Shown here: positions 1 to 64,000 of the stretch, in pieces
How the letters are laid out: each line of letters opens with the position of its first letter
Numbering within the stretch: position 1 is the stretch's first letter
NCBI GenBank assembly: GCA_030603745.1
Contig: JAUVXE010000003.1
Span: 62,001 to 126,000 of the forward strand
Length of the DNA stretch: 64,000 nucleotides
Source of the DNA: Coriobacteriia bacterium
GTDB lineage: Bacteria > Actinomycetota > Coriobacteriia > Anaerosomatales > SLCP01
Direction of reading: 5' to 3'
Made by a program: the position numbers and the translations under genes
The notes under the pieces: generated by a model
Told to the model about the DNA's origin: nothing
Seen by the model: only the letters and a program-made list of their open reading frames with translations
Databases searched by the model: none

Positions 1-1598
1 TCGAAGCCGTGCGACTCCAGGGCCCTCCGCATCTGCGACTCCATCTCGAGCCGCTCGCGCGCCTCGTCGCCCATCGCGTGCTCGTAGAGCGTGTACGAGC
101 AGGAGCGGGGGTCTTTCGAGGCATACATGGCGGTGTCCGCGCTCATGATGAGCGCGTCGGGGTCGGCGCCGTGCTCGGGGAAGAGCGCGAGCCCCATGCT
201 CGCGGTGATGCGGAGCGTCTGCCCCTCGATCTCGAACGGCTCGGAGATGCTGTCGAGCACGCGCCGCGCGAGCACGTGCGCGTCGTCGGTGTCGCCAAGG
301 TGCGCCACCACCGTGAACTCGTCGCCCGAGATCCGGGCGACCGTGTCCCGTTCGCGCACCGCGCGGCGGATCCGCTCGCCCACGAGCTTGAGGAGCGAGT
401 CGCCCACCGCATGCGTGAGCGTGTCGTTGACGAGCTTGAAATCGTCGAGGTCGAGAAAGGCGACCGCGAGCACGGTACCCGCGTCGCGGGCCTCCTCGAC
501 GGCGCGCTCAAGCCGGTCGAGGAAGAGCGTGCGGTTGGGGAGCTCGGTCAGCGGGTCGTAGTAGGCCATCGTGCGGATGGTGCGCAGCGTCTCGATCCGC
601 TCGGTGATGTCGCGCGCGACGTACTGGAGGATCTCGCGACCCTCGCCACCGGTCATCCGGGTGCCGGTGAGCTCGACATCCACGCACGTGCCGTCGGGGC
701 GGCAGAGGCTCATCGGGACCGGGCGCGCGAACGCCCCGGGTGCGGCCGAGGGCCGGAAGCCGTCGCCGCCGGTGGTGTCGCTCGCGACGAACAGATCGTC
801 GATCGGCGTCCCGAGGACCGGGTGTGGCGAGTCGACGCCCAGCAACAGCTGGCCCGCGGTGTTCACGAACGACACGATCCCGTTCTCCGCCACCACGATC
901 ATGTCCGGAGACTGCTCGACGAGCAGCCGGTGGCGCGTGCGCGACTCCCGAAGCGCGCTCGCCGCGGCGCGCTTGGCCTCCCGGAGCTCGGTCACGTCAT
1001 GCACGACCTCCACCGCCGAGGAGACCGTGCCGTCCTCGTCGAACAGCGGGTAGGAGGTGCAGCTGAGCCAGCGCTCCTCGCCCGAGCGCAGCGTAGCGCG
1101 GAACGTGCGCTCCCGGGACTCGGCCGCCTCCAGCGTGTCGCCGATGCAGCACCCCTCGCACGGCTCGGGCGTGCCGAGGAGCGCCTCGTGGCAGGGCGCG
1201 CCGGCCATCTCGGCGCCCGGGATGCCGGCCAGCTCCGCCGCCCGCGCGTTGGCGAAGGTCACCGTGAGGTCGCGGTCGACGCAGAGCACCGCGTCGGGGC
1301 TGTTCTCGTAGGCGAGCCGGGTCCGCGCCCGCTCGAGCGCGAGCGCGTGCTCGACCACGGTGCGACGGGTGAGCCCCGCCTGCACGACCGCGGTGCCGAT
1401 CAGGATGGGGAGGACGAGCAGCAGGCGGGTCCACACCGACTCCGGATCGGGGCGCAGGAGCGCGTCGATGAACGGCTCACCGCGGAAGAGCGCGCCGTCG
1501 ACCCCGGCGTGCAGCAGCCACGACAGAGCCGAGAGCGCCAGGCCGCCGAGCGCGACCAGTGCGACCCTCTCGGGCAGCGTGCGAGTCTGATCCCCCAC
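1..1598 (-). CDS. Membrane-anchored PAS-PAS-GGDEF diguanylate cyclase (3' end outside the window)
   Basis: Reading the minus strand from a GTG at 1598 gives one uninterrupted frame to the window edge. A G-rich Shine-Dalgarno lies about 10 nt upstream. Two hydrophobic segments (about residues 12-30 and 45-65) are followed by two PAS-like sensor regions (about 85-200 and 215-330) and then a GGDEF domain. The domain shows [17 protein letters not shown] and the active-site variant RISGDEF. SGDEF is usually catalytically competent, so this should make cyclic di-GMP from two GTP at the membrane. The sequence after the GGDEF (ending at [11 protein letters not shown]) resembles the linker into an EAL phosphodiesterase domain. 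A dual GGDEF-EAL protein is therefore likely, but it cannot be seen here. It is divergent from leuA. Confidence 0.88.
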
Positions 1599-1698
1599 GT
1601 CGGATCGTCTCCCCCCCAGGTGACGTCATCTTCTACTATCGGCGGAACCGATGGCCGACTTGACCCCCGGACATCACGTCCTCGCTGCTCCGATGCGC

Positions 1699-1704
1699 TA
1701 TACT
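1699..1704 (+). promoter_or_regulatory. -10 element TATACT placing a transcript start at the ATG of a small upstream ORF
   Basis: TATACT is followed by six bases and then the A of an ATG at 1711, which is the expected distance to a transcription start. The mRNA would then begin at or next to the start codon (leaderless). I see no good -35 at 17 nt. Confidence 0.5.
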
Positions 1705-1710
1705 TCCGCC

Positions 1711-1782
1711 ATGTATGCGACCACTCACATCCTTGGACTCGGCGCCACGGCGCGACTTACGGGGCCGGCCGTCACCCACTAG
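1711..1782 (+). CDS. Putative leaderless leader peptide of leuA (23 aa)
   Basis: The ATG at 1711 opens a 23-codon frame ([16 protein letters not shown]...) closing at TAG 1780-1782, 59 nt before leuA. It is preceded by a well-placed -10 box but no ribosome binding site, as expected for a leaderless actinobacterial message. It has three leucine codons, two of them CTT, which is rare in this window; that is a weaker leucine signature than classical attenuators have. Its stop codon lies in the loop of a 9-bp hairpin. Whether it is translated or regulatory is inference. Confidence 0.35.
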
Positions 1783-1792
1783 CGTGGTGGCC
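1767..1792 (+). promoter_or_regulatory. Hairpin overlapping the leader-peptide stop codon
   Basis: Arms GGCCGTCAC (1767-1775) and GTGGTGGCC (1784-1792) pair over 9 bp with two G-U wobbles and an 8-nt loop containing the TAG. No U-tract follows, so it is not a simple terminator. A ribosome stopped at the leader ORF end would disrupt it. Confidence 0.35.
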
Positions 1793-1841
1793 CGCCGGCA
1801 TCATCGCAGCCCGCTCTGACACGCTGAACAAGGAGACTCCC

Positions 1842-3410
1842 GTGAGCATCCCCGACACCACCGGCTTCGAAACGGTCCGCATCTTCGACACCACCCTGCG
1901 CGACGGCGAGCAGTCGCCCGGCGCGAGCATGAACACCGAGGAGAAGCTCGAGATCGCCCGACAGCTCGTCCGCCTCGGCGTGGACGTGATAGAGGCCGGG
2001 TTCCCCGTCTCGAGCCCCGGCGACTTCGAGAGCGTGCGGCGCATCGGCGCCGAGGTCGGCGACGCGGCGATCGTCTGCGCGCTCACCCGCGCGGTCCCTG
2101 CCGACATCGAGGTCGCCGCCGACGCGCTCGCCACCGCGGCCCGCCCGCGCATCCACACCGGCATCGGCGTCTCCGAGTCCCACCTGCGCGACAAGCTGCG
2201 GATCGATCGCGACACCGCGGTCGAGCGGGGGGTCGCCGCGGTCAAGCTCGCCCGCACCTTCGTGGATGACGTCGAGTTCTACGCCGAGGACGCCGGACGC
2301 GCCGAGCCCGCGTTCCTCTACCGGATGGTCGAGGCCGTCATCGCCGCCGGCGCCACGGTCGTCAACATCCCCGACACCACCGGCTACACCTACCCGGCCG
2401 AGTTCGGCGCGCTCATCGCCGGCCTCTTCGAGCACGTGAGCGGCATCGAGAACGCGATCGTCTCGGTGCACTGCCACAACGACCTCGGGATGGCGACCGC
2501 CAACGCGCTCGCCGGGGTCGCCGCGGGCGCGCGCCAGGTCGAGTGCACCATCAACGGCATCGGCGAGCGGGCGGGCAACACCGCGATGGAGGAGGTCGTG
2601 ATGGCGCTGCGCAGCCGTCGCGAGTTCTTCGGCGCGGACACCTCGATCAACGCGCGCGAGATCATGCGCACCTCGCGCCTCGTCTCCAACATCACCGGCA
2701 TCCTCGTGCAGCCCAACAAGTCGATCGTGGGTGCGAACGCCTTCGCGCACAGCAGCGGGATCCATCAGGACGGCGTGCTCAAGGAGCGCTCCACCTACGA
2801 GATCATCGACCCGGCCGACGTGGGCGTGGGCGGCAGCGCGATCGTGCTCACGGCCCGCTCCGGCCGGGCGGCACTCAGGCACCGCGTCGAGCAGCTCGGC
2901 TACGAGCTCGCCGAGGAGGAGTTCGAGCGTGTCTACGCCGAGTTCCTCGAGCTCGCCGACAAGAAGAAGGAGGTCTACGACGAGGACCTCGAGACGCTCG
3001 TGAGCGAGTCCGAGCGGACCTCGGCGGGTGAGGTCTACCACCTGCAGACGCTCCACGTCATGTGCGGCGAGCCGGGCATCCCCACCGCGACCGTCGAGCT
3101 CGTGGAGGTCGCCACCGGCTCGCACCTCATCGACTCGAGCCACGGCGCCGGGCCGGTCGACGCGGTCTACCGCGCGATCAACCGCATGATCGACGTCGAG
3201 AACGACCTCATCGAGTTCAGCGTCCAGAGCGTCACGCGCGGCATCGACGCGCTCGGCGAGGTCACCATCCGCGTGCGCAGCGGCGACGGTCGGGTCTTCA
3301 CCGGCCGAGGGGCCCACAGCGACATCATCCTCGCGAGCGCCCGGGCATACGTGAACGCGCTCAACCGGCTGCTCGTGGCTGAGCGTCCCTCCGTCGTCGA
3401 CGAGCTGTAA
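1842..3410 (+). CDS. leuA: 2-isopropylmalate synthase
   Basis: Condenses acetyl-CoA with 2-oxoisovalerate, the first committed step of leucine synthesis. The GTG at 1842 follows an AAGGAG ribosome binding site and gives 522 aa, normal for the family. The frame is open much further upstream, but that part is a shadow of the divergent GGDEF gene. The TIM-barrel domain (about 8-275) shows [16 protein letters not shown], the metal-binding [16 protein letters not shown] and [16 protein letters not shown]-terminal LeuA allosteric domain (about 370-510) is present, so leucine feedback is expected. The frame continues straight into the next gene 9 bp downstream. The paralogue at 58197 is citramalate synthase, not a second leuA. 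Confidence 0.96.
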
Positions 3411-3419
3411 GGAGCGGGC

Positions 3420-5345
3420 GTGGAGCGGGCATCGCGGCTTCCGGTCGGGACCGTCGCGGTCATGCTCGTGCTCGTCGTGCTCGGCACGGCGAACCTGACC
3501 GGCATCGGCATCGGCAGCGGGCCGCTGCTCTACGACACCATCGCGCTCGCCCGGCTCGTGCCGGCGCTCGTGCTCACCTGCGCCGCGTGGACGGCGTGGT
3601 TCGCGCTTCGCGCCCGCCGGGGCGAGCCGCTGCGCGCGGACCTCGTCTGGGCGCTCCTCGGCGGGCTGGCGCTCTGGGCGGCCGTCTCGCTCGCGTTCTC
3701 GCCCCACCGCCTCCACGGGGTCCTCGGCCAGTCCGAGCGCCTCGAGGGACTCGTGACCTTCGTGCTCTACGCGCTCGTCTACGGGCTCACGCTGCAGGTC
3801 GTGCGCCGGATCGGCGACGCGCGGCTGCTGCTCTCCGCGCTCGGCGGGGCGGCGACCCTCGTGGCGCTCTACGGGCTCGTGCAGTTCGCCGGGTTCGAGC
3901 CGTTCGACTACACCTTCGAGGGCTACACGTTCGAGACGCGGCGCGCCTTCGCGACCTTCGGCAACCCGAACTTCCTCGCGGGGCTGCTCGTGCTCGCCCT
4001 GCCGCCGCTCGGGGCGCTCTCGATCCGGGCGCGTTCGCAGGCCGTGCGCATGGGCTGGGCGCTCGCGGCGGTCGTGGTGGCCGCGGCGCTCGTCGCCACC
4101 TTCTCGCGCGCGGCGTGGGCGGGCGCGGCGGTGCAGGCGGTCCTCGGCGGCGTGGTGCTCTGGCGCGCGCGGGCGGCCATCGACTGGCGCGCGCTGCGGG
4201 TGCCGCTCGCCATCGGCGCGGTCGCGTTCGCGGTGCTCGTGGCGGTCTCGGCCGGCGCCACCGGCGAGCTCGACGTCGTGCGGCGCCTCGCCGAGGCGAG
4301 CGAGCGCACCGGCAGCGCCGGCGAGCGCTCGATGCTCGGCGGCATCGCGATCGCCGCGGCGGGGGAGCGCCCGGTGACCGGCTACGGCCCCGACGCGTTC
4401 CTCGCCGCGTTCCGCGCGAACCGCACCGACGACTACGTGCTCGGGTTCGGCGCCCGCACGACGATGAACAACGCGCATGCCTGGCCGCCGCAGCTCGCCG
4501 CGACCCTCGGCGTGCCCGGGGCGCTGCTCCACCTCGCCGCGCTCGCCACGGCCCTCGGGCTCTCGGCGCGGACGGTCTTCCGGCGCACCCCTCGCCGCCC
4601 GCGTGCCGCCGACCCGCCCGCCGCGGCCGGGCCCGACCCCGACCCGCTCACGCCCTCGGCGGACCTGCTCTACGCGGCGGCGTGGGTGGGCGCGGCCGGC
4701 TTCGCGCTGACGATGCTCGCCAACGTCGCCGTGCTCGGCGCCACCGTGCCCTTCTTCGTGCTGCTCGGGATCGTGGGGGCCCCCGCCGCCCGCGCCGTGG
4801 AGCTCCGCGCGCCCGCCGTACCCCTCGGCGGAGCGGCCTTCGCGTCGGCGCTCACGGTGGCGGCCGTCGTGGCCTCGGCCGCGCTCGTCACCGCCGACGC
4901 CTCCTACCTCGCCGCCCGAAACGCGTTTCGCGGGCTTGCCGCCGGCGACGCCGTCGCGCTGACGGAGCGCGCCGTCGCGCTCAACCCCACCTCGGTCAAG
5001 TACTCGCGCGGGCTGGCCGAGGTCACCGCCGCCCCCGCCGCCTCCGCGCTCGTCGCGGGGCGTCCCGCCGAGGAGGTCCGCGCGCTCCTCCCCGGAGCGC
5101 TCGCCGCCTACGAGCGCCACCTCGCGCGCCACCCTGCCGACTACCCCGGCCTCGCGTGGTACGGATCGCTCCAGGTGCGCGCCGGCGTCGCGCTCGACGA
5201 CCCGGCGCTCGTCGCCGCCGGCCAGCGCGCGGCGCAGCGGGCCGCGACCCTCGACCGCCAGAACGAGGAGGTCTTCGAGCTCGCGATGGGAGCTACGAGC
5301 GCCTTCGCGATCGAGTCCGCCGCCGGGGTGCTCCCGCTCCCGTAG
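3420..5345 (+). CDS. Wzy_C / O-antigen-ligase-like membrane protein with helical-repeat C terminus (first of three)
   Basis: 641 aa from a GTG with AAGGAG that overlaps the end of leuA, so probably cotranscribed with it. About 10-12 membrane helices carry a Wzy_C-type loop: a GYGPDAF motif near residue 320 and AHAWPPQLAATLGVPGALL, whose His matches the functional His of O-antigen ligases and PglL-type O-oligosaccharyltransferases. After the last helix (about 480) comes a TPR-like helical region of roughly 150 residues. The same architecture recurs at 10528-12324 and 14693-16591 beside cytochrome genes. It is expected to transfer or polymerise lipid-linked glycan at the outer membrane face; whether the acceptor is glycan or protein cannot be read from sequence. 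Confidence 0.8.
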   Translation: MERASRLPVGTVAVMLVLVVLGTANLTGIGIGSGPLLYDTIALARLVPALVLTCAAWTAWFALRARRGEPLRADLVWALLGGLALWAAVSLAFSPHRLHGVLGQSERLEGLVTFVLYALVYGLTLQVVRRIGDARLLLSALGGAATLVALYGLVQFAGFEPFDYTFEGYTFETRRAFATFGNPNFLAGLLVLALPPLGALSIRARSQAVRMGWALAAVVVAAALVATFSRAAWAGAAVQAVLGGVVLWRARAAIDWRALRVPLAIGAVAFAVLVAVSAGATGELDVVRRLAEASERTGSAGERSMLGGIAIAAAGERPVTGYGPDAFLAAFRANRTDDYVLGFGARTTMNNAHAWPPQLAATLGVPGALLHLAALATALGLSARTVFRRTPRRPRAADPPAAAGPDPDPLTPSADLLYAAAWVGAAGFALTMLANVAVLGATVPFFVLLGIVGAPAARAVELRAPAVPLGGAAFASALTVAAVVASAALVTADASYLAARNAFRGLAAGDAVALTERAVALNPTSVKYSRGLAEVTAAPAASALVAGRPAEEVRALLPGALAAYERHLARHPADYPGLAWYGSLQVRAGVALDDPALVAAGQRAAQRAATLDRQNEEVFELAMGATSAFAIESAAGVLPLP

Positions 5346-5385
5346 CGCGCGCGGCGCTCCCATCGCCCGAACGGCGTCTTTCGCG

Positions 5386-5391
5386 TAGAAT
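5386..5391 (+). promoter_or_regulatory. -10 element TAGAAT of leuC
   Basis: TAGAAT lies 39 nt before the leuC start. The identical hexamer stands upstream of leuD (46237) and cimA (58147), suggesting a shared promoter type for this pathway. The -35 is not obvious. Confidence 0.5.
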
Positions 5392-5429
5392 GCTCTGACC
5401 GACACGCCCCGCCGAGGAGGTCTGGCCCC

Positions 5430-6698
5430 ATGCCCCGCCCCATGACGATCACCGAGAAGATCCTCGCCGCCCACGCCGGCCTGCCTGAGGTCGAGCCCGG
5501 GCAGCTCATCAACTGCGCGCTCGACATCGTGCTCGCCAACGACGTGACCGCGCCCATCGCGATCCGCGAGTTCCGCCGCACCGGGCTTTCCAAGGTCTGG
5601 GACCCCGAGAAGATCGCGCTCGTGCCCGACCACTACACCCCCAACAAGGACATCAAGTCCGCCGAGCAGGCCAAGGTCATGCGCGACTTCGTGCGCGAGC
5701 AGGGCATCACGCACTACTACGAGATCGGTTGCATGGGCGTGGAGCACGCGCTCCTGCCCGAGCAGGGTGTCGTGGGCCCGGGCGACGTGATCATCGGCGC
5801 CGACAGCCACACCTGCACCTACGGCGCGCTCGGCGCGTTCGCCACGGGCGTGGGTAGCACGGACGCCGCCGCCGGCATGGCGACCGGCGAGGCGTGGTTC
5901 AAGGTGCCGGCCTCGCTCAAGTTCAACGTCGAGGGCGAGCTCTCGCCGTGGGTGAGCGCCAAGGACATCATCCTGCACATCATCGGCATGATCGGCGTGG
6001 ACGGGGCGCTCTACCAGGCGATGGAGTTCACCGGCTCGACCATCGAGGCGCTCGACATGGACGGCCGCATGACCGTCTGCAACATGGCGATCGAGGCCGG
6101 AGGCAAGTCCGGCATCATCGCGGTCGACGACACCACCCGCGCCTACGTGAACGGCCGCTTCGAGCGCGAGGCCGTCGAGTACCACAGCGACCCCGACGCG
6201 GTCTACGCCGCCGTCTACGAGATCGACGCCGCCGACATCGTGCCCACGGTCGCCTTCCCGCACCTGCCGAGCAACACGCGCCCGGCCGCCGAGGCCCGCG
6301 ACATCAAGGTCGACCAGGTCGTCATCGGCTCGTGCACCAACGGACGCCTCGAGGACCTGCGGGTCACCGCCGAGGTGCTCAAGGGCCGCACCGTGCACCC
6401 TGACGTGCGCCTCATCATCATCCCGGCGACCCAGGAGATCTACCGTCAGGCGATGCACGAGGGGCTCTTCGACATCTACCTCGACGCCAACGCCGCCGTC
6501 TCCACGCCCACGTGCGGGCCGTGCCTCGGCGGACACATGGGCATCCTGGCGGCGGGGGAGCGCGCGGTGGCGACCACCAACCGCAACTTCGTGGGCCGGA
6601 TGGGCGACCCCACGAGCGAGGTCTACCTCGCGAGCCCGGCCGTGGCCGCGGCGACGGCCGTGGCGGGCCACATCGCGCTGCCGGAGGATCTCGAGTAG
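5430..6698 (+). CDS. leuC: 3-isopropylmalate dehydratase large subunit
   Basis: Isomerises 2-isopropylmalate to 3-isopropylmalate (and citramalate to erythro-3-methylmalate) as a 4Fe-4S enzyme with LeuD. At 422 aa it is the shorter archaeal/HacA-like LeuC type. Cluster-ligand cysteines lie in [14 protein letters not shown], in [11 protein letters not shown] and in [19 protein letters not shown] ribosome binding site precedes the ATG. Its partner leuD is about 39.6 kb downstream at 46277; in most genomes the two subunits are adjacent. Given cimA in the same window, one isomerase probably serves both leucine and isoleucine synthesis. Confidence 0.96.
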
Positions 6699-6777
6699 GC
6701 CCGCCGAGGGCCCCTGGTCGCGGTCGGACTCCCGGACGCCGGGCAGCCGCAGGGTATCCGGCATCGGAGTTGCTGCG

Positions 6778-6813
6778 TCCGCGGGTACGTGACCCCGTTC
6801 ACATACCCGCGGA
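6778..6813 (+). promoter_or_regulatory. Long inverted repeat containing a CRP-like operator
   Basis: Arms TCCGCGGGTA (6778-6787) and TACCCGCGGA (6804-6813) are perfect complements. The inner GTGA/TCAC extends the stem to 14 bp with one C/A mismatch and a 6-nt loop. It lies 80 nt after leuC without a strong U-tract, so it could terminate leuC weakly or be an extended operator for the TPR/NHL operon. Confidence 0.6.
6788..6803 (+). promoter_or_regulatory. CRP/FNR-type operator, site 1 (TPR-NHL operon)
   Basis: CGTGA-CCCCGT-TCACA, one mismatch from TGTGA-N6-TCACA. It is centred about 80 nt upstream of the start predicted from a TACACT -10 at 6864-6869. It belongs to a set of four such sites upstream of the cytochrome-block transcription units. 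Confidence 0.6.
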
Positions 6814-6927
6814 CGAAGCCCGTTTCCTTAACGGAGATTTCGTGAAGGCGAGCACGGATACAGTACACTGACGCGTGGCTCGCGACCGCGGGCCGGACCG
6901 ACCACCCGCTCACCGCTGGAGGACTCC

Positions 6928-7725
6928 ATGCCTGACGCAGGACCCCCGACGCTCGACCCCGGGCGCCCGGACGGCGACGAGCAGCAGCCCGCTGCCGCTC
7001 CCGCCCGCCCCAGCATGTTCGACGACCCGCTCGTGCGCCGGATGACCTTCGTCGCCGCAGGGCTGGTGATCGTCTTCCTCGCGACCGTGGTGGGTGCGCT
7101 CGTCACCGGCCTGCTCCTGCCCTCCGGCCCGCGCACGCTCACCGAGAAGGAGATCGCGGTGGCCGGCGAGGCGGTCAGGGCGGGCAGCACCGATCCCGAG
7201 GTCTGGGGGACCTACATCGCCGCACTCGTGGACGGCGGCCAGTATGGCCGCGCACGCTCGGTGATCGAGGACGCCCGCCGCAGTATCGACGATTCGGGTA
7301 CCGCGGAAATCCCGCTGGGAGAGGCGCGCCTCTACTCGGCGCAGGGTCAGTACGAGCGGGCCATCGAGTCCGTCGACGAGGTCAAGCGGATACTCGAGGC
7401 GGACCTCGAGACCCGGCTGGCATCGGGCGGGCGCATCCGTGAGGCCGCGCTGCTCGACGGATTGCACCCCAACTACGACATCGCGGCGCTGCTCAAGGCC
7501 TACGCGCTGGTAGAGCTCGGCCGCCACGAGGATGCGGTCGACGAGTTCACCATCTTCCTGGAGCGCAACCGCGGCGCTTCCGACGTGCTGGTCGATCGCG
7601 GCAACGCCAACCGCGAGGCGGGCGACACCGCCGCTGCGGAGGCCGACTACCGTGAGGCCATGCGCTTCATCCCCGACATGCCCCAGGCAGTAGAAGGACT
7701 CGAGTCGATCGGAGTCACGCCATGA
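6928..7725 (+). CDS. TPR-repeat membrane protein
   Basis: 265 aa from an ATG with GGAGG. The N-terminal about 35 residues are proline-rich and cytoplasmic. One membrane helix (about 40-66, FVAAGLVIVFLATVVGALV) is followed by an extracytoplasmic region of four to five TPR-like helical pairs, for example YGRARSVIEDARRSI, QYERAIESVDEVK and GRHEDAVDEFTIF. No catalytic motif is visible. The stop overlaps the start of the NHL gene by 4 nt, so the two are translationally coupled. It probably acts as a scaffold in assembly or export of the cytochromes encoded next; that role is inferred from context only. Confidence 0.82.
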   Translation: MPDAGPPTLDPGRPDGDEQQPAAAPARPSMFDDPLVRRMTFVAAGLVIVFLATVVGALVTGLLLPSGPRTLTEKEIAVAGEAVRAGSTDPEVWGTYIAALVDGGQYGRARSVIEDARRSIDDSGTAEIPLGEARLYSAQGQYERAIESVDEVKRILEADLETRLASGGRIREAALLDGLHPNYDIAALLKAYALVELGRHEDAVDEFTIFLERNRGASDVLVDRGNANREAGDTAAAEADYREAMRFIPDMPQAVEGLESIGVTP

Positions 7726-8984
7726 GCGACGTCCCCACCCCAGCCACCGTATCCGAGCAGTCCACGGTGCGCTCGCGCCGGGGCCGCCGCATCCTCGCGG
7801 TGGTGCTCGTGGTGCTCTTCATCCTGCTCGCGTTCGCCTCGTTCCTGCTGCTCCGCCTCCTCGTGCCGCCGGGGGGCCCCGGCGACGACACCGAGACGGC
7901 CGGCGTGACGTGGGTCCGCTCGATCTACGGCATGAGCTCGGCGATCGACGACCAGTTCGGTCGCACGCAGTCCGCCGCGCCGGCTCCCGACGGCACGATC
8001 TGGGTCACGGACGTCCAGCGGCGCGCGCTCATGGGCTTCTCGGCCGACGGCTCCTACATCGGCAGCATCACCGGCGAGAACGACATCCCGCTCGCGGTGG
8101 TCGGGCGCGCCACGGTCGGACCGGACGGGCTGTTCTACGTCTGCGAGACCAACCGCGACGTGGTCCGCGTCATCGACCGGGACGGTAACGAGGTCAGCTC
8201 GTTCGGTATCCCGAGCCCGGTCTCGGTCGCCGTGAGCGAGGACCGGATCGTCGTGGGCTCCGTCAACGGGTTCGCGATCCTCGACAAGGAGGGCAACCCG
8301 CTCCACGTCATCGGTTCGCGTGGCCAGGAGGACTGGCAGTTCGACTACGTCCACGGCGTCGCGATCGCCGAGAACGGCAACATCTATGTCGCCGACTCAT
8401 TCAACAACCGCCTGAGCGGGTACGACCCCGAGGGCAACCGCCTCTGGATCGTGCGCACCGGTAACCCGAGCAATCAGGCCGACATGATCGACGGCCGCCT
8501 GACGGTCCTCGACGCCGAGGACGTCTCGCTCCAGCCCGGCGAGACGCTCCAGTTGCCGCTCGGGCTCACGCTCGACGGCGCGGGCCGCATCGTGGTGGTC
8601 GACATGTTCGAGAACACGCTCGCGGTCTTCTCCACCGAGGACGGCTCGTTCATCGGCCGCTACGGCGACGTGGGCGCCAACGACGGTCAGTTCTTCTATC
8701 CCCAGAGCGTGAGCTACGACGCCGGGCGCGACTGGTTCCTCGTGGCCGACAGTCTTAACAACCGGGTCCAGATCGTCCGCATCCCGGACTCCGCCGGCGG
8801 GGGAGACCTCGCAGCCGCCGTCCGGCGCGCTCTGGCCGGTCCGCTGCGCGCCTGTTTCCTGCCGCTGTTGCTCCTGCTCATCGCCCTCGTGGTCTGGCTG
8901 AGCGCGCGGGCGGCCCGCAAGCGCAGGGAACAGCGCGAGCTGGCGGCCTCAGCGCAGGACCTCTCCGTCGATCCGGCGCTCTGA
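7722..8984 (+). CDS. NHL-repeat beta-propeller membrane protein
   Basis: 420 aa. An N-terminal helix (about 24-48), then a six-bladed NHL/SMP-30-like propeller (about 62-355) with repeated blades such as GVAIAENGNIYVADSFNNR and GLTLDGAGRIVVVDMFENT, then a second helix (about 375-397) and a basic cytoplasmic tail. The propeller is therefore outside the membrane and tethered at both ends, an unusual arrangement. NHL propellers often sit beside extracellular multiheme cytochromes and act as binding platforms. It overlaps the TPR gene by 4 nt and lies 260 bp before the hexaheme cytochrome. Confidence 0.85.
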   Translation: MSDVPTPATVSEQSTVRSRRGRRILAVVLVVLFILLAFASFLLLRLLVPPGGPGDDTETAGVTWVRSIYGMSSAIDDQFGRTQSAAPAPDGTIWVTDVQRRALMGFSADGSYIGSITGENDIPLAVVGRATVGPDGLFYVCETNRDVVRVIDRDGNEVSSFGIPSPVSVAVSEDRIVVGSVNGFAILDKEGNPLHVIGSRGQEDWQFDYVHGVAIAENGNIYVADSFNNRLSGYDPEGNRLWIVRTGNPSNQADMIDGRLTVLDAEDVSLQPGETLQLPLGLTLDGAGRIVVVDMFENTLAVFSTEDGSFIGRYGDVGANDGQFFYPQSVSYDAGRDWFLVADSLNNRVQIVRIPDSAGGGDLAAAVRRALAGPLRACFLPLLLLLIALVVWLSARAARKRREQRELAASAQDLSVDPAL

Positions 8985-9038
8985 CCCCCGGGAGACCGAA
9001 ATAACAATTCTTAACACTTCATTAAAGCAAGTTAGGGG

Positions 9039-9067
9039 TTGAGGAATCAGCACCCGCGCGGTACGAT
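9039..9067 (+). promoter_or_regulatory. Promoter of the hexaheme cytochrome gene
   Basis: TTGAGG (9039-9044), 17-nt spacer, TACGAT (9062-9067). The inferred start near 9074 leaves a 5' UTR of about 170 nt. The region just upstream is markedly AT-rich for this genome (AATTCTTAACACTTCATTAA), resembling an UP-like element. Confidence 0.6.
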
Positions 9068-9083
9068 ACTCACAAGGTCTACA

Positions 9084-9099
9084 TGTGTGTCCGTTCACA
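9084..9099 (+). promoter_or_regulatory. CRP/FNR-type operator, site 2 (hexaheme cytochrome)
   Basis: TGTGT-GTCCGT-TCACA, one mismatch from the CRP consensus. It starts about 10 nt downstream of the inferred transcription start, a position more compatible with repression than activation. Confidence 0.6.
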
Positions 9100-9112
9100 A
9101 GCGGCGCACAGC

Positions 9113-9170
9113 GACTGAGCGGCAGTCACGTAGACGCGGACGGAGACACCTCCGGGCCACGGATGCGTCT
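9113..9170 (+). promoter_or_regulatory. Structured 5' untranslated region of the hexaheme gene
   Basis: Two nested or tandem hairpins: GACTG/CAGTC (9113-9117, 9123-9127), then an outer stem GACGC/GCGTC (9133-9137, 9165-9169) enclosing CGGAG-ACAC-CTCCG (9141-9154). GTCTAC near 9077 can also pair with GTAGAC near 9130. It fits no riboswitch family I can name and may stabilise an abundant mRNA. Confidence 0.4.
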
Positions 9171-9244
9171 GTAATCTTCAGCTTGGGAAAGGAGGTGCGC
9201 ATATGAAACAAGCGTTCACAATTCGATCAACTGAAGGAGTTTCC

Positions 9245-10312
9245 ATGAAGAAGGGTATGCTCGTCGTTGCCCTCGCGGTCGTCTTCGCCCTTGCCTTTGC
9301 GGCGCCCGCGTTCGCAACCGCTGCTAAGACCTGGAACTGGGGTACGGACTACTACACCTGGGGTTCCCCGATCGGCTCTGGCGTAGCGACCAACTCGCCC
9401 AAGCTCTTTGAGCTCGGCGCCAACCCGACCAACCCGGGTGTCCACGGCAACTACCTCGCCAACACCGCCAAGTGCGGCATCTGCCACTCGGTCCACCGCG
9501 CCACCGCGGGCGGCGTCAAGCTGCTCAACACCAGCGTCGCCACCTGCGAGGGTTGCCACGCTGCCGGTGGTACCGTCACCGACGTGGTCGTCGCCTGGGG
9601 TACCGGCGCCGGCCCGCACGGCTCGAGCACCCCTGGTGGCTGCCTCGGCCGCTCGTGCCACATGAACAACCCGCACGGCGCCAACGGCTCGCAGTACAAG
9701 ATCGTCGCTGCCAAGCTGCTCTCGCCGAACACCGATGCTCGCCTCGCCTACGCGCTGGCCGACCCGGTCGCCTCCGGCATCACCGTTGACGACCTCAACG
9801 CCGAGCCGAGCTCGACCTGGGACGAGGACATCCGCTCCTCCGTCCGCACCGGCTACAACTGCAACCAGGCCGGCTGCCACGTCCAGACCCTGCTCACGGT
9901 CCTCAACCCGGGCTACTCCGAGCAGAAGTACGTCGACTACAACAACGCGTACTGGGACAGCGTCGGCGGTCGTTCGCTGGCCAACGGTGGCTACGTCATG
10001 AAGACCGGTCACGTCACTCGTGACATCGATCCGGACCTTGAGCGTGCGTTCGCGCCGGTCACCACCTGCACGAGCTGCCACGATCAGACCGACGACGGCG
10101 TCAACAGCGGCTACACCTTCCCGCACGCCCAGACCCCGTACGGCACCAGCAACTTCGGTGCTGGCCGCGCCTGGCTGTGGATGGGTTATGCCGGCGACGT
10201 CAACACGGCCCCGGTCGGTATGGCCAACATCTCCGACAAGGCCTTCGACGGTGCCTGCCTCAAGTGCCACCGCGACAACGTCAACAACTCTGGTATCGGT
10301 CTCACCCACTAG
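9245..10312 (+). CDS. Secreted hexaheme c-type cytochrome, candidate extracellular filament subunit
   Basis: 355 aa from the ATG at 9245 (ribosome binding site GAAGGAG). This start gives a textbook signal peptide, MKKGMLVVALAVVFALAF, cleaved after AFA (residue 24). A second in-frame ATG at 9203 also has a strong AAAGGAGG and would add 14 residues. Six heme sites occur in order: CGICH, CEGCH, CLGRSCH (CX4CH), CNQAGCH (CX4CH), CTSCH and CLKCH. Seven other histidines (PGVHGNY, SVHRA, GPHGS, NPHGA, TGHVT, FPHAQ and the C-terminal LTH) can serve as distal ligands. No membrane anchor or cell-wall sorting signal is present. Codons are rich in GGT, unlike neighbouring genes, which suggests high expression. 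It is homologous to the last half of the 13-heme protein at 16707. A strong terminator follows. Filament formation is inferred. Confidence 0.9.
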   Translation: MKKGMLVVALAVVFALAFAAPAFATAAKTWNWGTDYYTWGSPIGSGVATNSPKLFELGANPTNPGVHGNYLANTAKCGICHSVHRATAGGVKLLNTSVATCEGCHAAGGTVTDVVVAWGTGAGPHGSSTPGGCLGRSCHMNNPHGANGSQYKIVAAKLLSPNTDARLAYALADPVASGITVDDLNAEPSSTWDEDIRSSVRTGYNCNQAGCHVQTLLTVLNPGYSEQKYVDYNNAYWDSVGGRSLANGGYVMKTGHVTRDIDPDLERAFAPVTTCTSCHDQTDDGVNSGYTFPHAQTPYGTSNFGAGRAWLWMGYAGDVNTAPVGMANISDKAFDGACLKCHRDNVNNSGIGLTH

Positions 10313-10327
10313 AGCGTGTTGATGCCG

Positions 10328-10351
10328 CTTGAAGGTCCCTGACCTTCCAAG
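10328..10351 (+). other. Short hairpin after the hexaheme gene
   Basis: CTTGAAGGTC-CCT-GACCTTC-CAAG pairs over 10 bp with one bulged C. It lies between the stop codon and the main terminator and may protect the 3' end of the transcript. Confidence 0.5.
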
Positions 10352-10361
10352 CGAGACAGAG

Positions 10362-10395
10362 GAGCCGGTCCCCGTGAGGGGGCCGGCTCTTTCTG
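10362..10395 (+). terminator. Rho-independent terminator of the hexaheme cytochrome
   Basis: A 12-bp GC-rich stem (GAGCCGGTCCCC / GGGGGCCGGCTC, one T-G wobble) closed by a GTGA tetraloop and followed by TTTCT. It isolates the hexaheme gene as a monocistronic unit. From 10396 to 10527 I see nothing. Confidence 0.85.
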
Positions 10396-10527
10396 TGCGC
10401 GGGGTGTCGGGTGAGGAGGCGGGCGGGTGGCGGCGGGCTCGTCGGATCGCCTCGGCGGGCGGGTGGCGGAACCGCGATTCTCTGCGAGCTGACCTGGCGG
10501 GCGATCGATGTCCGGTTCACACCGCGT

Positions 10528-12324
10528 CTACCGTGCGAGGCGCTCCAGCTCCGCCCGTGCGGCCTCGTCGAGGTCGAACTCGAGCGCCCGGGCCGCGGCG
10601 CGGGTCGCCTCTTCGGCGAGTCCGAGCCGCTCGGCCTCGAGCGCGGCGATGGCGTCCCAGATGCCCGAGGAGGGATCGGAGGCGCGCGACGCCTCGACGA
10701 GCTCGGCGAATGCCGGGAAGCGCTCGGGGCGGCCGGTCTGGAGGGCCCGGGCGGTGTCGAGGTGGAGGAGCGCGAGATCGGCACGCCACGCGACGACGTC
10801 CGTGGTCTCGTCCATGAGCCGCTCGGCGGCGAGGCGGGCGCGCTGGTCGCCGGAGGCCACGGCGGGCCAGAGACGGTCGAGCGCCACCACGGCGAAGGCG
10901 GGGTCGGGCCAGCGGTCGTAGAGCGCGACGACGCGCTCGGGGGCCGGGGCGGGGGCGCCCTCCCGGGTCATCTCCGCGTACGCGCGCTGGGTGGAGAGCG
11001 CCGGCACCGCCGCGACGCCGAGCGCGAGCGCGAGCGCCGCGGTCGCGGCGGCCACCGCACGCCCGGGCGCGGCCACGCGTGCGGGTTCCGCGTCCGGCGT
11101 CGCGGCCCGCTCGGATCCGGGGTGTCGCGTGGCGGCCGCTCCGAGCGCGGCGCCGGTCATCGCGCAGGCCGCGACCATCGCGGCGGGGGCGATCCAGCCC
11201 ACGAGCCCCACGCCCATGAGCGCGGCCGGTGTCGCTGCGAGGAGCGCGCCGGCGACGCCTCCCCGGCGAAGCAGCGCGGAGCACGCCCAGACGAGCGCCG
11301 TGAAGGCGGCGAAGAGCAGGAGGCCGCCCGCCGCGCCTCCACCGAGCACCACGCCGAGGGGGACGTTGTGCGGGTCGAACGTGAGGCGTCCGGTCTGCAC
11401 CTCCTGCCCCACGACGCTCCAGCGGATCCAGCCGGTGAACTGCTCGAGTCCGGAGCCGACGATGGGTGACTGGCCGATCTGCGCGAGCACCGGACGCCAG
11501 ACCGCGTCGCGCCCGCTGCCGAGCGCGCCGATGGCCTCGGCGAACCCCTCGCCGAGCCGGCCCGCCGCTCCGAGCGCGAGGAGCGCCGAGGCGCCGGTCG
11601 CGGCGATCGCCGAGCCGAGCGCCAGCGCGGGAGCCGCCCGCCGCTCACGCGTGAACCTGAGCGCGCCGGCGAACACCGCTGCGCAGAGCACGCCGAGTAT
11701 CCCCGTTCGCGAGTCGGCGAGCGCGATCCCCGCCACGCAGGCGAGCGCGAGCGCGGCCCCCGCGGCCTTGACCCCGGGGCGGCGTGTCCCGACCGTGAGC
11801 ACCGCGGCGGCGACGAGCGCGATCGCGAGGAACCCGCCAAGGGAGGCGGAGTTCTCGAACACGCCGCTCGGCTCGACCGAGCCGGGTGCGGGGCCCGCCA
11901 CGAGCGCGGCCACCACGAACACGCCGCCCGCGGCTGCGAGCACGCTCACGAGCGCGCGAACCATCCGCGCGTCGGCCAGCAGTACGCCCGCCACGAGCCA
12001 GGCGGCTCCTGCCGCCCACAGCGCGGTGCCCTGGTGCAGCGCGATCGCCCCCACGAACGAGATGCGGGGCTCGTGCGCCAGCGCCGAGGTGAGGGCGAGC
12101 CAGCCGAGCAGCGGGAGGAGCGCGAGCAGGAAGGCCGTGAGCGGACGCGGCAGCGGGCGCGCGGGGGCGAAGAGCGACAGGGCGGCGAGCGCGCCTCCGC
12201 CCAACAGGCCGGTGAGCGTCACCGCGGCCGGGGCGAGCGTGCCCGGGAAGGCGAACATCGAGGCGAGCACCGCCGCGAGCGCCCACGGGTAGGCCTGGCG
12301 GGCGAGTTCGGGAAGTCGCTGCAT
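10528..12324 (-). CDS. Wzy_C / O-antigen-ligase-like membrane protein with helical C terminus (second of three)
   Basis: 598 aa. The ATG at 12324 (MQRLPELARQAY) has GAAAGGG upstream; a start 36 nt earlier is possible. About 11-12 membrane helices, then a large loop with GSGLEQFTGWIRW and DPHNVPLGVVLGGG carrying the expected His, then two or three helices and an extracytoplasmic helical tail of about 170 residues rich in Ala, Arg and Glu. It is the only minus-strand gene in the cytochrome block and is divergent from the dodecaheme operon, with which it shares a 204-bp regulatory region. Role as for the copy at 3420: lipid-linked glycan polymerase, ligase or protein O-oligosaccharyltransferase, not distinguishable here. 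Confidence 0.8.
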   Translation of the reverse strand: MQRLPELARQAYPWALAAVLASMFAFPGTLAPAAVTLTGLLGGGALAALSLFAPARPLPRPLTAFLLALLPLLGWLALTSALAHEPRISFVGAIALHQGTALWAAGAAWLVAGVLLADARMVRALVSVLAAAGGVFVVAALVAGPAPGSVEPSGVFENSASLGGFLAIALVAAAVLTVGTRRPGVKAAGAALALACVAGIALADSRTGILGVLCAAVFAGALRFTRERRAAPALALGSAIAATGASALLALGAAGRLGEGFAEAIGALGSGRDAVWRPVLAQIGQSPIVGSGLEQFTGWIRWSVVGQEVQTGRLTFDPHNVPLGVVLGGGAAGGLLLFAAFTALVWACSALLRRGGVAGALLAATPAALMGVGLVGWIAPAAMVAACAMTGAALGAAATRHPGSERAATPDAEPARVAAPGRAVAAATAALALALGVAAVPALSTQRAYAEMTREGAPAPAPERVVALYDRWPDPAFAVVALDRLWPAVASGDQRARLAAERLMDETTDVVAWRADLALLHLDTARALQTGRPERFPAFAELVEASRASDPSSGIWDAIAALEAERLGLAEEATRAAARALEFDLDEAARAELERLAR

Positions 12325-12411
12325 AGCGGCCCTTTCGCATCGGAGACTCCTGCCCGCCATGGTATCCCACCCGGCCGTGACGGGACGAGCCGCCCCGACC
12401 CGTGGAACCCG

Positions 12412-12427
12412 CGTGAACTCCTTCACA
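12412..12427 (+). promoter_or_regulatory. CRP/FNR-type operator, site 3 (dodecaheme operon)
   Basis: CGTGA-ACTCCT-TCACA, one mismatch from consensus. It is centred about 63 nt upstream of the start predicted from the extended -10 at 12468-12476, close to the class I CRP activation position. Confidence 0.65.
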
Positions 12428-12467
12428 GCAACTCCATTCCTGGTACGTCGGTTGCAGCGTCTGAGCG

Positions 12468-12476
12468 TGGTATATT
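12468..12476 (+). promoter_or_regulatory. Extended -10 promoter of the dodecaheme operon
   Basis: TGG-TATATT is a near-consensus extended -10. No acceptable -35 stands at 16-18 nt (TTGCAG at 12452 is only 13 nt away). This fits a promoter that depends on an activator such as one bound at 12412-12427. Confidence 0.6.
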
Positions 12477-12528
12477 CACATCTCCCGGCCACCGGTGCCG
12501 GGCTGCCGTCGATCCGAGACGAGACCTC

Positions 12529-13485
12529 GTGTCACAGACGCCCCGACGCTCGAATACCGCCCTCGTGTGGCTCATCGTGGCCGTTCCGGTGCTGGTGCTG
12601 ATCGCCATCGCCGGAGTCGGCGTGGCCGGGCAGCCGCAGTGCGCTGCCTGTCACTCGGGCGACGCCTTCCTCGCGGCGACCGACGCCGGGGCGCACGGCT
12701 CGCTCGCCTGCGGGGAGTGCCACGGGTCGACGCGGCCGCTCGAGCGGGCCGCCACCGGCTACCGCACCCTCGCCCACGCGCTCAGCGCCTCCCTCGGCGG
12801 GGCGCGCGGCGAGTTCGCCTCGGTCCCCGACACGCGCTGCCTCGCCTGCCACGCCGCGGTCGACGAGGGGGTGGTCACCGCCCAGGGGCTGCGCGTGGAC
12901 CACATCGTCTGCGCCGAGGGCTCGCGGTGCACCGACTGTCACTCGCCCACCGCACACGGCGAGGCGACCCGCTGGGTCCGCGTCTACGACATGGACACCT
13001 GCCTCGAGTGTCACCTCACCCAGGCCTCGGCCGAGTGCGACACCTGTCACGCCGGCCGGCCGCCCGCCGAGCGGGTGACCTCGGGCGTCTTCGCGATCAC
13101 CCACGGCCCCCAGTGGGAGCAGACCCACGGGATGGGCAACTCGGCGACCTGCTCGGCCTGTCACACGGCGGCCGCCTGCGAGCGGTGCCACGGCCCGGGG
13201 CTCCCGCACGACCGCGACTTCATGCGCGTGCACGCGGCGCTCTCGCAGACGCCCGAGGCCCGGTGTATGGACTGCCACGAGACGCGTTTCTGTAACGAGT
13301 GCCACGGGCTCGACATGCCGCACCCGCCCGCGTTCGTGCAGGGTCATGCCGCCGAGTCCGAGGAGAACGAGGCGCTCTGCCGCCGTTGCCACGTCGAGTC
13401 CGACTGCGTGACGTGCCACGTCACCCACGTCCACCCGGGCGGGGCGATCGGCACGCTTCCTCCGGACGGGGGGCTGAACCAGTGA
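12529..13485 (+). CDS. Membrane-anchored dodecaheme c-type cytochrome A
   Basis: 318 aa from a GTG. One N-terminal membrane helix (about 11-33) anchors an extracytoplasmic domain with twelve CXXCH sites between residues 38 and 297 (CAACH, CGECH, CLACH, CTDCH, CLECH, CDTCH, CSACH, CERCH, CMDCH, CNECH, CRRCH, CVTCH). Heme density is about one per 22 residues, typical of electron wires rather than enzymes. The frame is open 495 nt further upstream, but that part is antisense to the divergent ligase-like gene. The stop overlaps the next start (GTGA). No substrate-site signature such as NrfA CXXCK is present, so an electron-relay role at the membrane or cell wall is most likely. Confidence 0.92.
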   Translation: MSQTPRRSNTALVWLIVAVPVLVLIAIAGVGVAGQPQCAACHSGDAFLAATDAGAHGSLACGECHGSTRPLERAATGYRTLAHALSASLGGARGEFASVPDTRCLACHAAVDEGVVTAQGLRVDHIVCAEGSRCTDCHSPTAHGEATRWVRVYDMDTCLECHLTQASAECDTCHAGRPPAERVTSGVFAITHGPQWEQTHGMGNSATCSACHTAAACERCHGPGLPHDRDFMRVHAALSQTPEARCMDCHETRFCNECHGLDMPHPPAFVQGHAAESEENEALCRRCHVESDCVTCHVTHVHPGGAIGTLPPDGGLNQ

Positions 13486-14684
13486 ACGGCGAGTTCCAGC
13501 TCTCGTGGGAGCGGCTTCCGCAGGACCTCTGGACGCTGCTGATCGACCCGGGCTCGAACCTCGGCGCGGCGCTCACGCTCTACGCGATCATCGGCACGTT
13601 GTTCGTGATCATCCTCGTGATCGCCATCCTCTTCATCATGTCCACGCCCGAGGAGGAGGAGCATGCGGCTGCCGCGGCCGGCGGAACCGCCCCGGGCGCC
13701 GGAGCGCCGGAGCGGGCCGAGGCCCCGCAGGCACCGCCGCGCACCCCGCGCGCGGTTCTGGCCACCGCAGGCATCTGGATCGCGATCCTCGCGCTCGTCT
13801 GGGTCGCGACGGGCTACGCCAGCTCGACGGCGGTCGTCTGCGAAGGGTGCCACGTGACGACCCCGCACGCGCAGGCCGCCGAGGGCACCGACCCCCACGA
13901 GAGCGTCACCTGTGTCGCCTGCCATGAGCCCGGCGGACTCGCGGGGCGGTTCGTGCTCGACGTGCCCGCGCGTGTCCTGCACGTCACCGACGGGATGATC
14001 GAGCGCACCCTGCAGGAGGGGTACGGCCAGGTGAGCCGCTCCTCGTGCGAGTCGTGCCACCGGGGGGCGCTCGACGGCGTGACCTTCGACGAGGCCCGCG
14101 GGCTTCGCATGTCGCACGCCGAGCCGCTCGAGGCCGCGGCGCGCTGCCTGGACTGCCACACGCTCCGTGACGGCGTGGTGGGCGCGCACAACGCGGGGAT
14201 GAACCCGTGCCTGCGCTGCCACGATTCTCAGACCGCCTCGGCGGAGTGCTCCACCTGCCACGACCGCAACGCCGCGGCCGCGGCCCGGCCGCGCACCGCC
14301 TCCTTCGCGGCGCAGCAGGTCGAGCAGCCCCGGTGCGGCTCGTGTCACGACGAGGAACGCTACTGCGACCCCTGCCACGGCACGCGCATGCCCCACAGCA
14401 ACGAGTTCATGGCCTACGCGCACGCGCGGCCCGCGGCGATCGATTTCTGGACGAACCGGGGCCGCATGTGCGCCCAGTGTCACACGCGTGAGCGGCGCTC
14501 GTGCCAGCAGTGCCACACGAACACCCTCGGCAGCGGCCACGGACCCGGGCTTCGCACGAGTCACGTCCAGGCCGAGGAGCCCGCGTGCAACCGCTGCCAC
14601 CAGCGGTGGGCGTTCAACCCGCAGCGCGACTTCTGCGTGGACGTGTGCCACAGCGAGGCCGCGATCGAGGCGAGCCGGTTCTAG
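13482..14684 (+). CDS. Membrane-anchored dodecaheme c-type cytochrome B with one CX3CH site
   Basis: 400 aa, GTG start overlapping cytochrome A by 4 nt. Two membrane helices (about 30-53 and 91-112) flank an acidic and Ala/Pro-rich linker that should be cytoplasmic, leaving the heme domain outside. Eleven CXXCH sites run from CEGCH (residue 120) to CNRCH. A twelfth, CVDVCH (385-390), has three residues between the cysteines instead of two. Its arrangement suggests a quinol-side or inner-wall relay partner for cytochrome A. The following ligase-like gene starts 8 bp downstream, so all three are probably one operon. Confidence 0.9.
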   Translation: MNGEFQLSWERLPQDLWTLLIDPGSNLGAALTLYAIIGTLFVIILVIAILFIMSTPEEEEHAAAAAGGTAPGAGAPERAEAPQAPPRTPRAVLATAGIWIAILALVWVATGYASSTAVVCEGCHVTTPHAQAAEGTDPHESVTCVACHEPGGLAGRFVLDVPARVLHVTDGMIERTLQEGYGQVSRSSCESCHRGALDGVTFDEARGLRMSHAEPLEAAARCLDCHTLRDGVVGAHNAGMNPCLRCHDSQTASAECSTCHDRNAAAAARPRTASFAAQQVEQPRCGSCHDEERYCDPCHGTRMPHSNEFMAYAHARPAAIDFWTNRGRMCAQCHTRERRSCQQCHTNTLGSGHGPGLRTSHVQAEEPACNRCHQRWAFNPQRDFCVDVCHSEAAIEASRF

Positions 14685-14692
14685 GGGGGCGC

Positions 14693-16591
14693 ATGGCACG
14701 GGAGCAGGTCGGGTCGCAGGGGTGGCGCGGCGCCACTGTCACGGCGCTCGTGGTGATGGCGTTCCTCTCGCCGGGCGCGTGGTTCGTGCTCCGCCTGCCG
14801 CCGGTCCCGGTGGCCAAGGCGCTGCACCTCGCGACCGCCGGGATCTGGCTGCTCGCCGCGGGCCTCGCGCTCGTGCCGCTCGCCCGCCTCGACCGCCGCG
14901 TCGCGGCGGCGCTCGGACTCGTGGCGGCGGTCACGGCGGTCTCCTGGCTCGCGCACGGCTCGCTCTTCGCGGTCGCGTTCTACGATCTGTTCGCCAACAT
15001 GCCGCTCGTGCAGTGGGCGGCGTTCCCGGCGGTCTTCACGGTCGCCGCGTGTCTCGCGGTGGGCCGGGAGTCCGTCGAGCGGGCGCTCGCGGCGACCGTG
15101 GCGCTCGGCGGGGTCCTCGGCGTGGTGATGACCTACCAGTTCTTCACCACGGCGCCGCAGGTCTTCGGCAGCACGGGCTACAGCCTCACCGCGCTCGCCC
15201 CGCTCGTGCCGGTCGGTGCGGTCCTCGCCGCGGGCGCGACCGGGCGCACGCGGGCGCTGTTCGCCCTCGCGAGCGCCGCGGTGCTCCTGGCGCTCGGCGC
15301 GTTCTCGGGGGCGCTCATGGGCGCGCTCGTGGCGGTGCTGACGGTGCTCGTGACCGTCGCCGCGCTCGCGGCGGGTCGCGGGGGAGCGGCGGAGGGCGGG
15401 GCGCCGCGAGCGGCGCGGGGGGCGGTCAGGACGGTCGCGCTCGGAGTCGCGGGACTCATGTTCGCGGTGATGCTTCTGGCCCAGGTCCCCGCGATCAGCG
15501 GCGGGGTGGCCGGGCCCGAACGCCTCGAGGAGGCGGGGGCGGGCCTGAGCTTCGTCTCCCGCGCCCACATGTGGGCCGGCGCGCAGGCGATGTTCGCCGA
15601 CCGGCCGCTGCTCGGGTTCGGCCCCTCGGGATACCGTGTCGCCGCGGTGGAGTACCTGCCGCCGCAGGCGCTGCAGTTCATCCCCGACCGGCCCGACAGC
15701 ATCGACCCGACCGTCTATAGCCCCCAGTCCCCGCACTCGCTGCTCTGGGAGATCGCGACCCGCCTCGGGCTCGTCGGCCTGATCGCGTTCGGCGCGCTGT
15801 TCGCCGCCTGGGCCGTGGCGCTGCGTGACGCCCCGCGGCCCGACGCAGGTACGGCGCGCTTGCGCGCCGGACTCGCCGCCGGGTTCGTGGCCGCGCTCTT
15901 CTCGCTGCAGGTCAACCCGGTGCTCTTCCCGATGGGCCTGGTGGTCCCGGCGCTCGCCGGCCTCGCCGTGGCGCCGCTGGGCCCGGACGTTCCCGCGCGG
16001 GCGCCGCGCGCGGACGGCCCGGCCGGGACCGGCCGATGGACCGGCGCGCGCATCGCGCTCGTGGCGTCGGGCGCTGTCCTGGCCGGCGCGGCGCTCTGGC
16101 TCGGCGTGGGCGAGTGGCGCGCCGAGACCGGGCGCTCGTCCGACCCCTTCGAGCAGATCGCGCTGCACGAGCGCACGCTCGCGGCGCTGCCCGGTCATCC
16201 GCAGATCGAGCGGGAACTCGCCGAGCTGCGGCTGCTCGTCGCGCCGGACGCCCCCTCGGTCGCCGCGGCGCAGGCGGCGGCCGACGCGCTTCCCGCGCAC
16301 GTCGCCCGCTTCGCGCCCAACCTCGTGAGCCTCGCCACCTACTCGCTCGCGCAGGCCGAGCGCACCGGCCGCGACGATCTGAGTTGGGAGGACGCCCGCC
16401 TGTCGCACGCCGAGGAGGTCCTCCCGCCCACACCCGCGCTCGTCGCCGAACGCCTGCACCTCGCGGTCCTCTCCGGTGATGTCGCCGCCGTCGAGGCGGC
16501 GCTGCCCGCGGCCCGTGAATGGGGAGGGTTCTACCCGTTCACGGAGGCCTATCTCACCGCCGCCGAGCAACTCCTCTCGGCCAGCGATTAA
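14693..16591 (+). CDS. Wzy_C / O-antigen-ligase-like membrane protein with helical C terminus (third of three)
   Basis: 632 aa from the ATG at 14693 behind AGGGGGG, 8 bp after the dodecaheme B stop, so cotranscribed with the cytochromes. About 12 membrane helices; the ligase loop contains GFGPSGYR and PQSPHSLLWEIATRLG with the characteristic His. The last about 170 residues (from WRAETGRSSDPFEQIALHE) are extracytoplasmic helical repeats. Operon placement directly behind cytochromes is hard to explain for an ordinary O-antigen enzyme in a cell with no evidence of LPS. It is the best candidate for a protein O-glycosyltransferase acting on the cytochromes (inference). Confidence 0.8.
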   Translation: MAREQVGSQGWRGATVTALVVMAFLSPGAWFVLRLPPVPVAKALHLATAGIWLLAAGLALVPLARLDRRVAAALGLVAAVTAVSWLAHGSLFAVAFYDLFANMPLVQWAAFPAVFTVAACLAVGRESVERALAATVALGGVLGVVMTYQFFTTAPQVFGSTGYSLTALAPLVPVGAVLAAGATGRTRALFALASAAVLLALGAFSGALMGALVAVLTVLVTVAALAAGRGGAAEGGAPRAARGAVRTVALGVAGLMFAVMLLAQVPAISGGVAGPERLEEAGAGLSFVSRAHMWAGAQAMFADRPLLGFGPSGYRVAAVEYLPPQALQFIPDRPDSIDPTVYSPQSPHSLLWEIATRLGLVGLIAFGALFAAWAVALRDAPRPDAGTARLRAGLAAGFVAALFSLQVNPVLFPMGLVVPALAGLAVAPLGPDVPARAPRADGPAGTGRWTGARIALVASGAVLAGAALWLGVGEWRAETGRSSDPFEQIALHERTLAALPGHPQIERELAELRLLVAPDAPSVAAAQAAADALPAHVARFAPNLVSLATYSLAQAERTGRDDLSWEDARLSHAEEVLPPTPALVAERLHLAVLSGDVAAVEAALPAAREWGGFYPFTEAYLTAAEQLLSASD

Positions 16592-16602
16592 GAAGATCAA
16601 GG

Positions 16603-16631
16603 TTTACGGGGGCGACGAATCGCGGTATCTT
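16603..16631 (+). promoter_or_regulatory. Candidate promoter of the 13-heme gene
   Basis: TTTACG (16603-16608), 17-nt spacer, TATCTT (16626-16631); 4/6 matches in the -35. It overlaps operator site 4. An alternative -10, CAGAAT at 16688-16693, would place the operator near -61. Confidence 0.4.
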
Positions 16632-16646
16632 GTGATGAGTATCACA
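16631..16646 (+). promoter_or_regulatory. CRP/FNR-type operator, site 4 (13-heme cytochrome), perfect consensus
   Basis: TGTGA-TGAGTA-TCACA matches the CRP/GlxR consensus exactly, and the symmetry extends one more base on each side (TTGTGAT...ATCACAA, 16630-16647). It is the best of the four sites. Confidence 0.75.
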
Positions 16647-16706
16647 ACAACGGACTCTCGCATGCGTCCGTAGGGGGATCCAAGCCACAGAATCGGGGGG
16701 ATTCGC

Positions 16707-18635
16707 GTGGTCACCGCTTCATCTGCGACCCGCATGGGGGTGCGGGCCGGTCTCGGCGTACTCGTCGTGCTGCTCATCGCGCTCGGGCTCCTGCTCGCCT
16801 CGGCGGCTCCCGCGCATGCGATCGCGCAGTTCCAACCCTCGTCGTTCCTGCCCGCCAACGGGTCGACCGTGGGGGTCGCCCGGCCCACCATCGGCTTCAC
16901 GTACACCGACACGGTGCCGGGGCCCAAGCGCGTGATCGTCCGTCTCAACAGCCAGGTGGTGTTCGACCAGGTGGTGCCGCAGGGCGACGTGCGGTTCAAG
17001 CCGGGGTTCGACCTCAGCAACAACACCACGTACGCCGCGCAGGCGACCGTGGTCGGCTCCACCACCGTGAACTCCTACTGGAGTTTCTCCGTGGTCGCCG
17101 CGCCGGGCATGACGTTGACGGGCGACTGCATGGAGTGCCACACGACCTACCCCTCGGCCCACTCTCTCGACACCTGCTCCGGATGCCACGGGGCGCCGTG
17201 GCCGTTCTCCTACCATCCCAACACCGGTCCCGGCAGCGACGGGGCGCCGGCCGGCCGGTGCGTGCAGGTCGGGTGCCACGGGATCGTGGCCGACACCTCG
17301 CTCTTCGTGCACGGGAGCGAACTCTACGAGACAGACCCCTACGCGCCGCTCTCGCCACTCTCCCGCTACCGCTCGACCTACCCGTGCACTTACTGCCACT
17401 CGGCCACCTATCCGGCCATCCCGCGGCACTCGACGGCAGGACTCGAGGGGACGCATCAGGACGCCATCGGCGGCAGCTCGTGCGAGGAGTGCCACAGCAA
17501 CTCGCTCATCGAGGAACACGCCAGGTTCCCGCTCGACTCCGAGTTCAAGCACCAGTGCACGCTCTGCCACGCGAGCACGCGGGTGCGCGTGCAGCAGGCG
17601 ATCGCGAGCAGCGACACCCGGTGCGACTCGTGCCATCCGAACCTCCACAACAAGTCGTGGAGCTATCCGGACTACTACCAGTGGAGCACCGGTTTCGGCG
17701 ACGGGAGCGGGACCCCGCTCAGCGAGCTCGGCTCCAACCCGCTCTATCCGGGCGTGCACGGCAACTACCTCGCGACCACCGCCAAGTGCGGGGTGTGCCA
17801 CTCGGTCCACCGCGCGCGGGGTGACGGCGTGAAGCTGCTCAACACCGCGGTCGCCACGTGCGCCGGGTGCCACGGCGCCGGGACGTCCACGGTGACCGAG
17901 CTGACCGTGAGCTGGGCCGCCGGCGGTCCGCACCGCTCGGGTGACGCGGCGCAGTGCACCGTGCGCTCCTGCCATCTTGACAACCCGCACGGCGCGGGCG
18001 GTTCGCAGTACGCCATCGTCGCGGCCAAGCTGCTGAATCCCGCGACCGACGCCGCGCTCGCCGAGGCGGTCGCAGACCCCGCCGCCTCTGGGATCTCCGT
18101 CGCCGACCTGAACGCCGATCCCGCCTCGACCTGGGACGAGGCGACACGGTCCGCCGTGCGCACCGGCTACAACTGCAACCAGGCGGGCTGCCACGTGCAG
18201 ACGCTCCTCGCGGTGCTCGACCCCGAGTGGGGCGAGACGCGCTACGCCGACTACGACAACGCGTACTGGGAGAGCGTGGGCGGACGCACGCTGGCCAACG
18301 GAGGCTACGTCGCCAAGACCGGTCACCTGAGCGTGGCCGAGGCAGGCGCCACGGCGTTCGTCCCGGTCACGAGCTGCGTGAGCTGCCACGACCAGACCGA
18401 CAGCGCCACGGGCAACGGCGCGACCACGGTCTCAGGCTACACGTTCCCGCACTCGCAGACGGCTGTGGGCGACAGTGACTACCCGGGCAGGGCGTACCTG
18501 TGGATGGGCTACGCCGCCGATGCGGGAACCGCCCCCACCGGGATGTCCTCGCTCGAGGAGAAGGCCTACGACGGCGCGTGCCTCAAGTGCCACCGCGCGG
18601 CGGGCGGCGCGGGCGGGGTCGGAATCGACTTCTAG
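16707..18635 (+). CDS. Secreted 13-heme cytochrome with an Ig-like N-terminal domain and a hexaheme C-terminal module
   Basis: 642 aa from a GTG. Signal peptide (1 to about 38, ending AHA). Residues about 40-130 form a beta-rich Ig/fibronectin-like domain without cysteines (FLPANGSTVGVARPTIGFTY). Seven heme sites follow (CMECH, CSGCH, CVQVGCH, CTYCH, CEECH, CTLCH, CDSCH). From about residue 314 to the end comes a module with six more sites (CGVCH, CAGCH, CTVRSCH, CNQAGCH, CVSCH, CLKCH) that aligns with the whole mature hexaheme protein, including both CX4CH sites and six of its seven extra histidines. The hexaheme C-terminal His is replaced by DF. It has no anchor, and is probably a cap, base or connector for the hexaheme assembly (inference). 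Confidence 0.9.
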   Translation: MVTASSATRMGVRAGLGVLVVLLIALGLLLASAAPAHAIAQFQPSSFLPANGSTVGVARPTIGFTYTDTVPGPKRVIVRLNSQVVFDQVVPQGDVRFKPGFDLSNNTTYAAQATVVGSTTVNSYWSFSVVAAPGMTLTGDCMECHTTYPSAHSLDTCSGCHGAPWPFSYHPNTGPGSDGAPAGRCVQVGCHGIVADTSLFVHGSELYETDPYAPLSPLSRYRSTYPCTYCHSATYPAIPRHSTAGLEGTHQDAIGGSSCEECHSNSLIEEHARFPLDSEFKHQCTLCHASTRVRVQQAIASSDTRCDSCHPNLHNKSWSYPDYYQWSTGFGDGSGTPLSELGSNPLYPGVHGNYLATTAKCGVCHSVHRARGDGVKLLNTAVATCAGCHGAGTSTVTELTVSWAAGGPHRSGDAAQCTVRSCHLDNPHGAGGSQYAIVAAKLLNPATDAALAEAVADPAASGISVADLNADPASTWDEATRSAVRTGYNCNQAGCHVQTLLAVLDPEWGETRYADYDNAYWESVGGRTLANGGYVAKTGHLSVAEAGATAFVPVTSCVSCHDQTDSATGNGATTVSGYTFPHSQTAVGDSDYPGRAYLWMGYAADAGTAPTGMSSLEEKAYDGACLKCHRAAGGAGGVGIDF

Positions 18636-18655
18636 CCGCCGGCTCGATACACTCG

Positions 18656-18689
18656 CAGGTGCACGGTCAGCCACACGGCCGTGCACCTG
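18656..18689 (+). other. Hairpin with perfect 11-bp arms between the 13-heme gene and manC
   Basis: CAGGTGCACGG (18656-18666) and CCGTGCACCTG (18679-18689) with a 12-nt loop. A TACACT -10 box lies just upstream (18648-18653), so the hairpin would sit at the very 5' end of the manC mRNA. It may also end 13-heme transcription, although no U-run follows. Confidence 0.55.
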
Positions 18690-18727
18690 TTCGCGCACGT
18701 CGAGCCCTGTGAGGAGCTGTTCGCCCG

Positions 18728-21161
<2,434 letters not shown>

Positions 21162-21195
21162 GTCGCGCGTGAACGGGCAGGGGCGGGAGGCGACG

Positions 21196-22455
21196 ATGCG
21201 TGAGACGCCGTCAGCGCCTTCGGCCCTGGTCTGGGCGGCGGCGGTCCTCGTGGGCCTCGCGACAGCGACCGCGACCCGGATCTACCTGGTCTCCGGCGCG
21301 CACTGGGCGCTCATCGCGGTCGTCGCGGCGGGCGTGTCGACCGCTGTGCTCCTGGCCGTCCGAGACCGGGGCTATCCGGGCCGGCTCGCACGCGAGCTCA
21401 TGCCGGTGCTGGTGAGCGCCGGGATCGCGGTGTTCGTGCACGCCATCATCTCGACGCGCATGGGGGGCGGCCTGCCGGTCTTCCTGCGGGTGTGCCTGGG
21501 GCCGGCCTGCTGGGTCGGGGCCGCCCTGCTCGGCCACGCCGCGAGCGAGTGGCGGCGCGTGCCGCTCGTCGCCGCCGCGGTGGCGACATGGGTGTCGGCC
21601 GCAGGCGGGCTCTTCGCGCTCGCGCGCCACCTCGGCCTCACGGGCGCCCTCGGCAGGGTGTACGTGGAGTGGACGCGGGCGCTCGGCGGGTGGACGCCGG
21701 CGCCGGGCGAGCAGTTCCGCGCGACCGGGTTCGCCGCCGACCCCAACACCTACGGCCTCATCGGCGCGGTGGCGCTCGTGTTCGCGGCCTCGGTCGAGGG
21801 GCGGCCGCGCCTGCGCGCGTTCGTCGCAGCGGGCGGGCTGCTCGTGGTGGCGCTCTCGGGCTCGCGCACGGCGGCGCTCTCGGTGGCCTGCGCGGCGATC
21901 GCGTGGTTCGCAGCCGCAGCGCTCGACCGGGCGTCGTTCAGGGAGCGCGTGCGGCACCTCGCGCCGGTCGCCGGAGCGCTGGTGGCGGTCCTTCTCGTGA
22001 TGGTACTCGTGGTGGGCGTGGCCGGCGCGCCGAGCGGGCTCGTCGACCGGCTCGCGCAGACCGGCACGCGGGTCGCCGAGGCGCTCGGCGCGGGAGACGT
22101 GGCCTCCGCCGCGGGCACCGCCACCAACGAGCGCTCCGAGATCTGGGCGCGCGGCTGGGCGCTCTACGCGAGCTATCCGGCCGGCGTGTTCTGGCAGCCG
22201 GAGGACCTCATCGGCAGGTCGGTGCATAACGAGTACCTCGAGCGACTCATCCTCGGCGGGCCGCTCTATCTGGGAGCGTTCCTCTTCCTGCTCGGCTGGC
22301 TCATCGTGCGGGTGCGCCCTTGGGAGGCGCCCGGGTTCGGGCCCGCGTTCGGCGTGCTCTACGCGGCAGCCGCGGTCACCCTCGGCCCGTCGCTGCTGCC
22401 GCCCTTCCTGGTGCTCGGCTTCTACCTCGTGGGATGGGCGGGCGGACGCCGGTGA
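21196..22455 (+). CDS. O-antigen/exopolysaccharide polymerase (Wzy-type)
   Basis: 419 aa. I chose the ATG at 21196 because GGGAGG stands 5 nt before it; a GTG 27 nt upstream lacks a good site. About ten to twelve membrane helices; a Wzy_C-type loop with TGFAADPNTYGLIG, LSGSRTAALSV and SVHNEYLERLILGGPLYLG. Unlike the three ligase-like proteins in the cytochrome block it has no long helical tail, which supports a separate function as the polymerase of this polysaccharide locus. It overlaps the following glycosyltransferase by 4 nt. Confidence 0.78.
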   Translation: MRETPSAPSALVWAAAVLVGLATATATRIYLVSGAHWALIAVVAAGVSTAVLLAVRDRGYPGRLARELMPVLVSAGIAVFVHAIISTRMGGGLPVFLRVCLGPACWVGAALLGHAASEWRRVPLVAAAVATWVSAAGGLFALARHLGLTGALGRVYVEWTRALGGWTPAPGEQFRATGFAADPNTYGLIGAVALVFAASVEGRPRLRAFVAAGGLLVVALSGSRTAALSVACAAIAWFAAAALDRASFRERVRHLAPVAGALVAVLLVMVLVVGVAGAPSGLVDRLAQTGTRVAEALGAGDVASAAGTATNERSEIWARGWALYASYPAGVFWQPEDLIGRSVHNEYLERLILGGPLYLGAFLFLLGWLIVRVRPWEAPGFGPAFGVLYAAAAVTLGPSLLPPFLVLGFYLVGWAGGRR

Positions 22456-23855
22456 GGGTGCTCGCGGTCAACGCGTCGGTGGCGGGCGGCGGCGCCGAGC
22501 GGGTCGCGCTCTCGCTGCACCGGGCGTACCGCGAGCGCGGGGTCGACGCGCTGCTCGCGGTCGGCAGTCGCAACGCCGAGGAGCCCGGCACGTTCGAGGT
22601 GCCGCGCGACGCGGGCAGGAGCGCCTGGGCGCGCACGCTGCTGGCGCGCGCGTGGCGGCTCGAGGAGCAGAGCGCCCGGCCCGGCGACGCCCGCGGCCTC
22701 GCGTCGCGCGCGCTGCGGGTCGCCGCCGAGCCCGCGCGATGGGCGCGCGTGGCGCGCGGCCACGAGGACTTCGACTTCCCGTGGACCGGCGGCCTGCTCG
22801 AGCTCGCGCCGCCACGGCCCGACGTGCTGCACCTCCACAACCTCCACGGCGGCTACTTCGACATCCGCGCGCTGCCGGCCCTCACGGCCGAGACGCCGGC
22901 GGTTCTCACGCTCCACGACACCTGGCTGCTCACCGGCCACTGCGCCCAGCCCTTCGAGTGCGGGCGCTGGCGGGAAGGGTGCGGCGGCTGTCCCGACCTC
23001 GGCAGGTACGTGCCGATCCGCCGCGACGCGAGTGTCGAGAACCGCGAGGTGAAGCGGCGCGCGCTCCTCGGCAGCAGGCTCGGCCTTGCGGCGCCCTCGG
23101 CATGGCTGCTCTCGATGGCCGAGGAGAGCGGGCTGCTGGGCGAGGGCCGCGAGGGTCGCGTGATCCCCAACGGCATCGACCCGGCGGTGTTCGCGCCGGG
23201 TGAGCGCGCCGCGGCGCGCGAGGCGCTCGGGCTGCCTCAGGACCGCAGGGTCGTGCTCGTCGCGGCGAAGGGCGTGCGCGCCAACCTATACAAGGGGTTC
23301 GCGACGCTGCTCGACGCGCTCGAGCGGCTGCCGGACGAGGCGGCTGCCGACCTGCTCGTGGTCGCGCTCGGCGACGAGGGGGCGCAGGGCGGGGGCCCGG
23401 GCGCGATCCGCGCCCACGGCTCGGCTGGCGGCGACGGCCGCGTCGAGGTGCGCGGGGTGCCGTTCGCGGGAGACCCGGAGCGCGTCGCCGACTACCACCG
23501 CGCCGCCGACGTGTTCGTGCACCCTTCGCTCGCCGATACGTTCCCGCTGGCGCCGGTCGAGGCGATGGCCTGCGGCACGCCCGTGCTCGCCTCGGACGCC
23601 GGAGGGCTGCCGGAGGTCGTCGAGCACGACGTGAGCGGCCTGGTTGTTCCCGCGGGCGACGCTCCGGCGCTCGCCGAGGCGCTCGAGCGGGTCCTCGGCG
23701 ACGCGGAGCTGCGCGAACGGCTCTCCTCGGCGGGGGTGCGGAGGGTGGCGGAGCGCTTCACGCTCGGTAGGCAGGCCGACGCGTATCTGGCATGGTATGC
23801 ACAGCTCGCCGAGGAGCGGGCGGCGGCCGGCCGGAGTGGAGTGGCGAGCACGTGA
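22452..23855 (+). CDS. Glycosyltransferase family 4 (GT-B)
   Basis: 467 aa; GTG overlapping the polymerase stop. The N-terminal domain begins VNASVAGGGAERVA and includes LHDTWLLTGHC plus a Cys-rich CGGCPDLGRY stretch, typical of WcaC/colanic-acid-type transferases. The C-terminal GT-B domain has VHPSLADTFPLAPVEAMACG with the EX7E nucleotide-sugar motif. Cytoplasmic, adding a sugar to the lipid-linked repeat unit. Donor and acceptor cannot be assigned; GDP-sugars are likely from the operon. Confidence 0.88.
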   Translation: MRVLAVNASVAGGGAERVALSLHRAYRERGVDALLAVGSRNAEEPGTFEVPRDAGRSAWARTLLARAWRLEEQSARPGDARGLASRALRVAAEPARWARVARGHEDFDFPWTGGLLELAPPRPDVLHLHNLHGGYFDIRALPALTAETPAVLTLHDTWLLTGHCAQPFECGRWREGCGGCPDLGRYVPIRRDASVENREVKRRALLGSRLGLAAPSAWLLSMAEESGLLGEGREGRVIPNGIDPAVFAPGERAAAREALGLPQDRRVVLVAAKGVRANLYKGFATLLDALERLPDEAAADLLVVALGDEGAQGGGPGAIRAHGSAGGDGRVEVRGVPFAGDPERVADYHRAADVFVHPSLADTFPLAPVEAMACGTPVLASDAGGLPEVVEHDVSGLVVPAGDAPALAEALERVLGDAELRERLSSAGVRRVAERFTLGRQADAYLAWYAQLAEERAAAGRSGVAST

Positions 23856-24742
23856 GACGCGCAGACCGCAGCGGGGGCGAGGGCCCCCTCGTCTCGATCC
23901 TGACGCCCTCGTACAACCAGGCCGAGTGGCTCGGCGACAACCTGCGCTCGGTCGCGTGCCAGACCTACCCGCGCATCGAGCACGTGGTCATGGACGGCGG
24001 CTCGGACGACGGCAGCGTGGAGGTCCTCGAGGCCGCGGGCGACTCGGTCACCTGGCGCAGCGAGCCCGACGAGGGCCAGGCCGACGCGATCAACAAGGCG
24101 TTCGCCGCGTCGACCGGCGAGATCATCGGCTGGATCAACTCCGACGACGCCTACTTCGACTGCGAGGTCGTCGCCGACGTCGTGGCGTTCTTCGAGGCAC
24201 ATCCGGAGGCCGACGTCGTCTACGGGCACTGCGCCCAGACCACCGCCGAGGGCGCGCTCATCCAGCTGCTTTGGGCGCCGCGGTTCGACGGAGAGCTGCT
24301 GCGGACCACGAACGTGATCAGCCAGCCTGCGACGTTCCTGCGCCGCCGCGTGCTCGGCGAGCCGATGCTCGACGCGTCGTTCCACTTCACGATGGACTAC
24401 GAGTTGTGGCTGCGACTCGAGGCCGCGGGCGCCCGGTTCGCGCGCATCGACCGCATCACCGCGATCGACCGGCACCAGGCCGCGCGCAAGTCCTCGAACA
24501 TCCTCGACGTGCACGAGGCGAACCTCGCCCTTCTCGCCGGACGCTACGACACGCGGTTCGGGCCCGAGTACCAGGCGGCGCGCACGCGCTTCTACCTCAC
24601 GCAACGGGTCGCCGGAGCGCGGCTCGTCGGAGAGGTGCGCCGCAGGCCGCTCGCTTTCTCGCACCCGCGCGACCTCACCCGCGGGCTGCTGCGCCGCCAG
24701 CTCCTCACGCGCCGCTCGAAGTGGGCCGAGGAGTACCGCTAG
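23852..24742 (+). CDS. Glycosyltransferase family 2 (GT-A)
   Basis: 296 aa from a GTG overlapping the preceding gene by 4 nt. GT-A fold: VSILTPSYNQAEWLGDNLRSV, VMDGGSDDGSVEVL, EPDEGQADAINKAF and WINSDDAYFD, whose SDD is the metal-binding DXD equivalent. FTMDYELWLRL supplies the probable catalytic acidic residue. It ends the manC operon; the next genes are on the opposite strand. Confidence 0.9.
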   Translation: MRRADRSGGEGPLVSILTPSYNQAEWLGDNLRSVACQTYPRIEHVVMDGGSDDGSVEVLEAAGDSVTWRSEPDEGQADAINKAFAASTGEIIGWINSDDAYFDCEVVADVVAFFEAHPEADVVYGHCAQTTAEGALIQLLWAPRFDGELLRTTNVISQPATFLRRRVLGEPMLDASFHFTMDYELWLRLEAAGARFARIDRITAIDRHQAARKSSNILDVHEANLALLAGRYDTRFGPEYQAARTRFYLTQRVAGARLVGEVRRRPLAFSHPRDLTRGLLRRQLLTRRSKWAEEYR

Positions 24743-24804
24743 CTCGCGGTCGGCAGCCCGAGGAGGCGGGGTGAGCGACGCGCCCACTCATGGGTGCCGC
24801 CGGC

Positions 24805-25488
24805 TCAGTCGGCGACGCGGTACCTGATGAGCGCCCAGACCGCCTGCACGCCGTCCCACGCGCCGATCTTCTTTCCCTCGGCATACGCGCGGGGGCTGAA
24901 CTCGACGGGGACCTCCACGATGCGGATGCCGCGCTTGAGGAGCTTCGCGGTGAACTCCGGCTCGAAGTCGAAGCGGTTCGCCCGCAGCGAGATGCCGTCG
25001 AGCACCTCCCGGCGAAACACCTTGTAGCACGTCTCCATGTCGGTGAGCCGGTTGCCGAACAGCACGTTCGTCATCAGGGTGAGGAACTTGTTCGCGAGCA
25101 GGCTGCTGCGCATGATGCCCTCGGGGTCACCCGCGAGGAAGCGCGAGCCGTAGACCACGTCGGTCTGGCCCGCCTGGATCGGCGCGAGCAGCTGCGGGTA
25201 CTGTCGCGGGTGGTACTCGAGGTCGGCGTCCTGCACGAGGAGCACGTCGCCCGTCGCGGCCTGCATGGCGGTACGAAGCGCGGCGCCCTTGCCAGCGTTC
25301 TGGTCGTGGAGCAGCACCCGGACGAGCGGGTCGCCGTCGAGACCCGCGAGCACGTCGCGCGTACCGTCGGTCGAGCCGTCGTCGACCACCACGATCTCGG
25401 TCGCGAGCCCGGTCGCCTTGATCGCGTCGAGCACGTCGCGCACGGTGTCACGCTCGTTGTAGACGGGAACCAGGACCGACAGGTTCAT
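24805..25488 (-). CDS. Glycosyltransferase family 2, dolichyl/polyprenyl-phosphate sugar synthase type
   Basis: 227 aa from the ATG at 25488. [45 protein letters not shown] and [11 protein letters not shown] (DXD) are characteristic of DPM1/GtrB-like enzymes that load a sugar onto polyprenyl phosphate. It has no C-terminal membrane helices, so it is the soluble type. It overlaps the UXS-like gene by 4 nt. It could feed the large GT39/GT83-like membrane proteins of this locus, which need polyprenyl-phosphate sugars. Confidence 0.88.
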
Positions 25489-26447
25489 CGGCCCGCCTCG
25501 GCGCCGAGCGCGTGGAAGTACTCGATCGTGCGACGCAGTCCCTCGTCGAGCGTGGTGGTCGCCTCCCAGCCGAGGTGCCGGCGCGCGAGCGAGAGCTCGG
25601 GGCGGCGCTGGCACGGATCGTCGGTGGGCAGCGGCTCGTGGCGGATCTTCGACCCGCTCCCGGTCAGTTCGATGACCTTCTCGGCGAGCTCGCGCACCGT
25701 GAACTCGAACTCGGAGCCCACGTTGACCGGCCCGGTGAACTCGTCGGGGGTCTCCATGGCGAGCACGAGCGCGTCGATGATGTCGTCGACGTAGGAGAAC
25801 GAGCGGCTCTGGTCGCCGTCTCCGTAGACCGTGAGGTCCTCGCCGAGGAGCGCCTGCACGATGAAGTTGCTCACCACGCGGCCGTCGTCGTGGTGCATGC
25901 GCGGGCCGTAGACGTTGAAGAGGCGGACCACCTTGATCTTGAGGCGGTACTGGCGGTGATAGTCGAAGAAGAGCGTCTCTGCGCACCGCTTGCCCTCGTC
26001 GTAGCAGCTCCGCGGGCCGATCGGGTTGACCCGGCCCCAGTACGACTCCGGTTGGGGGTGGACCTCCGGGTCGCCGTAGACCTCGCTCGTGGAGGTCTGC
26101 AGGATCCGGGCGCCGGTGCGCTTGGCCAGGCCGAGCATGTTGATCGCGCCGTGCACGCTCGTCTTGGTGGTCTGCACCGGGTGGCGCTGGTAGTGGATGG
26201 GCGAGGCCGGACACGCGAGGTTGTAGATCTCGTCGACCTCGACGTAGAGCGGCATCGTGATGTCGTGGCGGAGCAGTTCGAAGCGCGGATGGCCGAGGAG
26301 GTGCGCCACGTTGAGGCGGTTCCCGGTGTAGAAGTTGTCCGCGCAGAGCACGTCGCAGCCCTCGGCGATGAGTCGTTCACAGAGGTGCGAGCCGAGGAAC
26401 CCCGCTCCTCCGGTCACCAGGACTCGTTTCGGGCTCTCGAACCTCAT
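25485..26447 (-). CDS. UDP-glucuronate decarboxylase-like SDR (UDP-xylose synthase)
   Basis: 320 aa. [18 protein letters not shown] (NAD-binding), [18 protein letters not shown] (a UXS hallmark), [25 protein letters not shown] with Tyr and Lys, and [10 protein letters not shown]. These match bacterial UXS, which converts UDP-glucuronate to UDP-xylose. The first gene of a two-gene minus-strand operon. No UDP-glucose dehydrogenase is in the window, so the substrate must come from elsewhere. Confidence 0.9.
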
Positions 26448-26539
26448 GCGCGCTCCGTTTCCGCTCGGCTGCGAGTTGGTCGCTCCCGCGCGTCCGGCCG
26501 GCGTGCGGCGGTGCCGCGGGGGGTACGCGAGTGTTACAG

Positions 26540-26553
26540 TTCTTCGTGAAGAA
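26540..26553. promoter_or_regulatory. Palindrome TTCTTC-GT-GAAGAA in a divergent promoter region
   Basis: Perfect 6-bp arms around GT, 33 nt before the start of the gene at 26587 and between divergent genes. It overlaps TACAGT (26535-26540), a possible -10. The form suits a dimeric repressor. No matching site was noticed elsewhere. Confidence 0.4.
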
Positions 26554-26586
26554 TCTTACCAGGAACGGGCCGAGGATGATGCGGGG

Positions 26587-28539
26587 ATGGCGGTTCTGAT
26601 CGTCGCGTTTTGGGGGGTGCTGTTCCTCGCGCTCCTCGACAGCGGACTGCTCGTGCGCGAGGCGGCGCTCGCCGCGGCGACGGCGACCGGTGTGGGGTTG
26701 CTGGCGGTCACCGAGGCGCTCTCGCTCCCCGGGGCGCTCACGCCGGCAGGGCTCGCGCTCGCATGGCTCGTCGCGGTGGGTGTCGCGGTCGCGTCGCTGC
26801 GACGGCGCGTGGGCGTCGGGGCTCGTCGCGCGAGGCGCGAGGTGGTCTCGGCGTTGGAGAGGGCGCCACGCGTCCCGGCGGCGATCGTCGCCCTCTTCGT
26901 GGCGGGCACGTTCGCGGCCGGAGTGCTCTACCCGCCGTACAACTGGGACAGTCTCACCTATCACCTGCCGCGGGTGCACCTCTGGCTCCAGAACGGATCG
27001 GTCGCGCACTTCCCGACCGCCGAGGCCCGCCAGCTGTTCTCGAGCCCGTTCGCGAACTACGTCGTGCTGCACCTGCAGGCCCTCTCCGGCGGCGGGGACC
27101 GCCTGATCGACCTCGGCCAGTGGTGGGGCTACCTGCTCTCGGCGACCGCGGTCTCGCTCCTCGCGCGGCGCCTCGGCGCCTCGGCGCACGGACAGTGGCT
27201 GGCCGCGGTGGTCGCCCTCACGGTGCCGATGGCGGTCCTCCAGGCGTCGACCACGCAAAACGACCTGTTCACCGCGGCGTGGTGCCTCGTGGGGGTCTAC
27301 GCGGTCGTGGTCGTGATCGATCGCCTGCATGACGGGCATCCCCGGGCGCTCGCGACCCCCTGGCTCGTCTGGGCCGCGGCGGCGGGCGGGCTCGCGCTTC
27401 AGTCCAAGCCCACCGCCATCCTCGTGCTCGCGCCGTTCGGCGCGTGGTTCATCGTGACCCTCGTCGGCGCGGCCGGATGGCGCCGGTCGCTCGGGACGCT
27501 CGGGCTGATGGTGGCGTGCGTGCTCGTGGTCAACTCGGCGTGGTACCTCCGCAACGCGGCCACCCTCGACGGGGACTTCCTCGGCCTGCAGGCCCCCGGC
27601 AACGACCACATCCTCACCGCGGCGCGCACGCCGACGACACTGGCCGCAAACGGCCTCATGAACGCGAGTATGCTGCTCGGGACGCCGTCCACCGGCGTGA
27701 ACGAGCGAACCGAGGCCGCGGTGGAGCGGATCGCGGCCGTCCTCGGCGTGACCGAGCTCGAGTCGGTGATGGGGGAGCCGGGCTACGGCCCGTATCAGGT
27801 GAGGCGCGAGATCTGGAGCCACGACATCGCCCCGGCTCCGCTCACGGTCGCGCTCTTCGTGATCAGCGCGGTGGCGCTCATGGGCAGGGGGTCGCGCCCC
27901 GGCCCGCTGCAGGCCGTCTACCCGGCCGCGGCGTTCGCCGGCTTCGTGCTGATGCTCGCGCTCATCGGGTGGCAGCCGTGGATCAACCGCCTCACGCTGC
28001 CCGCGGTGCTCCTCATGGCCCCGCTCGCGGGCCCCGCGCTCACCGAGGCGACCGCACGCGGCCGCCGGGCCATCGCGCCCGCGCTGCTCGCGGGGGTCGC
28101 GCTCTCCGTGGTGCTCGGGCTGCTCGTGCTCGCCTTCGACTACTCGAACCGGCTCGTGCCCATGGCGGGGAGCCGCTGGTTCGCGAGCTACGAGGAGAGC
28201 CGGTTCAGGGCGGTGCCTGACCTCGAGCAACCGTTGCGTGCGGTCATCGCCGGGCTCGAGGCCCGCGGGATCGAGCGGGTGGGGATCTCGCAGCACGACG
28301 GCGACTTCCCCATCCAGTTGCTCTTCTCGGTCGCCGCCGACGTCGAGTTCGGGTACGTTGTGCCGACGGTGCTGCCCGAACGGATCGGGCAGCGGGGGTT
28401 CACGCCGGAGGCGGTGGTGGTCATCGTGGGCGAGGAGCGTTTCCAGGCGTCGCCGGCTCGCTACGTGCCGGCGAGCGAGGAACTGATCGAACCCCAGCAG
28501 GCGGCCGGGTGGGTGATCCTCCTTCATGACGTCCGGTAG
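26587..28539 (+). CDS. Large integral membrane protein, GT39/ArnT-like glycosyltransferase
   Basis: 650 aa; the ATG at 26587 has GAGGA about 9 nt upstream. About 11-13 membrane helices. The first external loop has NWDSLTYHLPRVHLWLQNGS, where the Asp sits where GT-C enzymes keep their catalytic acid, and STTQNDLFTAAW further on. Such proteins transfer sugars from polyprenyl-phosphate donors outside the membrane. A C-terminal soluble domain (about 520-650) ends in [10 protein letters not shown]. It overlaps the next gene by 14 nt. Substrate unknown. Confidence 0.7.
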   Translation: MAVLIVAFWGVLFLALLDSGLLVREAALAAATATGVGLLAVTEALSLPGALTPAGLALAWLVAVGVAVASLRRRVGVGARRARREVVSALERAPRVPAAIVALFVAGTFAAGVLYPPYNWDSLTYHLPRVHLWLQNGSVAHFPTAEARQLFSSPFANYVVLHLQALSGGGDRLIDLGQWWGYLLSATAVSLLARRLGASAHGQWLAAVVALTVPMAVLQASTTQNDLFTAAWCLVGVYAVVVVIDRLHDGHPRALATPWLVWAAAAGGLALQSKPTAILVLAPFGAWFIVTLVGAAGWRRSLGTLGLMVACVLVVNSAWYLRNAATLDGDFLGLQAPGNDHILTAARTPTTLAANGLMNASMLLGTPSTGVNERTEAAVERIAAVLGVTELESVMGEPGYGPYQVRREIWSHDIAPAPLTVALFVISAVALMGRGSRPGPLQAVYPAAAFAGFVLMLALIGWQPWINRLTLPAVLLMAPLAGPALTEATARGRRAIAPALLAGVALSVVLGLLVLAFDYSNRLVPMAGSRWFASYEESRFRAVPDLEQPLRAVIAGLEARGIERVGISQHDGDFPIQLLFSVAADVEFGYVVPTVLPERIGQRGFTPEAVVVIVGEERFQASPARYVPASEELIEPQQAAGWVILLHDVR

Positions 28540-29590
28540 GCCGAGGAAGGCCCGCGCGCTCCCGGTCAAGGGCGTCGCCGGCGGCATCGCGCTCGTGGCG
28601 CTCGCGAGCGCGCTGCTCTTCGCCGCGCTCGCCGCGCTCACCGAGGCGGGCGCGGTCGCCTCGGCGTTGCGGGACTTTCCCGTGCGGGTGCTCGCGACGC
28701 TCCTGGCGGCGACCACCGCCGGCATCGCGCTACGCGCGGTCAGGTGGCGGTGGCTGCTCCGCCTCACGGGGTCTCGTGTCACCTTCGCCGAGGCGCTCCA
28801 CATGCAGCTCGCCGGTCAGGCGGCGGCGGTCACGCCCGGGCGGGTGGGCGAGGTGCTCAAGCCCTGGGTCGCCCGCGAGGTGGCACAGACACCGCTCTCC
28901 CGGGGGATCGCCCTCGTGTTCGCCGAGCGGCTCGCCGATCTCGTCGCGGTCTGCCTCCTCGCCCTCGGCGCGCTCTCGATCGCGGGCGGCGGGTGGGCGA
29001 GTCTGGTGGCGGCGGTGCTCGCGGTCGCGCTCGTGATCGGGGTCGCCCGCTCGGGGCGCCTGCACGCGCTCGGGCTCGCGCTCGCGTCGCGCCATCGGCT
29101 GCTGCGCGAGCACCGCATCTCGATGGAGCGCGTCGCCGACACGCTGAGGACGGGGCTCTCGCCCGGCGTGCTCGCGCGCTCGACCGGCGCGGCCGTCGTC
29201 GTGTGGGGGCTCGAGGGCGTCGCGTTCGCTTGGTGCCTGCGGGTGCTCGGCTTCGACGCGCTCTCCGTACCCGGCGCGGTGTCGGTGCATGCGCTCTCCG
29301 TGCTCGCGGGGGCGCTCTCGTTCCTCCCGGGGGGCATCGGGCTCACCGAGGCGACCATGGCGGGCGTCCTCGTGGCGGCCGGCATGGTCGCAGCCGCGGC
29401 CTCTGCCGCCACGATCATCATGCGCGTGGCGACGCTGTGGTGGGGCGTCGCGCTCGGGTGGCTCGCGCTCGCCGCGCGCCCGCGGCTTCTGCGCTCGGCG
29501 TTCGCCGCTCCCGGCGTTCCGGCCGCCGGGGCCACGGCCCCGCGCGACGACAGCGCGCCGTCCGGCGACTACAATGGTGCGGACAGCTGA
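28526..29590 (+). CDS. Lysylphosphatidylglycerol-synthase-type membrane protein (UPF0104/YbhN family), copy 1
   Basis: 354 aa, eight or more helices, no soluble aminoacyl-transferase domain. Family motifs: [10 protein letters not shown], the conserved [12 protein letters not shown] and [12 protein letters not shown]. These flippase-like proteins are common in glycolipid and exopolysaccharide loci and are not themselves shown to aminoacylate lipids. It is a paralogue of the protein at 43169-44176 (PGKLGELLK, PGGLGATEAGM). The C-terminal about 35 residues are Ala/Pro-rich and disordered. Confidence 0.8.
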
Positions 29591-29615
29591 CGCCGGGACC
29601 GAAAGGGCCGTGCCC

Positions 29616-31019
29616 GTGCCGCTCGATCTAGCGAAGAAGCGTGTGATGGTGACCGGCGGGGCCGGGTTCCTCGGCGGGTTCGTGCTCGAGAAGCTCGCCG
29701 AACGCGGCTGCACGGACGTGTTCGTCCCGCGCGCCGCCGAGTTCGACCTCACGCGGGCGGCGGACGTCACCCGCGCGCTCGCCGTCTTCGAGCCCGAGGT
29801 CGTGATCCATCTCGCCGCGGTGGTGGGCGGGATCGGCGCCAATCGCGACGAGCCCGGACGGTTCTTCTACGAGAACGCGATCATGGGGATCGAGCTCATC
29901 GAGCAGTCGCGCCGCATGGGCGTGGAGAAGTTCGCGTGCGTCGGCACGGTCTGCGCCTACCCCAAGCACACGCCGGTGCCCTTCGCCGAGGACGCGCTGT
30001 GGGACGGCTACCCCGAGGAGACCAACGCGCCCTACGGCATCGCCAAGAAGGCGATGCTCGTGCAGCTCCAGGCGTATCGCGAGCAGTACGGCATGAACGG
30101 CGTCTTCCTGCTGCCCGTCAACCTCTACGGGCCGCGCGACAACTTCGACCTGCACACGAGCCATGTCATCCCGGCGATCATCCGCAAGTGCGTCGAGGCG
30201 CGCGAGGCCGGCGAGTCGCACGTCACGCTGTGGGGCACCGGCACGCCGAGCCGCGAGTTCATCTACGCCGCCGACGCCGCCGAGGGGATCGTGCTCGCCA
30301 CCGAGCGCTACGACGACCCCGAACCGGTCAACCTCGGCGCCGGCTTCGAGATCACCATCCGCGACCTCGCCGAGAAGATCGCCGCGCTCACCGGCTTCAC
30401 CGGTGACATCGTCTGGGACACGTCGCAGCCCGACGGCCAGCCGCGGCGCTCGCTCGACACGCGGCGCGCGCGCGAGCGGTTCGGATTCGAGGCGCGCACC
30501 GGATTCGACGAGGGTCTCGCTGCCACGATCGAGTGGTACCTCGCCGAGGGGCGCGCGGAGCCGGACGCCTCCGCGCCGCCGCCCGCCCCGTACGTGCCGC
30601 CCGTCGAGCGGATCGTCGACGGCGAGCAGGTGGTCGCGATCATCGTGAGGGGCTCCCTGCGCGAGCCGGGCGTGCGCTTCTTCTCCGAGGCGGACTTCTC
30701 GCAGCAGCTCGGTTTCATGTCGCGCCCCGCCGGGCACGTCATCGAGCCGCACGTGCACAACGCCGTCCCGCGCGAGGTCGCCTACACGCAGGAGACGCTC
30801 TTCGTGCGCGAGGGCCGCGTGCGGGTCGACCTGTACCGGGACGACCGGACTCCGCTCGCCAGTCGCGTGCTCGCCACGGGCGACGCGATCCTGCTCGCGA
30901 CCGGCGGGCACGGCTTCACGATGCTCGACGAGACCGCGATGGTCGAGGTGAAGCAGGGCCCGTACTCCGGCGACGGCGACAAGACCCGCTTCGAGCCCGG
31001 GCCAGGAGCGTGCGGATGA
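29616..31019 (+). CDS. fcl: GDP-L-fucose-synthase-like SDR fused to a C-terminal cupin domain
   Basis: 467 aa. I chose the GTG at 29616 (AAAGGG 8 nt upstream); the GTG at 29610 and an ATG at 29574 are alternatives. The SDR half (1 to about 315) has [53 protein letters not shown] with Tyr and Lys, and LYGPRDNFD, all typical of WcaG/Fcl (GDP-4-keto-6-deoxymannose 3,5-epimerase/4-reductase). After a proline-rich linker (about 330-345) a cupin of about 120 residues follows ([16 protein letters not shown]). Such a cupin often stands alone as a sugar-related binding protein; the fusion is unusual. It overlaps the aminotransferase by 4 nt. The SDR could instead be a C-4 reductase/epimerase with altered specificity. 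Confidence 0.85.
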
Positions 31020-32122
31020 TCCCCGTCAACGAGCCGCTCATCGGCGAGGCCGAGTCCGCCAACGTGCAGGAGTGCCTGCGCACGGGGTGGATCTCCTCGG
31101 CGGGGCGGTTCATCGACGAGTTCGAGCACGCGTGGGCCGCCTACTGCGGCGTCGAGCACGGGGTCGCGGTCTCCAACGGCTCCGCGGCGCTCGAGCTCGC
31201 GGTCTGGGCGCTTGAGCTGGAGCCGGGCGACGAGATCATCATGCCCACGTTCACGATCGTCTCGTGCGCGCTCGCCGCGGTCTACAACGGCGCGGTGCCG
31301 GTGCTCGTGGACTGCGACCCGGAGACGTGGTGCATGGACGTCGCGCGGATCGAGGAGCGCGTCACGCCGCGGACGCGCGCGATCATGCCGGTGCACCTCT
31401 ACGGCCACCCGGTGGACATGGATCCGCTCCGCGAGATCGCCGACCGCCACAGGCTCGCGGTCATCGAGGACGCCGCCGAGGCCCACGGCGCGACCTATCG
31501 CGGCGCGCGGTGCGGCTCCCTCGGCGACGTGAGCTGCTTCAGCTTCTACGCGAACAAGATCGTCACGACCGGCGAGGGCGGGATGGTGCTCACCGACGAC
31601 GCCGCGCTCGCCGAGCGGCTGCGCTCCGGCCGCAACCTGTGTTTCCGCGACGACCGCCGCTTCTGGCACACCGAGGCCGGGCACAACTTCCGCCTCACCA
31701 ACGTGCAGGCGGCGATCGGCCTCGGCCAGGTCGAGCGGATCGACGAGCTCGTGGCGCGCAAGCGGCGGATGGGCGCGCGCTACACGGAGCTCCTCGGCGG
31801 ACTGCCGCTGCAGCTGCCGGTCGAGCGCGAGTGGGCCGAGAACGTCTACTGGATGTACGGCGTGGTCCTCGCCGAGGGGACCGGCCTCGACGCCGTGTCG
31901 TTCGCGGAGCGACTCGCCGAGCGCGGCGTGCAGACGCGGCCGTTCTTCATCGGCATGCACGAGCAGCCGGTCTTCCGGGATCGCGGGCTCTTCGCGGGCG
32001 AGCGGCATCCGGTCGCCGAGCGGCTCGCGCGCCAGGGGCTCTACCTGCCGAGCGGCCTGGCGCTCACCGATGACCAGCAGGACGCGGTCGCCGAGGCCGT
32101 CCGTGAGGTGCTCGGCCGATGA
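31016..32122 (+). CDS. DegT/DnrJ/EryC1/StrS aminotransferase, GDP-perosamine-synthase-like
   Basis: 368 aa; ATG overlapping the fusion gene (ATGA), AGGAG 8 nt upstream. PLP enzyme: [26 protein letters not shown], and [15 protein letters not shown] with the Schiff-base Lys at about residue 181. The NKxxTTGEGGM form and [16 protein letters not shown] closely resemble RfbE/Per, which aminates GDP-4-keto-6-deoxymannose to GDP-perosamine. This fits the Gmd product made at 20190. No N-formyl or acetyltransferase for the amino sugar was identified nearby. Confidence 0.88.
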
Positions 32123-32150
32123 TGCGGGGCGCGGGCGGGGAGGCGGGGCG

Positions 32151-33371
32151 GTGAGGATCGGGGTCGTGCCCAACCTCGACCGGAGCGTGGGCGGCGTCTA
32201 CCAGTACGCCGTGACGATGCTCGAGGCGCTTGCCGACCTCGGGACCGGCGACGAGTTCATGGTCTTCACCTACGGCGGCGAGGAGCTGCCCGCAGGTCTC
32301 GTCGCGCCGGGGCCGGTGGCGCCGCTGCGCCGGGGGGCCGGGCCTCTCGGCCGCGCGGGCGCCGCGCTCGCCCGGCTCGCGCAGCCGCGGGCGGCGCACG
32401 ATCCCGCGTGGGAGCGCTTCTTCGCGGCGCACGGCATCGACCTGCTCGTGTTCACCGCCGACGCCGACCTCGCGCCACGCGCCGGCGTGCCGTACGTGGT
32501 CGCGGTACACGACATCCAGCACCGGCTGCACCCGGAGTTCCCCGAGGTCTCGGCGGACGGCGAGTGGGACCGTCGCGAGGCGCGCCTGCGCCCGCTCATC
32601 GAGGGCGCGGCCGTGCTGCTCGTCGACAGCGAGGTGGGCCGCGAGGACCTGCTCGAGGCGTACGGCGACACCGGGATCGCGCCCGAGGCGGTGCGCCCGC
32701 TGCCGTTCCTGCCGGCGCACTACCTGTCCGGCGCCGACACCTCGCCCGTCGCGCGCGAGCGGGTGCGCGCGGAGCTGCGGCTGCCCGAGCGCTTCCTCTT
32801 CTATCCGGCGCAGTTCTGGCCGCACAAGAACCACCGCCGCATCGTCGAGGCGCTCGCACTGCTCGCCGAGGCGGGCCTGCGCGTGCCCGTGGTCTTCGCG
32901 GGGACCCACGCGGGCGAGCTGCGGGAACGCACCTTCGCCGAGCTCATGGCCGCGGCCGCCGAGGCCGGGGTCGACGACCTCGTGCACGCGACGGGCTACG
33001 TGCCCGACGAGGCCATGGCCGCGCTCTACGCCGACGCGATCGCGCTCGTGATGCCCACGTACTTCGGCCCGACCAACATCCCGGTACTCGAGGCGTTCGG
33101 GCTCGGCTGCCCCGTCATCACCTCCGACATCCGCGGCGTGCGCGAGCAGGCGGGCGACGCGGCGCTGCTCGTGGACCCCGGGTCCGCCGAGGCGATCGCC
33201 GGGGCGATCCGCCGCATCGTGACCGAGCCGGACCTCGCCGGGGAGCTGGCCGAGCGCGGGCGGGCACGCCTGGCCGCCTACACGCGCGACGACTACCTCG
33301 CGCTCCTCGGCGAAGCGCTCGCCGAGGCGAAGCGCCGCATCGGGGAGGGGAGCGCCCATGACCGCGCCTGA
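32151..33371 (+). CDS. Glycosyltransferase family 4 (GT-B)
   Basis: 406 aa from a GTG with GGGGAGG. N-terminal VVPNLDRSVGGVYQYAVTM; VVAVHDIQHRLHPEFPEV; C-terminal FYPAQFWPHKNHRRIVEAL and MPTYFGPTNIPVLEAFGLG with the EX7E-type donor site. The HDIQH stretch is common in mannosyl- and rhamnosyltransferases of polysaccharide loci. It overlaps the methyltransferase by 14 nt. Linkage unknown. Confidence 0.88.
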   Translation: MRIGVVPNLDRSVGGVYQYAVTMLEALADLGTGDEFMVFTYGGEELPAGLVAPGPVAPLRRGAGPLGRAGAALARLAQPRAAHDPAWERFFAAHGIDLLVFTADADLAPRAGVPYVVAVHDIQHRLHPEFPEVSADGEWDRREARLRPLIEGAAVLLVDSEVGREDLLEAYGDTGIAPEAVRPLPFLPAHYLSGADTSPVARERVRAELRLPERFLFYPAQFWPHKNHRRIVEALALLAEAGLRVPVVFAGTHAGELRERTFAELMAAAAEAGVDDLVHATGYVPDEAMAALYADAIALVMPTYFGPTNIPVLEAFGLGCPVITSDIRGVREQAGDAALLVDPGSAEAIAGAIRRIVTEPDLAGELAERGRARLAAYTRDDYLALLGEALAEAKRRIGEGSAHDRA

Positions 33372-34179
33372 CGAGCGGCGCGACCGCAGGGAGCCAGGCG
33401 GCGCGCCGGACGGGGTGTTCGGCACCTACGCGGGCTTCTACGACGCGCTCTACGCCGACAAGGACTACCGCGCCGAGGCGGCGTTCCTCGCGGCCGTGTT
33501 CGCGGCCCACGGCGTGCCGGCGGGTGGCACGGTCCTCGACCTGGGCGCGGGAACGGGTACGCACGCGCTCGAGCTCGCCGGGCTCGGGTACCGCGTGACC
33601 GGGGTCGACCGCGCGCCCGCGATGGTCGAGCAGGCACGCGCGAAGGCCGCCGAGGCGGGCGCGACGGCGGTGCGCTTCCTCGAAGGCGACGTGCGCTCGG
33701 TCGACCTCGGCGTGAGCGTGGAGGCCGTCGTCTCGATGTTCGCGGTGGTCTCCTACCAGCTGACCGATGCCGACCTCGCCGCGATGTTCGCGACCGCGCG
33801 GCGCCACCTGCGCGCGGGCGGCGTGTTCGTCTTCGACTGCTGGCACGGCCCGGCCGTGCTCGCGCAGCGGCCCGCGGTCACGAGTAAGGAGGTCGCCTTG
33901 CCGGATGGCGGCTGCATCGCCCGTGTCGCGACGCCCTCTCTCGACGAGGCCGCGCACACGGTCACCGTCGCCTACGACGTGTGCTGCACGGACGCCTCGG
34001 GCACCCTTGTCGAGCATGCCGAGGAGTCGCACACCGTGCGCTACCTGTTCGCCGAGGAGCTCGAGCGCCTGCTCGCCGCCGCCGGCTTCGAGCTGGCCGC
34101 GATCGGCCCCGTCGGCGACCTGTCGCGCGAGCCCACCGAGAACGATTGGAACGTCTCCGTCGTCGCCCGGGCGGTATGA
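33358..34179 (+). CDS. Class I SAM-dependent methyltransferase
   Basis: 273 aa. VLDLGAGTGTHALELAGLG is motif I; VTGVDRAPAMVEQA and LEGDVRSVDLG are motifs II and III. The C-terminal about 120 residues are beta-rich with paired cysteines (DVCCTDASG). Related proteins in sugar loci methylate hydroxyls or amino groups of nucleotide-linked or polymer sugars. The acceptor here is unknown. Cotranscribed with the upstream glycosyltransferase. Confidence 0.85.
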   Translation: MTAPDERRDRREPGGAPDGVFGTYAGFYDALYADKDYRAEAAFLAAVFAAHGVPAGGTVLDLGAGTGTHALELAGLGYRVTGVDRAPAMVEQARAKAAEAGATAVRFLEGDVRSVDLGVSVEAVVSMFAVVSYQLTDADLAAMFATARRHLRAGGVFVFDCWHGPAVLAQRPAVTSKEVALPDGGCIARVATPSLDEAAHTVTVAYDVCCTDASGTLVEHAEESHTVRYLFAEELERLLAAAGFELAAIGPVGDLSREPTENDWNVSVVARAV

Positions 34180-34264
34180 TGGCAGTGTCCGTAACCGCGA
34201 CGTGCGCGTGCGCCGCGCCCGCGGGCAGCCCGCCCCGCCGTGACCCCGCCGAGGAGCCAGCCCC

Positions 34265-35122
34265 GTGACCCTGCGCAGCATCGCACACCGTGTCCTGCCG
34301 CCCATCGTGACCGACGCGCTGCGTGCCGTGATCGGCCGCCGCGAGCCGGCGCCGGGGCGCTTCGAGGTGGTCGGGCCGGCGTGGCCCACGCCGTCGGACA
34401 GCAACCCCGGATGGGAGGACGCCGGCATCGCCGCCTCGCAGGCCGAACGGTGGGAGGCGTTCTGTGCCGCATGTGAGGGCACCGCGCCGCTCGACACGGC
34501 GCACGAGGCGACCGAGCCCATCCCGCGAAACATCCCCTTCCACAACACCTACGTGAGCTTCGGGTACGTCCTCGCGCTCGCGGCCGGGGGCCGTGACGCG
34601 GTCTCGATGCTCGACTGGGGCGGGGGACTCGGCCACTACGCCGTGCTCGCCAAGGCGCTGCTGCCGGGCGCGAGCGTCGAGTACCACTGCAAGGACCTGC
34701 CGGCCTTCTGCGCGAAGGGCGGCGAGCTTCTGCCGGAGGCGACTTTCCACGCCGATGAATCCTGCCTCGCGCGGACCTACGACCTCGTGGTCGCGAGCGG
34801 GTCGCTGCAGTGCTCCGCCGAGTGGCGCGAGGTCGCCGCCGGGCTCGCGCGCGCGACCGGCCGCTACCTGTATCTCACGCGCCTGCCGGTGCTGCTCGCC
34901 TCTCCCTCGGTCGTCGTGCGCCAGCAGGCGCGAATCCAGGGGTTCAACGACGACCTCCTCGGCTGGTTCCTGAACCGTGACGAGCTCCTCGGCCATCTCG
35001 ATTCGCTCGGGATGGAGCTCGTGCGCGAGTTCTACGTCGACGAGCACCCGCACGTCGAGGGCGCCTCCGAGCAGGCGGACGTGCGCGGCTTCCTCTTCAC
35101 GCCGAGGAGCCCGGCCTCCTGA
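34265..35122 (+). CDS. Putative methyltransferase of the TIGR04325/LIC12133 type
   Basis: 285 aa from a GTG with GAGGAG. The core has SMLDWGGGLGHYAVLAKAL (SAM-binding glycine motif), YHCKDLPAFCAKG and DLVVASGSLQCS. The long N-terminal region (GPAWPTPSDSNPGWEDAGI) is characteristic of this family, found almost only in surface-polysaccharide clusters. Substrate unknown. Its last 26 nt overlap the end of the convergent flippase gene. Confidence 0.78.
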   Translation: MTLRSIAHRVLPPIVTDALRAVIGRREPAPGRFEVVGPAWPTPSDSNPGWEDAGIAASQAERWEAFCAACEGTAPLDTAHEATEPIPRNIPFHNTYVSFGYVLALAAGGRDAVSMLDWGGGLGHYAVLAKALLPGASVEYHCKDLPAFCAKGGELLPEATFHADESCLARTYDLVVASGSLQCSAEWREVAAGLARATGRYLYLTRLPVLLASPSVVVRQQARIQGFNDDLLGWFLNRDELLGHLDSLGMELVREFYVDEHPHVEGASEQADVRGFLFTPRSPAS

Positions 35123-36410
35123 GCGCGCGAGCGGCCGCCAGGGCGTAGCGGACGTCTTCGGCGCGCACCACGAGCAGGTCGCGCAGGCGCGTGTTCGTGG
35201 TGACGGCGAACGTGCGGATCACGTAGGCCGAGACGAGCGAGTAGGAGACCGCGGTCGCGAGCGCGGCGCCGACCGGGCCGAGCGCGGGGATGAGCGCGAG
35301 GTTGAGCCCGAGGTTCACGAGGAGCGTCGCCGTGCTCATGCGCGGGAAGAGGCGTCCGTGGGTCGCGAGGTAAGCGCCCGGCTGACTCGCCACACCCCAC
35401 ACCACGATCCCCGGGATGAGCACGACGATCACCGTCGCGGCCGGGGCGAACTCGGCGCCGAACACGAGGGCCACGAGCGGCCGGGCCGCTACTGCGAGCA
35501 CGCCGGCCGCGAGCAGCATGAAGGCGGTGAGCAGCCGCGTGACCCGGGCGGTCAGAGCCGCACCGCTCGCGGCCTCCTCCTGCAGCGCGCGGGCGGTGAG
35601 CGCGGCGGCGAGGACCTGTGGCGCGTAGAAGAGCAGCTCGGCGATCGCGACCCCCACCGTGTAGACGCCCACCCCGGCCGCCGAGGCGAGCACGCCGAGG
35701 AGGAGCACGTCCTGACGCAGCTCGAGGTAGCCGGTCACGCTCTGCACGTAGCTGCGGCGCGCGTAGGGGAGCTCCTCGCGCAGCCGCACGAGCGAGGGGG
35801 CGCACAGCGTGCGGACACCGGTCGCGGCGATGCCGCCGGCGACGCCCACGCCGAGCGCGACCAGCGTGGCGATCACGACCCGCGCGAGCGTCAGCTCGCC
35901 GAGGAGGGCCCACGCGCCCACGAGCGCCACCGAGACGACCGTGGCTGCCGACTGCGCGAGCGCCTGGCCCGGGAGACGCCCCTGGCCGGTCAGCACCCCG
36001 CCGAGGAGCGCGGTGAGCAGCAGCAGGGGCAGCGCGGCCGAGGCGAGGAGCACGGTCGCCGCCGGTACGCCGGCGAGCGCCGGGATCAGCCCGCGCATCG
36101 CGAGCGCCGCGAGCGGAACGCCCACCACCGAGGCCGCCGCGGCGAGCATGAGCGAGTCGGAGAGGGCGGCGGCGGGCACGCGCCCCTTCCGGCCGACGTG
36201 GTACGCGTGCGCGGCGTCGAACCCGAAGCCGAGCAGGAGCGCGGCGATGGCGGGCACCTGCTGGAGGAGCGCGAGCTGCCCTTTGGCCTCGGCCCCGAGG
36301 ATCCGTGCCACGAGGATCGCGATCGCGAAGCTCGCCGCCAGCCGCAGCACCGTCGAGGCGCCGACGGCCAGGCTTCCGCCGAGGATGCTCGCGTGCGGGC
36401 GCTCGGACAC
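35097..36410 (-). CDS. Wzx-type polysaccharide flippase (MATE/MOP superfamily)
   Basis: 437 aa. I chose the GTG at 36410 because GGAGG lies 8 nt upstream; a GTG 36 nt earlier has none. Twelve to fourteen hydrophobic helices; SILGGSLAVGASTVLRLAAS at the N terminus, LLQQVPAIAALLLGFGFDAA and YTVGVAIAELLFYAPQVLAA mid-protein. These fit Wzx/RfbX proteins that flip undecaprenyl-PP-linked repeat units to the outer membrane face for the Wzy polymerase at 21196. Last gene of a seven-gene minus-strand run. Confidence 0.85.
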   Translation of the reverse strand: MSERPHASILGGSLAVGASTVLRLAASFAIAILVARILGAEAKGQLALLQQVPAIAALLLGFGFDAAHAYHVGRKGRVPAAALSDSLMLAAAASVVGVPLAALAMRGLIPALAGVPAATVLLASAALPLLLLTALLGGVLTGQGRLPGQALAQSAATVVSVALVGAWALLGELTLARVVIATLVALGVGVAGGIAATGVRTLCAPSLVRLREELPYARRSYVQSVTGYLELRQDVLLLGVLASAAGVGVYTVGVAIAELLFYAPQVLAAALTARALQEEAASGAALTARVTRLLTAFMLLAAGVLAVAARPLVALVFGAEFAPAATVIVVLIPGIVVWGVASQPGAYLATHGRLFPRMSTATLLVNLGLNLALIPALGPVGAALATAVSYSLVSAYVIRTFAVTTNTRLRDLLVVRAEDVRYALAAARALRRPGSSA

Positions 36411-36456
36411 GCTCGGGACCTCCGGTCTCTCCTCGGCGGGGCTCACGGACGAACGG

Positions 36457-37653
36457 TCACATCGTATAGGATTCGGCCGCGGGGGTGGGCGCCGGATAGG
36501 GCGGGCAGGTGCCGCGTCGGCGGCCCGTGAGCAAGACGTCGAGGACCGGGGTCCGCTCAAGCGCGACGGTGACCGCAAGAGACAGGCCGAGGGAGGCGCC
36601 GAACAGCGCGGGCCACCACGTGACGCCGAGCGCGAAGAGCGCCGTGTTCGCGAGGATGTGCGCAGCGTACACGCCGAGGCTGCGCTTCCCGGTCCAGGCA
36701 CTGGCGCGCAGGACGGTCCCGGAGCGGGCGTGCGCGATCAGACGGTACGCGCCGTAGGCGGCAACGATGCCGGCGAACGCGGTGAGGTAGGCGAGCGAGA
36801 CCTCGGCGACCGATCCGAGCCGGGGGGCGAGCTCGTCGAGTGCCGGCTTGAGGGAGCCGATCACGCTCTCCTCGGGCAGGTGGATGGGGTGCCTGAGCGC
36901 GGCGAGCGCGGCGAAGGCGGGGGTGCCGGCGATCGCAAGGAGCGCGCGATGCCGGTCGAGCAAGGCCGCGTACGGCGCGGCGAGGTAGCCGAGGGTGAGG
37001 AACGGGTAGAGCCAGCGGACGTGGACGAGCGCGAGGACCGGCGTCGCGAGTCCGGGCAGCGCGGTCGAGGCGATCACGAGGAGCGCCGAGACCGGGACCG
37101 TCCAGCCGGCACCAGGCAGCCGGGTAAGCACGAGCAGCATGACGCTCGAGACAAAGAGCGCGTAGAGGAACCAGAGGGTTCCGTAGGTGTCGACATCGTA
37201 GGTGGCCCGGAGCAGCGTGGGCAGGAACGGTTCGAGCACGAGTCCTTCCAGGCGGCCGGCCCAGTAGAGCACCACGAACCACGCGAAGTAGGGCACGAGC
37301 AGACCCGTCACGCGCCGGGCGATCCTCGGCCCGAGGGGCGGGAGTACGGCGCGGTAGAGCACGAACCCGCTCACGAACGCGAAGAGCGGCATATGGAAGG
37401 TGTAGACGCCCGAGAGCAGCGGGTGCGTGAGGGCCCAGCGGGCGAACCACACGTCGGGGAAGAGCTCGATGGTCCCCGGGCCGGACGCCACTTGCCCGCC
37501 CACGTGCATGATCGCGTGGCCGAGGACCACGAGCGCGATCGCGAACCCCTTGAGCGCGTCGGGGAACGGGTCACGGCCCGGGGCGGTCGGGGACGGCGCC
37601 GGAGCAGGGGCACGTGTCTGCGTGGTCGGCGCGGGCGTGGCCTGGGCGCTCAT
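36457..37653 (-). CDS. Membrane acyltransferase, OafA/WecH-type (acyltransferase family 3)
   Basis: 398 aa, ten helices. Cytoplasmic Pro/Thr-rich N terminus, then FPDALKGFAIALVVLGHAIM with the conserved His, FHMPLFAFVSGFVLYR and YGTLWFLYALFVSS. It should acetylate or otherwise acylate sugars of the repeat unit. Its start overlaps the upstream membrane protein by 4 nt (ATGA), so it is translationally coupled. Confidence 0.88.
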   Translation of the reverse strand: MSAQATPAPTTQTRAPAPAPSPTAPGRDPFPDALKGFAIALVVLGHAIMHVGGQVASGPGTIELFPDVWFARWALTHPLLSGVYTFHMPLFAFVSGFVLYRAVLPPLGPRIARRVTGLLVPYFAWFVVLYWAGRLEGLVLEPFLPTLLRATYDVDTYGTLWFLYALFVSSVMLLVLTRLPGAGWTVPVSALLVIASTALPGLATPVLALVHVRWLYPFLTLGYLAAPYAALLDRHRALLAIAGTPAFAALAALRHPIHLPEESVIGSLKPALDELAPRLGSVAEVSLAYLTAFAGIVAAYGAYRLIAHARSGTVLRASAWTGKRSLGVYAAHILANTALFALGVTWWPALFGASLGLSLAVTVALERTPVLDVLLTGRRRGTCPPYPAPTPAAESYTM

Positions 37654-39467
37654 CGCGGCGCTCCTCGCTCGATGATCGTCATCGCGTACGGGAAGAACTC
37701 GCCATCTTCCGGCCGGACGTACTCCTCGGCGTGCACGACCTCGACGTCGATACCGTGCTCGGCGAGGCGCACCTCGGTGGGGGTCTTCGAGTTCGTCACG
37801 AGGATGACCCCGGCGGGGTCGGCGCGAAGGTCCTCGAGTGCGGCTGTGACGAGCCGGTTGCCGAGGTTCGCGAAGGCGCTGTAGACGAGCGCGACCATCA
37901 GCAGGTTGAGTGCGAGCACGGTCCACACGGTCCTGCCGGCCGCGCGAGACCACGCCGGACCTTCGAGCACCGCGACGCCCGCGATCGACACGGGCACGAG
38001 CCACAGCTGCGGCACGAGCCGGGCGTACCAGGGGGCCGGGTTCACGAGCACCGTCACGAGCACCAGCCCACACAGGGCGAGACCGGCTCGTGCGAGACCC
38101 GAGTCTCTCACGCGGGGATCGGCGGCGACGGCCGCGGCCAGCGCAAGCGCCAGGAGCGTCGCGCCGCCGAACCACGGCCCGAACCCTCCCACGAGCGTCT
38201 CGGCCCCGGCGAAGTTGCGCAACTCGTCGATGCTCACGGCGAAGGGCACCTTGGTCCGGACCACGGTGTCGTGTGCGTGCATGTCCGCCGAACGCACCAC
38301 GAGCGAGTAGGCGAGCGACGCGAGACGCCCCTGCTCGTCGAAGGGAGGGGGCGCGATGATGACCGGGACCGCCGAGCGTCCGGCGATGGGGTGCGCCGGG
38401 GAGCCGTGGAGCAGCGTGTTGGTCACGTAAGGGTTGAATCCCGCACCGACCGTGCCCGCGACGAGTGCCGCCGCCGTCGCGAGCACGACCGGCGTGAGGC
38501 GGACCTCGGCGGGCCTCCGGAGCACGACCACGCCGATGAACGCCGACCCCAGGATCACGGCGACCGCGACCCCGGTGAACTTGGTGGTGGCGAGGAGCAT
38601 GAGGGCGCAGGCCAGGCCGAGGAGTGTCGGCCACCCGCCGCCCCGGACGAGCACGACGCCCCCGAGCGCGAGGGCGGTCGCGGTCAGCGAGGCGCCGCGG
38701 CCGTCGACCATGAAGGTCAGCGCCTGCACCACCGCGATCGGGTTCAGCGCAGCGAGTGCCGCTATCGCGAGGGCGGCTCCCGGCCGTCGTGGCCTGAGGC
38801 TGAGCGCGAGCGCGACCCAGGCAAGGAACGCTGCCACGATGAGGGGCACGCCGGTGAACTTGGCGGACTCGATGCGGTCCGTCGCGCCGTAGAGTGCCGC
38901 CTGCTCGAGCCACGGTCCCTTGGGGTAGGCCGAGGTCCACGAGGGGACGGTGGGGTCGTACGGGTTCTCCCAGACCCGCAGCGGGTTCCAGCCGCCCGCG
39001 AGGTCGATGACGGCCTGCTGGTGGTACCACTGGCCGTCGGTCGACAGGTCGAAGGTCCGAACGGTGAGCGCGGCGCTCCCGGCGAGAAGCGAGATGGTCA
39101 GCGCGGTCACCACGAGCGTGGCAGCCGGACGCCATGCACCGGTCAGCGCCCGAAGCGCGGTGGCGCACGTCCCCGCCGCTGTGAGAGCGCCGCCGAGCAG
39201 CGCCCACGGCCCGACGCCGACACCGAGCAGGAACCCGGCCGTGGCGAGTATCTGGGTGGCGGCGAGCAGCACGAGGAGCTGGGTCGTCACCGCGAGCGCG
39301 AGCGTGCCGATCGCGCTCGCCGGCTCCGGGTCACCCGTGAGCCGGTCGGCCCATCTGGCGGCCCGGCCGCGGAGCGCGTACGCGAGCAGCGCCGCTGCCC
39401 CGAGGACCACGAGCGCGGCGAGTATCGCCGGGAACGCGAGCGAGAGCGCCGATCCGAGATCTCTCAT
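37650..39467 (-). CDS. Large integral membrane protein, 605 aa, paralogue of 44334-46151
   Basis: I chose the ATG at 39467 (MRDLGS) with ACGAGGA upstream. About 12 helices. The first external loop has DGQWYHQQAVIDLAGGWNPL and AYPKGPWLEQAALYGAT; later GFNPYVTN and VNPAPWYARLVPQLWLVPV. The second copy at 44334 has the same motifs and identical length. The layout (acidic residue in the first periplasmic loop, 10-13 helices) resembles GT-C glycosyltransferases, but I cannot assign a family with confidence. A soluble C-terminal segment of about 60 residues ends the protein. Confidence 0.72.
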   Translation of the reverse strand: MRDLGSALSLAFPAILAALVVLGAAALLAYALRGRAARWADRLTGDPEPASAIGTLALAVTTQLLVLLAATQILATAGFLLGVGVGPWALLGGALTAAGTCATALRALTGAWRPAATLVVTALTISLLAGSAALTVRTFDLSTDGQWYHQQAVIDLAGGWNPLRVWENPYDPTVPSWTSAYPKGPWLEQAALYGATDRIESAKFTGVPLIVAAFLAWVALALSLRPRRPGAALAIAALAALNPIAVVQALTFMVDGRGASLTATALALGGVVLVRGGGWPTLLGLACALMLLATTKFTGVAVAVILGSAFIGVVVLRRPAEVRLTPVVLATAAALVAGTVGAGFNPYVTNTLLHGSPAHPIAGRSAVPVIIAPPPFDEQGRLASLAYSLVVRSADMHAHDTVVRTKVPFAVSIDELRNFAGAETLVGGFGPWFGGATLLALALAAAVAADPRVRDSGLARAGLALCGLVLVTVLVNPAPWYARLVPQLWLVPVSIAGVAVLEGPAWSRAAGRTVWTVLALNLLMVALVYSAFANLGNRLVTAALEDLRADPAGVILVTNSKTPTEVRLAEHGIDVEVVHAEEYVRPEDGEFFPYAMTIIERGAPR

Positions 39468-39518
39468 GAATCCTCGTCCCACATGGTCGGCATTCCGTGT
39501 CCGTTCTCTGTCCCCCGG

Positions 39519-41168
39519 TCACCGCGTGAACACGAGCGGCTGGGCGGGTGCTCCGGTTCCGAGGTCGGTCCCGACGACGAGTACGGTGCGATCGTCGAGC
39601 GTCGTCACGGCTTCGAACGAGCCGTCATCGGCACTGGCGCCCTCGATCGAGCGATACCGGAAGCCGTTGGTTGGAACCGAGAAATCCGGCACAGCCCCAT
39701 CGAAGCGTACGTGCTGGTCCTGACCGAACACCACGCGAATCCGCAAGACGTCCCCCTCCGCGTCGACAGAGGTCGAGGCGCCCTCGGCAGGAGGACCCCC
39801 GTAACTGTTGAGCACGATGAGTTCAGTATCCTGCCGGGGCCAAGCTGCCATCTGCAGCATGGCCCTCGCTCCGTAGTGCCCGGTCCGGTCGTTCACCAGA
39901 ACCACCACACCGGGTTCGTGCTCGGCGATGCTCTCGCGTAGATGATCGAACGCTACACCAGAGTCGCGTACCCTCTCCAACTGCGCGCCGCCCAGGTCGG
40001 TCATCCCGTAGGCGAACTGGGCGACGTTCGTGGCAACAAGCAGGATGACGAGCCCGGTTCTCAGGCGGGGGGTATTCTCGGTTCCCACCAGCACCGCGAG
40101 CACGGCGAGAACCAGGCTCAGGCCCATGAAGCGCGGCTCCGTGTTCGTCGGGACAGCGACCACAAGGGCTACACCGAGGGCGATCAGCGTGAGTCCGAGT
40201 CGCCGCGTGCGCGCAAAGAGGAGGGCACCGAGCAGGACTCCATACATGACCAGGTTCGAGGCGACAGCAAGGGTCAATGCGACGGTTCGGGTGAGTGTCG
40301 TCGCCGGGTTCCAGAGGAGCATGTGCATCGCTTCGAACGGGATGAACGGGCCGATCGCGAGCCGGGCAGCGCGCAGCGCGAAGGCAGACCTGTCGATCTC
40401 GAAAGCGTACACACTCTCTGCCGGCGGGAGGATCACCCGCGAAACGGCGAGGTAGGCCAACGGTGCGAGAAGGGGCCATAGAGTCTTGATCGGCGGACGG
40501 CCCTCCTGGCGCCACATGAGCAGCAGGGCGCAGATCACAGGCGTGACGATCGCGGTCTCGTGACCGGCCACCGCGAGGACCTGCAGCAGCGAGGAGATGA
40601 CGATCCGGGATCTCGAGGGAGGGGCTTGAGAAGCGGGGAAGAGTACCGCGATCGCCGCGATCGAAAGACACAGCGCGATCGCGTTGGTGCCAAGGCTTGG
40701 CCAGAAGAGCGCCTGGTGCCATACCGGAGAGAGTCCGAGTGAAACGCTCAGGACAGTCGCGGCCGCAGGCGACAGCCCCGTGAGTCTGTGAAGGAGCACC
40801 ATCAGGAGCGGTACGGATATGATCACGGCGAGGTAGTTGAGGAAGAGATACGAGGGGTCTCCGAGCAGAGGATGCGCGAGCCCCTGCACATAGAGCGCGG
40901 CATTCATGAGCGGTCGCGCGAGGGCGTAGCCGCCGCCGTACCATTCGGGATAGTTGTTGAAGTACTCGGAGTAACCGCTGGAGAACCAGACCGTCCAATC
41001 GCGTAGGCTCACGAAGGGAGGGCTGCTGTGGTACACGAGCGGGAAATCCTCGAGGTCAAGCCGGAACTCGCGCACGTATCCAGAGAGACCGACCCAGAGC
41101 AGTGACGCCATCGCGACTGCCGACGAGAGCACCCAACTCAGCCAGTGGCGATCGTCGCCCCGTCCCAT
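39519..41168 (-). CDS. Integral membrane protein of unknown function, possibly GT-C glycosyltransferase
   Basis: 549 aa. The ATG at 41168 shares a base with the stop of the upstream epimerase gene, indicating coupling. About ten helices; external loop with SSGYSEYFNNYPEWYGGGY and SPVWHQALFWPSLGTNAIAL. The C-terminal about 130 residues are soluble. Base composition is visibly lower in GC than its neighbours, hinting at a different origin. I do not recognise a specific family. Confidence 0.7.
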   Translation of the reverse strand: MGRGDDRHWLSWVLSSAVAMASLLWVGLSGYVREFRLDLEDFPLVYHSSPPFVSLRDWTVWFSSGYSEYFNNYPEWYGGGYALARPLMNAALYVQGLAHPLLGDPSYLFLNYLAVIISVPLLMVLLHRLTGLSPAAATVLSVSLGLSPVWHQALFWPSLGTNAIALCLSIAAIAVLFPASQAPPSRSRIVISSLLQVLAVAGHETAIVTPVICALLLMWRQEGRPPIKTLWPLLAPLAYLAVSRVILPPAESVYAFEIDRSAFALRAARLAIGPFIPFEAMHMLLWNPATTLTRTVALTLAVASNLVMYGVLLGALLFARTRRLGLTLIALGVALVVAVPTNTEPRFMGLSLVLAVLAVLVGTENTPRLRTGLVILLVATNVAQFAYGMTDLGGAQLERVRDSGVAFDHLRESIAEHEPGVVVLVNDRTGHYGARAMLQMAAWPRQDTELIVLNSYGGPPAEGASTSVDAEGDVLRIRVVFGQDQHVRFDGAVPDFSVPTNGFRYRSIEGASADDGSFEAVTTLDDRTVLVVGTDLGTGAPAQPLVFTR

Positions 41169-42205
41169 CAGAAGAACCGCTTCGCGATCGACAGCACGCC
41201 CTGCTTCCACGGCACGCGGTGCGACACGCCGCTCGCGCCTTCGAACTCGTCGAGGTGCGCGACGTACCACTCGTAGTTGCGCACGAGCGCATCCTTGTTC
41301 GAGTACCGTGGCTGCCAGCCGAGCACGTCCTTGGCCTTGTCGATGGAGACGAACGAGTCCTTCGACGCGGTCTCATAGACCCACTTATAGAGCGGTGAGA
41401 GGTTGAGCTTCTCGAGGATACGGAGTGTCCAGATCATGGGCGTGGCGGGAAAGCCATGGATCTTCTTGCCGTGCCCGGCGCGGTCGAGGACAGCCTGGTA
41501 GTCCTCGCGCATGGTGGTGAACTCCTCGGCGCCGATGTTGAACGTGTCGTTGACCGAGTCGCGATCGAGCGTGCAGCACAGCCAGATCGCTTCGACGAGG
41601 TCCTCGACGTCGAGCAGCTGGTAGCGGTTCTTGCCGCTGCCGATCATCGGGAACCCGTGGCCGGTGTGGGCCCAGTCGTAGAAGAGCGCGAACACGCCAA
41701 GGCGCTCGGGGCCGATGAACGACTTGGGGCGGAGTATCGGCACACACATACCGCCGTTGCGGAACTCGAGGCAGACCTCCTCGGCGGCGATCTTGGCCTC
41801 GCCGTAGGGGCCTACGCCCACGAGCGGGTCGTCCTCGAGCAGCGGGTGGTGGTCGGGGATGCCGTAGACCGCGGTCGACGAGATCATCACGAACCGGTCC
41901 ACCCCTTCGGCGCGGGCCGCCTCGAGCAGGATGCGGGTGCCGTCGATGTCGGTGGAGCGGATGTCCTCGGGCGAGTAGAGGGGGAGCGCAGCGGCGGTGT
42001 GCACGACGATGTCGATGTCGCGCATCGCCTCGGCGACCGTACCCGGGTCACGGATGTCGCCAGTGACCGTCTCGATGCGGTCCGCACAGTCCGCGTAGTC
42101 GAATTCGATGAGGTCAAGCGAGCGCACCTCGCGCTCCTCGGCGAGGAGTCGCCTGATGAGGTTGATGCCGAGGAAGCCGGAGCCTCCGGTCACGAGCACG
42201 CGCAT
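41168..42205 (-). CDS. NAD-dependent epimerase/dehydratase (extended SDR)
   Basis: 345 aa. MRVLVTGGSGFLGINLIRRL, DIVVHTAAALPLYSPE, SSTAVYGIPDHHPL and YGEAKIAAEEVCL supply the NAD site and Ser/Tyr/Lys triad. The substrate pocket differs from GalE, Gmd and UXS. Together with the adjacent UbiA prenyltransferase it could act on a lipid-linked or nucleotide sugar, as in decaprenyl-phosphoribose to arabinose chemistry, but this is only a context guess. Confidence 0.82.
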   Translation of the reverse strand: MRVLVTGGSGFLGINLIRRLLAEEREVRSLDLIEFDYADCADRIETVTGDIRDPGTVAEAMRDIDIVVHTAAALPLYSPEDIRSTDIDGTRILLEAARAEGVDRFVMISSTAVYGIPDHHPLLEDDPLVGVGPYGEAKIAAEEVCLEFRNGGMCVPILRPKSFIGPERLGVFALFYDWAHTGHGFPMIGSGKNRYQLLDVEDLVEAIWLCCTLDRDSVNDTFNIGAEEFTTMREDYQAVLDRAGHGKKIHGFPATPMIWTLRILEKLNLSPLYKWVYETASKDSFVSIDKAKDVLGWQPRYSNKDALVRNYEWYVAHLDEFEGASGVSHRVPWKQGVLSIAKRFF

Positions 42206-42216
42206 CGTAGGCCTTT

Positions 42217-43089
42217 CTACGTGAGATTGATGACGGTCGCGACCGTTGCAAGCCAGAGCGCGATGTTGACGATCAGGGGCTTGTCGGTCAGCAGGATCTC
42301 CTCCGGAGAGCCGCCGAGGTTGCGCTGGTGGATCAGGTAGAGGTAGCGGAAGAGGCCATAGACGACGAACGGGACGGTCAGCATGAGGAGGCCGTGCTCC
42401 TGGCCGGTAGGGGAGAAGAACGTGTAGAGCGCGTAGACGACGATGGTCGCAGAGGTTATCGCGGAGAGCATCGAATCGATCAGCGGCGCTGAGTAGTGCT
42501 CGAGCGACGGACGGTGAGCGCATGCGTCCGACTCGAGAGTGAGCAGCTCGTGACGCCGCTTCGCAAGCCCGAGGAAGAGCGCGAGCAGCGCGGCGCTCAG
42601 GTAGAGCCAAGGGGAACCGGTCACGCCCACCACCACCGCGCCGGCGAACGCGCGGATCACGAACCCGGCCGAGATCGAGAGCACATCGAGCAGCACCTGG
42701 TTCTTGAGCACGAGCGTGTAGAGCAGCTGCAGGCCGAGGAAGGCGAGCGCGGTGGCGCCGAACCCGGTGCCGAGCAGGAACCCGCCCCCGAGGGAGAGCA
42801 ACGCGAACGCCGTCGCGCACGCGGCGGCGAACAGCGTCGGCAACTCACCGGCCGCGATGGGCCGCAGACACTTCCGTTCGTGCAGGCGGTCGCGCTCCGC
42901 GTCGACGAGGTCGTTCACGAGGTAGACGGCTGCCGAGACGAGACAGAAGACGCCGAAGGCGCCGAGCGAGCGCAGAACGAGCACCGGTGTCTCAAGGCGC
43001 CCTGCGAAGATCAGCGGCGCGAACACGATGAGGTTCTTCGTCCATTGGCGTGGCCGCACCGAGACGAGCAGTGCGCGCACGGTGCTCAC
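42217..43089 (-). CDS. UbiA-family prenyltransferase, decaprenyl-phosphate phosphoribosyltransferase-like
   Basis: 290 aa; I chose the GTG at 43089 (VSTVRALL) behind GGGGAGG rather than an upstream ATG whose extra 31 residues are not family-like. Eight to nine helices. VRPRQWTKNLIVFAPLIFAG is characteristic of DPPR synthase-like UbiA proteins, with YLVNDLVDAERDRLHERK (the metal-binding NDxxDxxxD) and DKPLIVNIALW. It would transfer phosphoribose (or a similar group) to polyprenyl phosphate. Twelve bp upstream of the epimerase gene. Confidence 0.85.
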   Translation of the reverse strand: MSTVRALLVSVRPRQWTKNLIVFAPLIFAGRLETPVLVLRSLGAFGVFCLVSAAVYLVNDLVDAERDRLHERKCLRPIAAGELPTLFAAACATAFALLSLGGGFLLGTGFGATALAFLGLQLLYTLVLKNQVLLDVLSISAGFVIRAFAGAVVVGVTGSPWLYLSAALLALFLGLAKRRHELLTLESDACAHRPSLEHYSAPLIDSMLSAITSATIVVYALYTFFSPTGQEHGLLMLTVPFVVYGLFRYLYLIHQRNLGGSPEEILLTDKPLIVNIALWLATVATVINLT

Positions 43090-43168
43090 CGCGGTGTGAC
43101 CTCCCCGGGACGTTCGTGGATCATGGCATGGAACCCTACGCACATGATAGTCAACCCGGCCTCGCCCG

Positions 43169-44176
43169 TCAGGCGCGCTCATGCGGCTCGGAGGTTCGCC
43201 GCCCGGCCGTGGCGAGCGCGCGGCGTGCTCGGTCGCCCTGGGCGAGCAGCGCGACCGTCCCCACCGCCACTCCCCACCATAGCGTGCACGCCCGGATCAC
43301 GAGCGTCGCCGAGGCGGCGGTCGCCCGCCCGACCCCGAGTCCGCCGAGGAGGGCCGCCATCCCGGCCTCGGTCGCCCCGAGTCCGCCGGGGAGCATCGAC
43401 AGCGCGCCAGCGAGCGTCGCGGTCGCATAGGTGACGGTGGCGCCGAGCACGCCCACCCCCGTCTCGCCGAATCCGCGCAGCACCACCAGGAACGCCGCGC
43501 ACTCCAGGAACCACGCGAGGGTCGCCAGCGCCGTGCCGAGGACGAGCGGCGTGCCCTGGAGCAGGCGCCGGAACCCGGCCGCCGACGCTCTCGCCCAGTC
43601 GAGGTCCGGCATCCGTCCCCGGAAGAGCGAGCGGGCGAGCGCGGCGCCCGCCCGCTCCGTGAGCGTGTCGGAGACGAGCGCCGCTACGAGCACGCCGACC
43701 ACGACCGCGGCGCCCGCGACCAGCAGGGGGCCCGCGTCGGGGAAGCGGAGTGCCCCGAGCGCCGCGAGCAGCACGATGCCGACGATGTCGGTGTAGCGCT
43801 CGGCCACCACGACCGGGGCGGTGGTCGCCACGCCGATACCGAACCGGTCCTTGAGCATGAAGCACTTCAGGAGCTCTCCGAGCTTGCCGGGCGTGATCGT
43901 CATCGAGAGTCCGGACACGAAGACCTCCCCGCTCACCCGCCGCGGGACCGCGATACCGAGATGCGCGAGGTAGAGCTGCCATCGCGCGAACCGGATCGCG
44001 TAGTTCGCCGAGGAGAGCGCCAGGGCCACCGGCAGCACGCGCAGGTCGAAGCCCCCGAGAGCCGCTCGCAGCGCGGCCGCGTCGGCGTAGAGGACCGCAC
44101 CGAAGACGACGACTACGAGGAGGAGCGCCGCCGGCACGAGGCGCCTTCCGAGTGTCTGCGATGTGACGCGCGCCAT
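43169..44176 (-). CDS. Lysylphosphatidylglycerol-synthase-type membrane protein (UPF0104/YbhN family), copy 2
   Basis: 335 aa from the ATG at 44176 (MARVTSQTLG). About eight helices; YAIRFARWQLYLAHLG, TPGKLGELLKCFMLKDRFG and LPGGLGATEAGM match the family motifs of the copy at 28526. No soluble lysyl-transferase domain. Two copies at the two ends of the locus suggest roles on different lipid-linked intermediates. It is divergent from the 605-aa membrane protein at 44334, sharing a 157-bp promoter region. Confidence 0.8.
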   Translation of the reverse strand: MARVTSQTLGRRLVPAALLLVVVVFGAVLYADAAALRAALGGFDLRVLPVALALSSANYAIRFARWQLYLAHLGIAVPRRVSGEVFVSGLSMTITPGKLGELLKCFMLKDRFGIGVATTAPVVVAERYTDIVGIVLLAALGALRFPDAGPLLVAGAAVVVGVLVAALVSDTLTERAGAALARSLFRGRMPDLDWARASAAGFRRLLQGTPLVLGTALATLAWFLECAAFLVVLRGFGETGVGVLGATVTYATATLAGALSMLPGGLGATEAGMAALLGGLGVGRATAASATLVIRACTLWWGVAVGTVALLAQGDRARRALATAGRRTSEPHERA

Positions 44177-44333
44177 GCGGCCGCTCCGATCCCGGATCGA
44201 GGAGAGTGAGGTCACGGGGTGCGGACCCATGATACCGCCCGTCCGGTCGACCCGATGTGAAGAATTCGACGTCTTGTGGGGCGCCCTGTGCGAGCCGAGA
44301 CTGAACGAGGGGCCGCCGGCGAAAGGAGCAGGG

Positions 44334-46151
44334 GTGCAGGTCTCGGAGTACGTCACCCTCCTCACCTCCACTGAGGCGATCCTGCCCCCGTGGCGGGGAC
44401 CGGTCGCCCTTCTCGTGCTCGGGGGCGCCGTCGTGGTGGCCATGTGCTGGGTCTGGTGGTCGCGTCACTCCCAGGCGGCCGACAGCCGGGCGAGCGGGGA
44501 GCGTGATCCTTCCTGGTGGGTGATGGCACACGCAGCGGTGCTGGTCGGCTGGCTGGCGCTCGTCTATCTGTTCGCGGGTGTCGGGCTCGTGTTCGGAGCC
44601 GGACCGGGGCTTTGGACCCTTCTCCTCTCCTCTGCCGTCTCGCTCGGCGTGGTCCTGGCGTTGCTCCGTCCCTTCGAGTCGATCCGGCGAGCCGTGCTCA
44701 TCACCTCTGCTGTCGGGATCGTCACCGTCGTGTCGGCGACGCTCATCGCCGGAGCGTTCTTCGACCTCTCATGGGACGGACAGTTCTACCATCAGGAGGC
44801 GGTCCTGCAGATCGACGAAGGCTGGAACCCCGTCCACGATCCCGCGGCCGGCAGCATGGTCTGGGTCACGCACTACCCCAAGGCCGCCTGGTACCAGGCG
44901 GCGGCGATCGTGGCGACCACCGGCCGGATCGAGACGGGGAAGGCCCCGGGCCTGTTGCTGGCCGCCGTGTCGGTGTCTCTCGTCTTCGTTATGATCTCCG
45001 AGGGACTGCCGAGGATCCGCCGATGGGCCCCGCCTGTGGCGCTCCTGGTCGCCCCGGGCCCGATCGCCGCGGTGCAGTGGGCGACCTTCTACGCGGACGG
45101 GATGCTCGCCGCGTTGCTCCTGCTCATGCTCTCGGCGGCGGTCATCGCATGTCTGCGTCCTGACCTGTGGCGGCCGTGTCTGGCCGTCGCGGTCGCGTCG
45201 AGCGTGCTCGCGACCGGGGTGAAACTCACCGGGGCGATCTACGTGGCGATTCTCATCGTGGGCATCGCCCCCGCGTTCTGGCGAAGGGCCCCGGCCGGCG
45301 GCGCGACGAGGCGGGCCGCACTCGGAGCTCTGGCGATCGTGGTCGCGGGATCGCTTATCGCGGGCTACAACCCCTACCTCACCAACCTTCGGCTCGCGGG
45401 TAACCCGTTCTACCCCGTGCTCGGCCCTGGTGCGATCGACGTCACCGGAGCCCAGGCGGATACGGGGTTCCTCGAACGTGGCCCGGTAGGCCGCTTCGTC
45501 GTATCGCACGCCTCGGCGTCCGGTGACCGGATTCGCCCGAAGTCCCCCCTCGCGGTCGGCTGGCCGGAGCTCGTGGCGATGGGTGCGGCCGACACGCGGC
45601 ACGGCGGGTTCGGCCCGCTGTCCGCCGCGTCGTTCCTCGCAAGCTGCGCGTGCGCGCCCGTTCTCCTGCGTCGGTACCGTTCGCTCTCGCTGGACGGGCG
45701 CAGGCTCGCCACGTGGGCGGTGCCGGCGGTCGCGGTGAGTGTCGCGGTCAATCCCGCCGCGTGGTGGGCTCGGTACGTACCGCAGGCATGGTTCCTCGTC
45801 CCGGCCGCCGCCCTCATCGCTCTGGACTCGGCGCTCGCGGACCGACGCAGGGGTGGTCTCGGTGTGGTCGTCGCGGCGCTCGCGGTCGCCCTCGTGGTGG
45901 CGAACGGCGTACTGGTGAGCGGCCCGAACGTCGCGTCCCAGGTGATCGGCACCGAGCAGGTGCTCCACGTGCACCATGAGTTGCGGGGCTTGCTCTCCGC
46001 CGAGGGACTCGTGCTGGAGGTCGACCCCCAAGGCCACCGTGCCGGCCTCAGGCGGCTCGACGAGGCGGGGATCGCGCATGCGGTGGTCGACCTTGAAGCC
46101 GACGAGGGAGGACCACTCCCCGGTAGCCTGGTGACCGCGCGGATCCGCTGA
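44334..46151 (+). CDS. Large integral membrane protein, 605 aa, paralogue of 37650-39467
   Basis: The GTG at 44334 has a strong AAAGGAG 7-8 nt upstream; the frame extends further 5' but that part lies antisense to the divergent gene. About 12 helices; DGQFYHQEAVLQIDEGWNP, THYPKAAWYQAAAIVATTG, GYNPYLTN and NPAAWWARYVPQAWFLVP mirror the paralogue. Likely the same GT-C-like activity toward a different acceptor. The gene is followed by leuD on the same strand, with its own promoter between. Confidence 0.72.
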   Translation: MQVSEYVTLLTSTEAILPPWRGPVALLVLGGAVVVAMCWVWWSRHSQAADSRASGERDPSWWVMAHAAVLVGWLALVYLFAGVGLVFGAGPGLWTLLLSSAVSLGVVLALLRPFESIRRAVLITSAVGIVTVVSATLIAGAFFDLSWDGQFYHQEAVLQIDEGWNPVHDPAAGSMVWVTHYPKAAWYQAAAIVATTGRIETGKAPGLLLAAVSVSLVFVMISEGLPRIRRWAPPVALLVAPGPIAAVQWATFYADGMLAALLLLMLSAAVIACLRPDLWRPCLAVAVASSVLATGVKLTGAIYVAILIVGIAPAFWRRAPAGGATRRAALGALAIVVAGSLIAGYNPYLTNLRLAGNPFYPVLGPGAIDVTGAQADTGFLERGPVGRFVVSHASASGDRIRPKSPLAVGWPELVAMGAADTRHGGFGPLSAASFLASCACAPVLLRRYRSLSLDGRRLATWAVPAVAVSVAVNPAAWWARYVPQAWFLVPAAALIALDSALADRRRGGLGVVVAALAVALVVANGVLVSGPNVASQVIGTEQVLHVHHELRGLLSAEGLVLEVDPQGHRAGLRRLDEAGIAHAVVDLEADEGGPLPGSLVTARIR

Positions 46152-46236
46152 GCCGCGCCGCGCGCCCTCGTCAGGTTCGCCCACCCGCCCGCCGCAGCCC
46201 CGCCTGCCCCACCCGCCTGCCCGCCCGCACCCGTGC

Positions 46237-46242
46237 TAGAAT
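46237..46242 (+). promoter_or_regulatory. -10 element TAGAAT of leuD
   Basis: TAGAAT 35 nt before the leuD start, identical to the box at leuC and cimA. No clear -35 in a C-rich stretch. Confidence 0.45.
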
Positions 46243-46276
46243 CCCTCACACGCATCCATCCGGGAGAGGAGTCCCC

Positions 46277-46774
46277 GTGAAGTTCCACGGCACCGCGCAC
46301 AAGTACGGCCGCGACATCGACACCGACGTCATCATCCCGGCGCGCTACCTGAACACCAGCGTGCCGGAGGAGCTCGCCAAGCACTGCATGGAGGACCTCG
46401 ACCCGAACTTCGTCTCCAAGATCGAGTTCGGAGACATCCTCGTCGCCGAGGAGAACTTCGGCTGCGGCTCGAGCCGCGAGCACGCGCCCATCTCGATCAA
46501 GGCCGCGGGCGTGAGCGTGGTCATCGCCAAGTCGTTCGCGCGCATCTTCTACCGCAACGCCATCAACACCGGGCTCGCGATCATGGAGTCTCCCGAGGCG
46601 GTCGACGGCATCACCGACGGCGACGAGGTCGAGGTCGACGCGGACGCCGGCGTGATCGTGAACGTCACCAAGGGCGAGACCTACCACGCCCAGCCCTTCC
46701 CGCCGTTCGTCAAGGACATCATCGAGAAGGGCGGCCTCATCGAGGCGATCAAGCAGAAGGTGGCCGCCGGCTGA
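46277..46774 (+). CDS. leuD: 3-isopropylmalate dehydratase small subunit
   Basis: 165 aa from a GTG with GAGAGGAG. GRDIDTDVIIPARYLN and EENFGCGSSREHAPISIKAAG are the signatures of the swivelling LeuD domain. At 165 aa it is the short archaeal-type partner, consistent with the 422-aa LeuC at 5430. It is an isolated single gene inside the polysaccharide locus, about 39.6 kb from its partner. Confidence 0.95.
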   Translation: MKFHGTAHKYGRDIDTDVIIPARYLNTSVPEELAKHCMEDLDPNFVSKIEFGDILVAEENFGCGSSREHAPISIKAAGVSVVIAKSFARIFYRNAINTGLAIMESPEAVDGITDGDEVEVDADAGVIVNVTKGETYHAQPFPPFVKDIIEKGGLIEAIKQKVAAG

Positions 46775-46991
46775 CGTCTCCTCGGCGCCCCGGAGTTTGG
46801 CGAAGCCCCAATGTGGGTACCCGATGCGGGTGGGGGAGATGAATCCGCAGAATCCTGTTCGTGGGTCCGTCCGGGATATGTAGGGACTTCATCGGCTGCC
46901 AGTCCTGCGGCTCTTGCCACGACGCTGGCGGTCGTTGCGCGGGGACGTGGCCACGTCTCGGGAGCCGGACTGACTCAGTGAGGGGGACCAC

Positions 46992-47147
46992 ATGAGCGGC
47001 AGTTCGCAGGTGAAGGTGGATACCGGCTTCGGAATCATCTGGTTCATCGGGTGGCTGTTCACCATCGGCTTTCTGCAGCTCACGTTCTGGCGCGGAGTGT
47101 TTGCCCTCGTGATCTGGCCCTATTACCTGGGGGTCGCCTTTCAGTAG
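46992..47147 (+). CDS. Small membrane protein, 51 aa
   Basis: The ATG at 46992 follows AGGGGG at 6 nt and ends at TAG 47145-47147. The peptide begins MSGSSQVKVDTGFGIIWF and has two hydrophobic segments (about 13-29 and 33-50) rich in aromatic residues with one Arg between them, so a hairpin in the membrane is likely. Codon use fits the genome. The preceding 217 bp (46775-46991) hold no convincing gene. Function unknown. Confidence 0.65.
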   Translation: MSGSSQVKVDTGFGIIWFIGWLFTIGFLQLTFWRGVFALVIWPYYLGVAFQ

Positions 47148-47247
47148 GCTCCGGGCGCGCGGGTGGATCGCGAGACGGGTTCTCTGACGCGGGCATGCAA
47201 GTACGAGCTCCGATTCCCCCACGATGAGCGTCTGCCGAGAGGGGAAG

Positions 47248-47964
47248 ATGAAGATGAGTGCCTCGACCCGAAACGATGCCAGGATGCAGAAGGCGGGAGG
47301 TGCGGCGGCGCTCTATCTCGCCTTCGCGTTGCTTGCCGCGATGCCGTACTTCCTGATCGTCGTCGACTACCCGAGCGCGACCACCGTTACGGCCAGGGTT
47401 GCGCTCATCCTTGAGAACTACGGCAGCATGTACGCCATGTACCTGGCCACCTACGTGGCGTTCGGCTTGGCGCTCGGCGTGCTGGCGCTCGCGCTGCACG
47501 ACAGGCTCAAAGACGGCGCGCCGACCGGGGCGCGCCTCGTCGCGACCGCGGGTCTGCTGTGGGCGGTCGCTCTCGTCGCGAGCGGGATGATCTTCACCTA
47601 CGGGATGACCACCATCGTGACGCTCGCGGACGGAGACCCCGAGCAGGCCCATCTCGCGTGGCAGGCGATCGAGCCGGTCGCACTGGCACTCGGTGGAGCC
47701 GGCGGGGAGGTCCTCGGCGGCCTGTGGGCGCTGCTGGTCGGTTCGGTGGCCGTGCGGTCGCATGCGCTGCCAAAGGCCCTCGCATGGCTCGGCGTAGCCA
47801 TCGGCGCACTCGGCATAGCCTCGGTTGTGCCCCCGCTGCACGATGCGGCGATCGCGTTCGGGCTTCTGCTGATCGTGTGGCTGGGTTGGCTTGGGGGGAC
47901 CCTGCTTGGCGCCAGGACCCCGAACATGGCCGGCGATCGCACGTTGCGCGCGGAGACGGCGTAG
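47248..47964 (+). CDS. DUF4386-like six-helix membrane protein
   Basis: 238 aa; ATG at 47248 with AGGGGAAG; a second ATG two codons later is possible. Six or seven helices, including AAALYLAFALLAAMPYFLIV, ARLVATAGLLWAVALVASG and LALGGAGGEVLGGLWALLVG. The general layout resembles DUF4386 proteins, but I am unsure of the family. It stands alone between leuD and the CapD-like gene and shows no catalytic motif. Confidence 0.75.
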   Translation: MKMSASTRNDARMQKAGGAAALYLAFALLAAMPYFLIVVDYPSATTVTARVALILENYGSMYAMYLATYVAFGLALGVLALALHDRLKDGAPTGARLVATAGLLWAVALVASGMIFTYGMTTIVTLADGDPEQAHLAWQAIEPVALALGGAGGEVLGGLWALLVGSVAVRSHALPKALAWLGVAIGALGIASVVPPLHDAAIAFGLLLIVWLGWLGGTLLGARTPNMAGDRTLRAETA

Positions 47965-48044
47965 CCGCCGGCTGACGCCAGGCCCGGCTTCCTCGCGGGC
48001 GTCGCCGAATCAGCCGCTGGCGGCGTCACGGCACTCGCGACCGC

Positions 48045-49901
48045 TCAGCCCCGCGACCGCTCGGCGTAGCCGGGGTCGAGGCGCTCGATCGCGGCGGCGA
48101 CCGCGCCCGCGTCTCCCGCGTGCGCCGCGGTCACGAGCGCGTCGATCTCCTCGGCGAGGCCAGGACCGGGGACCCGCACCCGGTCGACGCGCAGGACCTT
48201 CTCGCGACCCGTCGGCAGCAGTTCCTCATGCTCGCCCACGAGCGCCTCATGCAGCTTCTCGCCGGGGCGCAGGCCGGTGAACTCGATCTCGGCCGGGATC
48301 CCTGAGAGCGCGATCATCTTGCGGGCGAGGTCGACGATCTTGACCGGCTCGCCCATCTCGAGCACGAACACGTCGCCTGAGCGGCCTATCGCCTGGGCCT
48401 GGAGCACGAGCCGCGCGGCCTCCGGGATCGTCATGAAGTAGCGGGTGACCTCGGCGTGGGTGACGGTCAGCGGGCCTCCTCGGCGGAGCTGTTCCTCGAA
48501 GACCGGCACCACCGACCCCCGGCTGCCGAGCACGTTGCCAAAGCGCACCGCCATCGCTGTGAGCGAGCCATCGCGGGCCGCGTCGAGCATGACGAGCTCG
48601 GCGAGCGACTTGGTGAGGCCCATCATGTTCACCGGCGCGACCGCCTTGTCGGTCGAGATGAGCACGAAGCGCCCCGCGCCGTGGCGCGCGGCGGCGGCGA
48701 TGACAGCCCGGGTGCCGCCCACGTTGGTCTTGACCGCCTCGGCGGGGGCGAGCTCCATGAGCGGCACGTGCTTGTAGGCGGCCGCGTGGAGCACCACGTC
48801 GGGTCGGTGCGTGGCGAAGACCGCGTCGAGCGCGGCGGCGTCGCGGATGTCGCAGACCGCCACGCGGGCGACGCCCGGCGTGACGCGTTCGAGTTCGAGC
48901 GCGAGCTCGTAGAGACGCGACTCGTCGACATCGAGCAGCACGAGCCCCCGTGCGCCGAGGGCCGCCACCTGGCGGGCGAGCTCCGCGCCGATCGAGCCCG
49001 CGGCGCCGGTGACGAGCACCGTCGTGCCGGCGATCGTCGCGCGCACCTGCTCGACGTCGATGGGCGTCAACTCCCTGCCGAGGAGGTCCTCGACCTCGAT
49101 CGGCCGCAGGTCGCGCAGGCTGACCGACCCGCGCGCCGTGAGCAGCTGCGGCATCACGCGCGTGGCGACCCGGGCGTCGGCGGCGGCGTTGAGGATGCGC
49201 CGCACGGTCTCCTGGGGCGCCGAGGGCATCGCGACGATGACCTCCTGCACGCCGGCCTCCTCCACCACGCGCCCGAGCTCCGCGGTCCCGCCGAGCACCG
49301 GCACGCCGTTGATGGTGCGGCCGTGCATCGCGGTGTCGTCGTCGAGGAACCCGATGACCACCATCGCGAGGTCGGGGTGTGCCTGGATCTCGCGCAGAAG
49401 CAGCGGTCCCGCGCTGCCCGCGCCCACGATCAGCACGCGCTGGCGGTCGCCCGGGCGCACCGCGTGCAGGTGCAGGAACACGCGAACCGCCACGCGCACG
49501 CCCGCCGCTCCCACGAACACGAGCACGCTCTGGATGAACAGCACGCCGAGGGGCACCGGTCGCATGAGGTCCTCCATCGGCATGAGCAGGTTCACGCCGA
49601 GGAGCAGGGCCGACCCGATCGCGGTCGCCGCGAACACGCGCAGCAGCGCGTCGAGGCCCACGTAGCGCAGCACGATCTGGTAGAGGCCGAACAGGCCGAA
49701 GAGGACGAGGTAGACGGCAACGCTCGCGGCGGCGACGTGCGGCATCCAACGGCCGAAGAACGGCGGCACCACGCCGTCGAAGCGGGCGTAGTACGCCGCG
49801 ACGGTCATGGCGACCACGATCGCGCCGTCGAGCGCCACGAGCATGGGGTTCGTGAGGCGACCGGCCTGACGCACCTGGTCGATGACGTTCGCGCGGTTCA
49901 C
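48045..49901 (-). CDS. CapD/FlaA1-type nucleotide-sugar 4,6-dehydratase (membrane-anchored long form)
   Basis: 618 aa. I chose the GTG at 49901 (GGAG 5 nt upstream); a TTG 12 nt earlier is an alternative. Four N-terminal helices (about 18-140), a CoA-binding-like Rossmann domain (about 155-270, VLIVGAGSAGPLLLREI), then the SDR domain (about 300-590) with VLVTGAAGSIGAELARQ, HAAAYKHVPLMELAP, STDKAVAPVNMMGLTKS and GDVFVLEMGEPVKI. These are typical of WbpM/PglF-type UDP-GlcNAc 4,6-dehydratases, which start the route to bacillosamine or QuiNAc. It probably supplies an amino sugar for the first residue of the repeat unit. Confidence 0.9.
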   Translation of the reverse strand: MNRANVIDQVRQAGRLTNPMLVALDGAIVVAMTVAAYYARFDGVVPPFFGRWMPHVAAASVAVYLVLFGLFGLYQIVLRYVGLDALLRVFAATAIGSALLLGVNLLMPMEDLMRPVPLGVLFIQSVLVFVGAAGVRVAVRVFLHLHAVRPGDRQRVLIVGAGSAGPLLLREIQAHPDLAMVVIGFLDDDTAMHGRTINGVPVLGGTAELGRVVEEAGVQEVIVAMPSAPQETVRRILNAAADARVATRVMPQLLTARGSVSLRDLRPIEVEDLLGRELTPIDVEQVRATIAGTTVLVTGAAGSIGAELARQVAALGARGLVLLDVDESRLYELALELERVTPGVARVAVCDIRDAAALDAVFATHRPDVVLHAAAYKHVPLMELAPAEAVKTNVGGTRAVIAAAARHGAGRFVLISTDKAVAPVNMMGLTKSLAELVMLDAARDGSLTAMAVRFGNVLGSRGSVVPVFEEQLRRGGPLTVTHAEVTRYFMTIPEAARLVLQAQAIGRSGDVFVLEMGEPVKIVDLARKMIALSGIPAEIEFTGLRPGEKLHEALVGEHEELLPTGREKVLRVDRVRVPGPGLAEEIDALVTAAHAGDAGAVAAAIERLDPGYAERSRG

Positions 49902-49975
49902 TCGGCGCTCCAAGCCCTCAGGGAACGGGCAGGTCAGAAGGTGCGCCCATCATACCACCCGGGCACGGTCGCCGG

Positions 49976-51136
49976 TCAGCGCGCCCCGCGCCCCGCTCGC
50001 GCCTCGTCGTAGAGGTCCGCATACGCGCCGAGGACGTCGGCGAGCGCGAACCGCTCGCGCGCCCGCTCCCGCGCCACGGTGCCTCGTCGGCGGGCCTCGG
50101 CGGGATCGTCCGCCGCGCGGTCGATCGCCTCGGCGAGGGCGGCGACGTCGTGCTTGGGGACGATCCAGCCGGCCTCGTCGTCGCCCACCGCGTCGACGAT
50201 GCCCCGGGTCCGCGTGCCGATCACGGGGCGCCCCATCGACATCGCCTCGAGCACGGAGCGGGGAAGACCTTCTCGCGCCGAGACGAGCGTGAGCGCGTCG
50301 CCTGCCGCGAGCAGCGCGGGGATGTCGCGCCGGAAGCCCGCGAAGCGCACGCGGTCCTCAAGCCCGAGCGCGACCACCCGCTCACGGACCTCGTCTTCAA
50401 GCGGGCCGGCGCCCGCGAGGACCACGATGACGCGGTCGTCCTCCACCCGCGCGAGCGCCTCGAGCAGATGGCCGTGGCGCTTGACCGGCGAGAACTCGGC
50501 GACCATGACGAGCATGAACGCGTCGGGCGAGACCTCGAGCCCCGCGCGTACCGCGGCGCGCTCCTCGGCGGACACCGAGGCCGGGTCGTAGCGCTCGACG
50601 TCGACACCGATGCCCGGGATGAGCCGGACGCGCTCAGGCGCGATGCCCCGAAAGGCGCGCGCCGCGCGGAAGTCCTCCTCGTTGATGGTGACGAGGAAGT
50701 CGGTCCACGGCGCCGCGCGCCGCTCCATTCCGGAGAAGACGGCATGGCCGGCGCGCGACTGCCCCTCGTAGAAGTGGAAGCCGTGCGCGGTGTAGATGAT
50801 CGCGGGGCGTTCGGCCGGGGGCAGCGAGCGCAGCGCGAACCGGGTCACGAACGCCGCGATGGGCGTGTGCACGTGCACGACGTCGTAGCCGCCCTCGATC
50901 ACGATCCGCCGCACGCGGGCCCACGTGTCGAAGTGGTCGCTCACGGCGAGCGGGTTGCGGCTCCAGGTGATGTCGTAGAGCGTGTCGAACGAGCCGAGGA
51001 TCGCCGGATAGCGCGTCGCGTCCTTGGTGAGCGCGTCGATGCGCCAGCCCTTCGCCCGGAAGTGCTCGGCGAAGGGGAGCAGGAACGCCTCGAGCGTGAT
51101 GGGCACGGTTGTCACGAACAGCGCTGATGGGCTCAT
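49976..51136 (-). CDS. Glycosyltransferase family 4 (GT-B)
   Basis: 386 aa from the ATG at 51136. ALFVTTVPITLEAFLLPFAE at the N terminus, VVHVHTPIAAFVTRFALR and YTAHGFHFYEG, a combination seen in CapM/PglA-like transferases; the C-terminal EGLPRSVLEAMSMGRPVIGT carries EX7E. PglA-like enzymes add a second sugar to lipid-linked bacillosamine, which would fit the adjacent CapD-like dehydratase. This assignment is inferred. Confidence 0.87.
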   Translation of the reverse strand: MSPSALFVTTVPITLEAFLLPFAEHFRAKGWRIDALTKDATRYPAILGSFDTLYDITWSRNPLAVSDHFDTWARVRRIVIEGGYDVVHVHTPIAAFVTRFALRSLPPAERPAIIYTAHGFHFYEGQSRAGHAVFSGMERRAAPWTDFLVTINEEDFRAARAFRGIAPERVRLIPGIGVDVERYDPASVSAEERAAVRAGLEVSPDAFMLVMVAEFSPVKRHGHLLEALARVEDDRVIVVLAGAGPLEDEVRERVVALGLEDRVRFAGFRRDIPALLAAGDALTLVSAREGLPRSVLEAMSMGRPVIGTRTRGIVDAVGDDEAGWIVPKHDVAALAEAIDRAADDPAEARRRGTVARERARERFALADVLGAYADLYDEARAGRGAR

Positions 51137-51241
51137 GCGCCGATGGTACCGCACGGGCGCTCGTGTACCATACTCGGTGCGTGGCGTGCGCGTGCGCGCC
51201 CCACCCGCGCGCCCCTGCCCGATGTCGTGTCCGGAGGCCGG

Positions 51242-52030
51242 ATGCCCGTCCAGGAACACCCGCTCTTCTCGGTGATCGTGGCGTGTCTCGATGCCGAGGA
51301 GCACCTCGCCGGAGCCCTCGACTCCGTGCTCGGGCAGTCTTTCGGCGAGTTCGAGCTGATCGTCGTCGACGGCGGCTCGAAGGACCGCACCCTCGAGATC
51401 GTCGCCGCCTACGGGGCGCGGTTCGCCGGACGGATGCGCTGGACCTCCGAGCCCGACGAGGGCCTCTATCACGCTATGAACAAGGGCCTTGCCGCCGCGC
51501 GCGGCGAGTACGTGGTCTACCTCGGCGCCGATGACCGGATGGCGCCGGGCGCGCTCGAGGTCGTGGCAGAGGCGATCGAGCGCCATGACCGTCCCGATCT
51601 GGTGTGTGGAGCGACGGAGGTCGTGGGCGCCGCCCGGCCCTGGCGCGAGCCCGCGCGCTCGTACCGCACCGGCCGCGGCCTGCCCAAGCGCGCGCCGGCC
51701 CGTCACCAGTCGATCTACGCGGCAACCGAGGCACTCCGCAGGGCAGGGGGCTTCGATCTCCGCTATCGGATCGCCGCCGACTATGACCTGTATCTGAAGG
51801 TGGTCGAGTTCGACGCCGAGGAGATCCTCGTCGAGGCGGCACTCTCGGAGTTCCGCCTCGGAGGCGTCAGCTCGATGAACGCCGGTGCGACTGCGCGAGA
51901 GTATCGGGACATCCGGGTGGCACACGGGGCGAGTCGGGTCTGGCAGCATATCGTCATGGCTCGGGCCCTGCTGGCCGCCTGGCTGGTCGGTCGAGTTCGC
52001 GGGGTGGATCGTGCGCGCAGGGAGGCTTGA
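51242..52030 (+). CDS. Glycosyltransferase family 2 (GT-A)
   Basis: 262 aa; ATG at 51242 with GGAGG at 5 nt. FSVIVACLDAEEHLAGALDS, VDGGSKDRTLEIVAAYG, EPDEGLYHAMNKGLAAA and YLGADDRMAPG (metal site) are typical of WcaE/PssE-type transferases. It is similar in layout to the GT2 at 23852. The stop shares a base with the next start. Confidence 0.88.
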   Translation: MPVQEHPLFSVIVACLDAEEHLAGALDSVLGQSFGEFELIVVDGGSKDRTLEIVAAYGARFAGRMRWTSEPDEGLYHAMNKGLAAARGEYVVYLGADDRMAPGALEVVAEAIERHDRPDLVCGATEVVGAARPWREPARSYRTGRGLPKRAPARHQSIYAATEALRRAGGFDLRYRIAADYDLYLKVVEFDAEEILVEAALSEFRLGGVSSMNAGATAREYRDIRVAHGASRVWQHIVMARALLAAWLVGRVRGVDRARREA

Positions 52031-53196
52031 TGAACGGCACACGCGATGACCGCCGCCTGAGGGTGCTCGTCGTCTCGCTCGGCCGCCATGGCGGCGTGAC
52101 CCAGTACGGCCTCTCGATGGGCAGAGCACTCGCTGCGCAGGCGGAGATGGCGGTCGTGTATTCGTCGGCCGCCGAGAACGCCGAGGAGTGGCCTCTGCTG
52201 GGCGTGCCGCACTTGCCGGTCGACACGTTCTCGACGGTTCCCGGCATGCTTCTCTCGTTGCTGTCGGTGCGTCGTTTCGCTCGTATCCGGCGGTTCGCGA
52301 AGGCGTTCGCTCCGGACGTCATCTACTACCCGGGTGGTCATGCGTGGAAGCCGGTGCTCGACTTCGTGCTGCCTCGTCGTGCACAGACCGTACTCACGGT
52401 TCACGATCCCGAGCTTCACGCCGGTGAGGATTCCGTACTGCATCGGTTGCTCGATCGGGTGAACCGACTCCGCGTCCATGGCTATGTGCTCCTGAACGAG
52501 ATCCAGCGGCAGCCGTTCATCGATCGGCTGCGCATCGATCCCGGACGCGTCACGGTCGTGCCGCACGGGGTGCTCGACGATTTCCAGCGCGTCGAGGCAT
52601 CGCTTCTTGGTTCGCCGGACACCGCCAGGCTGACCGACTTCGCCGGTGAGTACCTGCTGTTCGTCGGGCGAATCCGGCCGTACAAGGGCCTGTCGATCCT
52701 GCTGAAGGCGTATCGCGAGGTCGCGAAGACACACGACGTGCCGCTCGTGGTCGCGGGCAGCGGGGAGCTGTCTTCCGAAGAGTACTCGTTGCTCAAGGAC
52801 CTCGCCGCACGTCCGGTGTATCTGGTGAACCGGTGGCTCGACTCCGGGGAGATCGCCGCGCTGACCACGTCTGCGCGATTCGTCGTGCTTCCCTATACGT
52901 CGGCGACCCAGTCGGGAGTGATCCCGCTCGCCTCGGCGTTCGGCGTGCCTGCGATCGCTTCGAGTGCCGGCGGAATCGCCGAGCAGGTGGTCGACGAGCG
53001 GACAGGGTTCCTGGTGCCGGCGGGGGACGTCGAGGCGCTCACGCAGGTTCTTGAGCGGGCGATATCCCTGGACGAGGAGTCGTACCGGCGAATGTCTGAG
53101 AGGTGCGCGGAGCACGCGCGCGACAACTGGGGGTGGGAAGCGCTCGCCGCGAGGGTGCTGGACTTCTCCGCCTCGCTGCCGTCTCCTCGGCGCTGA
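52030..53196 (+). CDS. Glycosyltransferase family 4 (GT-B)
   Basis: 388 aa; ATG at 52030 with GGAGG 4 nt upstream, sharing the A of the previous stop codon (TGATG). VLVVSLGRHGGVTQYGLSMG, LTVHDPELHAGEDSVL, LLFVGRIRPYKGLSILLKAY and LPYTSATQSGVIPLASAFGV. The last replaces the usual EX7E region with a glutamine/serine-rich variant. It completes a two-gene operon at the edge of the polysaccharide locus. Confidence 0.87.
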   Translation: MNGTRDDRRLRVLVVSLGRHGGVTQYGLSMGRALAAQAEMAVVYSSAAENAEEWPLLGVPHLPVDTFSTVPGMLLSLLSVRRFARIRRFAKAFAPDVIYYPGGHAWKPVLDFVLPRRAQTVLTVHDPELHAGEDSVLHRLLDRVNRLRVHGYVLLNEIQRQPFIDRLRIDPGRVTVVPHGVLDDFQRVEASLLGSPDTARLTDFAGEYLLFVGRIRPYKGLSILLKAYREVAKTHDVPLVVAGSGELSSEEYSLLKDLAARPVYLVNRWLDSGEIAALTTSARFVVLPYTSATQSGVIPLASAFGVPAIASSAGGIAEQVVDERTGFLVPAGDVEALTQVLERAISLDEESYRRMSERCAEHARDNWGWEALAARVLDFSASLPSPRR

Positions 53197-53205
53197 CCCC
53201 GCCTG

Positions 53206-53848
53206 CTACCTGCGCCGCCCCACGAGCGCGTCGACCGCGGCGGCCACCTGCTCAGGCGTGAGGCCGAGCTCTCGCGCCGTGCGACGGAACTCGGCTGCCA
53301 GCGCGAGCTCCGGGCCCTCGGCGACGCGAGCCGGGTCCCCGGCGCGCCAGAGGTGCCGCAGGTCGGCGAAGAGCCGGACCGGTGGAGCGCCAGCGCCCGC
53401 GATGCGCGAGGTCACCGGAGTACGTACGAATCCACGCTTCTCGTAGAAGCGGGCAGCCTCGGGTCTTGAGTCTACGAGGATGCCGACGCATCCGACCCGT
53501 GCGCGCATCTCGGATGCGATCGTCAGCAGGGCGTGCAGCATCACGGTGCCTATCCCGGTGCCCCTGACTGTTCGCGTCGACCCCCAGGCGAGCCAGTCGC
53601 AGGATCGGGGCCGGGTACGATGGTAGACGCTCTCTCGGATCGGGCGGTAGGTCTGCCGGACGCGATTGGCCGGCAGCTGCCGTGAAGTAGGCGATGATCG
53701 CATCTTCGGCGAGCGCGATGTACGTGACGCCTATGTGGTGGCGGAACTGGTTCTGCCCCGCGTAGCGATGGAAGAACTCATCGATGTCGGACTGACCGGA
53801 ACGGAAGAGGTCTCGCCGGTCTTCCGCACGGAGCGCCCTAATCTCCAT
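53206..53848 (-). pseudogene. GNAT acetyltransferase toxin, frameshifted
   Basis: From the ATG at 53848 (MEIRALRAEDRRDLF) the frame encodes FFHRYAGQNQFRHHIGVTYI and LPSYPAPILRLARLGVDAN, typical of TacT/AtaT-like GNAT toxins, which acetylate the amino group of charged tRNAs. The matching second half (GTVMLHALLTIASEMRARVG, ARFYEKRGFV) lies in another frame ending at 53206. Removing one base from the C4 run at 53561-53564 (GGGG on the coding strand) restores the acetyl-CoA motif QGTGIGTVML and one 213-codon frame. So the toxin is inactive or the base is a sequencing error. The restored protein carries a helical extension of about 50 residues beyond the usual end. Confidence 0.85.
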
Positions 53849-54209
53849 CGACACCCTCATCCTCTGCGGCCAGTTGACCGAGACCAAGCTTCTCCTCGAA
53901 AGACTTGCCGTCGGTGCGGATGAACTCGTAGTAGTCCTTCCATCCCTGGACGAGCGCCGGGCTCGGCTCCCGCTCGGTCTCGATCATCTCCCACATCGTT
54001 TGCCAGCCCTCGGGGGTCATGACGACGTCGGTCTCGATGATGTACTGCGCCGGGATCTCGTCGATCGCTGCGAGGTGACGCTGGAGCGCCTCCTCGATGA
54101 CGCGGTTCTTCTTCAGGCCGGTCGCCTCGACGTAGCGGTCGAGCGCGGCCTTGGTCTCCTCGGCGATGAACGCCGAGATCTGCACCTGCTTGCGTGCGTA
54201 CGACATCAT
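53838..54209 (-). CDS. Ribbon-helix-helix antitoxin of the GNAT toxin pair
   Basis: 123 aa from the first of two tandem ATGs (54209), with AGGAGG 6 nt upstream. RHH DNA-binding region VQISAFIAEETKAALDRYVE and KKNRVIEEALQRHLAAID (about 8-50). The C-terminal about 70 residues (PEGWQTMWEMIETE, DYYEFIRTDGKSFEEKLGLG) should wrap and neutralise the GNAT toxin. It overlaps the toxin start by 11 nt, the standard antitoxin-first order. The frame is intact although the toxin is broken. Confidence 0.85.
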   Translation of the reverse strand: MMSYARKQVQISAFIAEETKAALDRYVEATGLKKNRVIEEALQRHLAAIDEIPAQYIIETDVVMTPEGWQTMWEMIETEREPSPALVQGWKDYYEFIRTDGKSFEEKLGLGQLAAEDEGVDGD

Positions 54210-54260
54210 CTCCACCTCCTCGGCAAGAATACTAAGAAAATGTAGAGCGGTCGAGTGCAG

Positions 54261-54266
54261 TACACT
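54261..54266 (+). promoter_or_regulatory. -10 element TACACT of leuB
   Basis: TACACT 75 nt upstream of the leuB start, in the 131-bp region divergent from the antitoxin. The same hexamer precedes ilvE (56347), the TPR operon (6864) and manC (18648). Confidence 0.45.
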
Positions 54267-54340
54267 GTCGCACACGCTCGGTGCGCCGGGCGCAGGACGC
54301 ACGACGCACGCGCACGCGACACTCCGAGGGAGGACCCACG

Positions 54341-55456
54341 TTGAGCACGACATACCGCATCTGCCTGCTGCCGGGAGACGGCATCGGCCCGGAGATCACC
54401 GCCGAGGCGGTCAAGGTCCTGAACGCGATCGGCGAGCGGGAGGGCGTGACCTTCGAGTTCGCCGAGGCGCTTCTTGGCGGGATCGCGATCGACGAGACCG
54501 GCACCGCGTTGCCGGAATCGACGCTCGAAGCCGCGCACGCGGCCGACGCGGTCCTGCTCGCCGCCATCGGCGGGCCCAGGTGGGACACGACCGACCCCGA
54601 GAAGCCGCGCCCGGAGCAGGGGCTCCTCGGCATACGAAAGGCACTGGGGCTCTACGCGAACCTTCGGCCGGTGAAGCTCTTCCCGGCGCTCGTGGGCGCC
54701 TCGACCTTGAAGCCTGAAGCGCTCGAGGGCGTCGACATGCTGATCGTGCGCGAGCTCACCGGTGGGCTCTACTTCGGCGAGAGTGGGCGCGAGTACGACG
54801 TGGCCGGGGCGGGACGCGACGGAGCGGCTGGCCAGCGCGCGTACGACACGATGGAGTACCGCGAGTTCGAGGTCGAGCGCATCGCGCGCACGGCGTTCGA
54901 GGCGGCGCGCGTGAGGCGGGGGAGGGTGCACTCGGTCGACAAGGCCAACGTGCTCGAGTCGAGCCGGATGTGGCGCGAGGTCGTCCACGCCCTGCACGCC
55001 GAGGAGTTCGCGGATGTCGAGCTCCTCGACCAGCTCGTGGACAACACGGCGATGCAGCTGATCCGCTGGCCCGCGCAGTTCGACGTGGTCGTGACCGAGA
55101 ACATGTTCGGCGACATCCTCTCCGACGAGGCGTCGATGCTCACCGGGTCGCTCGGCATGCTCGCGAGCGCCTCGCTCGGCGACGGCACCGCGCTCTACGA
55201 GCCGAGCCATGGCAGCGCGCCCGACATCGCGGGGCAGGGGATCGCCAACCCGCTCGCGATGCTGCTCTCGGTCGAGATGATGCTGCGCTACAGCTTCGAG
55301 CTGCACTCCGCCGCCGACGAGCTCGCCGCCGCCATCGAGGGCGTGCTCGACGAGGGCTGGCGCACGCGCGATATCGCCGACGAGTCGACGCTGCCGCAGA
55401 AGACGGTGGGCACCGCGGCGATGGGCGACCTCGTGGTCGAGCGGCTCGGCGGCTGA
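54341..55456 (+). CDS. leuB: 3-isopropylmalate dehydrogenase
   Basis: Oxidative decarboxylation of 3-isopropylmalate; also acts on erythro-3-methylmalate in the citramalate pathway. 371 aa from a TTG at 54341 with GGGAGG 7 nt upstream; the frame is open further 5', but that has no ribosome site. [43 protein letters not shown] (substrate-binding arginines), [47 protein letters not shown] and [14 protein letters not shown] are all present. The length is normal. Confidence 0.95.
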
Positions 55457-55493
55457 GAGCCCGGGACGCAGGCTGAGCCGACGGACCCGGCCG

Positions 55494-56255
55494 CTACGCC
55501 TCGGTCGTACCAGAGTTGCGGCGCTGCACGGTCACGATGAGCAGCACGAGCGCGGCCGCGATCACGGCGAGGACCCCGATGATCATCCACGGCACCGTCT
55601 CGTTCACGACCTCCTGCTCCACGATCGGGCGCACCTGCATCGTGAGGGCGATCCGGTCGCCCGCGACCACGTCGGCGCGCTCGAACGAGTGGTAGCGGTT
55701 GCCGTCGGGCTCGTCGGAGACCGCGACGGGCTCGGAGGACTCGAGCGCCTCGACGTCGGCGGGTAGCGCGACCGCCGCGAACACGTTGACCGCGTCGACC
55801 GGCGAGGTGAGATCGAAGCCGACCTCGTAGACGTCGCCGAGGTTGTCGACGAGCGTGCGCGACCCGGGGAAGGCGATCTCGGCAAGACCGATGCGCGACT
55901 GGGTGAGCGTGAACACGAGCGCGGGCGCCCCGTCGCGCTCCTCCAGCGTGAACTGCACCGGCAGGTTCTCCCGGCCCTGGTCGCCAAAGAACTCGCCTAC
56001 CCACAGCACGTTCGCGCCTTCGGGCGCGGGCAGCACCATCTCGACCGGGAGCGGCACGTCTTCGGCCACGCGGGCCGAGATGACGAGCGTGGGGTCGTCG
56101 GAGGCGGGCGACTCGTACATGAGCGCGATGCTCATCGCGGTGACCGGCGTGGCCGCGGCCTGCGCGGGAGCGCCGAACAGGGCGGCGAGGACCGCGGCGG
56201 CGAGCAGCAGCACGGCGAGCGCGGTCGTGCCGGCGCGAGTGGGTGCGAGGTGCAT
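55494..56255 (-). CDS. Secreted, C-terminally membrane-anchored protein of unknown function
   Basis: 253 aa; ATG at 56255 with GGAGG 7 nt upstream. Signal peptide about 1-38 (AVLLLAAAVLAALFGAPAQA), a beta-rich extracellular domain (about 40-210) with ISARVAEDVPLPVEMVLPAP and WVGEFFGDQGREN, one C-terminal helix (about 218-240, MIIGVLAVIAAALVLLI) and a short basic tail. No cysteines in the ectodomain and no enzyme motif. A minus-strand -10 TATACT lies at 56300-56305. Role unknown. Confidence 0.75.
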   Translation of the reverse strand: MHLAPTRAGTTALAVLLLAAAVLAALFGAPAQAAATPVTAMSIALMYESPASDDPTLVISARVAEDVPLPVEMVLPAPEGANVLWVGEFFGDQGRENLPVQFTLEERDGAPALVFTLTQSRIGLAEIAFPGSRTLVDNLGDVYEVGFDLTSPVDAVNVFAAVALPADVEALESSEPVAVSDEPDGNRYHSFERADVVAGDRIALTMQVRPIVEQEVVNETVPWMIIGVLAVIAAALVLLIVTVQRRNSGTTEA

Positions 56256-56346
56256 CGTGAGGCCTCCAAGGTGTGGCCGGGGGTTGGTTCGTCGGACACA
56301 GTATAGCGAAGCATCCGCCGAGGTTCCGCAGGGCGGCTCCCTCGCG

Positions 56347-56352
56347 TACACT
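56347..56352 (+). promoter_or_regulatory. -10 element TACACT of ilvE
   Basis: TACACT with a weak TTCCGC -35 at 56324-56329 (17-nt spacing), giving a 5' UTR of about 40 nt. Confidence 0.45.
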
Positions 56353-56399
56353 GGTACGCCACACACGGCGGCCGGGTCGCGGCGAAAGGGGTGCGGGAG

Positions 56400-57314
56400 A
56401 TGTCACTTCCCAAGGTGGACAAGATCTGGATGGACGGGGCGCTCGTCGACTGGGACGCGGCGCAGGTCCACGTCCTCACCCATGCGCTCCACTACGGCTC
56501 CGGCGTCTTCGAGGGCATCCGCTGCTACGAGACGTCCTCGGGTCCTGCGGTCTTCCGCCTCCGCGAGCACATGGAGCGTTTCGAGCGCAGCGCGCGGATG
56601 CTCCTCATGGACCTCGGCTTCTCGGTCGAGGACACGATCGCCGCGGTCCTCGAGACCATCCGCGTCAACAACCTCTCCTCCTGCTACATCCGCCCGGTCG
56701 CGTTCCGCGGCTACGGGGTGATGGGTCTCGACCCGCTGCCCGCGCCCGTCAACGTCGTGATCGCCGCCTGGCCGTGGGACACCTACCTTGGCGAGGACGC
56801 GCTCAAGCACGGTGTGGCGGTCGGCGTGTCGAGCTGGAGGCAGCGCGGCATCAACTCCACGCCCCCGGCGATCAAGGCGACCGGCCAGTACATCAACTCC
56901 TCGCTCGCGCGTGTCGAGGCGAACCGCCACGGGTACGCCGAGGCGATCCTGTTGAACGAGGAGGGCAAGGTCTGCGAGGGCACCGGCGAGAACCTCTTCA
57001 TCGTGAAGAAGGGCGTCATCCACACGCCGCCGGTCTCCGACGGGATCCTCGAGGGGATCACGCGCGACAGCATCATGACGCTCGCCCGCGACAAGGACAT
57101 CGAGGTCCGAGAGACCTCGCTCGTGCGTACCGACCTCTACACGTGTGACGAGATGTTCATGACCGGCTCGGCCGCCGAGGTCGTCCCCGTGCACTCGGTC
57201 GACGGCATCGAGATCGGTGACCCCGGCCCGATCACGCTCGACCTGCAGGAGAGCTTCTTCCGCGTGGTCAAGGGTGAGGACCCGGCCTACGAGGAGTGGC
57301 TCGACCGCGTCTGA
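56400..57314 (+). CDS. ilvE: Branched-chain amino acid aminotransferase
   Basis: PLP fold-type IV transaminase for the last step of leucine, isoleucine and valine synthesis. 304 aa from the ATG at 56400 (AAAGGGG about 10 nt upstream). KIWMDGALVDWDAAQVHVL, HYGSGVFEGIRCYE, PPAIKATGQYINSSLA with the Schiff-base Lys, NEEGKVCEGTGENLFIVKKG and PPVSDGILEGITRDSIM. Length and motifs are standard. No ilvC, ilvD or ilvB is in the window. Confidence 0.94.
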   Translation: MSLPKVDKIWMDGALVDWDAAQVHVLTHALHYGSGVFEGIRCYETSSGPAVFRLREHMERFERSARMLLMDLGFSVEDTIAAVLETIRVNNLSSCYIRPVAFRGYGVMGLDPLPAPVNVVIAAWPWDTYLGEDALKHGVAVGVSSWRQRGINSTPPAIKATGQYINSSLARVEANRHGYAEAILLNEEGKVCEGTGENLFIVKKGVIHTPPVSDGILEGITRDSIMTLARDKDIEVRETSLVRTDLYTCDEMFMTGSAAEVVPVHSVDGIEIGDPGPITLDLQESFFRVVKGEDPAYEEWLDRV

Positions 57315-57359
57315 GGTTCACCGACGTCGGCCGCCCGCCCCAGGACCCGTCGCGAAGGG

Positions 57360-57788
57360 TCACCGCAGGACCGTCACAGCGCATTCAGGAACCCGGGCGT
57401 GCGCGCGTTCGGCGGTGACGAGTTCGCATTCGAGTCCCATCGCGAGCGCCGGGAAGAGTGCGTCGTAGAGGGTCAGGCGATGCTGTCGCGCGATGACGGT
57501 TGCGCTCGCCAGCAGCTCTGCGTCCCACGCGGGATAGACGATGCCGCTCTCCGCCAGGCCCTCGGCAGCGGTTGCCAGGTCTGCTGTGCTGACGCTGTTC
57601 CTGCGTGCAAGGGCGTTCAGGACCTCGGCGGGGAGGTGCGGAGGGGCGACGAGCAGGATCTCCCCGACCCGGTGCTCCTCGAAGAGTGCGAGCGCTGCTT
57701 CGAGCGCATCCTCATCCTCGCCGCAGAACCACTTGAAGACGACCGAGGAGTCGACGCAGACGTAGCGCGTGGCCCGGACGGGTCTCAT
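57360..57788 (-). CDS. vapC: PIN-domain ribonuclease toxin (VapC-type)
   Basis: 142 aa, overlapping its antitoxin by 4 nt. CVDSSVVFKWF gives the first catalytic Asp, HLPAEVLNAL the Glu, LTLYDALFPALAMGLEC the second Asp. The fourth acidic position reads LVTAERAH (Glu instead of the common Asp). VapC toxins cut tRNA or rRNA. The fold and order are clear; activity depends on whether Glu is accepted at that site. Confidence 0.88.
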   Translation of the reverse strand: MRPVRATRYVCVDSSVVFKWFCGEDEDALEAALALFEEHRVGEILLVAPPHLPAEVLNALARRNSVSTADLATAAEGLAESGIVYPAWDAELLASATVIARQHRLTLYDALFPALAMGLECELVTAERAHARVPECAVTVLR

Positions 57789-58060
57789 CGGCGCTCCCAG
57801 CGGGGAGGTGCGTCGCGCAGTTCCCTGATCGACGTGGCGGCACCCGGCGCGCCTACCGAAGGCGCGAGGGAGCGCATCTTGTCCATCGCGTGGCCGAGGC
57901 GTTCCGCACGTGCGCGCTGCGCCGCCTCCTCCTCAAGCGTTGCCAGGTAGTGCACGGCCGCCTCGCGCAGGAACCCGCTGCGTGTCGCCCCGGCATCGGC
58001 TGCCTGACGGTCGAGTTCCTCGAGCAGTCCGTCGGGGAGCGATATGTTGATCTTCGCCAT
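57785..58060 (-). CDS. Ribbon-helix-helix antitoxin of the PIN toxin pair
   Basis: 91 aa; ATG at 58060 with AGGA 6 nt upstream. KINISLPDGLLEELDRQAAD and TRSGFLREAAVHYLATLEE form the RHH (about 1-45). The C-terminal arm (RERLGHAMDK-like helix, then a Pro/Arg tail) should bind the PIN active site. It is first in the operon and probably autorepresses through the repeats at 58087-58106. Confidence 0.87.
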   Translation of the reverse strand: MAKINISLPDGLLEELDRQAADAGATRSGFLREAAVHYLATLEEEAAQRARAERLGHAMDKMRSLAPSVGAPGAATSIRELRDAPPRWERR

Positions 58061-58086
58061 GGTGGTCCTCGCAGTAGTGATGTAGG

Positions 58087-58106
58087 TACTACCGAGTATA
58101 CTACCG
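58087..58106. promoter_or_regulatory. Direct-repeat operator over the toxin-antitoxin promoter
   Basis: TACTACCG occurs at 58087-58094 and 58099-58106, a 12-nt period suited to adjacent RHH dimers. A minus-strand -10 TATACT (58095-58100) lies between them, so binding would block transcription. Confidence 0.65.
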
Positions 58107-58146
58107 GGCTATCGAAGGGCAAGCGGCGACGGTGGACTTCCTCGGC

Positions 58147-58152
58147 TAGAAT
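58147..58152 (+). promoter_or_regulatory. -10 element TAGAAT of cimA
   Basis: TAGAAT 45 nt before cimA; the third TAGAAT box in front of a branched-chain pathway gene in this window. Confidence 0.45.
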
Positions 58153-58196
58153 GTAGACCTGCGCCGACAGCCACGGCGTTCGGGAAGGACGGTCCG

Positions 58197-59780
58197 ATGA
58201 TCACCCTCTACGACACCACACTGCGCGACGGCACCCAGCGCGAGGGGCTGTCGCTCTCGGTCGACGACAAGCTGCGCATCGCGCAGCGGCTCGACGCCCT
58301 CGGGGTGCACTACGTCGAAGGCGGGTTCCCCGGCTCCAACCCCAAAGACATCGAGTTCTTCGAGCGCGCCCGCGACCTCAAGCTCGAGACCGCCACCGTC
58401 TCGGCGTTCGGAACCACGTGCCGCAAGGGCATGGCCGCCGAGGAGGACCCGGGGCTCGCCGCGCTCCTTGAGACCGGCTGCGAAGCGCTCTGCATCTTTG
58501 GCAAGGCGTGGGACCTGCACGTGACCGAGACGCTGCGCGCGCCGCTCGAGGAGAACGTGCGCATGGTGCGCGACTCCGTCGCCTACCTCAAGTCGCAGGG
58601 GCGCACCGTGTTCTTCGACGCCGAGCACTTCTTCGACGGCTACGCGCACGACGCCGGCTACGCGATCGAGGTCGTGCGGGCGGCGGCCGAGGCCGGCGCG
58701 GACGCGGTGGTGCTCTGCGACACCAACGGCGGGACCATGCCCCACGAGGTGCTGCGGGCGGTGGGCGTGGTGCGGCTCGAGACCGATGTCGCCCTCGGCA
58801 TCCACGCGCACGACGACGCGGGCTGCGCGGTCGCGAACTCGCTCCTCGCGGTGGACGCGGGCTGCACGCACGTCCAGGGCACCGCGAACGGCTACGGCGA
58901 GCGCGCCGGCAACGCCGACCTGCTCTCGATCATCCCCGCGCTCGTGCTCAAGATGGACCGCGAGTGCGTAAGCCGCGACCAGCTCAAGCTCCTCACCGAG
59001 GTGAGCCACTTCATCGCCGAGACGGCCAACATCTCGCCCGACCCGCACCACCCCTACACCGGCGCGAGCGCCTTCGCGCACAAGGGCGGGGTGCACGCGA
59101 GCGCGGCCGCGCGCCTGCCCGAGGCCTACGAGCACGTCGACCCGGCCGCGGTGGGCAACCTCGCGCGCGTGGTCGTGAGCGAGCTCGCCGGCCGCGCGTC
59201 GCTCACCATGAAGGCGGCCGAGCTCGGCATCGACCTCACCGGCGACCAGGAGACGGCGGGCGCCGTGCTCGACTCGATCAAGGAGCTCGAGCACCGGGGC
59301 TACTCGTTCGAGGCGGCCGACGCGAGTCTCGAGGTCATGCTCAAGAAGCGCCTCGGCACCTACCAGCCCCTCTTCCGGCTCGAGTCGTTCCGCTGCATCA
59401 TGGAGAAGCGCGAGGACGGCCGCGTGATGACCGAGGCGACCATCAAGATCCACGTGGGCGGGCACCGCTATATCGCCACCGCCGAGGGCAACGGTCCCGT
59501 CAACGCGCTCGACAAGGCGCTCCGCATCGCCATCGGCCGCTACTACCCGGCACTCGACGACTTCGAGCTCACCGACTTCAAGGTGCGCGTGCTCGACGAG
59601 AAGAAGGGCACCGGCGCGGTCACGCGCGTGCTCATCGAGACCGCCGACGGCGAGAAGAGCTGGGGCACCGTGGGCGTGAGCGAGAACATCATCGAGGCGT
59701 CGTGGGAGGCGCTCGTGGACTCTGTCGAGTACGGACTCTCACATCCCCGGCAGGAGAGCGGGGACACTTATGGAAGTTAA
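58197..59780 (+). CDS. cimA: (R)-citramalate synthase
   Basis: Condenses acetyl-CoA with pyruvate, giving 2-oxobutyrate and hence isoleucine without threonine deaminase. 527 aa. LYDTTLRDGTQREGLSLS and YVEGGFPGSNPKDIEFF (the latter typical of CimA, not LeuA), LGIHAHDDAGCAVANSLLAV with metal His residues, GTANGYGERAGNADL, and HPYTGASAFAHKGGVHASA. A C-terminal LeuA allosteric domain (about 390-515) suggests isoleucine feedback. LeuC, LeuD and LeuB in the window can carry out the following steps. The frame runs into the FAH-family gene. Confidence 0.95.
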   Translation: MITLYDTTLRDGTQREGLSLSVDDKLRIAQRLDALGVHYVEGGFPGSNPKDIEFFERARDLKLETATVSAFGTTCRKGMAAEEDPGLAALLETGCEALCIFGKAWDLHVTETLRAPLEENVRMVRDSVAYLKSQGRTVFFDAEHFFDGYAHDAGYAIEVVRAAAEAGADAVVLCDTNGGTMPHEVLRAVGVVRLETDVALGIHAHDDAGCAVANSLLAVDAGCTHVQGTANGYGERAGNADLLSIIPALVLKMDRECVSRDQLKLLTEVSHFIAETANISPDPHHPYTGASAFAHKGGVHASAAARLPEAYEHVDPAAVGNLARVVVSELAGRASLTMKAAELGIDLTGDQETAGAVLDSIKELEHRGYSFEAADASLEVMLKKRLGTYQPLFRLESFRCIMEKREDGRVMTEATIKIHVGGHRYIATAEGNGPVNALDKALRIAIGRYYPALDDFELTDFKVRVLDEKKGTGAVTRVLIETADGEKSWGTVGVSENIIEASWEALVDSVEYGLSHPRQESGDTYGS

Positions 59781-59820
59781 TGCCGAGGGAAACCCCATCG
59801 ACAGGATCAGGGGGCTCGGC

Positions 59821-60570
59821 ATGAGAGTCGTACGCATCCTCTCCGAGGGTGACTGCCGGTACGGTCTGGCCGACGACGCCACCATCACGCTCATCTCCGA
59901 CGAGCCGTTCGCGCAATGGGAGCCTGAGGGCGCCGTGGGCCTGGCCTCGGCGGAACTGCTCACCCCGGTGATCCCGACCAAGATCGTCTGCGTGGGCATC
60001 AACTACCGCAACCACGCCGAGGAGATGGGACACCAGCTCCCGGCCGAGCCGGTCATCTTCCTGAAGCCGCCCACCGCCGTCAACGGCCCAGGCTGCCCGA
60101 TCAAGATCCCCGAGGGCGTGGGCAGGGTCGACTATGAGGCGGAACTCGCGGTGATCGTGGGCCGCCGCACGCACAACGCGACCCCGGAGCAGGCCCGGGA
60201 CAACATCCTCGGCTACGCGTGCGCCAACGACGTGACCGCCCGTGACCTGCAGAAGGTCGACGGGCAGTGGACGCGCGCGAAGGGTTTCGACGGGTTCTGT
60301 CCCCTCGGCCCATGGATCGAGACCGACGTCGACCCGTCGGACCTGCTGGTGGAGAGCTACGTCAACGGCGAGGTGCGCCAGTCGGCGCGCACGTCGGACA
60401 TGATCTTCGACGTCTACGAGCTGGTCAGCTTCATCTCGGGCGTGATGACGCTCGTGCCCGGCGACGTGGTGCTCACCGGCACGCCCGGCGGCATCGGCCC
60501 CCTGGCGTCCGGCGACGAGGTCGAGATCCGTATCGAGGGCGTGGGGAGCCTCGTCAACCGCGTGGTGTGA
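59821..60570 (+). CDS. Fumarylacetoacetate hydrolase (FAH) family protein
   Basis: 249 aa from the ATG at 59821, which gives the family-typical MRVVRILSEG start; an ATG at 59770 (overlapping cimA) would add 17 atypical residues. KIVCVGINYRNHAEEMG, PVIFLKPPTAVNGPG, VDYEAELAVIVGRR (metal Glu residues), CANDVTARDLQ, FDGFCPLGPWI and PGDVVLTGTPGGIG. Members hydrolyse or decarboxylate 2-oxo acids and acylpyruvates (for example oxaloacetate decarboxylase-like FAHD1). The specific substrate is not readable. Downstream of cimA and possibly cotranscribed. Confidence 0.9.
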   Translation: MRVVRILSEGDCRYGLADDATITLISDEPFAQWEPEGAVGLASAELLTPVIPTKIVCVGINYRNHAEEMGHQLPAEPVIFLKPPTAVNGPGCPIKIPEGVGRVDYEAELAVIVGRRTHNATPEQARDNILGYACANDVTARDLQKVDGQWTRAKGFDGFCPLGPWIETDVDPSDLLVESYVNGEVRQSARTSDMIFDVYELVSFISGVMTLVPGDVVLTGTPGGIGPLASGDEVEIRIEGVGSLVNRVV

Positions 60571-60716
60571 GTGCCCGGTGACGCTCGTCACCGCCACCCC
60601 CCGCCCGTCCGTCGCGAACAACCGTTCGGCTATCCACAGGCCCCAGATGTCGGTCTCGCGTGGTAGAGTGGGCACATCATCTTGTGTCCGCCGAGACCCG
60701 TGAGGAGCACGCATCC

Positions 60717-61052
60717 GTGGGGGAGGACCGTCTCAAGACACCCGAGGTAGAGGAGCTGTTGCGCGCGTTCCTCGCGCTCGGAGACGCCGATGAGGCGTAC
60801 GCGTTCCTGCAAGACGTCTGCACCATCAAGGAGATCCAGGACATGGCGCAACGCCTCCACGTCGCGCGGCTGCTCGCCGCCGGCGAGCACTACAGCGACA
60901 TCCGCGAGGCCACGGGCGCCTCGGCGACCACGATCAGCCGGGTCAGCAAGGCGCTCAACTACGGCGCCGACGGCTACCGTGCCGTGCTCGCGCGGCTTGA
61001 CGCCGACGCCGACGCCGACGCCGGCACGGGCGCCGGCGCGGGGGCGGAGTAG
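60717..61052 (+). CDS. TrpR-superfamily repressor (YerC/YecD type)
   Basis: 111 aa from a GTG with GAGGAG; the frame is open further upstream, but TAGAGT (60663-60668) looks like its -10. Core of about 80 residues: PEVEELLRAFLALGDADEAY, DVCTIKEIQDMAQRL and the helix-turn-helix HYSDIREATGASATTISRVS. These proteins have the TrpR DNA-binding fold but lack a proven tryptophan site. The C-terminal tail is a low-complexity DADADADAG stretch. It lies 3 bp before dnaE, an association seen in several Gram-positive groups. Confidence 0.9.
   Translation: MGEDRLKTPEVEELLRAFLALGDADEAYAFLQDVCTIKEIQDMAQRLHVARLLAAGEHYSDIREATGASATTISRVSKALNYGADGYRAVLARLDADADADAGTGAGAGAE
60999..61022 (+). repeat. Hexanucleotide tandem repeat (GACGCC)4
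   Basis: Four exact copies of GACGCC encode Asp-Ala repeats in the tail of the TrpR-like repressor. In-frame copy-number changes would alter tail length without breaking the gene. Confidence 0.85.
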
Positions 61053-61055
61053 GCC

Positions 61056-64000
61056 GTGTCCTTCGTCCACCTGCACACCCACTCCGAGTACTCGCTCCTC
61101 GACGGCGCGGCCCGCGTGCGGGACCTCGTCTCCCGCGCCTGCGAGCTGCAGATGCCGGCGCTCGCCGTGACCGACCACGGGGCGATGTACGGCGCCGTCG
61201 AGTTCTACCGCGAGGCGCGCAAGGCCGGCATCAAGCCGATCATCGGCTGCGAGATCTACTTCACGGCCGGCTCGCGCCTCGCGCGCGAAGGCAAGCCCGA
61301 CCTCTACCACCTGTTGCTCCTCGCCAAGGACGCCACCGGCTACCGCAACCTCATGGCCATGGTCTCCGAGGCCTCGGTGGGCGGCTTCTACTACAAGCCG
61401 CAGGTCGATCTCGAGCTGCTGGAGCAGTACAGCGAAGGGCTCATCGGCACGAGCGCGTGCATGAGCGGCATCGTGAGCAAGTCCATCGAGCGCGGCGACC
61501 TCGACACCGCGCGCACCTGGGCAGAGACCTACGCGCGCGTCTTTCCCGAGGGCGACTTCTTCCTCGAGATCCAGGACCAGGGCATCGTCGCCGACAACGG
61601 CACCACGCAGGCGCAGATCAACGCCCAGATCGCCGCCCTCGGCGCCGAGCTCGGCCTGCCGCTCGTGGCCACCAACGACATCCACTACGTGCATGGCGCC
61701 GACGCCAACGCGCAGGACATGCTGTTGTGCATCGGCACCGGCTCGACCATGGACGACGTGGGCCGCATGAAGTTCTCCTGCGAGGAGTTCTTCATGAAGT
61801 CCGCCGAGGAGATGGCGAGCGCGGTCGGCGCCTACCCCGAGGCGCTCGCCAACACGCTGGAGATCGCCGAGCGGTGCGAGGTCGAGCTCGAGTTCGACAA
61901 GCTCGTCTTCCCCGTGTTCGACGTGCCTGCGGCCCACACCGAGGAGAGCTTCCTCGAGGCCGAGTGCATCGAGGGCCTCAAGGTCCGCTACGGCGATCCC
62001 GTGCCGCCCGAGGCGATGGAGCGGCTCCACCACGAGCTCGCGATCATCAACGAGAAGGGGTACGCCGCCTACTTCCTGATCGTCGCGGACTTCGTGAAGT
62101 GGGCCAAGGAGCGCGACATCGGCGTGGGCCCGGGCCGAGGCAGCGCGGCGGGCTCGATCATCGCGTACTCCCTCGGCATCACGAACCTCGACCCGATCTC
62201 CAACGGGCTGCTCTTCGAGCGGTTCTTGAACCCCGAGCGAACCGAGATGCCCGATATCGATATCGACTTCGACGACGAGCGCCGTGGCGAGGTCATCGAG
62301 TACGTGCGCGAGAAGTACGGTCACGACAAGGTCGCGCAGATCATCACGTTCGGCACGATGAAGGCGCGCGCTGCCGTGCGTGACGCGGGGCGCGTGCTCG
62401 GCTACCCCTACGGCGTGCCCGACCGCATCTCCAAGATGATCGTCGACGACCTCAAGGCGACCATCGACTCCTCGCTCGCGCAGAACCCCGACCTCAAGGC
62501 GGACTACGAGTCCAACCCCGACACCAGGCGGATCATCGACGCGGCACGCGCCCTTGAGGGCATCGTGCGAGGCGAGGGCGTGCACGCGGCGGGCGTGGTC
62601 ATCTGCCGCGACCCGCTCTACCACCACACGCCGGTCAAGCGCGACACCAAGGGCGAGTCGGTCGTCACCCAGTACGAGGGCAACACGATCGCCGACCTCG
62701 GCCTGCTCAAGATGGACTTCCTCGGCCTGCGCACCCTCACCGTGATCGCGCAGGCGGTGCGCAACATCGAGGCGAACCACGGCGTGCGCATCGACCCCGA
62801 CGAGATCCCGCTCGACGACGACGCCACCTTCGAGCTGCTGCGCCGGGGCGACACGGTGGGCGTGTTCCAGGTCGAGTCGCCGGGGATGCGCCAGCTCCTG
62901 CGCGACATGCAGCCCACGAGCTTCGCCGACATCGTCGCGCTGCTCGCCCTCTACCGGCCCGGTCCCCTCGGCTCGGGCATGGTCAAGGACTTCGTGAACC
63001 GCAAGCACGGCCGCGCGCAGGTGACCTACTACGACGACCGCCTCAAGCCGATCCTCGAGGAGACCTACGGCACGGTCGTCTACCAGGAGCAGGTCATGCG
63101 CATCTCCATGGAGATGAGCGGTTTCACGGCGGCCAAGGCCGACAAGCTGCGAAAGGCGATGGGCAAGAAGGACAAGAACGTGCTCGACGCCCTCAAGGCC
63201 GACTGGGTGGGCGGCGCCACCGCGGGCGGCTACGACCCCAAGCTCGCCTCGCGCATGTGGGAGGACATCGAGAAGTTCGCCGAGTACGCGTTCAACAAGA
63301 GCCACTCGGCCGCCTACGGGCTCATCACGATGCAGACCGCCTACCTCAAGGCGCACTATCCCACCGAGTACATGGCGGCGGTGCTCACCTCCTACACCGG
63401 CAAGACGGACAAGATCGTCAAGTACGTCGCCGAGTGCAACCGCGCCGGCATGAAGGTCCTGCCGCCCGACGTCAACTCCTCGGGCCGCGACTTCACCGCC
63501 GTGGCCGAGGGGATCCGGTTCGGGCTCGCCGGCATCCGCGGGGTGGGCGAGGGCGTGGTCGAGCGCGTCATCGAGGCGCGCGGCGACGGCGACGGCCCGT
63601 TCACGTCGCTCCACGACTTCTGCGCGCGGGTCGACATGCTCTCGGTCAACAAGAAGACCCTCGAGGCGCTCATCAAGGCGGGCGCGTTCGACTCCACCGG
63701 CTACCCCCGCAAGCACCTCGTCGCGCTCATGGACGGCTGTGTCGACGCCGCGATCAAGCGGCAGAAGGACGCCGCCTGCGGCCAGGTCTCGATGTTCGAC
63801 ATGTGCGCCGAGGAGGGCGTGGCCGGGTTCGCCGAGGAGATACCGGCGCCCAACGACGACGAGTGGGACAAGAAGCTCAAGCTCGCCTTCGAGAAGGAGA
63901 TGCTCGGCATCTACGTCTCCGACCACCCGCTGCGCGAGATCGCCGACGCGGTCCGGGCGGGTCGCACCCTCTCCCTCGGCGAGCTCGAGGACGCGCGCGA
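61056..64000 (+). CDS. dnaE: DNA polymerase III alpha subunit (3' end outside the window)
   Basis: Replicative polymerase. GTG at 61056, 981 codons visible. PHP domain first (FVHLHTHSEYSLLDGAAR, ALAVTDHGAMYGAVEFY, ATNDIHYV), then the C-family polymerase core with GVGPGRGSAAGSIIAYSLG and PDIDIDFDDERRGEVI holding catalytic aspartates. Fingers and helix-hairpin-helix parts follow (KADKLRKAMGKK, FNKSHSAAYGLITMQTAYLK). The last visible residues (GIYVSDHPLREIADAVRAGR) precede the OB-fold domain, which is cut off. DnaE1-type, not PolC, since no exonuclease insert is present. Confidence 0.97.
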   Translation, partial: MSFVHLHTHSEYSLLDGAARVRDLVSRACELQMPALAVTDHGAMYGAVEFYREARKAGIKPIIGCEIYFTAGSRLAREGKPDLYHLLLLAKDATGYRNLMAMVSEASVGGFYYKPQVDLELLEQYSEGLIGTSACMSGIVSKSIERGDLDTARTWAETYARVFPEGDFFLEIQDQGIVADNGTTQAQINAQIAALGAELGLPLVATNDIHYVHGADANAQDMLLCIGTGSTMDDVGRMKFSCEEFFMKSAEEMASAVGAYPEALANTLEIAERCEVELEFDKLVFPVFDVPAAHTEESFLEAECIEGLKVRYGDPVPPEAMERLHHELAIINEKGYAAYFLIVADFVKWAKERDIGVGPGRGSAAGSIIAYSLGITNLDPISNGLLFERFLNPERTEMPDIDIDFDDERRGEVIEYVREKYGHDKVAQIITFGTMKARAAVRDAGRVLGYPYGVPDRISKMIVDDLKATIDSSLAQNPDLKADYESNPDTRRIIDAARALEGIVRGEGVHAAGVVICRDPLYHHTPVKRDTKGESVVTQYEGNTIADLGLLKMDFLGLRTLTVIAQAVRNIEANHGVRIDPDEIPLDDDATFELLRRGDTVGVFQVESPGMRQLLRDMQPTSFADIVALLALYRPGPLGSGMVKDFVNRKHGRAQVTYYDDRLKPILEETYGTVVYQEQVMRISMEMSGFTAAKADKLRKAMGKKDKNVLDALKADWVGGATAGGYDPKLASRMWEDIEKFAEYAFNKSHSAAYGLITMQTAYLKAHYPTEYMAAVLTSYTGKTDKIVKYVAECNRAGMKVLPPDVNSSGRDFTAVAEGIRFGLAGIRGVGEGVVERVIEARGDGDGPFTSLHDFCARVDMLSVNKKTLEALIKAGAFDSTGYPRKHLVALMDGCVDAAIKRQKDAACGQVSMFDMCAEEGVAGFAEEIPAPNDDEWDKKLKLAFEKEMLGIYVSDHPLREIADAVRAGRTLSLGELEDAR

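Follow-up and report, generated by a model that had tools for sequence, protein, structure and literature searches.

A probable CRP-type operator set and its candidate regulator at multiheme cytochrome genes of a Coriobacteriia bacterium

The multiheme cytochrome block of this uncultured, anaerobic Coriobacteriia bacterium carries four palindromes that are very probably real CRP-type operators. Judged by sequence, these four and their counterparts across the genome are a real CRP-type operator set, ordinary in kind, with a candidate regulator. The reading that we favor, and consider reasonably probable, is that the four sites are operators bound by the dimer of a single CRP-family protein, encoded outside the block on contig C14, whose regulon would be genome-wide and which would occlude RNA polymerase at the 13-heme and hexaheme promoters and activate at the 12-heme promoter. 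The window analyzed is a stretch of 64,000 nucleotides (G000:C3:62001-126000) from a source genome of 2.14 Mb in 28 contigs; unprefixed positions are counted from its first nucleotide.

Four CRP-type sites in the cytochrome block

The motif YGTGW-N6-TCACA occurs four times in the 64-kb window, where shuffled sequences lead one to expect 0.24 matches. The motif scan placed CGTGACCCCGTTCACA (6788-6803) before the TPR-NHL operon and within a strong hairpin, TGTGTGTCCGTTCACA (9084-9099) before the hexaheme gene, CGTGAACTCCTTCACA (12412-12427) in the divergent gap before the 12-heme gene, and the perfect site TGTGATGAGTATCACA (16631-16646) before the 13-heme gene; no strand is assigned to any of them, and their centers lie at -132.5, -153.5, -109.5, and -68.5 from the respective start codons. 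When one mismatch to TGTGA-N6-TCACA was allowed, the same four remained the only matches in the window. All of them lie between genes, in a window of which just 5.8% is intergenic. Of 29 permutations of the half-sites, not one produced an intergenic match in the window. Each promoter-bearing gap of the block (6699-6927, 8985-9244, 12322-12528, and 16592-16706) holds one site, and the convergent gap at 10313-10527 holds none. The first-pass annotation had reported these four palindromes, the last as perfect, had put the expectation at well under one per 64 kb, and had noticed none elsewhere in intergenic DNA; every coordinate was confirmed, and the last observation holds even with one mismatch.

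Genes were called with our own hexamer-based caller, not taken from a standard annotation, and all but one lie on the forward strand. The TPR-NHL operon begins with a TPR protein (6928..7725; Pfam TPR_16, synteny) followed by an NHL beta-propeller protein (7722..8984; Pfam NHL); we found nothing in the literature on NHL proteins next to cytochrome filaments. The hexaheme cytochrome (9245..10312), assigned from its sequence with four CXXCH and two CX4CH motifs, is conserved in the order; it matched no solved structure by sequence, and its predicted structure has a mean pLDDT of 28.8, too low to be of use. Between it and the 12-heme gene lies, on the reverse strand, an O-antigen-ligase-like gene (10528..12321; Pfam Wzy_C) that was not found at the corresponding place in relatives. 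The 12-heme cytochrome (12529..13485; Pfam Cytochrome_C7), which has an N-terminal hydrophobic stretch and whose gene was found in 51 of the 61 genomes of the order, heads an operon with a second multiheme cytochrome (13482..14684; Pfam Cytochrome_C7 and Cytochrom_c3_2) and, at its end, an O-antigen-ligase-like membrane protein (14681..16591; Wzy_C slightly below the cut-off, synteny). The 13-heme cytochrome (16707..18635; sequence and Pfam) contains ten CXXCH and three CX4CH motifs. Over its C-terminal half it shares 65% identity with the hexaheme protein, a likeness that by sequence reflects a fusion or a duplication. Among named records, the closest that have these cytochromes are metagenome-assembled genomes of Coriobacteriia and other actinobacteria (HGW-Actinobacteria-6, UBA912); we take the genome to belong to the order Anaerosomatales (OPB41). 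Throughout the order the block is conserved with a largely colinear arrangement, and leucine genes often adjoin it. The sites had been proposed to tie the TPR/NHL and ligase-like genes to the cytochromes, a link that this order-wide synteny carries better than the sites do.

The site at 6788 is the weakest of the four. It lies within an inverted repeat (6776..6815, forward strand, ends approximate) with a near-perfect 16-bp stem (z-score -5.4), so that being a palindrome does not count as independent evidence for it. The hairpin is located about 90 bases behind leuC and, by its sequence, may be the leuC terminator or an extended operator. In favor of an operator, its position matches that of counterparts in two relatives, G026 and G039, in which no comparable hairpin was evident by eye.

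Conservation at orthologous genes, with upstream distances taken from called gene starts, was uneven, and permuted controls were near zero. Among 13 homologues of the 13-heme gene with an upstream gap, three have a site (two in G002 and one in G026), and a further one precedes a truncated copy in G055 (L155:922). The TPR site has counterparts at 2 of 21 orthologues, those of G026 and G039, where it stands at -136/-137 relative to the start codon, compared with -140 here. No counterpart was found at 15 orthologues of the hexaheme gene or at 32 of the 12-heme gene. Relatives lacking the sites at orthologous genes had been named in advance as evidence against a shared regulon; that pattern holds for these last two genes, and the other half of the set does have counterparts. 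In relatives the 12-heme gene usually stands directly behind the hexaheme gene; here the opposite-strand ligase-like gene comes between them, and the 12-heme gene therefore needs a promoter of its own, which may account for the restriction of its site to this lineage.

Distribution of the motif in the genome and the order

Across the source genome, TGTGA-N6-TCACA with at most one mismatch occurs at 31 places, compared with 3 for the reversed control. In the fetched stretches, most of them around sites, 24 of the 31 are intergenic in DNA that is 7.1% non-coding (p = 4e-22). The looser YGTGW-N6-WCACR occurs at 39 places, and the CGTG...CACG forms seen among them are mixed between coding and intergenic DNA. 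Further TGTGA-type sites precede a multiheme cytochrome gene at 71 kb of contig C10, a 15-heme gene at 32 kb of C10 (two sites), a sortase gene, and an NAD synthase gene, and others lie near a NiFe hydrogenase on C14. With sites at other cytochrome, hydrogenase, and further loci, the regulon would be larger than the block. The earlier proposal that one regulator controls the whole block as a single regulon thus stands as to operators and a matching regulator, but not as to extent; likewise, the rarity that it ascribed to the motif is true of the window and not of the rest of the genome.

One alternative is that the block sites are mostly chance matches or hairpin by-products of intergenic DNA. 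The 16-bp stem around the 6788 site and the lack of conservation at the hexaheme and 12-heme genes are in keeping with this explanation; the gap between four observed and 0.24 expected matches, the failure of all permuted half-sites, and the intergenic placement of most genomic sites argue against it, and we regard it as very improbable.

Several loci with sites have features of their own. On C14, NiFe hydrogenase genes (L019:382-5759) and a CRP-family gene (L019:10648-11346) are located within about 10 kb, in a stretch with four TGTGA-type sites at no more than one mismatch. A paralogous block on C10 (L021:4528-8354) starts with the gene for a Rex-like redox repressor and also encodes an NHL-like protein and a 7-heme cytochrome; behind it come two TGTGA sites and the 15-heme gene, whose product has 1875 aa. 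A second NHL-cytochrome block on C16 (L029:4114-8716) has three TGTGA-type sites. Besides the site upstream of the sortase gene (L031:5811), one was seen in G045 ahead of the gene for a similar-looking protein (L204:2497). Small membrane proteins of 56-66 aa and similar make-up are encoded behind TGTGA sites in several genomes (L028:5869-6039; L221; L228; L230); the one searched against Pfam had no match.

Together, the order's 61 genomes contain 183 perfect sites against 15 matches to the reversed control, a 12-fold excess, and 42 of 48 distinct perfect sites examined in relatives are intergenic. Genes adjoining sites include 8 multiheme cytochromes among 53, compared with none of the 138 genes surrounding crp (p = 2e-5); in a stricter comparison with non-target neighbors in the same loci (7 of 146), the excess of cytochromes is less marked (p = 0.03). 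Perfect sites in relatives were also seen before genes that we named by eye as AtpI-like and Rrf2-like (L177; L233; L186; L206; L223).

A CRP-family protein encoded on contig C14

The genome encodes three proteins with a cyclic-nucleotide-binding domain, on C14, C12, and C20, and only that on C14 (G000:C14:72647-73342; L019:10648-11346; 232 aa when counted from an ATG at L019:10648) possesses a recognition helix of the CRP type. Its matches to PF00027 (72.5 bits), PF13545 (43.9), and PF00325 (26.0) all exceed the cut-offs, and it has the N-terminal cyclic-nucleotide-binding domain and C-terminal Crp-type helix-turn-helix of the CRP/FNR superfamily. In E. coli CRP, the Arg, Glu, and Arg of the recognition helix read TGTGA. 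The helix of the C14 protein and of the 29 orthologues examined is TSRETASR, which has the Arg-Glu-x-x-x-Arg pattern. Against NF008732, the E. coli CRP equivalog model, it scores 109.7 bits where the cut-off is 266, and it is on sequence a member of the CRP family and not a CRP equivalog. The nucleotide pocket reads FGEMSLVDAEPRSA, and Gly-Glu...Arg-Ser is present in all orthologues shown except that of G002. In the latter (L137) the pocket Arg-Ser is lost, with PLNV in place of PRSA, and the G002 genome keeps its sites. A class III cyclase domain is encoded at C20:2541-3014.

An FNR-type oxygen sensor was considered and rejected: the 232 residues of the C14 protein include no cysteine, and it would therefore lack an Fe-S cluster of the FNR type. 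As candidate regulators, the C12 protein was set aside for its FNR/Dnr-like recognition helix and the C20 protein for want of a helix-turn-helix. The CRP/FNR-family regulator postulated at first pass thus has a matching homologue, with an own-promoter site in its orthologues, but one that is CRP-type and not FNR-type.

Of the order's 61 genomes, 53 have a single orthologue of the C14 protein, that of G056 being divided between two contigs; the 36 Coriobacteriia genomes sampled from other orders yielded none. In the source genome a site lies about 41 bases before the crp start codon. TGTGA-type sites precede 17 of 29 crp orthologues at up to one mismatch and 21 of 29 at up to two, most commonly as TGTGTCTCAAGTCACA or a close variant; permuted controls gave 0-1 and 0-8, except for GATGT (8 and 19), whose excess probably arises because it overlaps this conserved stretch. 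Perfect-site density is 1.59 per Mb in genomes with the regulator and 0.32 per Mb in those without (p = 0.0005, relatedness ignored), the latter being a group of eight genomes, five of one genus and some incomplete. Regulator presence also accompanies presence of the 12-heme gene (50/3/1/7 for both, regulator only, gene only, and neither; relatedness ignored).

These properties make the C14 protein the likely regulator reading the sites. That the motif is real and is read by another regulator, or shared by several CRP/FNR proteins, we consider improbable: genomes without a C14 orthologue do still exceed the reversed control at one mismatch, but perfect sites are five-fold rarer in them, neither the C12 helix nor the C20 architecture suits the motif, and the conserved site is present at the promoter of crp itself. 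Under the favored reading, the C14 regulator would control its own gene together with targets across the genome, among which multiheme cytochromes recur.

Predicted promoter geometry and known systems

Promoters were predicted with an approximate E. coli-like sigma-70 matrix; a strict consensus scan found none. Relative to the predicted starts, the sites are centered at -80.5 (TPR), +17.5 (hexaheme), -63.5 (12-heme), and +0.5 (13-heme), which reproduces the distances of -80, +17, -63, and about +1 given by the first-pass annotation. Among these four promoters only that of the 13-heme gene (TTTACG-17-TATCTT, 16603..16631, forward strand) scores clearly above shuffles, 1% of which score as high, and the last base of its -10 box is also the first of the site. 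The +0.5 geometry recurs at the 13-heme promoters of G002 (TTGACA-17-AATAGT) and G055 (TTGACC-18-CATAGT). At cytochrome genes of other relatives the site fills the -35/-10 spacer in four cases (-18.5) or is centered near -51 in three (-50.5/-51.5).

Of 18 cytochrome sites, 15 have a high-scoring promoter, compared with a shuffle mean of 2.9, and 11 overlap the predicted core promoter, compared with means of 0.75 for shuffles and 5.0 for random placement (p = 0.001); the overlap p-values are optimistic because the score threshold and overlap interval were chosen after the geometry had been seen. Sites on predicted core promoters suggest repression at several cytochrome promoters, and from the predicted promoters the regulator probably represses several cytochrome genes rather than activating them. 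At the 13-heme gene the operator would sit on the transcription start, directly behind the -10 box, and at the hexaheme gene just downstream of the start, so that occlusion of RNA polymerase is likely at both. A ligand, plausibly a cyclic nucleotide, would relieve or impose this occlusion. The 12-heme promoter lacks a good -35 box, and the site at -63.5 would fit activation, being placed as for class I activation. The original expectation that the regulator activates some units and represses others agrees with this predicted geometry; binding, ligand, and sign of regulation are our inference.

In Shewanella oneidensis MR-1, CRP with cAMP activates omcA-mtrCAB from sites at -61.5/-60.5, as established by gel shift and deletion (PMC4417206). 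The present system resembles it in that TGTGA-type half-sites stand immediately in front of multiheme cytochrome genes for extracellular electron transfer (PMC4417206) and that the regulator belongs to the CRP family. It differs in that the operators are predicted, that most cytochrome sites lie on the core promoter as predicted, and that the organism, an actinobacterium, is only distantly related. By predicted starts only the 12-heme site (-63.5), and neither the 13-heme (+0.5) nor the hexaheme site (+17.5), is near the Shewanella position of -61.5. A regulator that mainly activates the cytochrome genes, as in Shewanella, would agree with that precedent, with the 12-heme site and its poor -35 box, with the TPR site at -80.5, and with the relatives' sites near -51; it is nonetheless unlikely given the 11 of 18 cytochrome sites on core promoters, several of which have near-consensus -35 and -10 boxes.

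Among actinobacterial CRP-family proteins, GlxR of Corynebacterium glutamicum and Rv3676 CRP of Mycobacterium tuberculosis bind TGTGA-N6-TCACA sites, and the solved actinobacterial relatives that match the C14 protein include 3d0s and 3r6s. Unlike GlxR and Rv3676, the C14 lineage is distant in sequence and, as sampled, confined to the order. FNR/Dnr regulators, for which anaerobic respiration is a typical target, share superfamily and fold with the C14 protein, but the latter has no cysteine and a different recognition helix, and a separate FNR/Dnr-like protein is encoded on C12.

We also advance, tentatively, a broader reading in which an order-restricted, autoregulated CRP-family protein, acting mainly as a repressor, gates the cytochromes of extracellular electron transfer from operators in the promoter spacer or on the start, with operators repeatedly gained and lost while gene order stayed fixed. 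What is known of extracellular electron transfer in Gram-positive bacteria comes largely from gene lists. Multiheme cytochromes are described in the paper on the earliest cultivated representatives of the order Anaerosomatales (OPB41), the text of which mentions neither CRP nor cAMP (PMC9686372); an earlier description of such an operator set for this bacterial group was not found in the literature searched. The candidate regulator and its defined operator offer a testable handle on when the cytochromes are produced, and the site list yields candidate co-regulated genes, among them the hydrogenase, the sortase, and the small membrane proteins.
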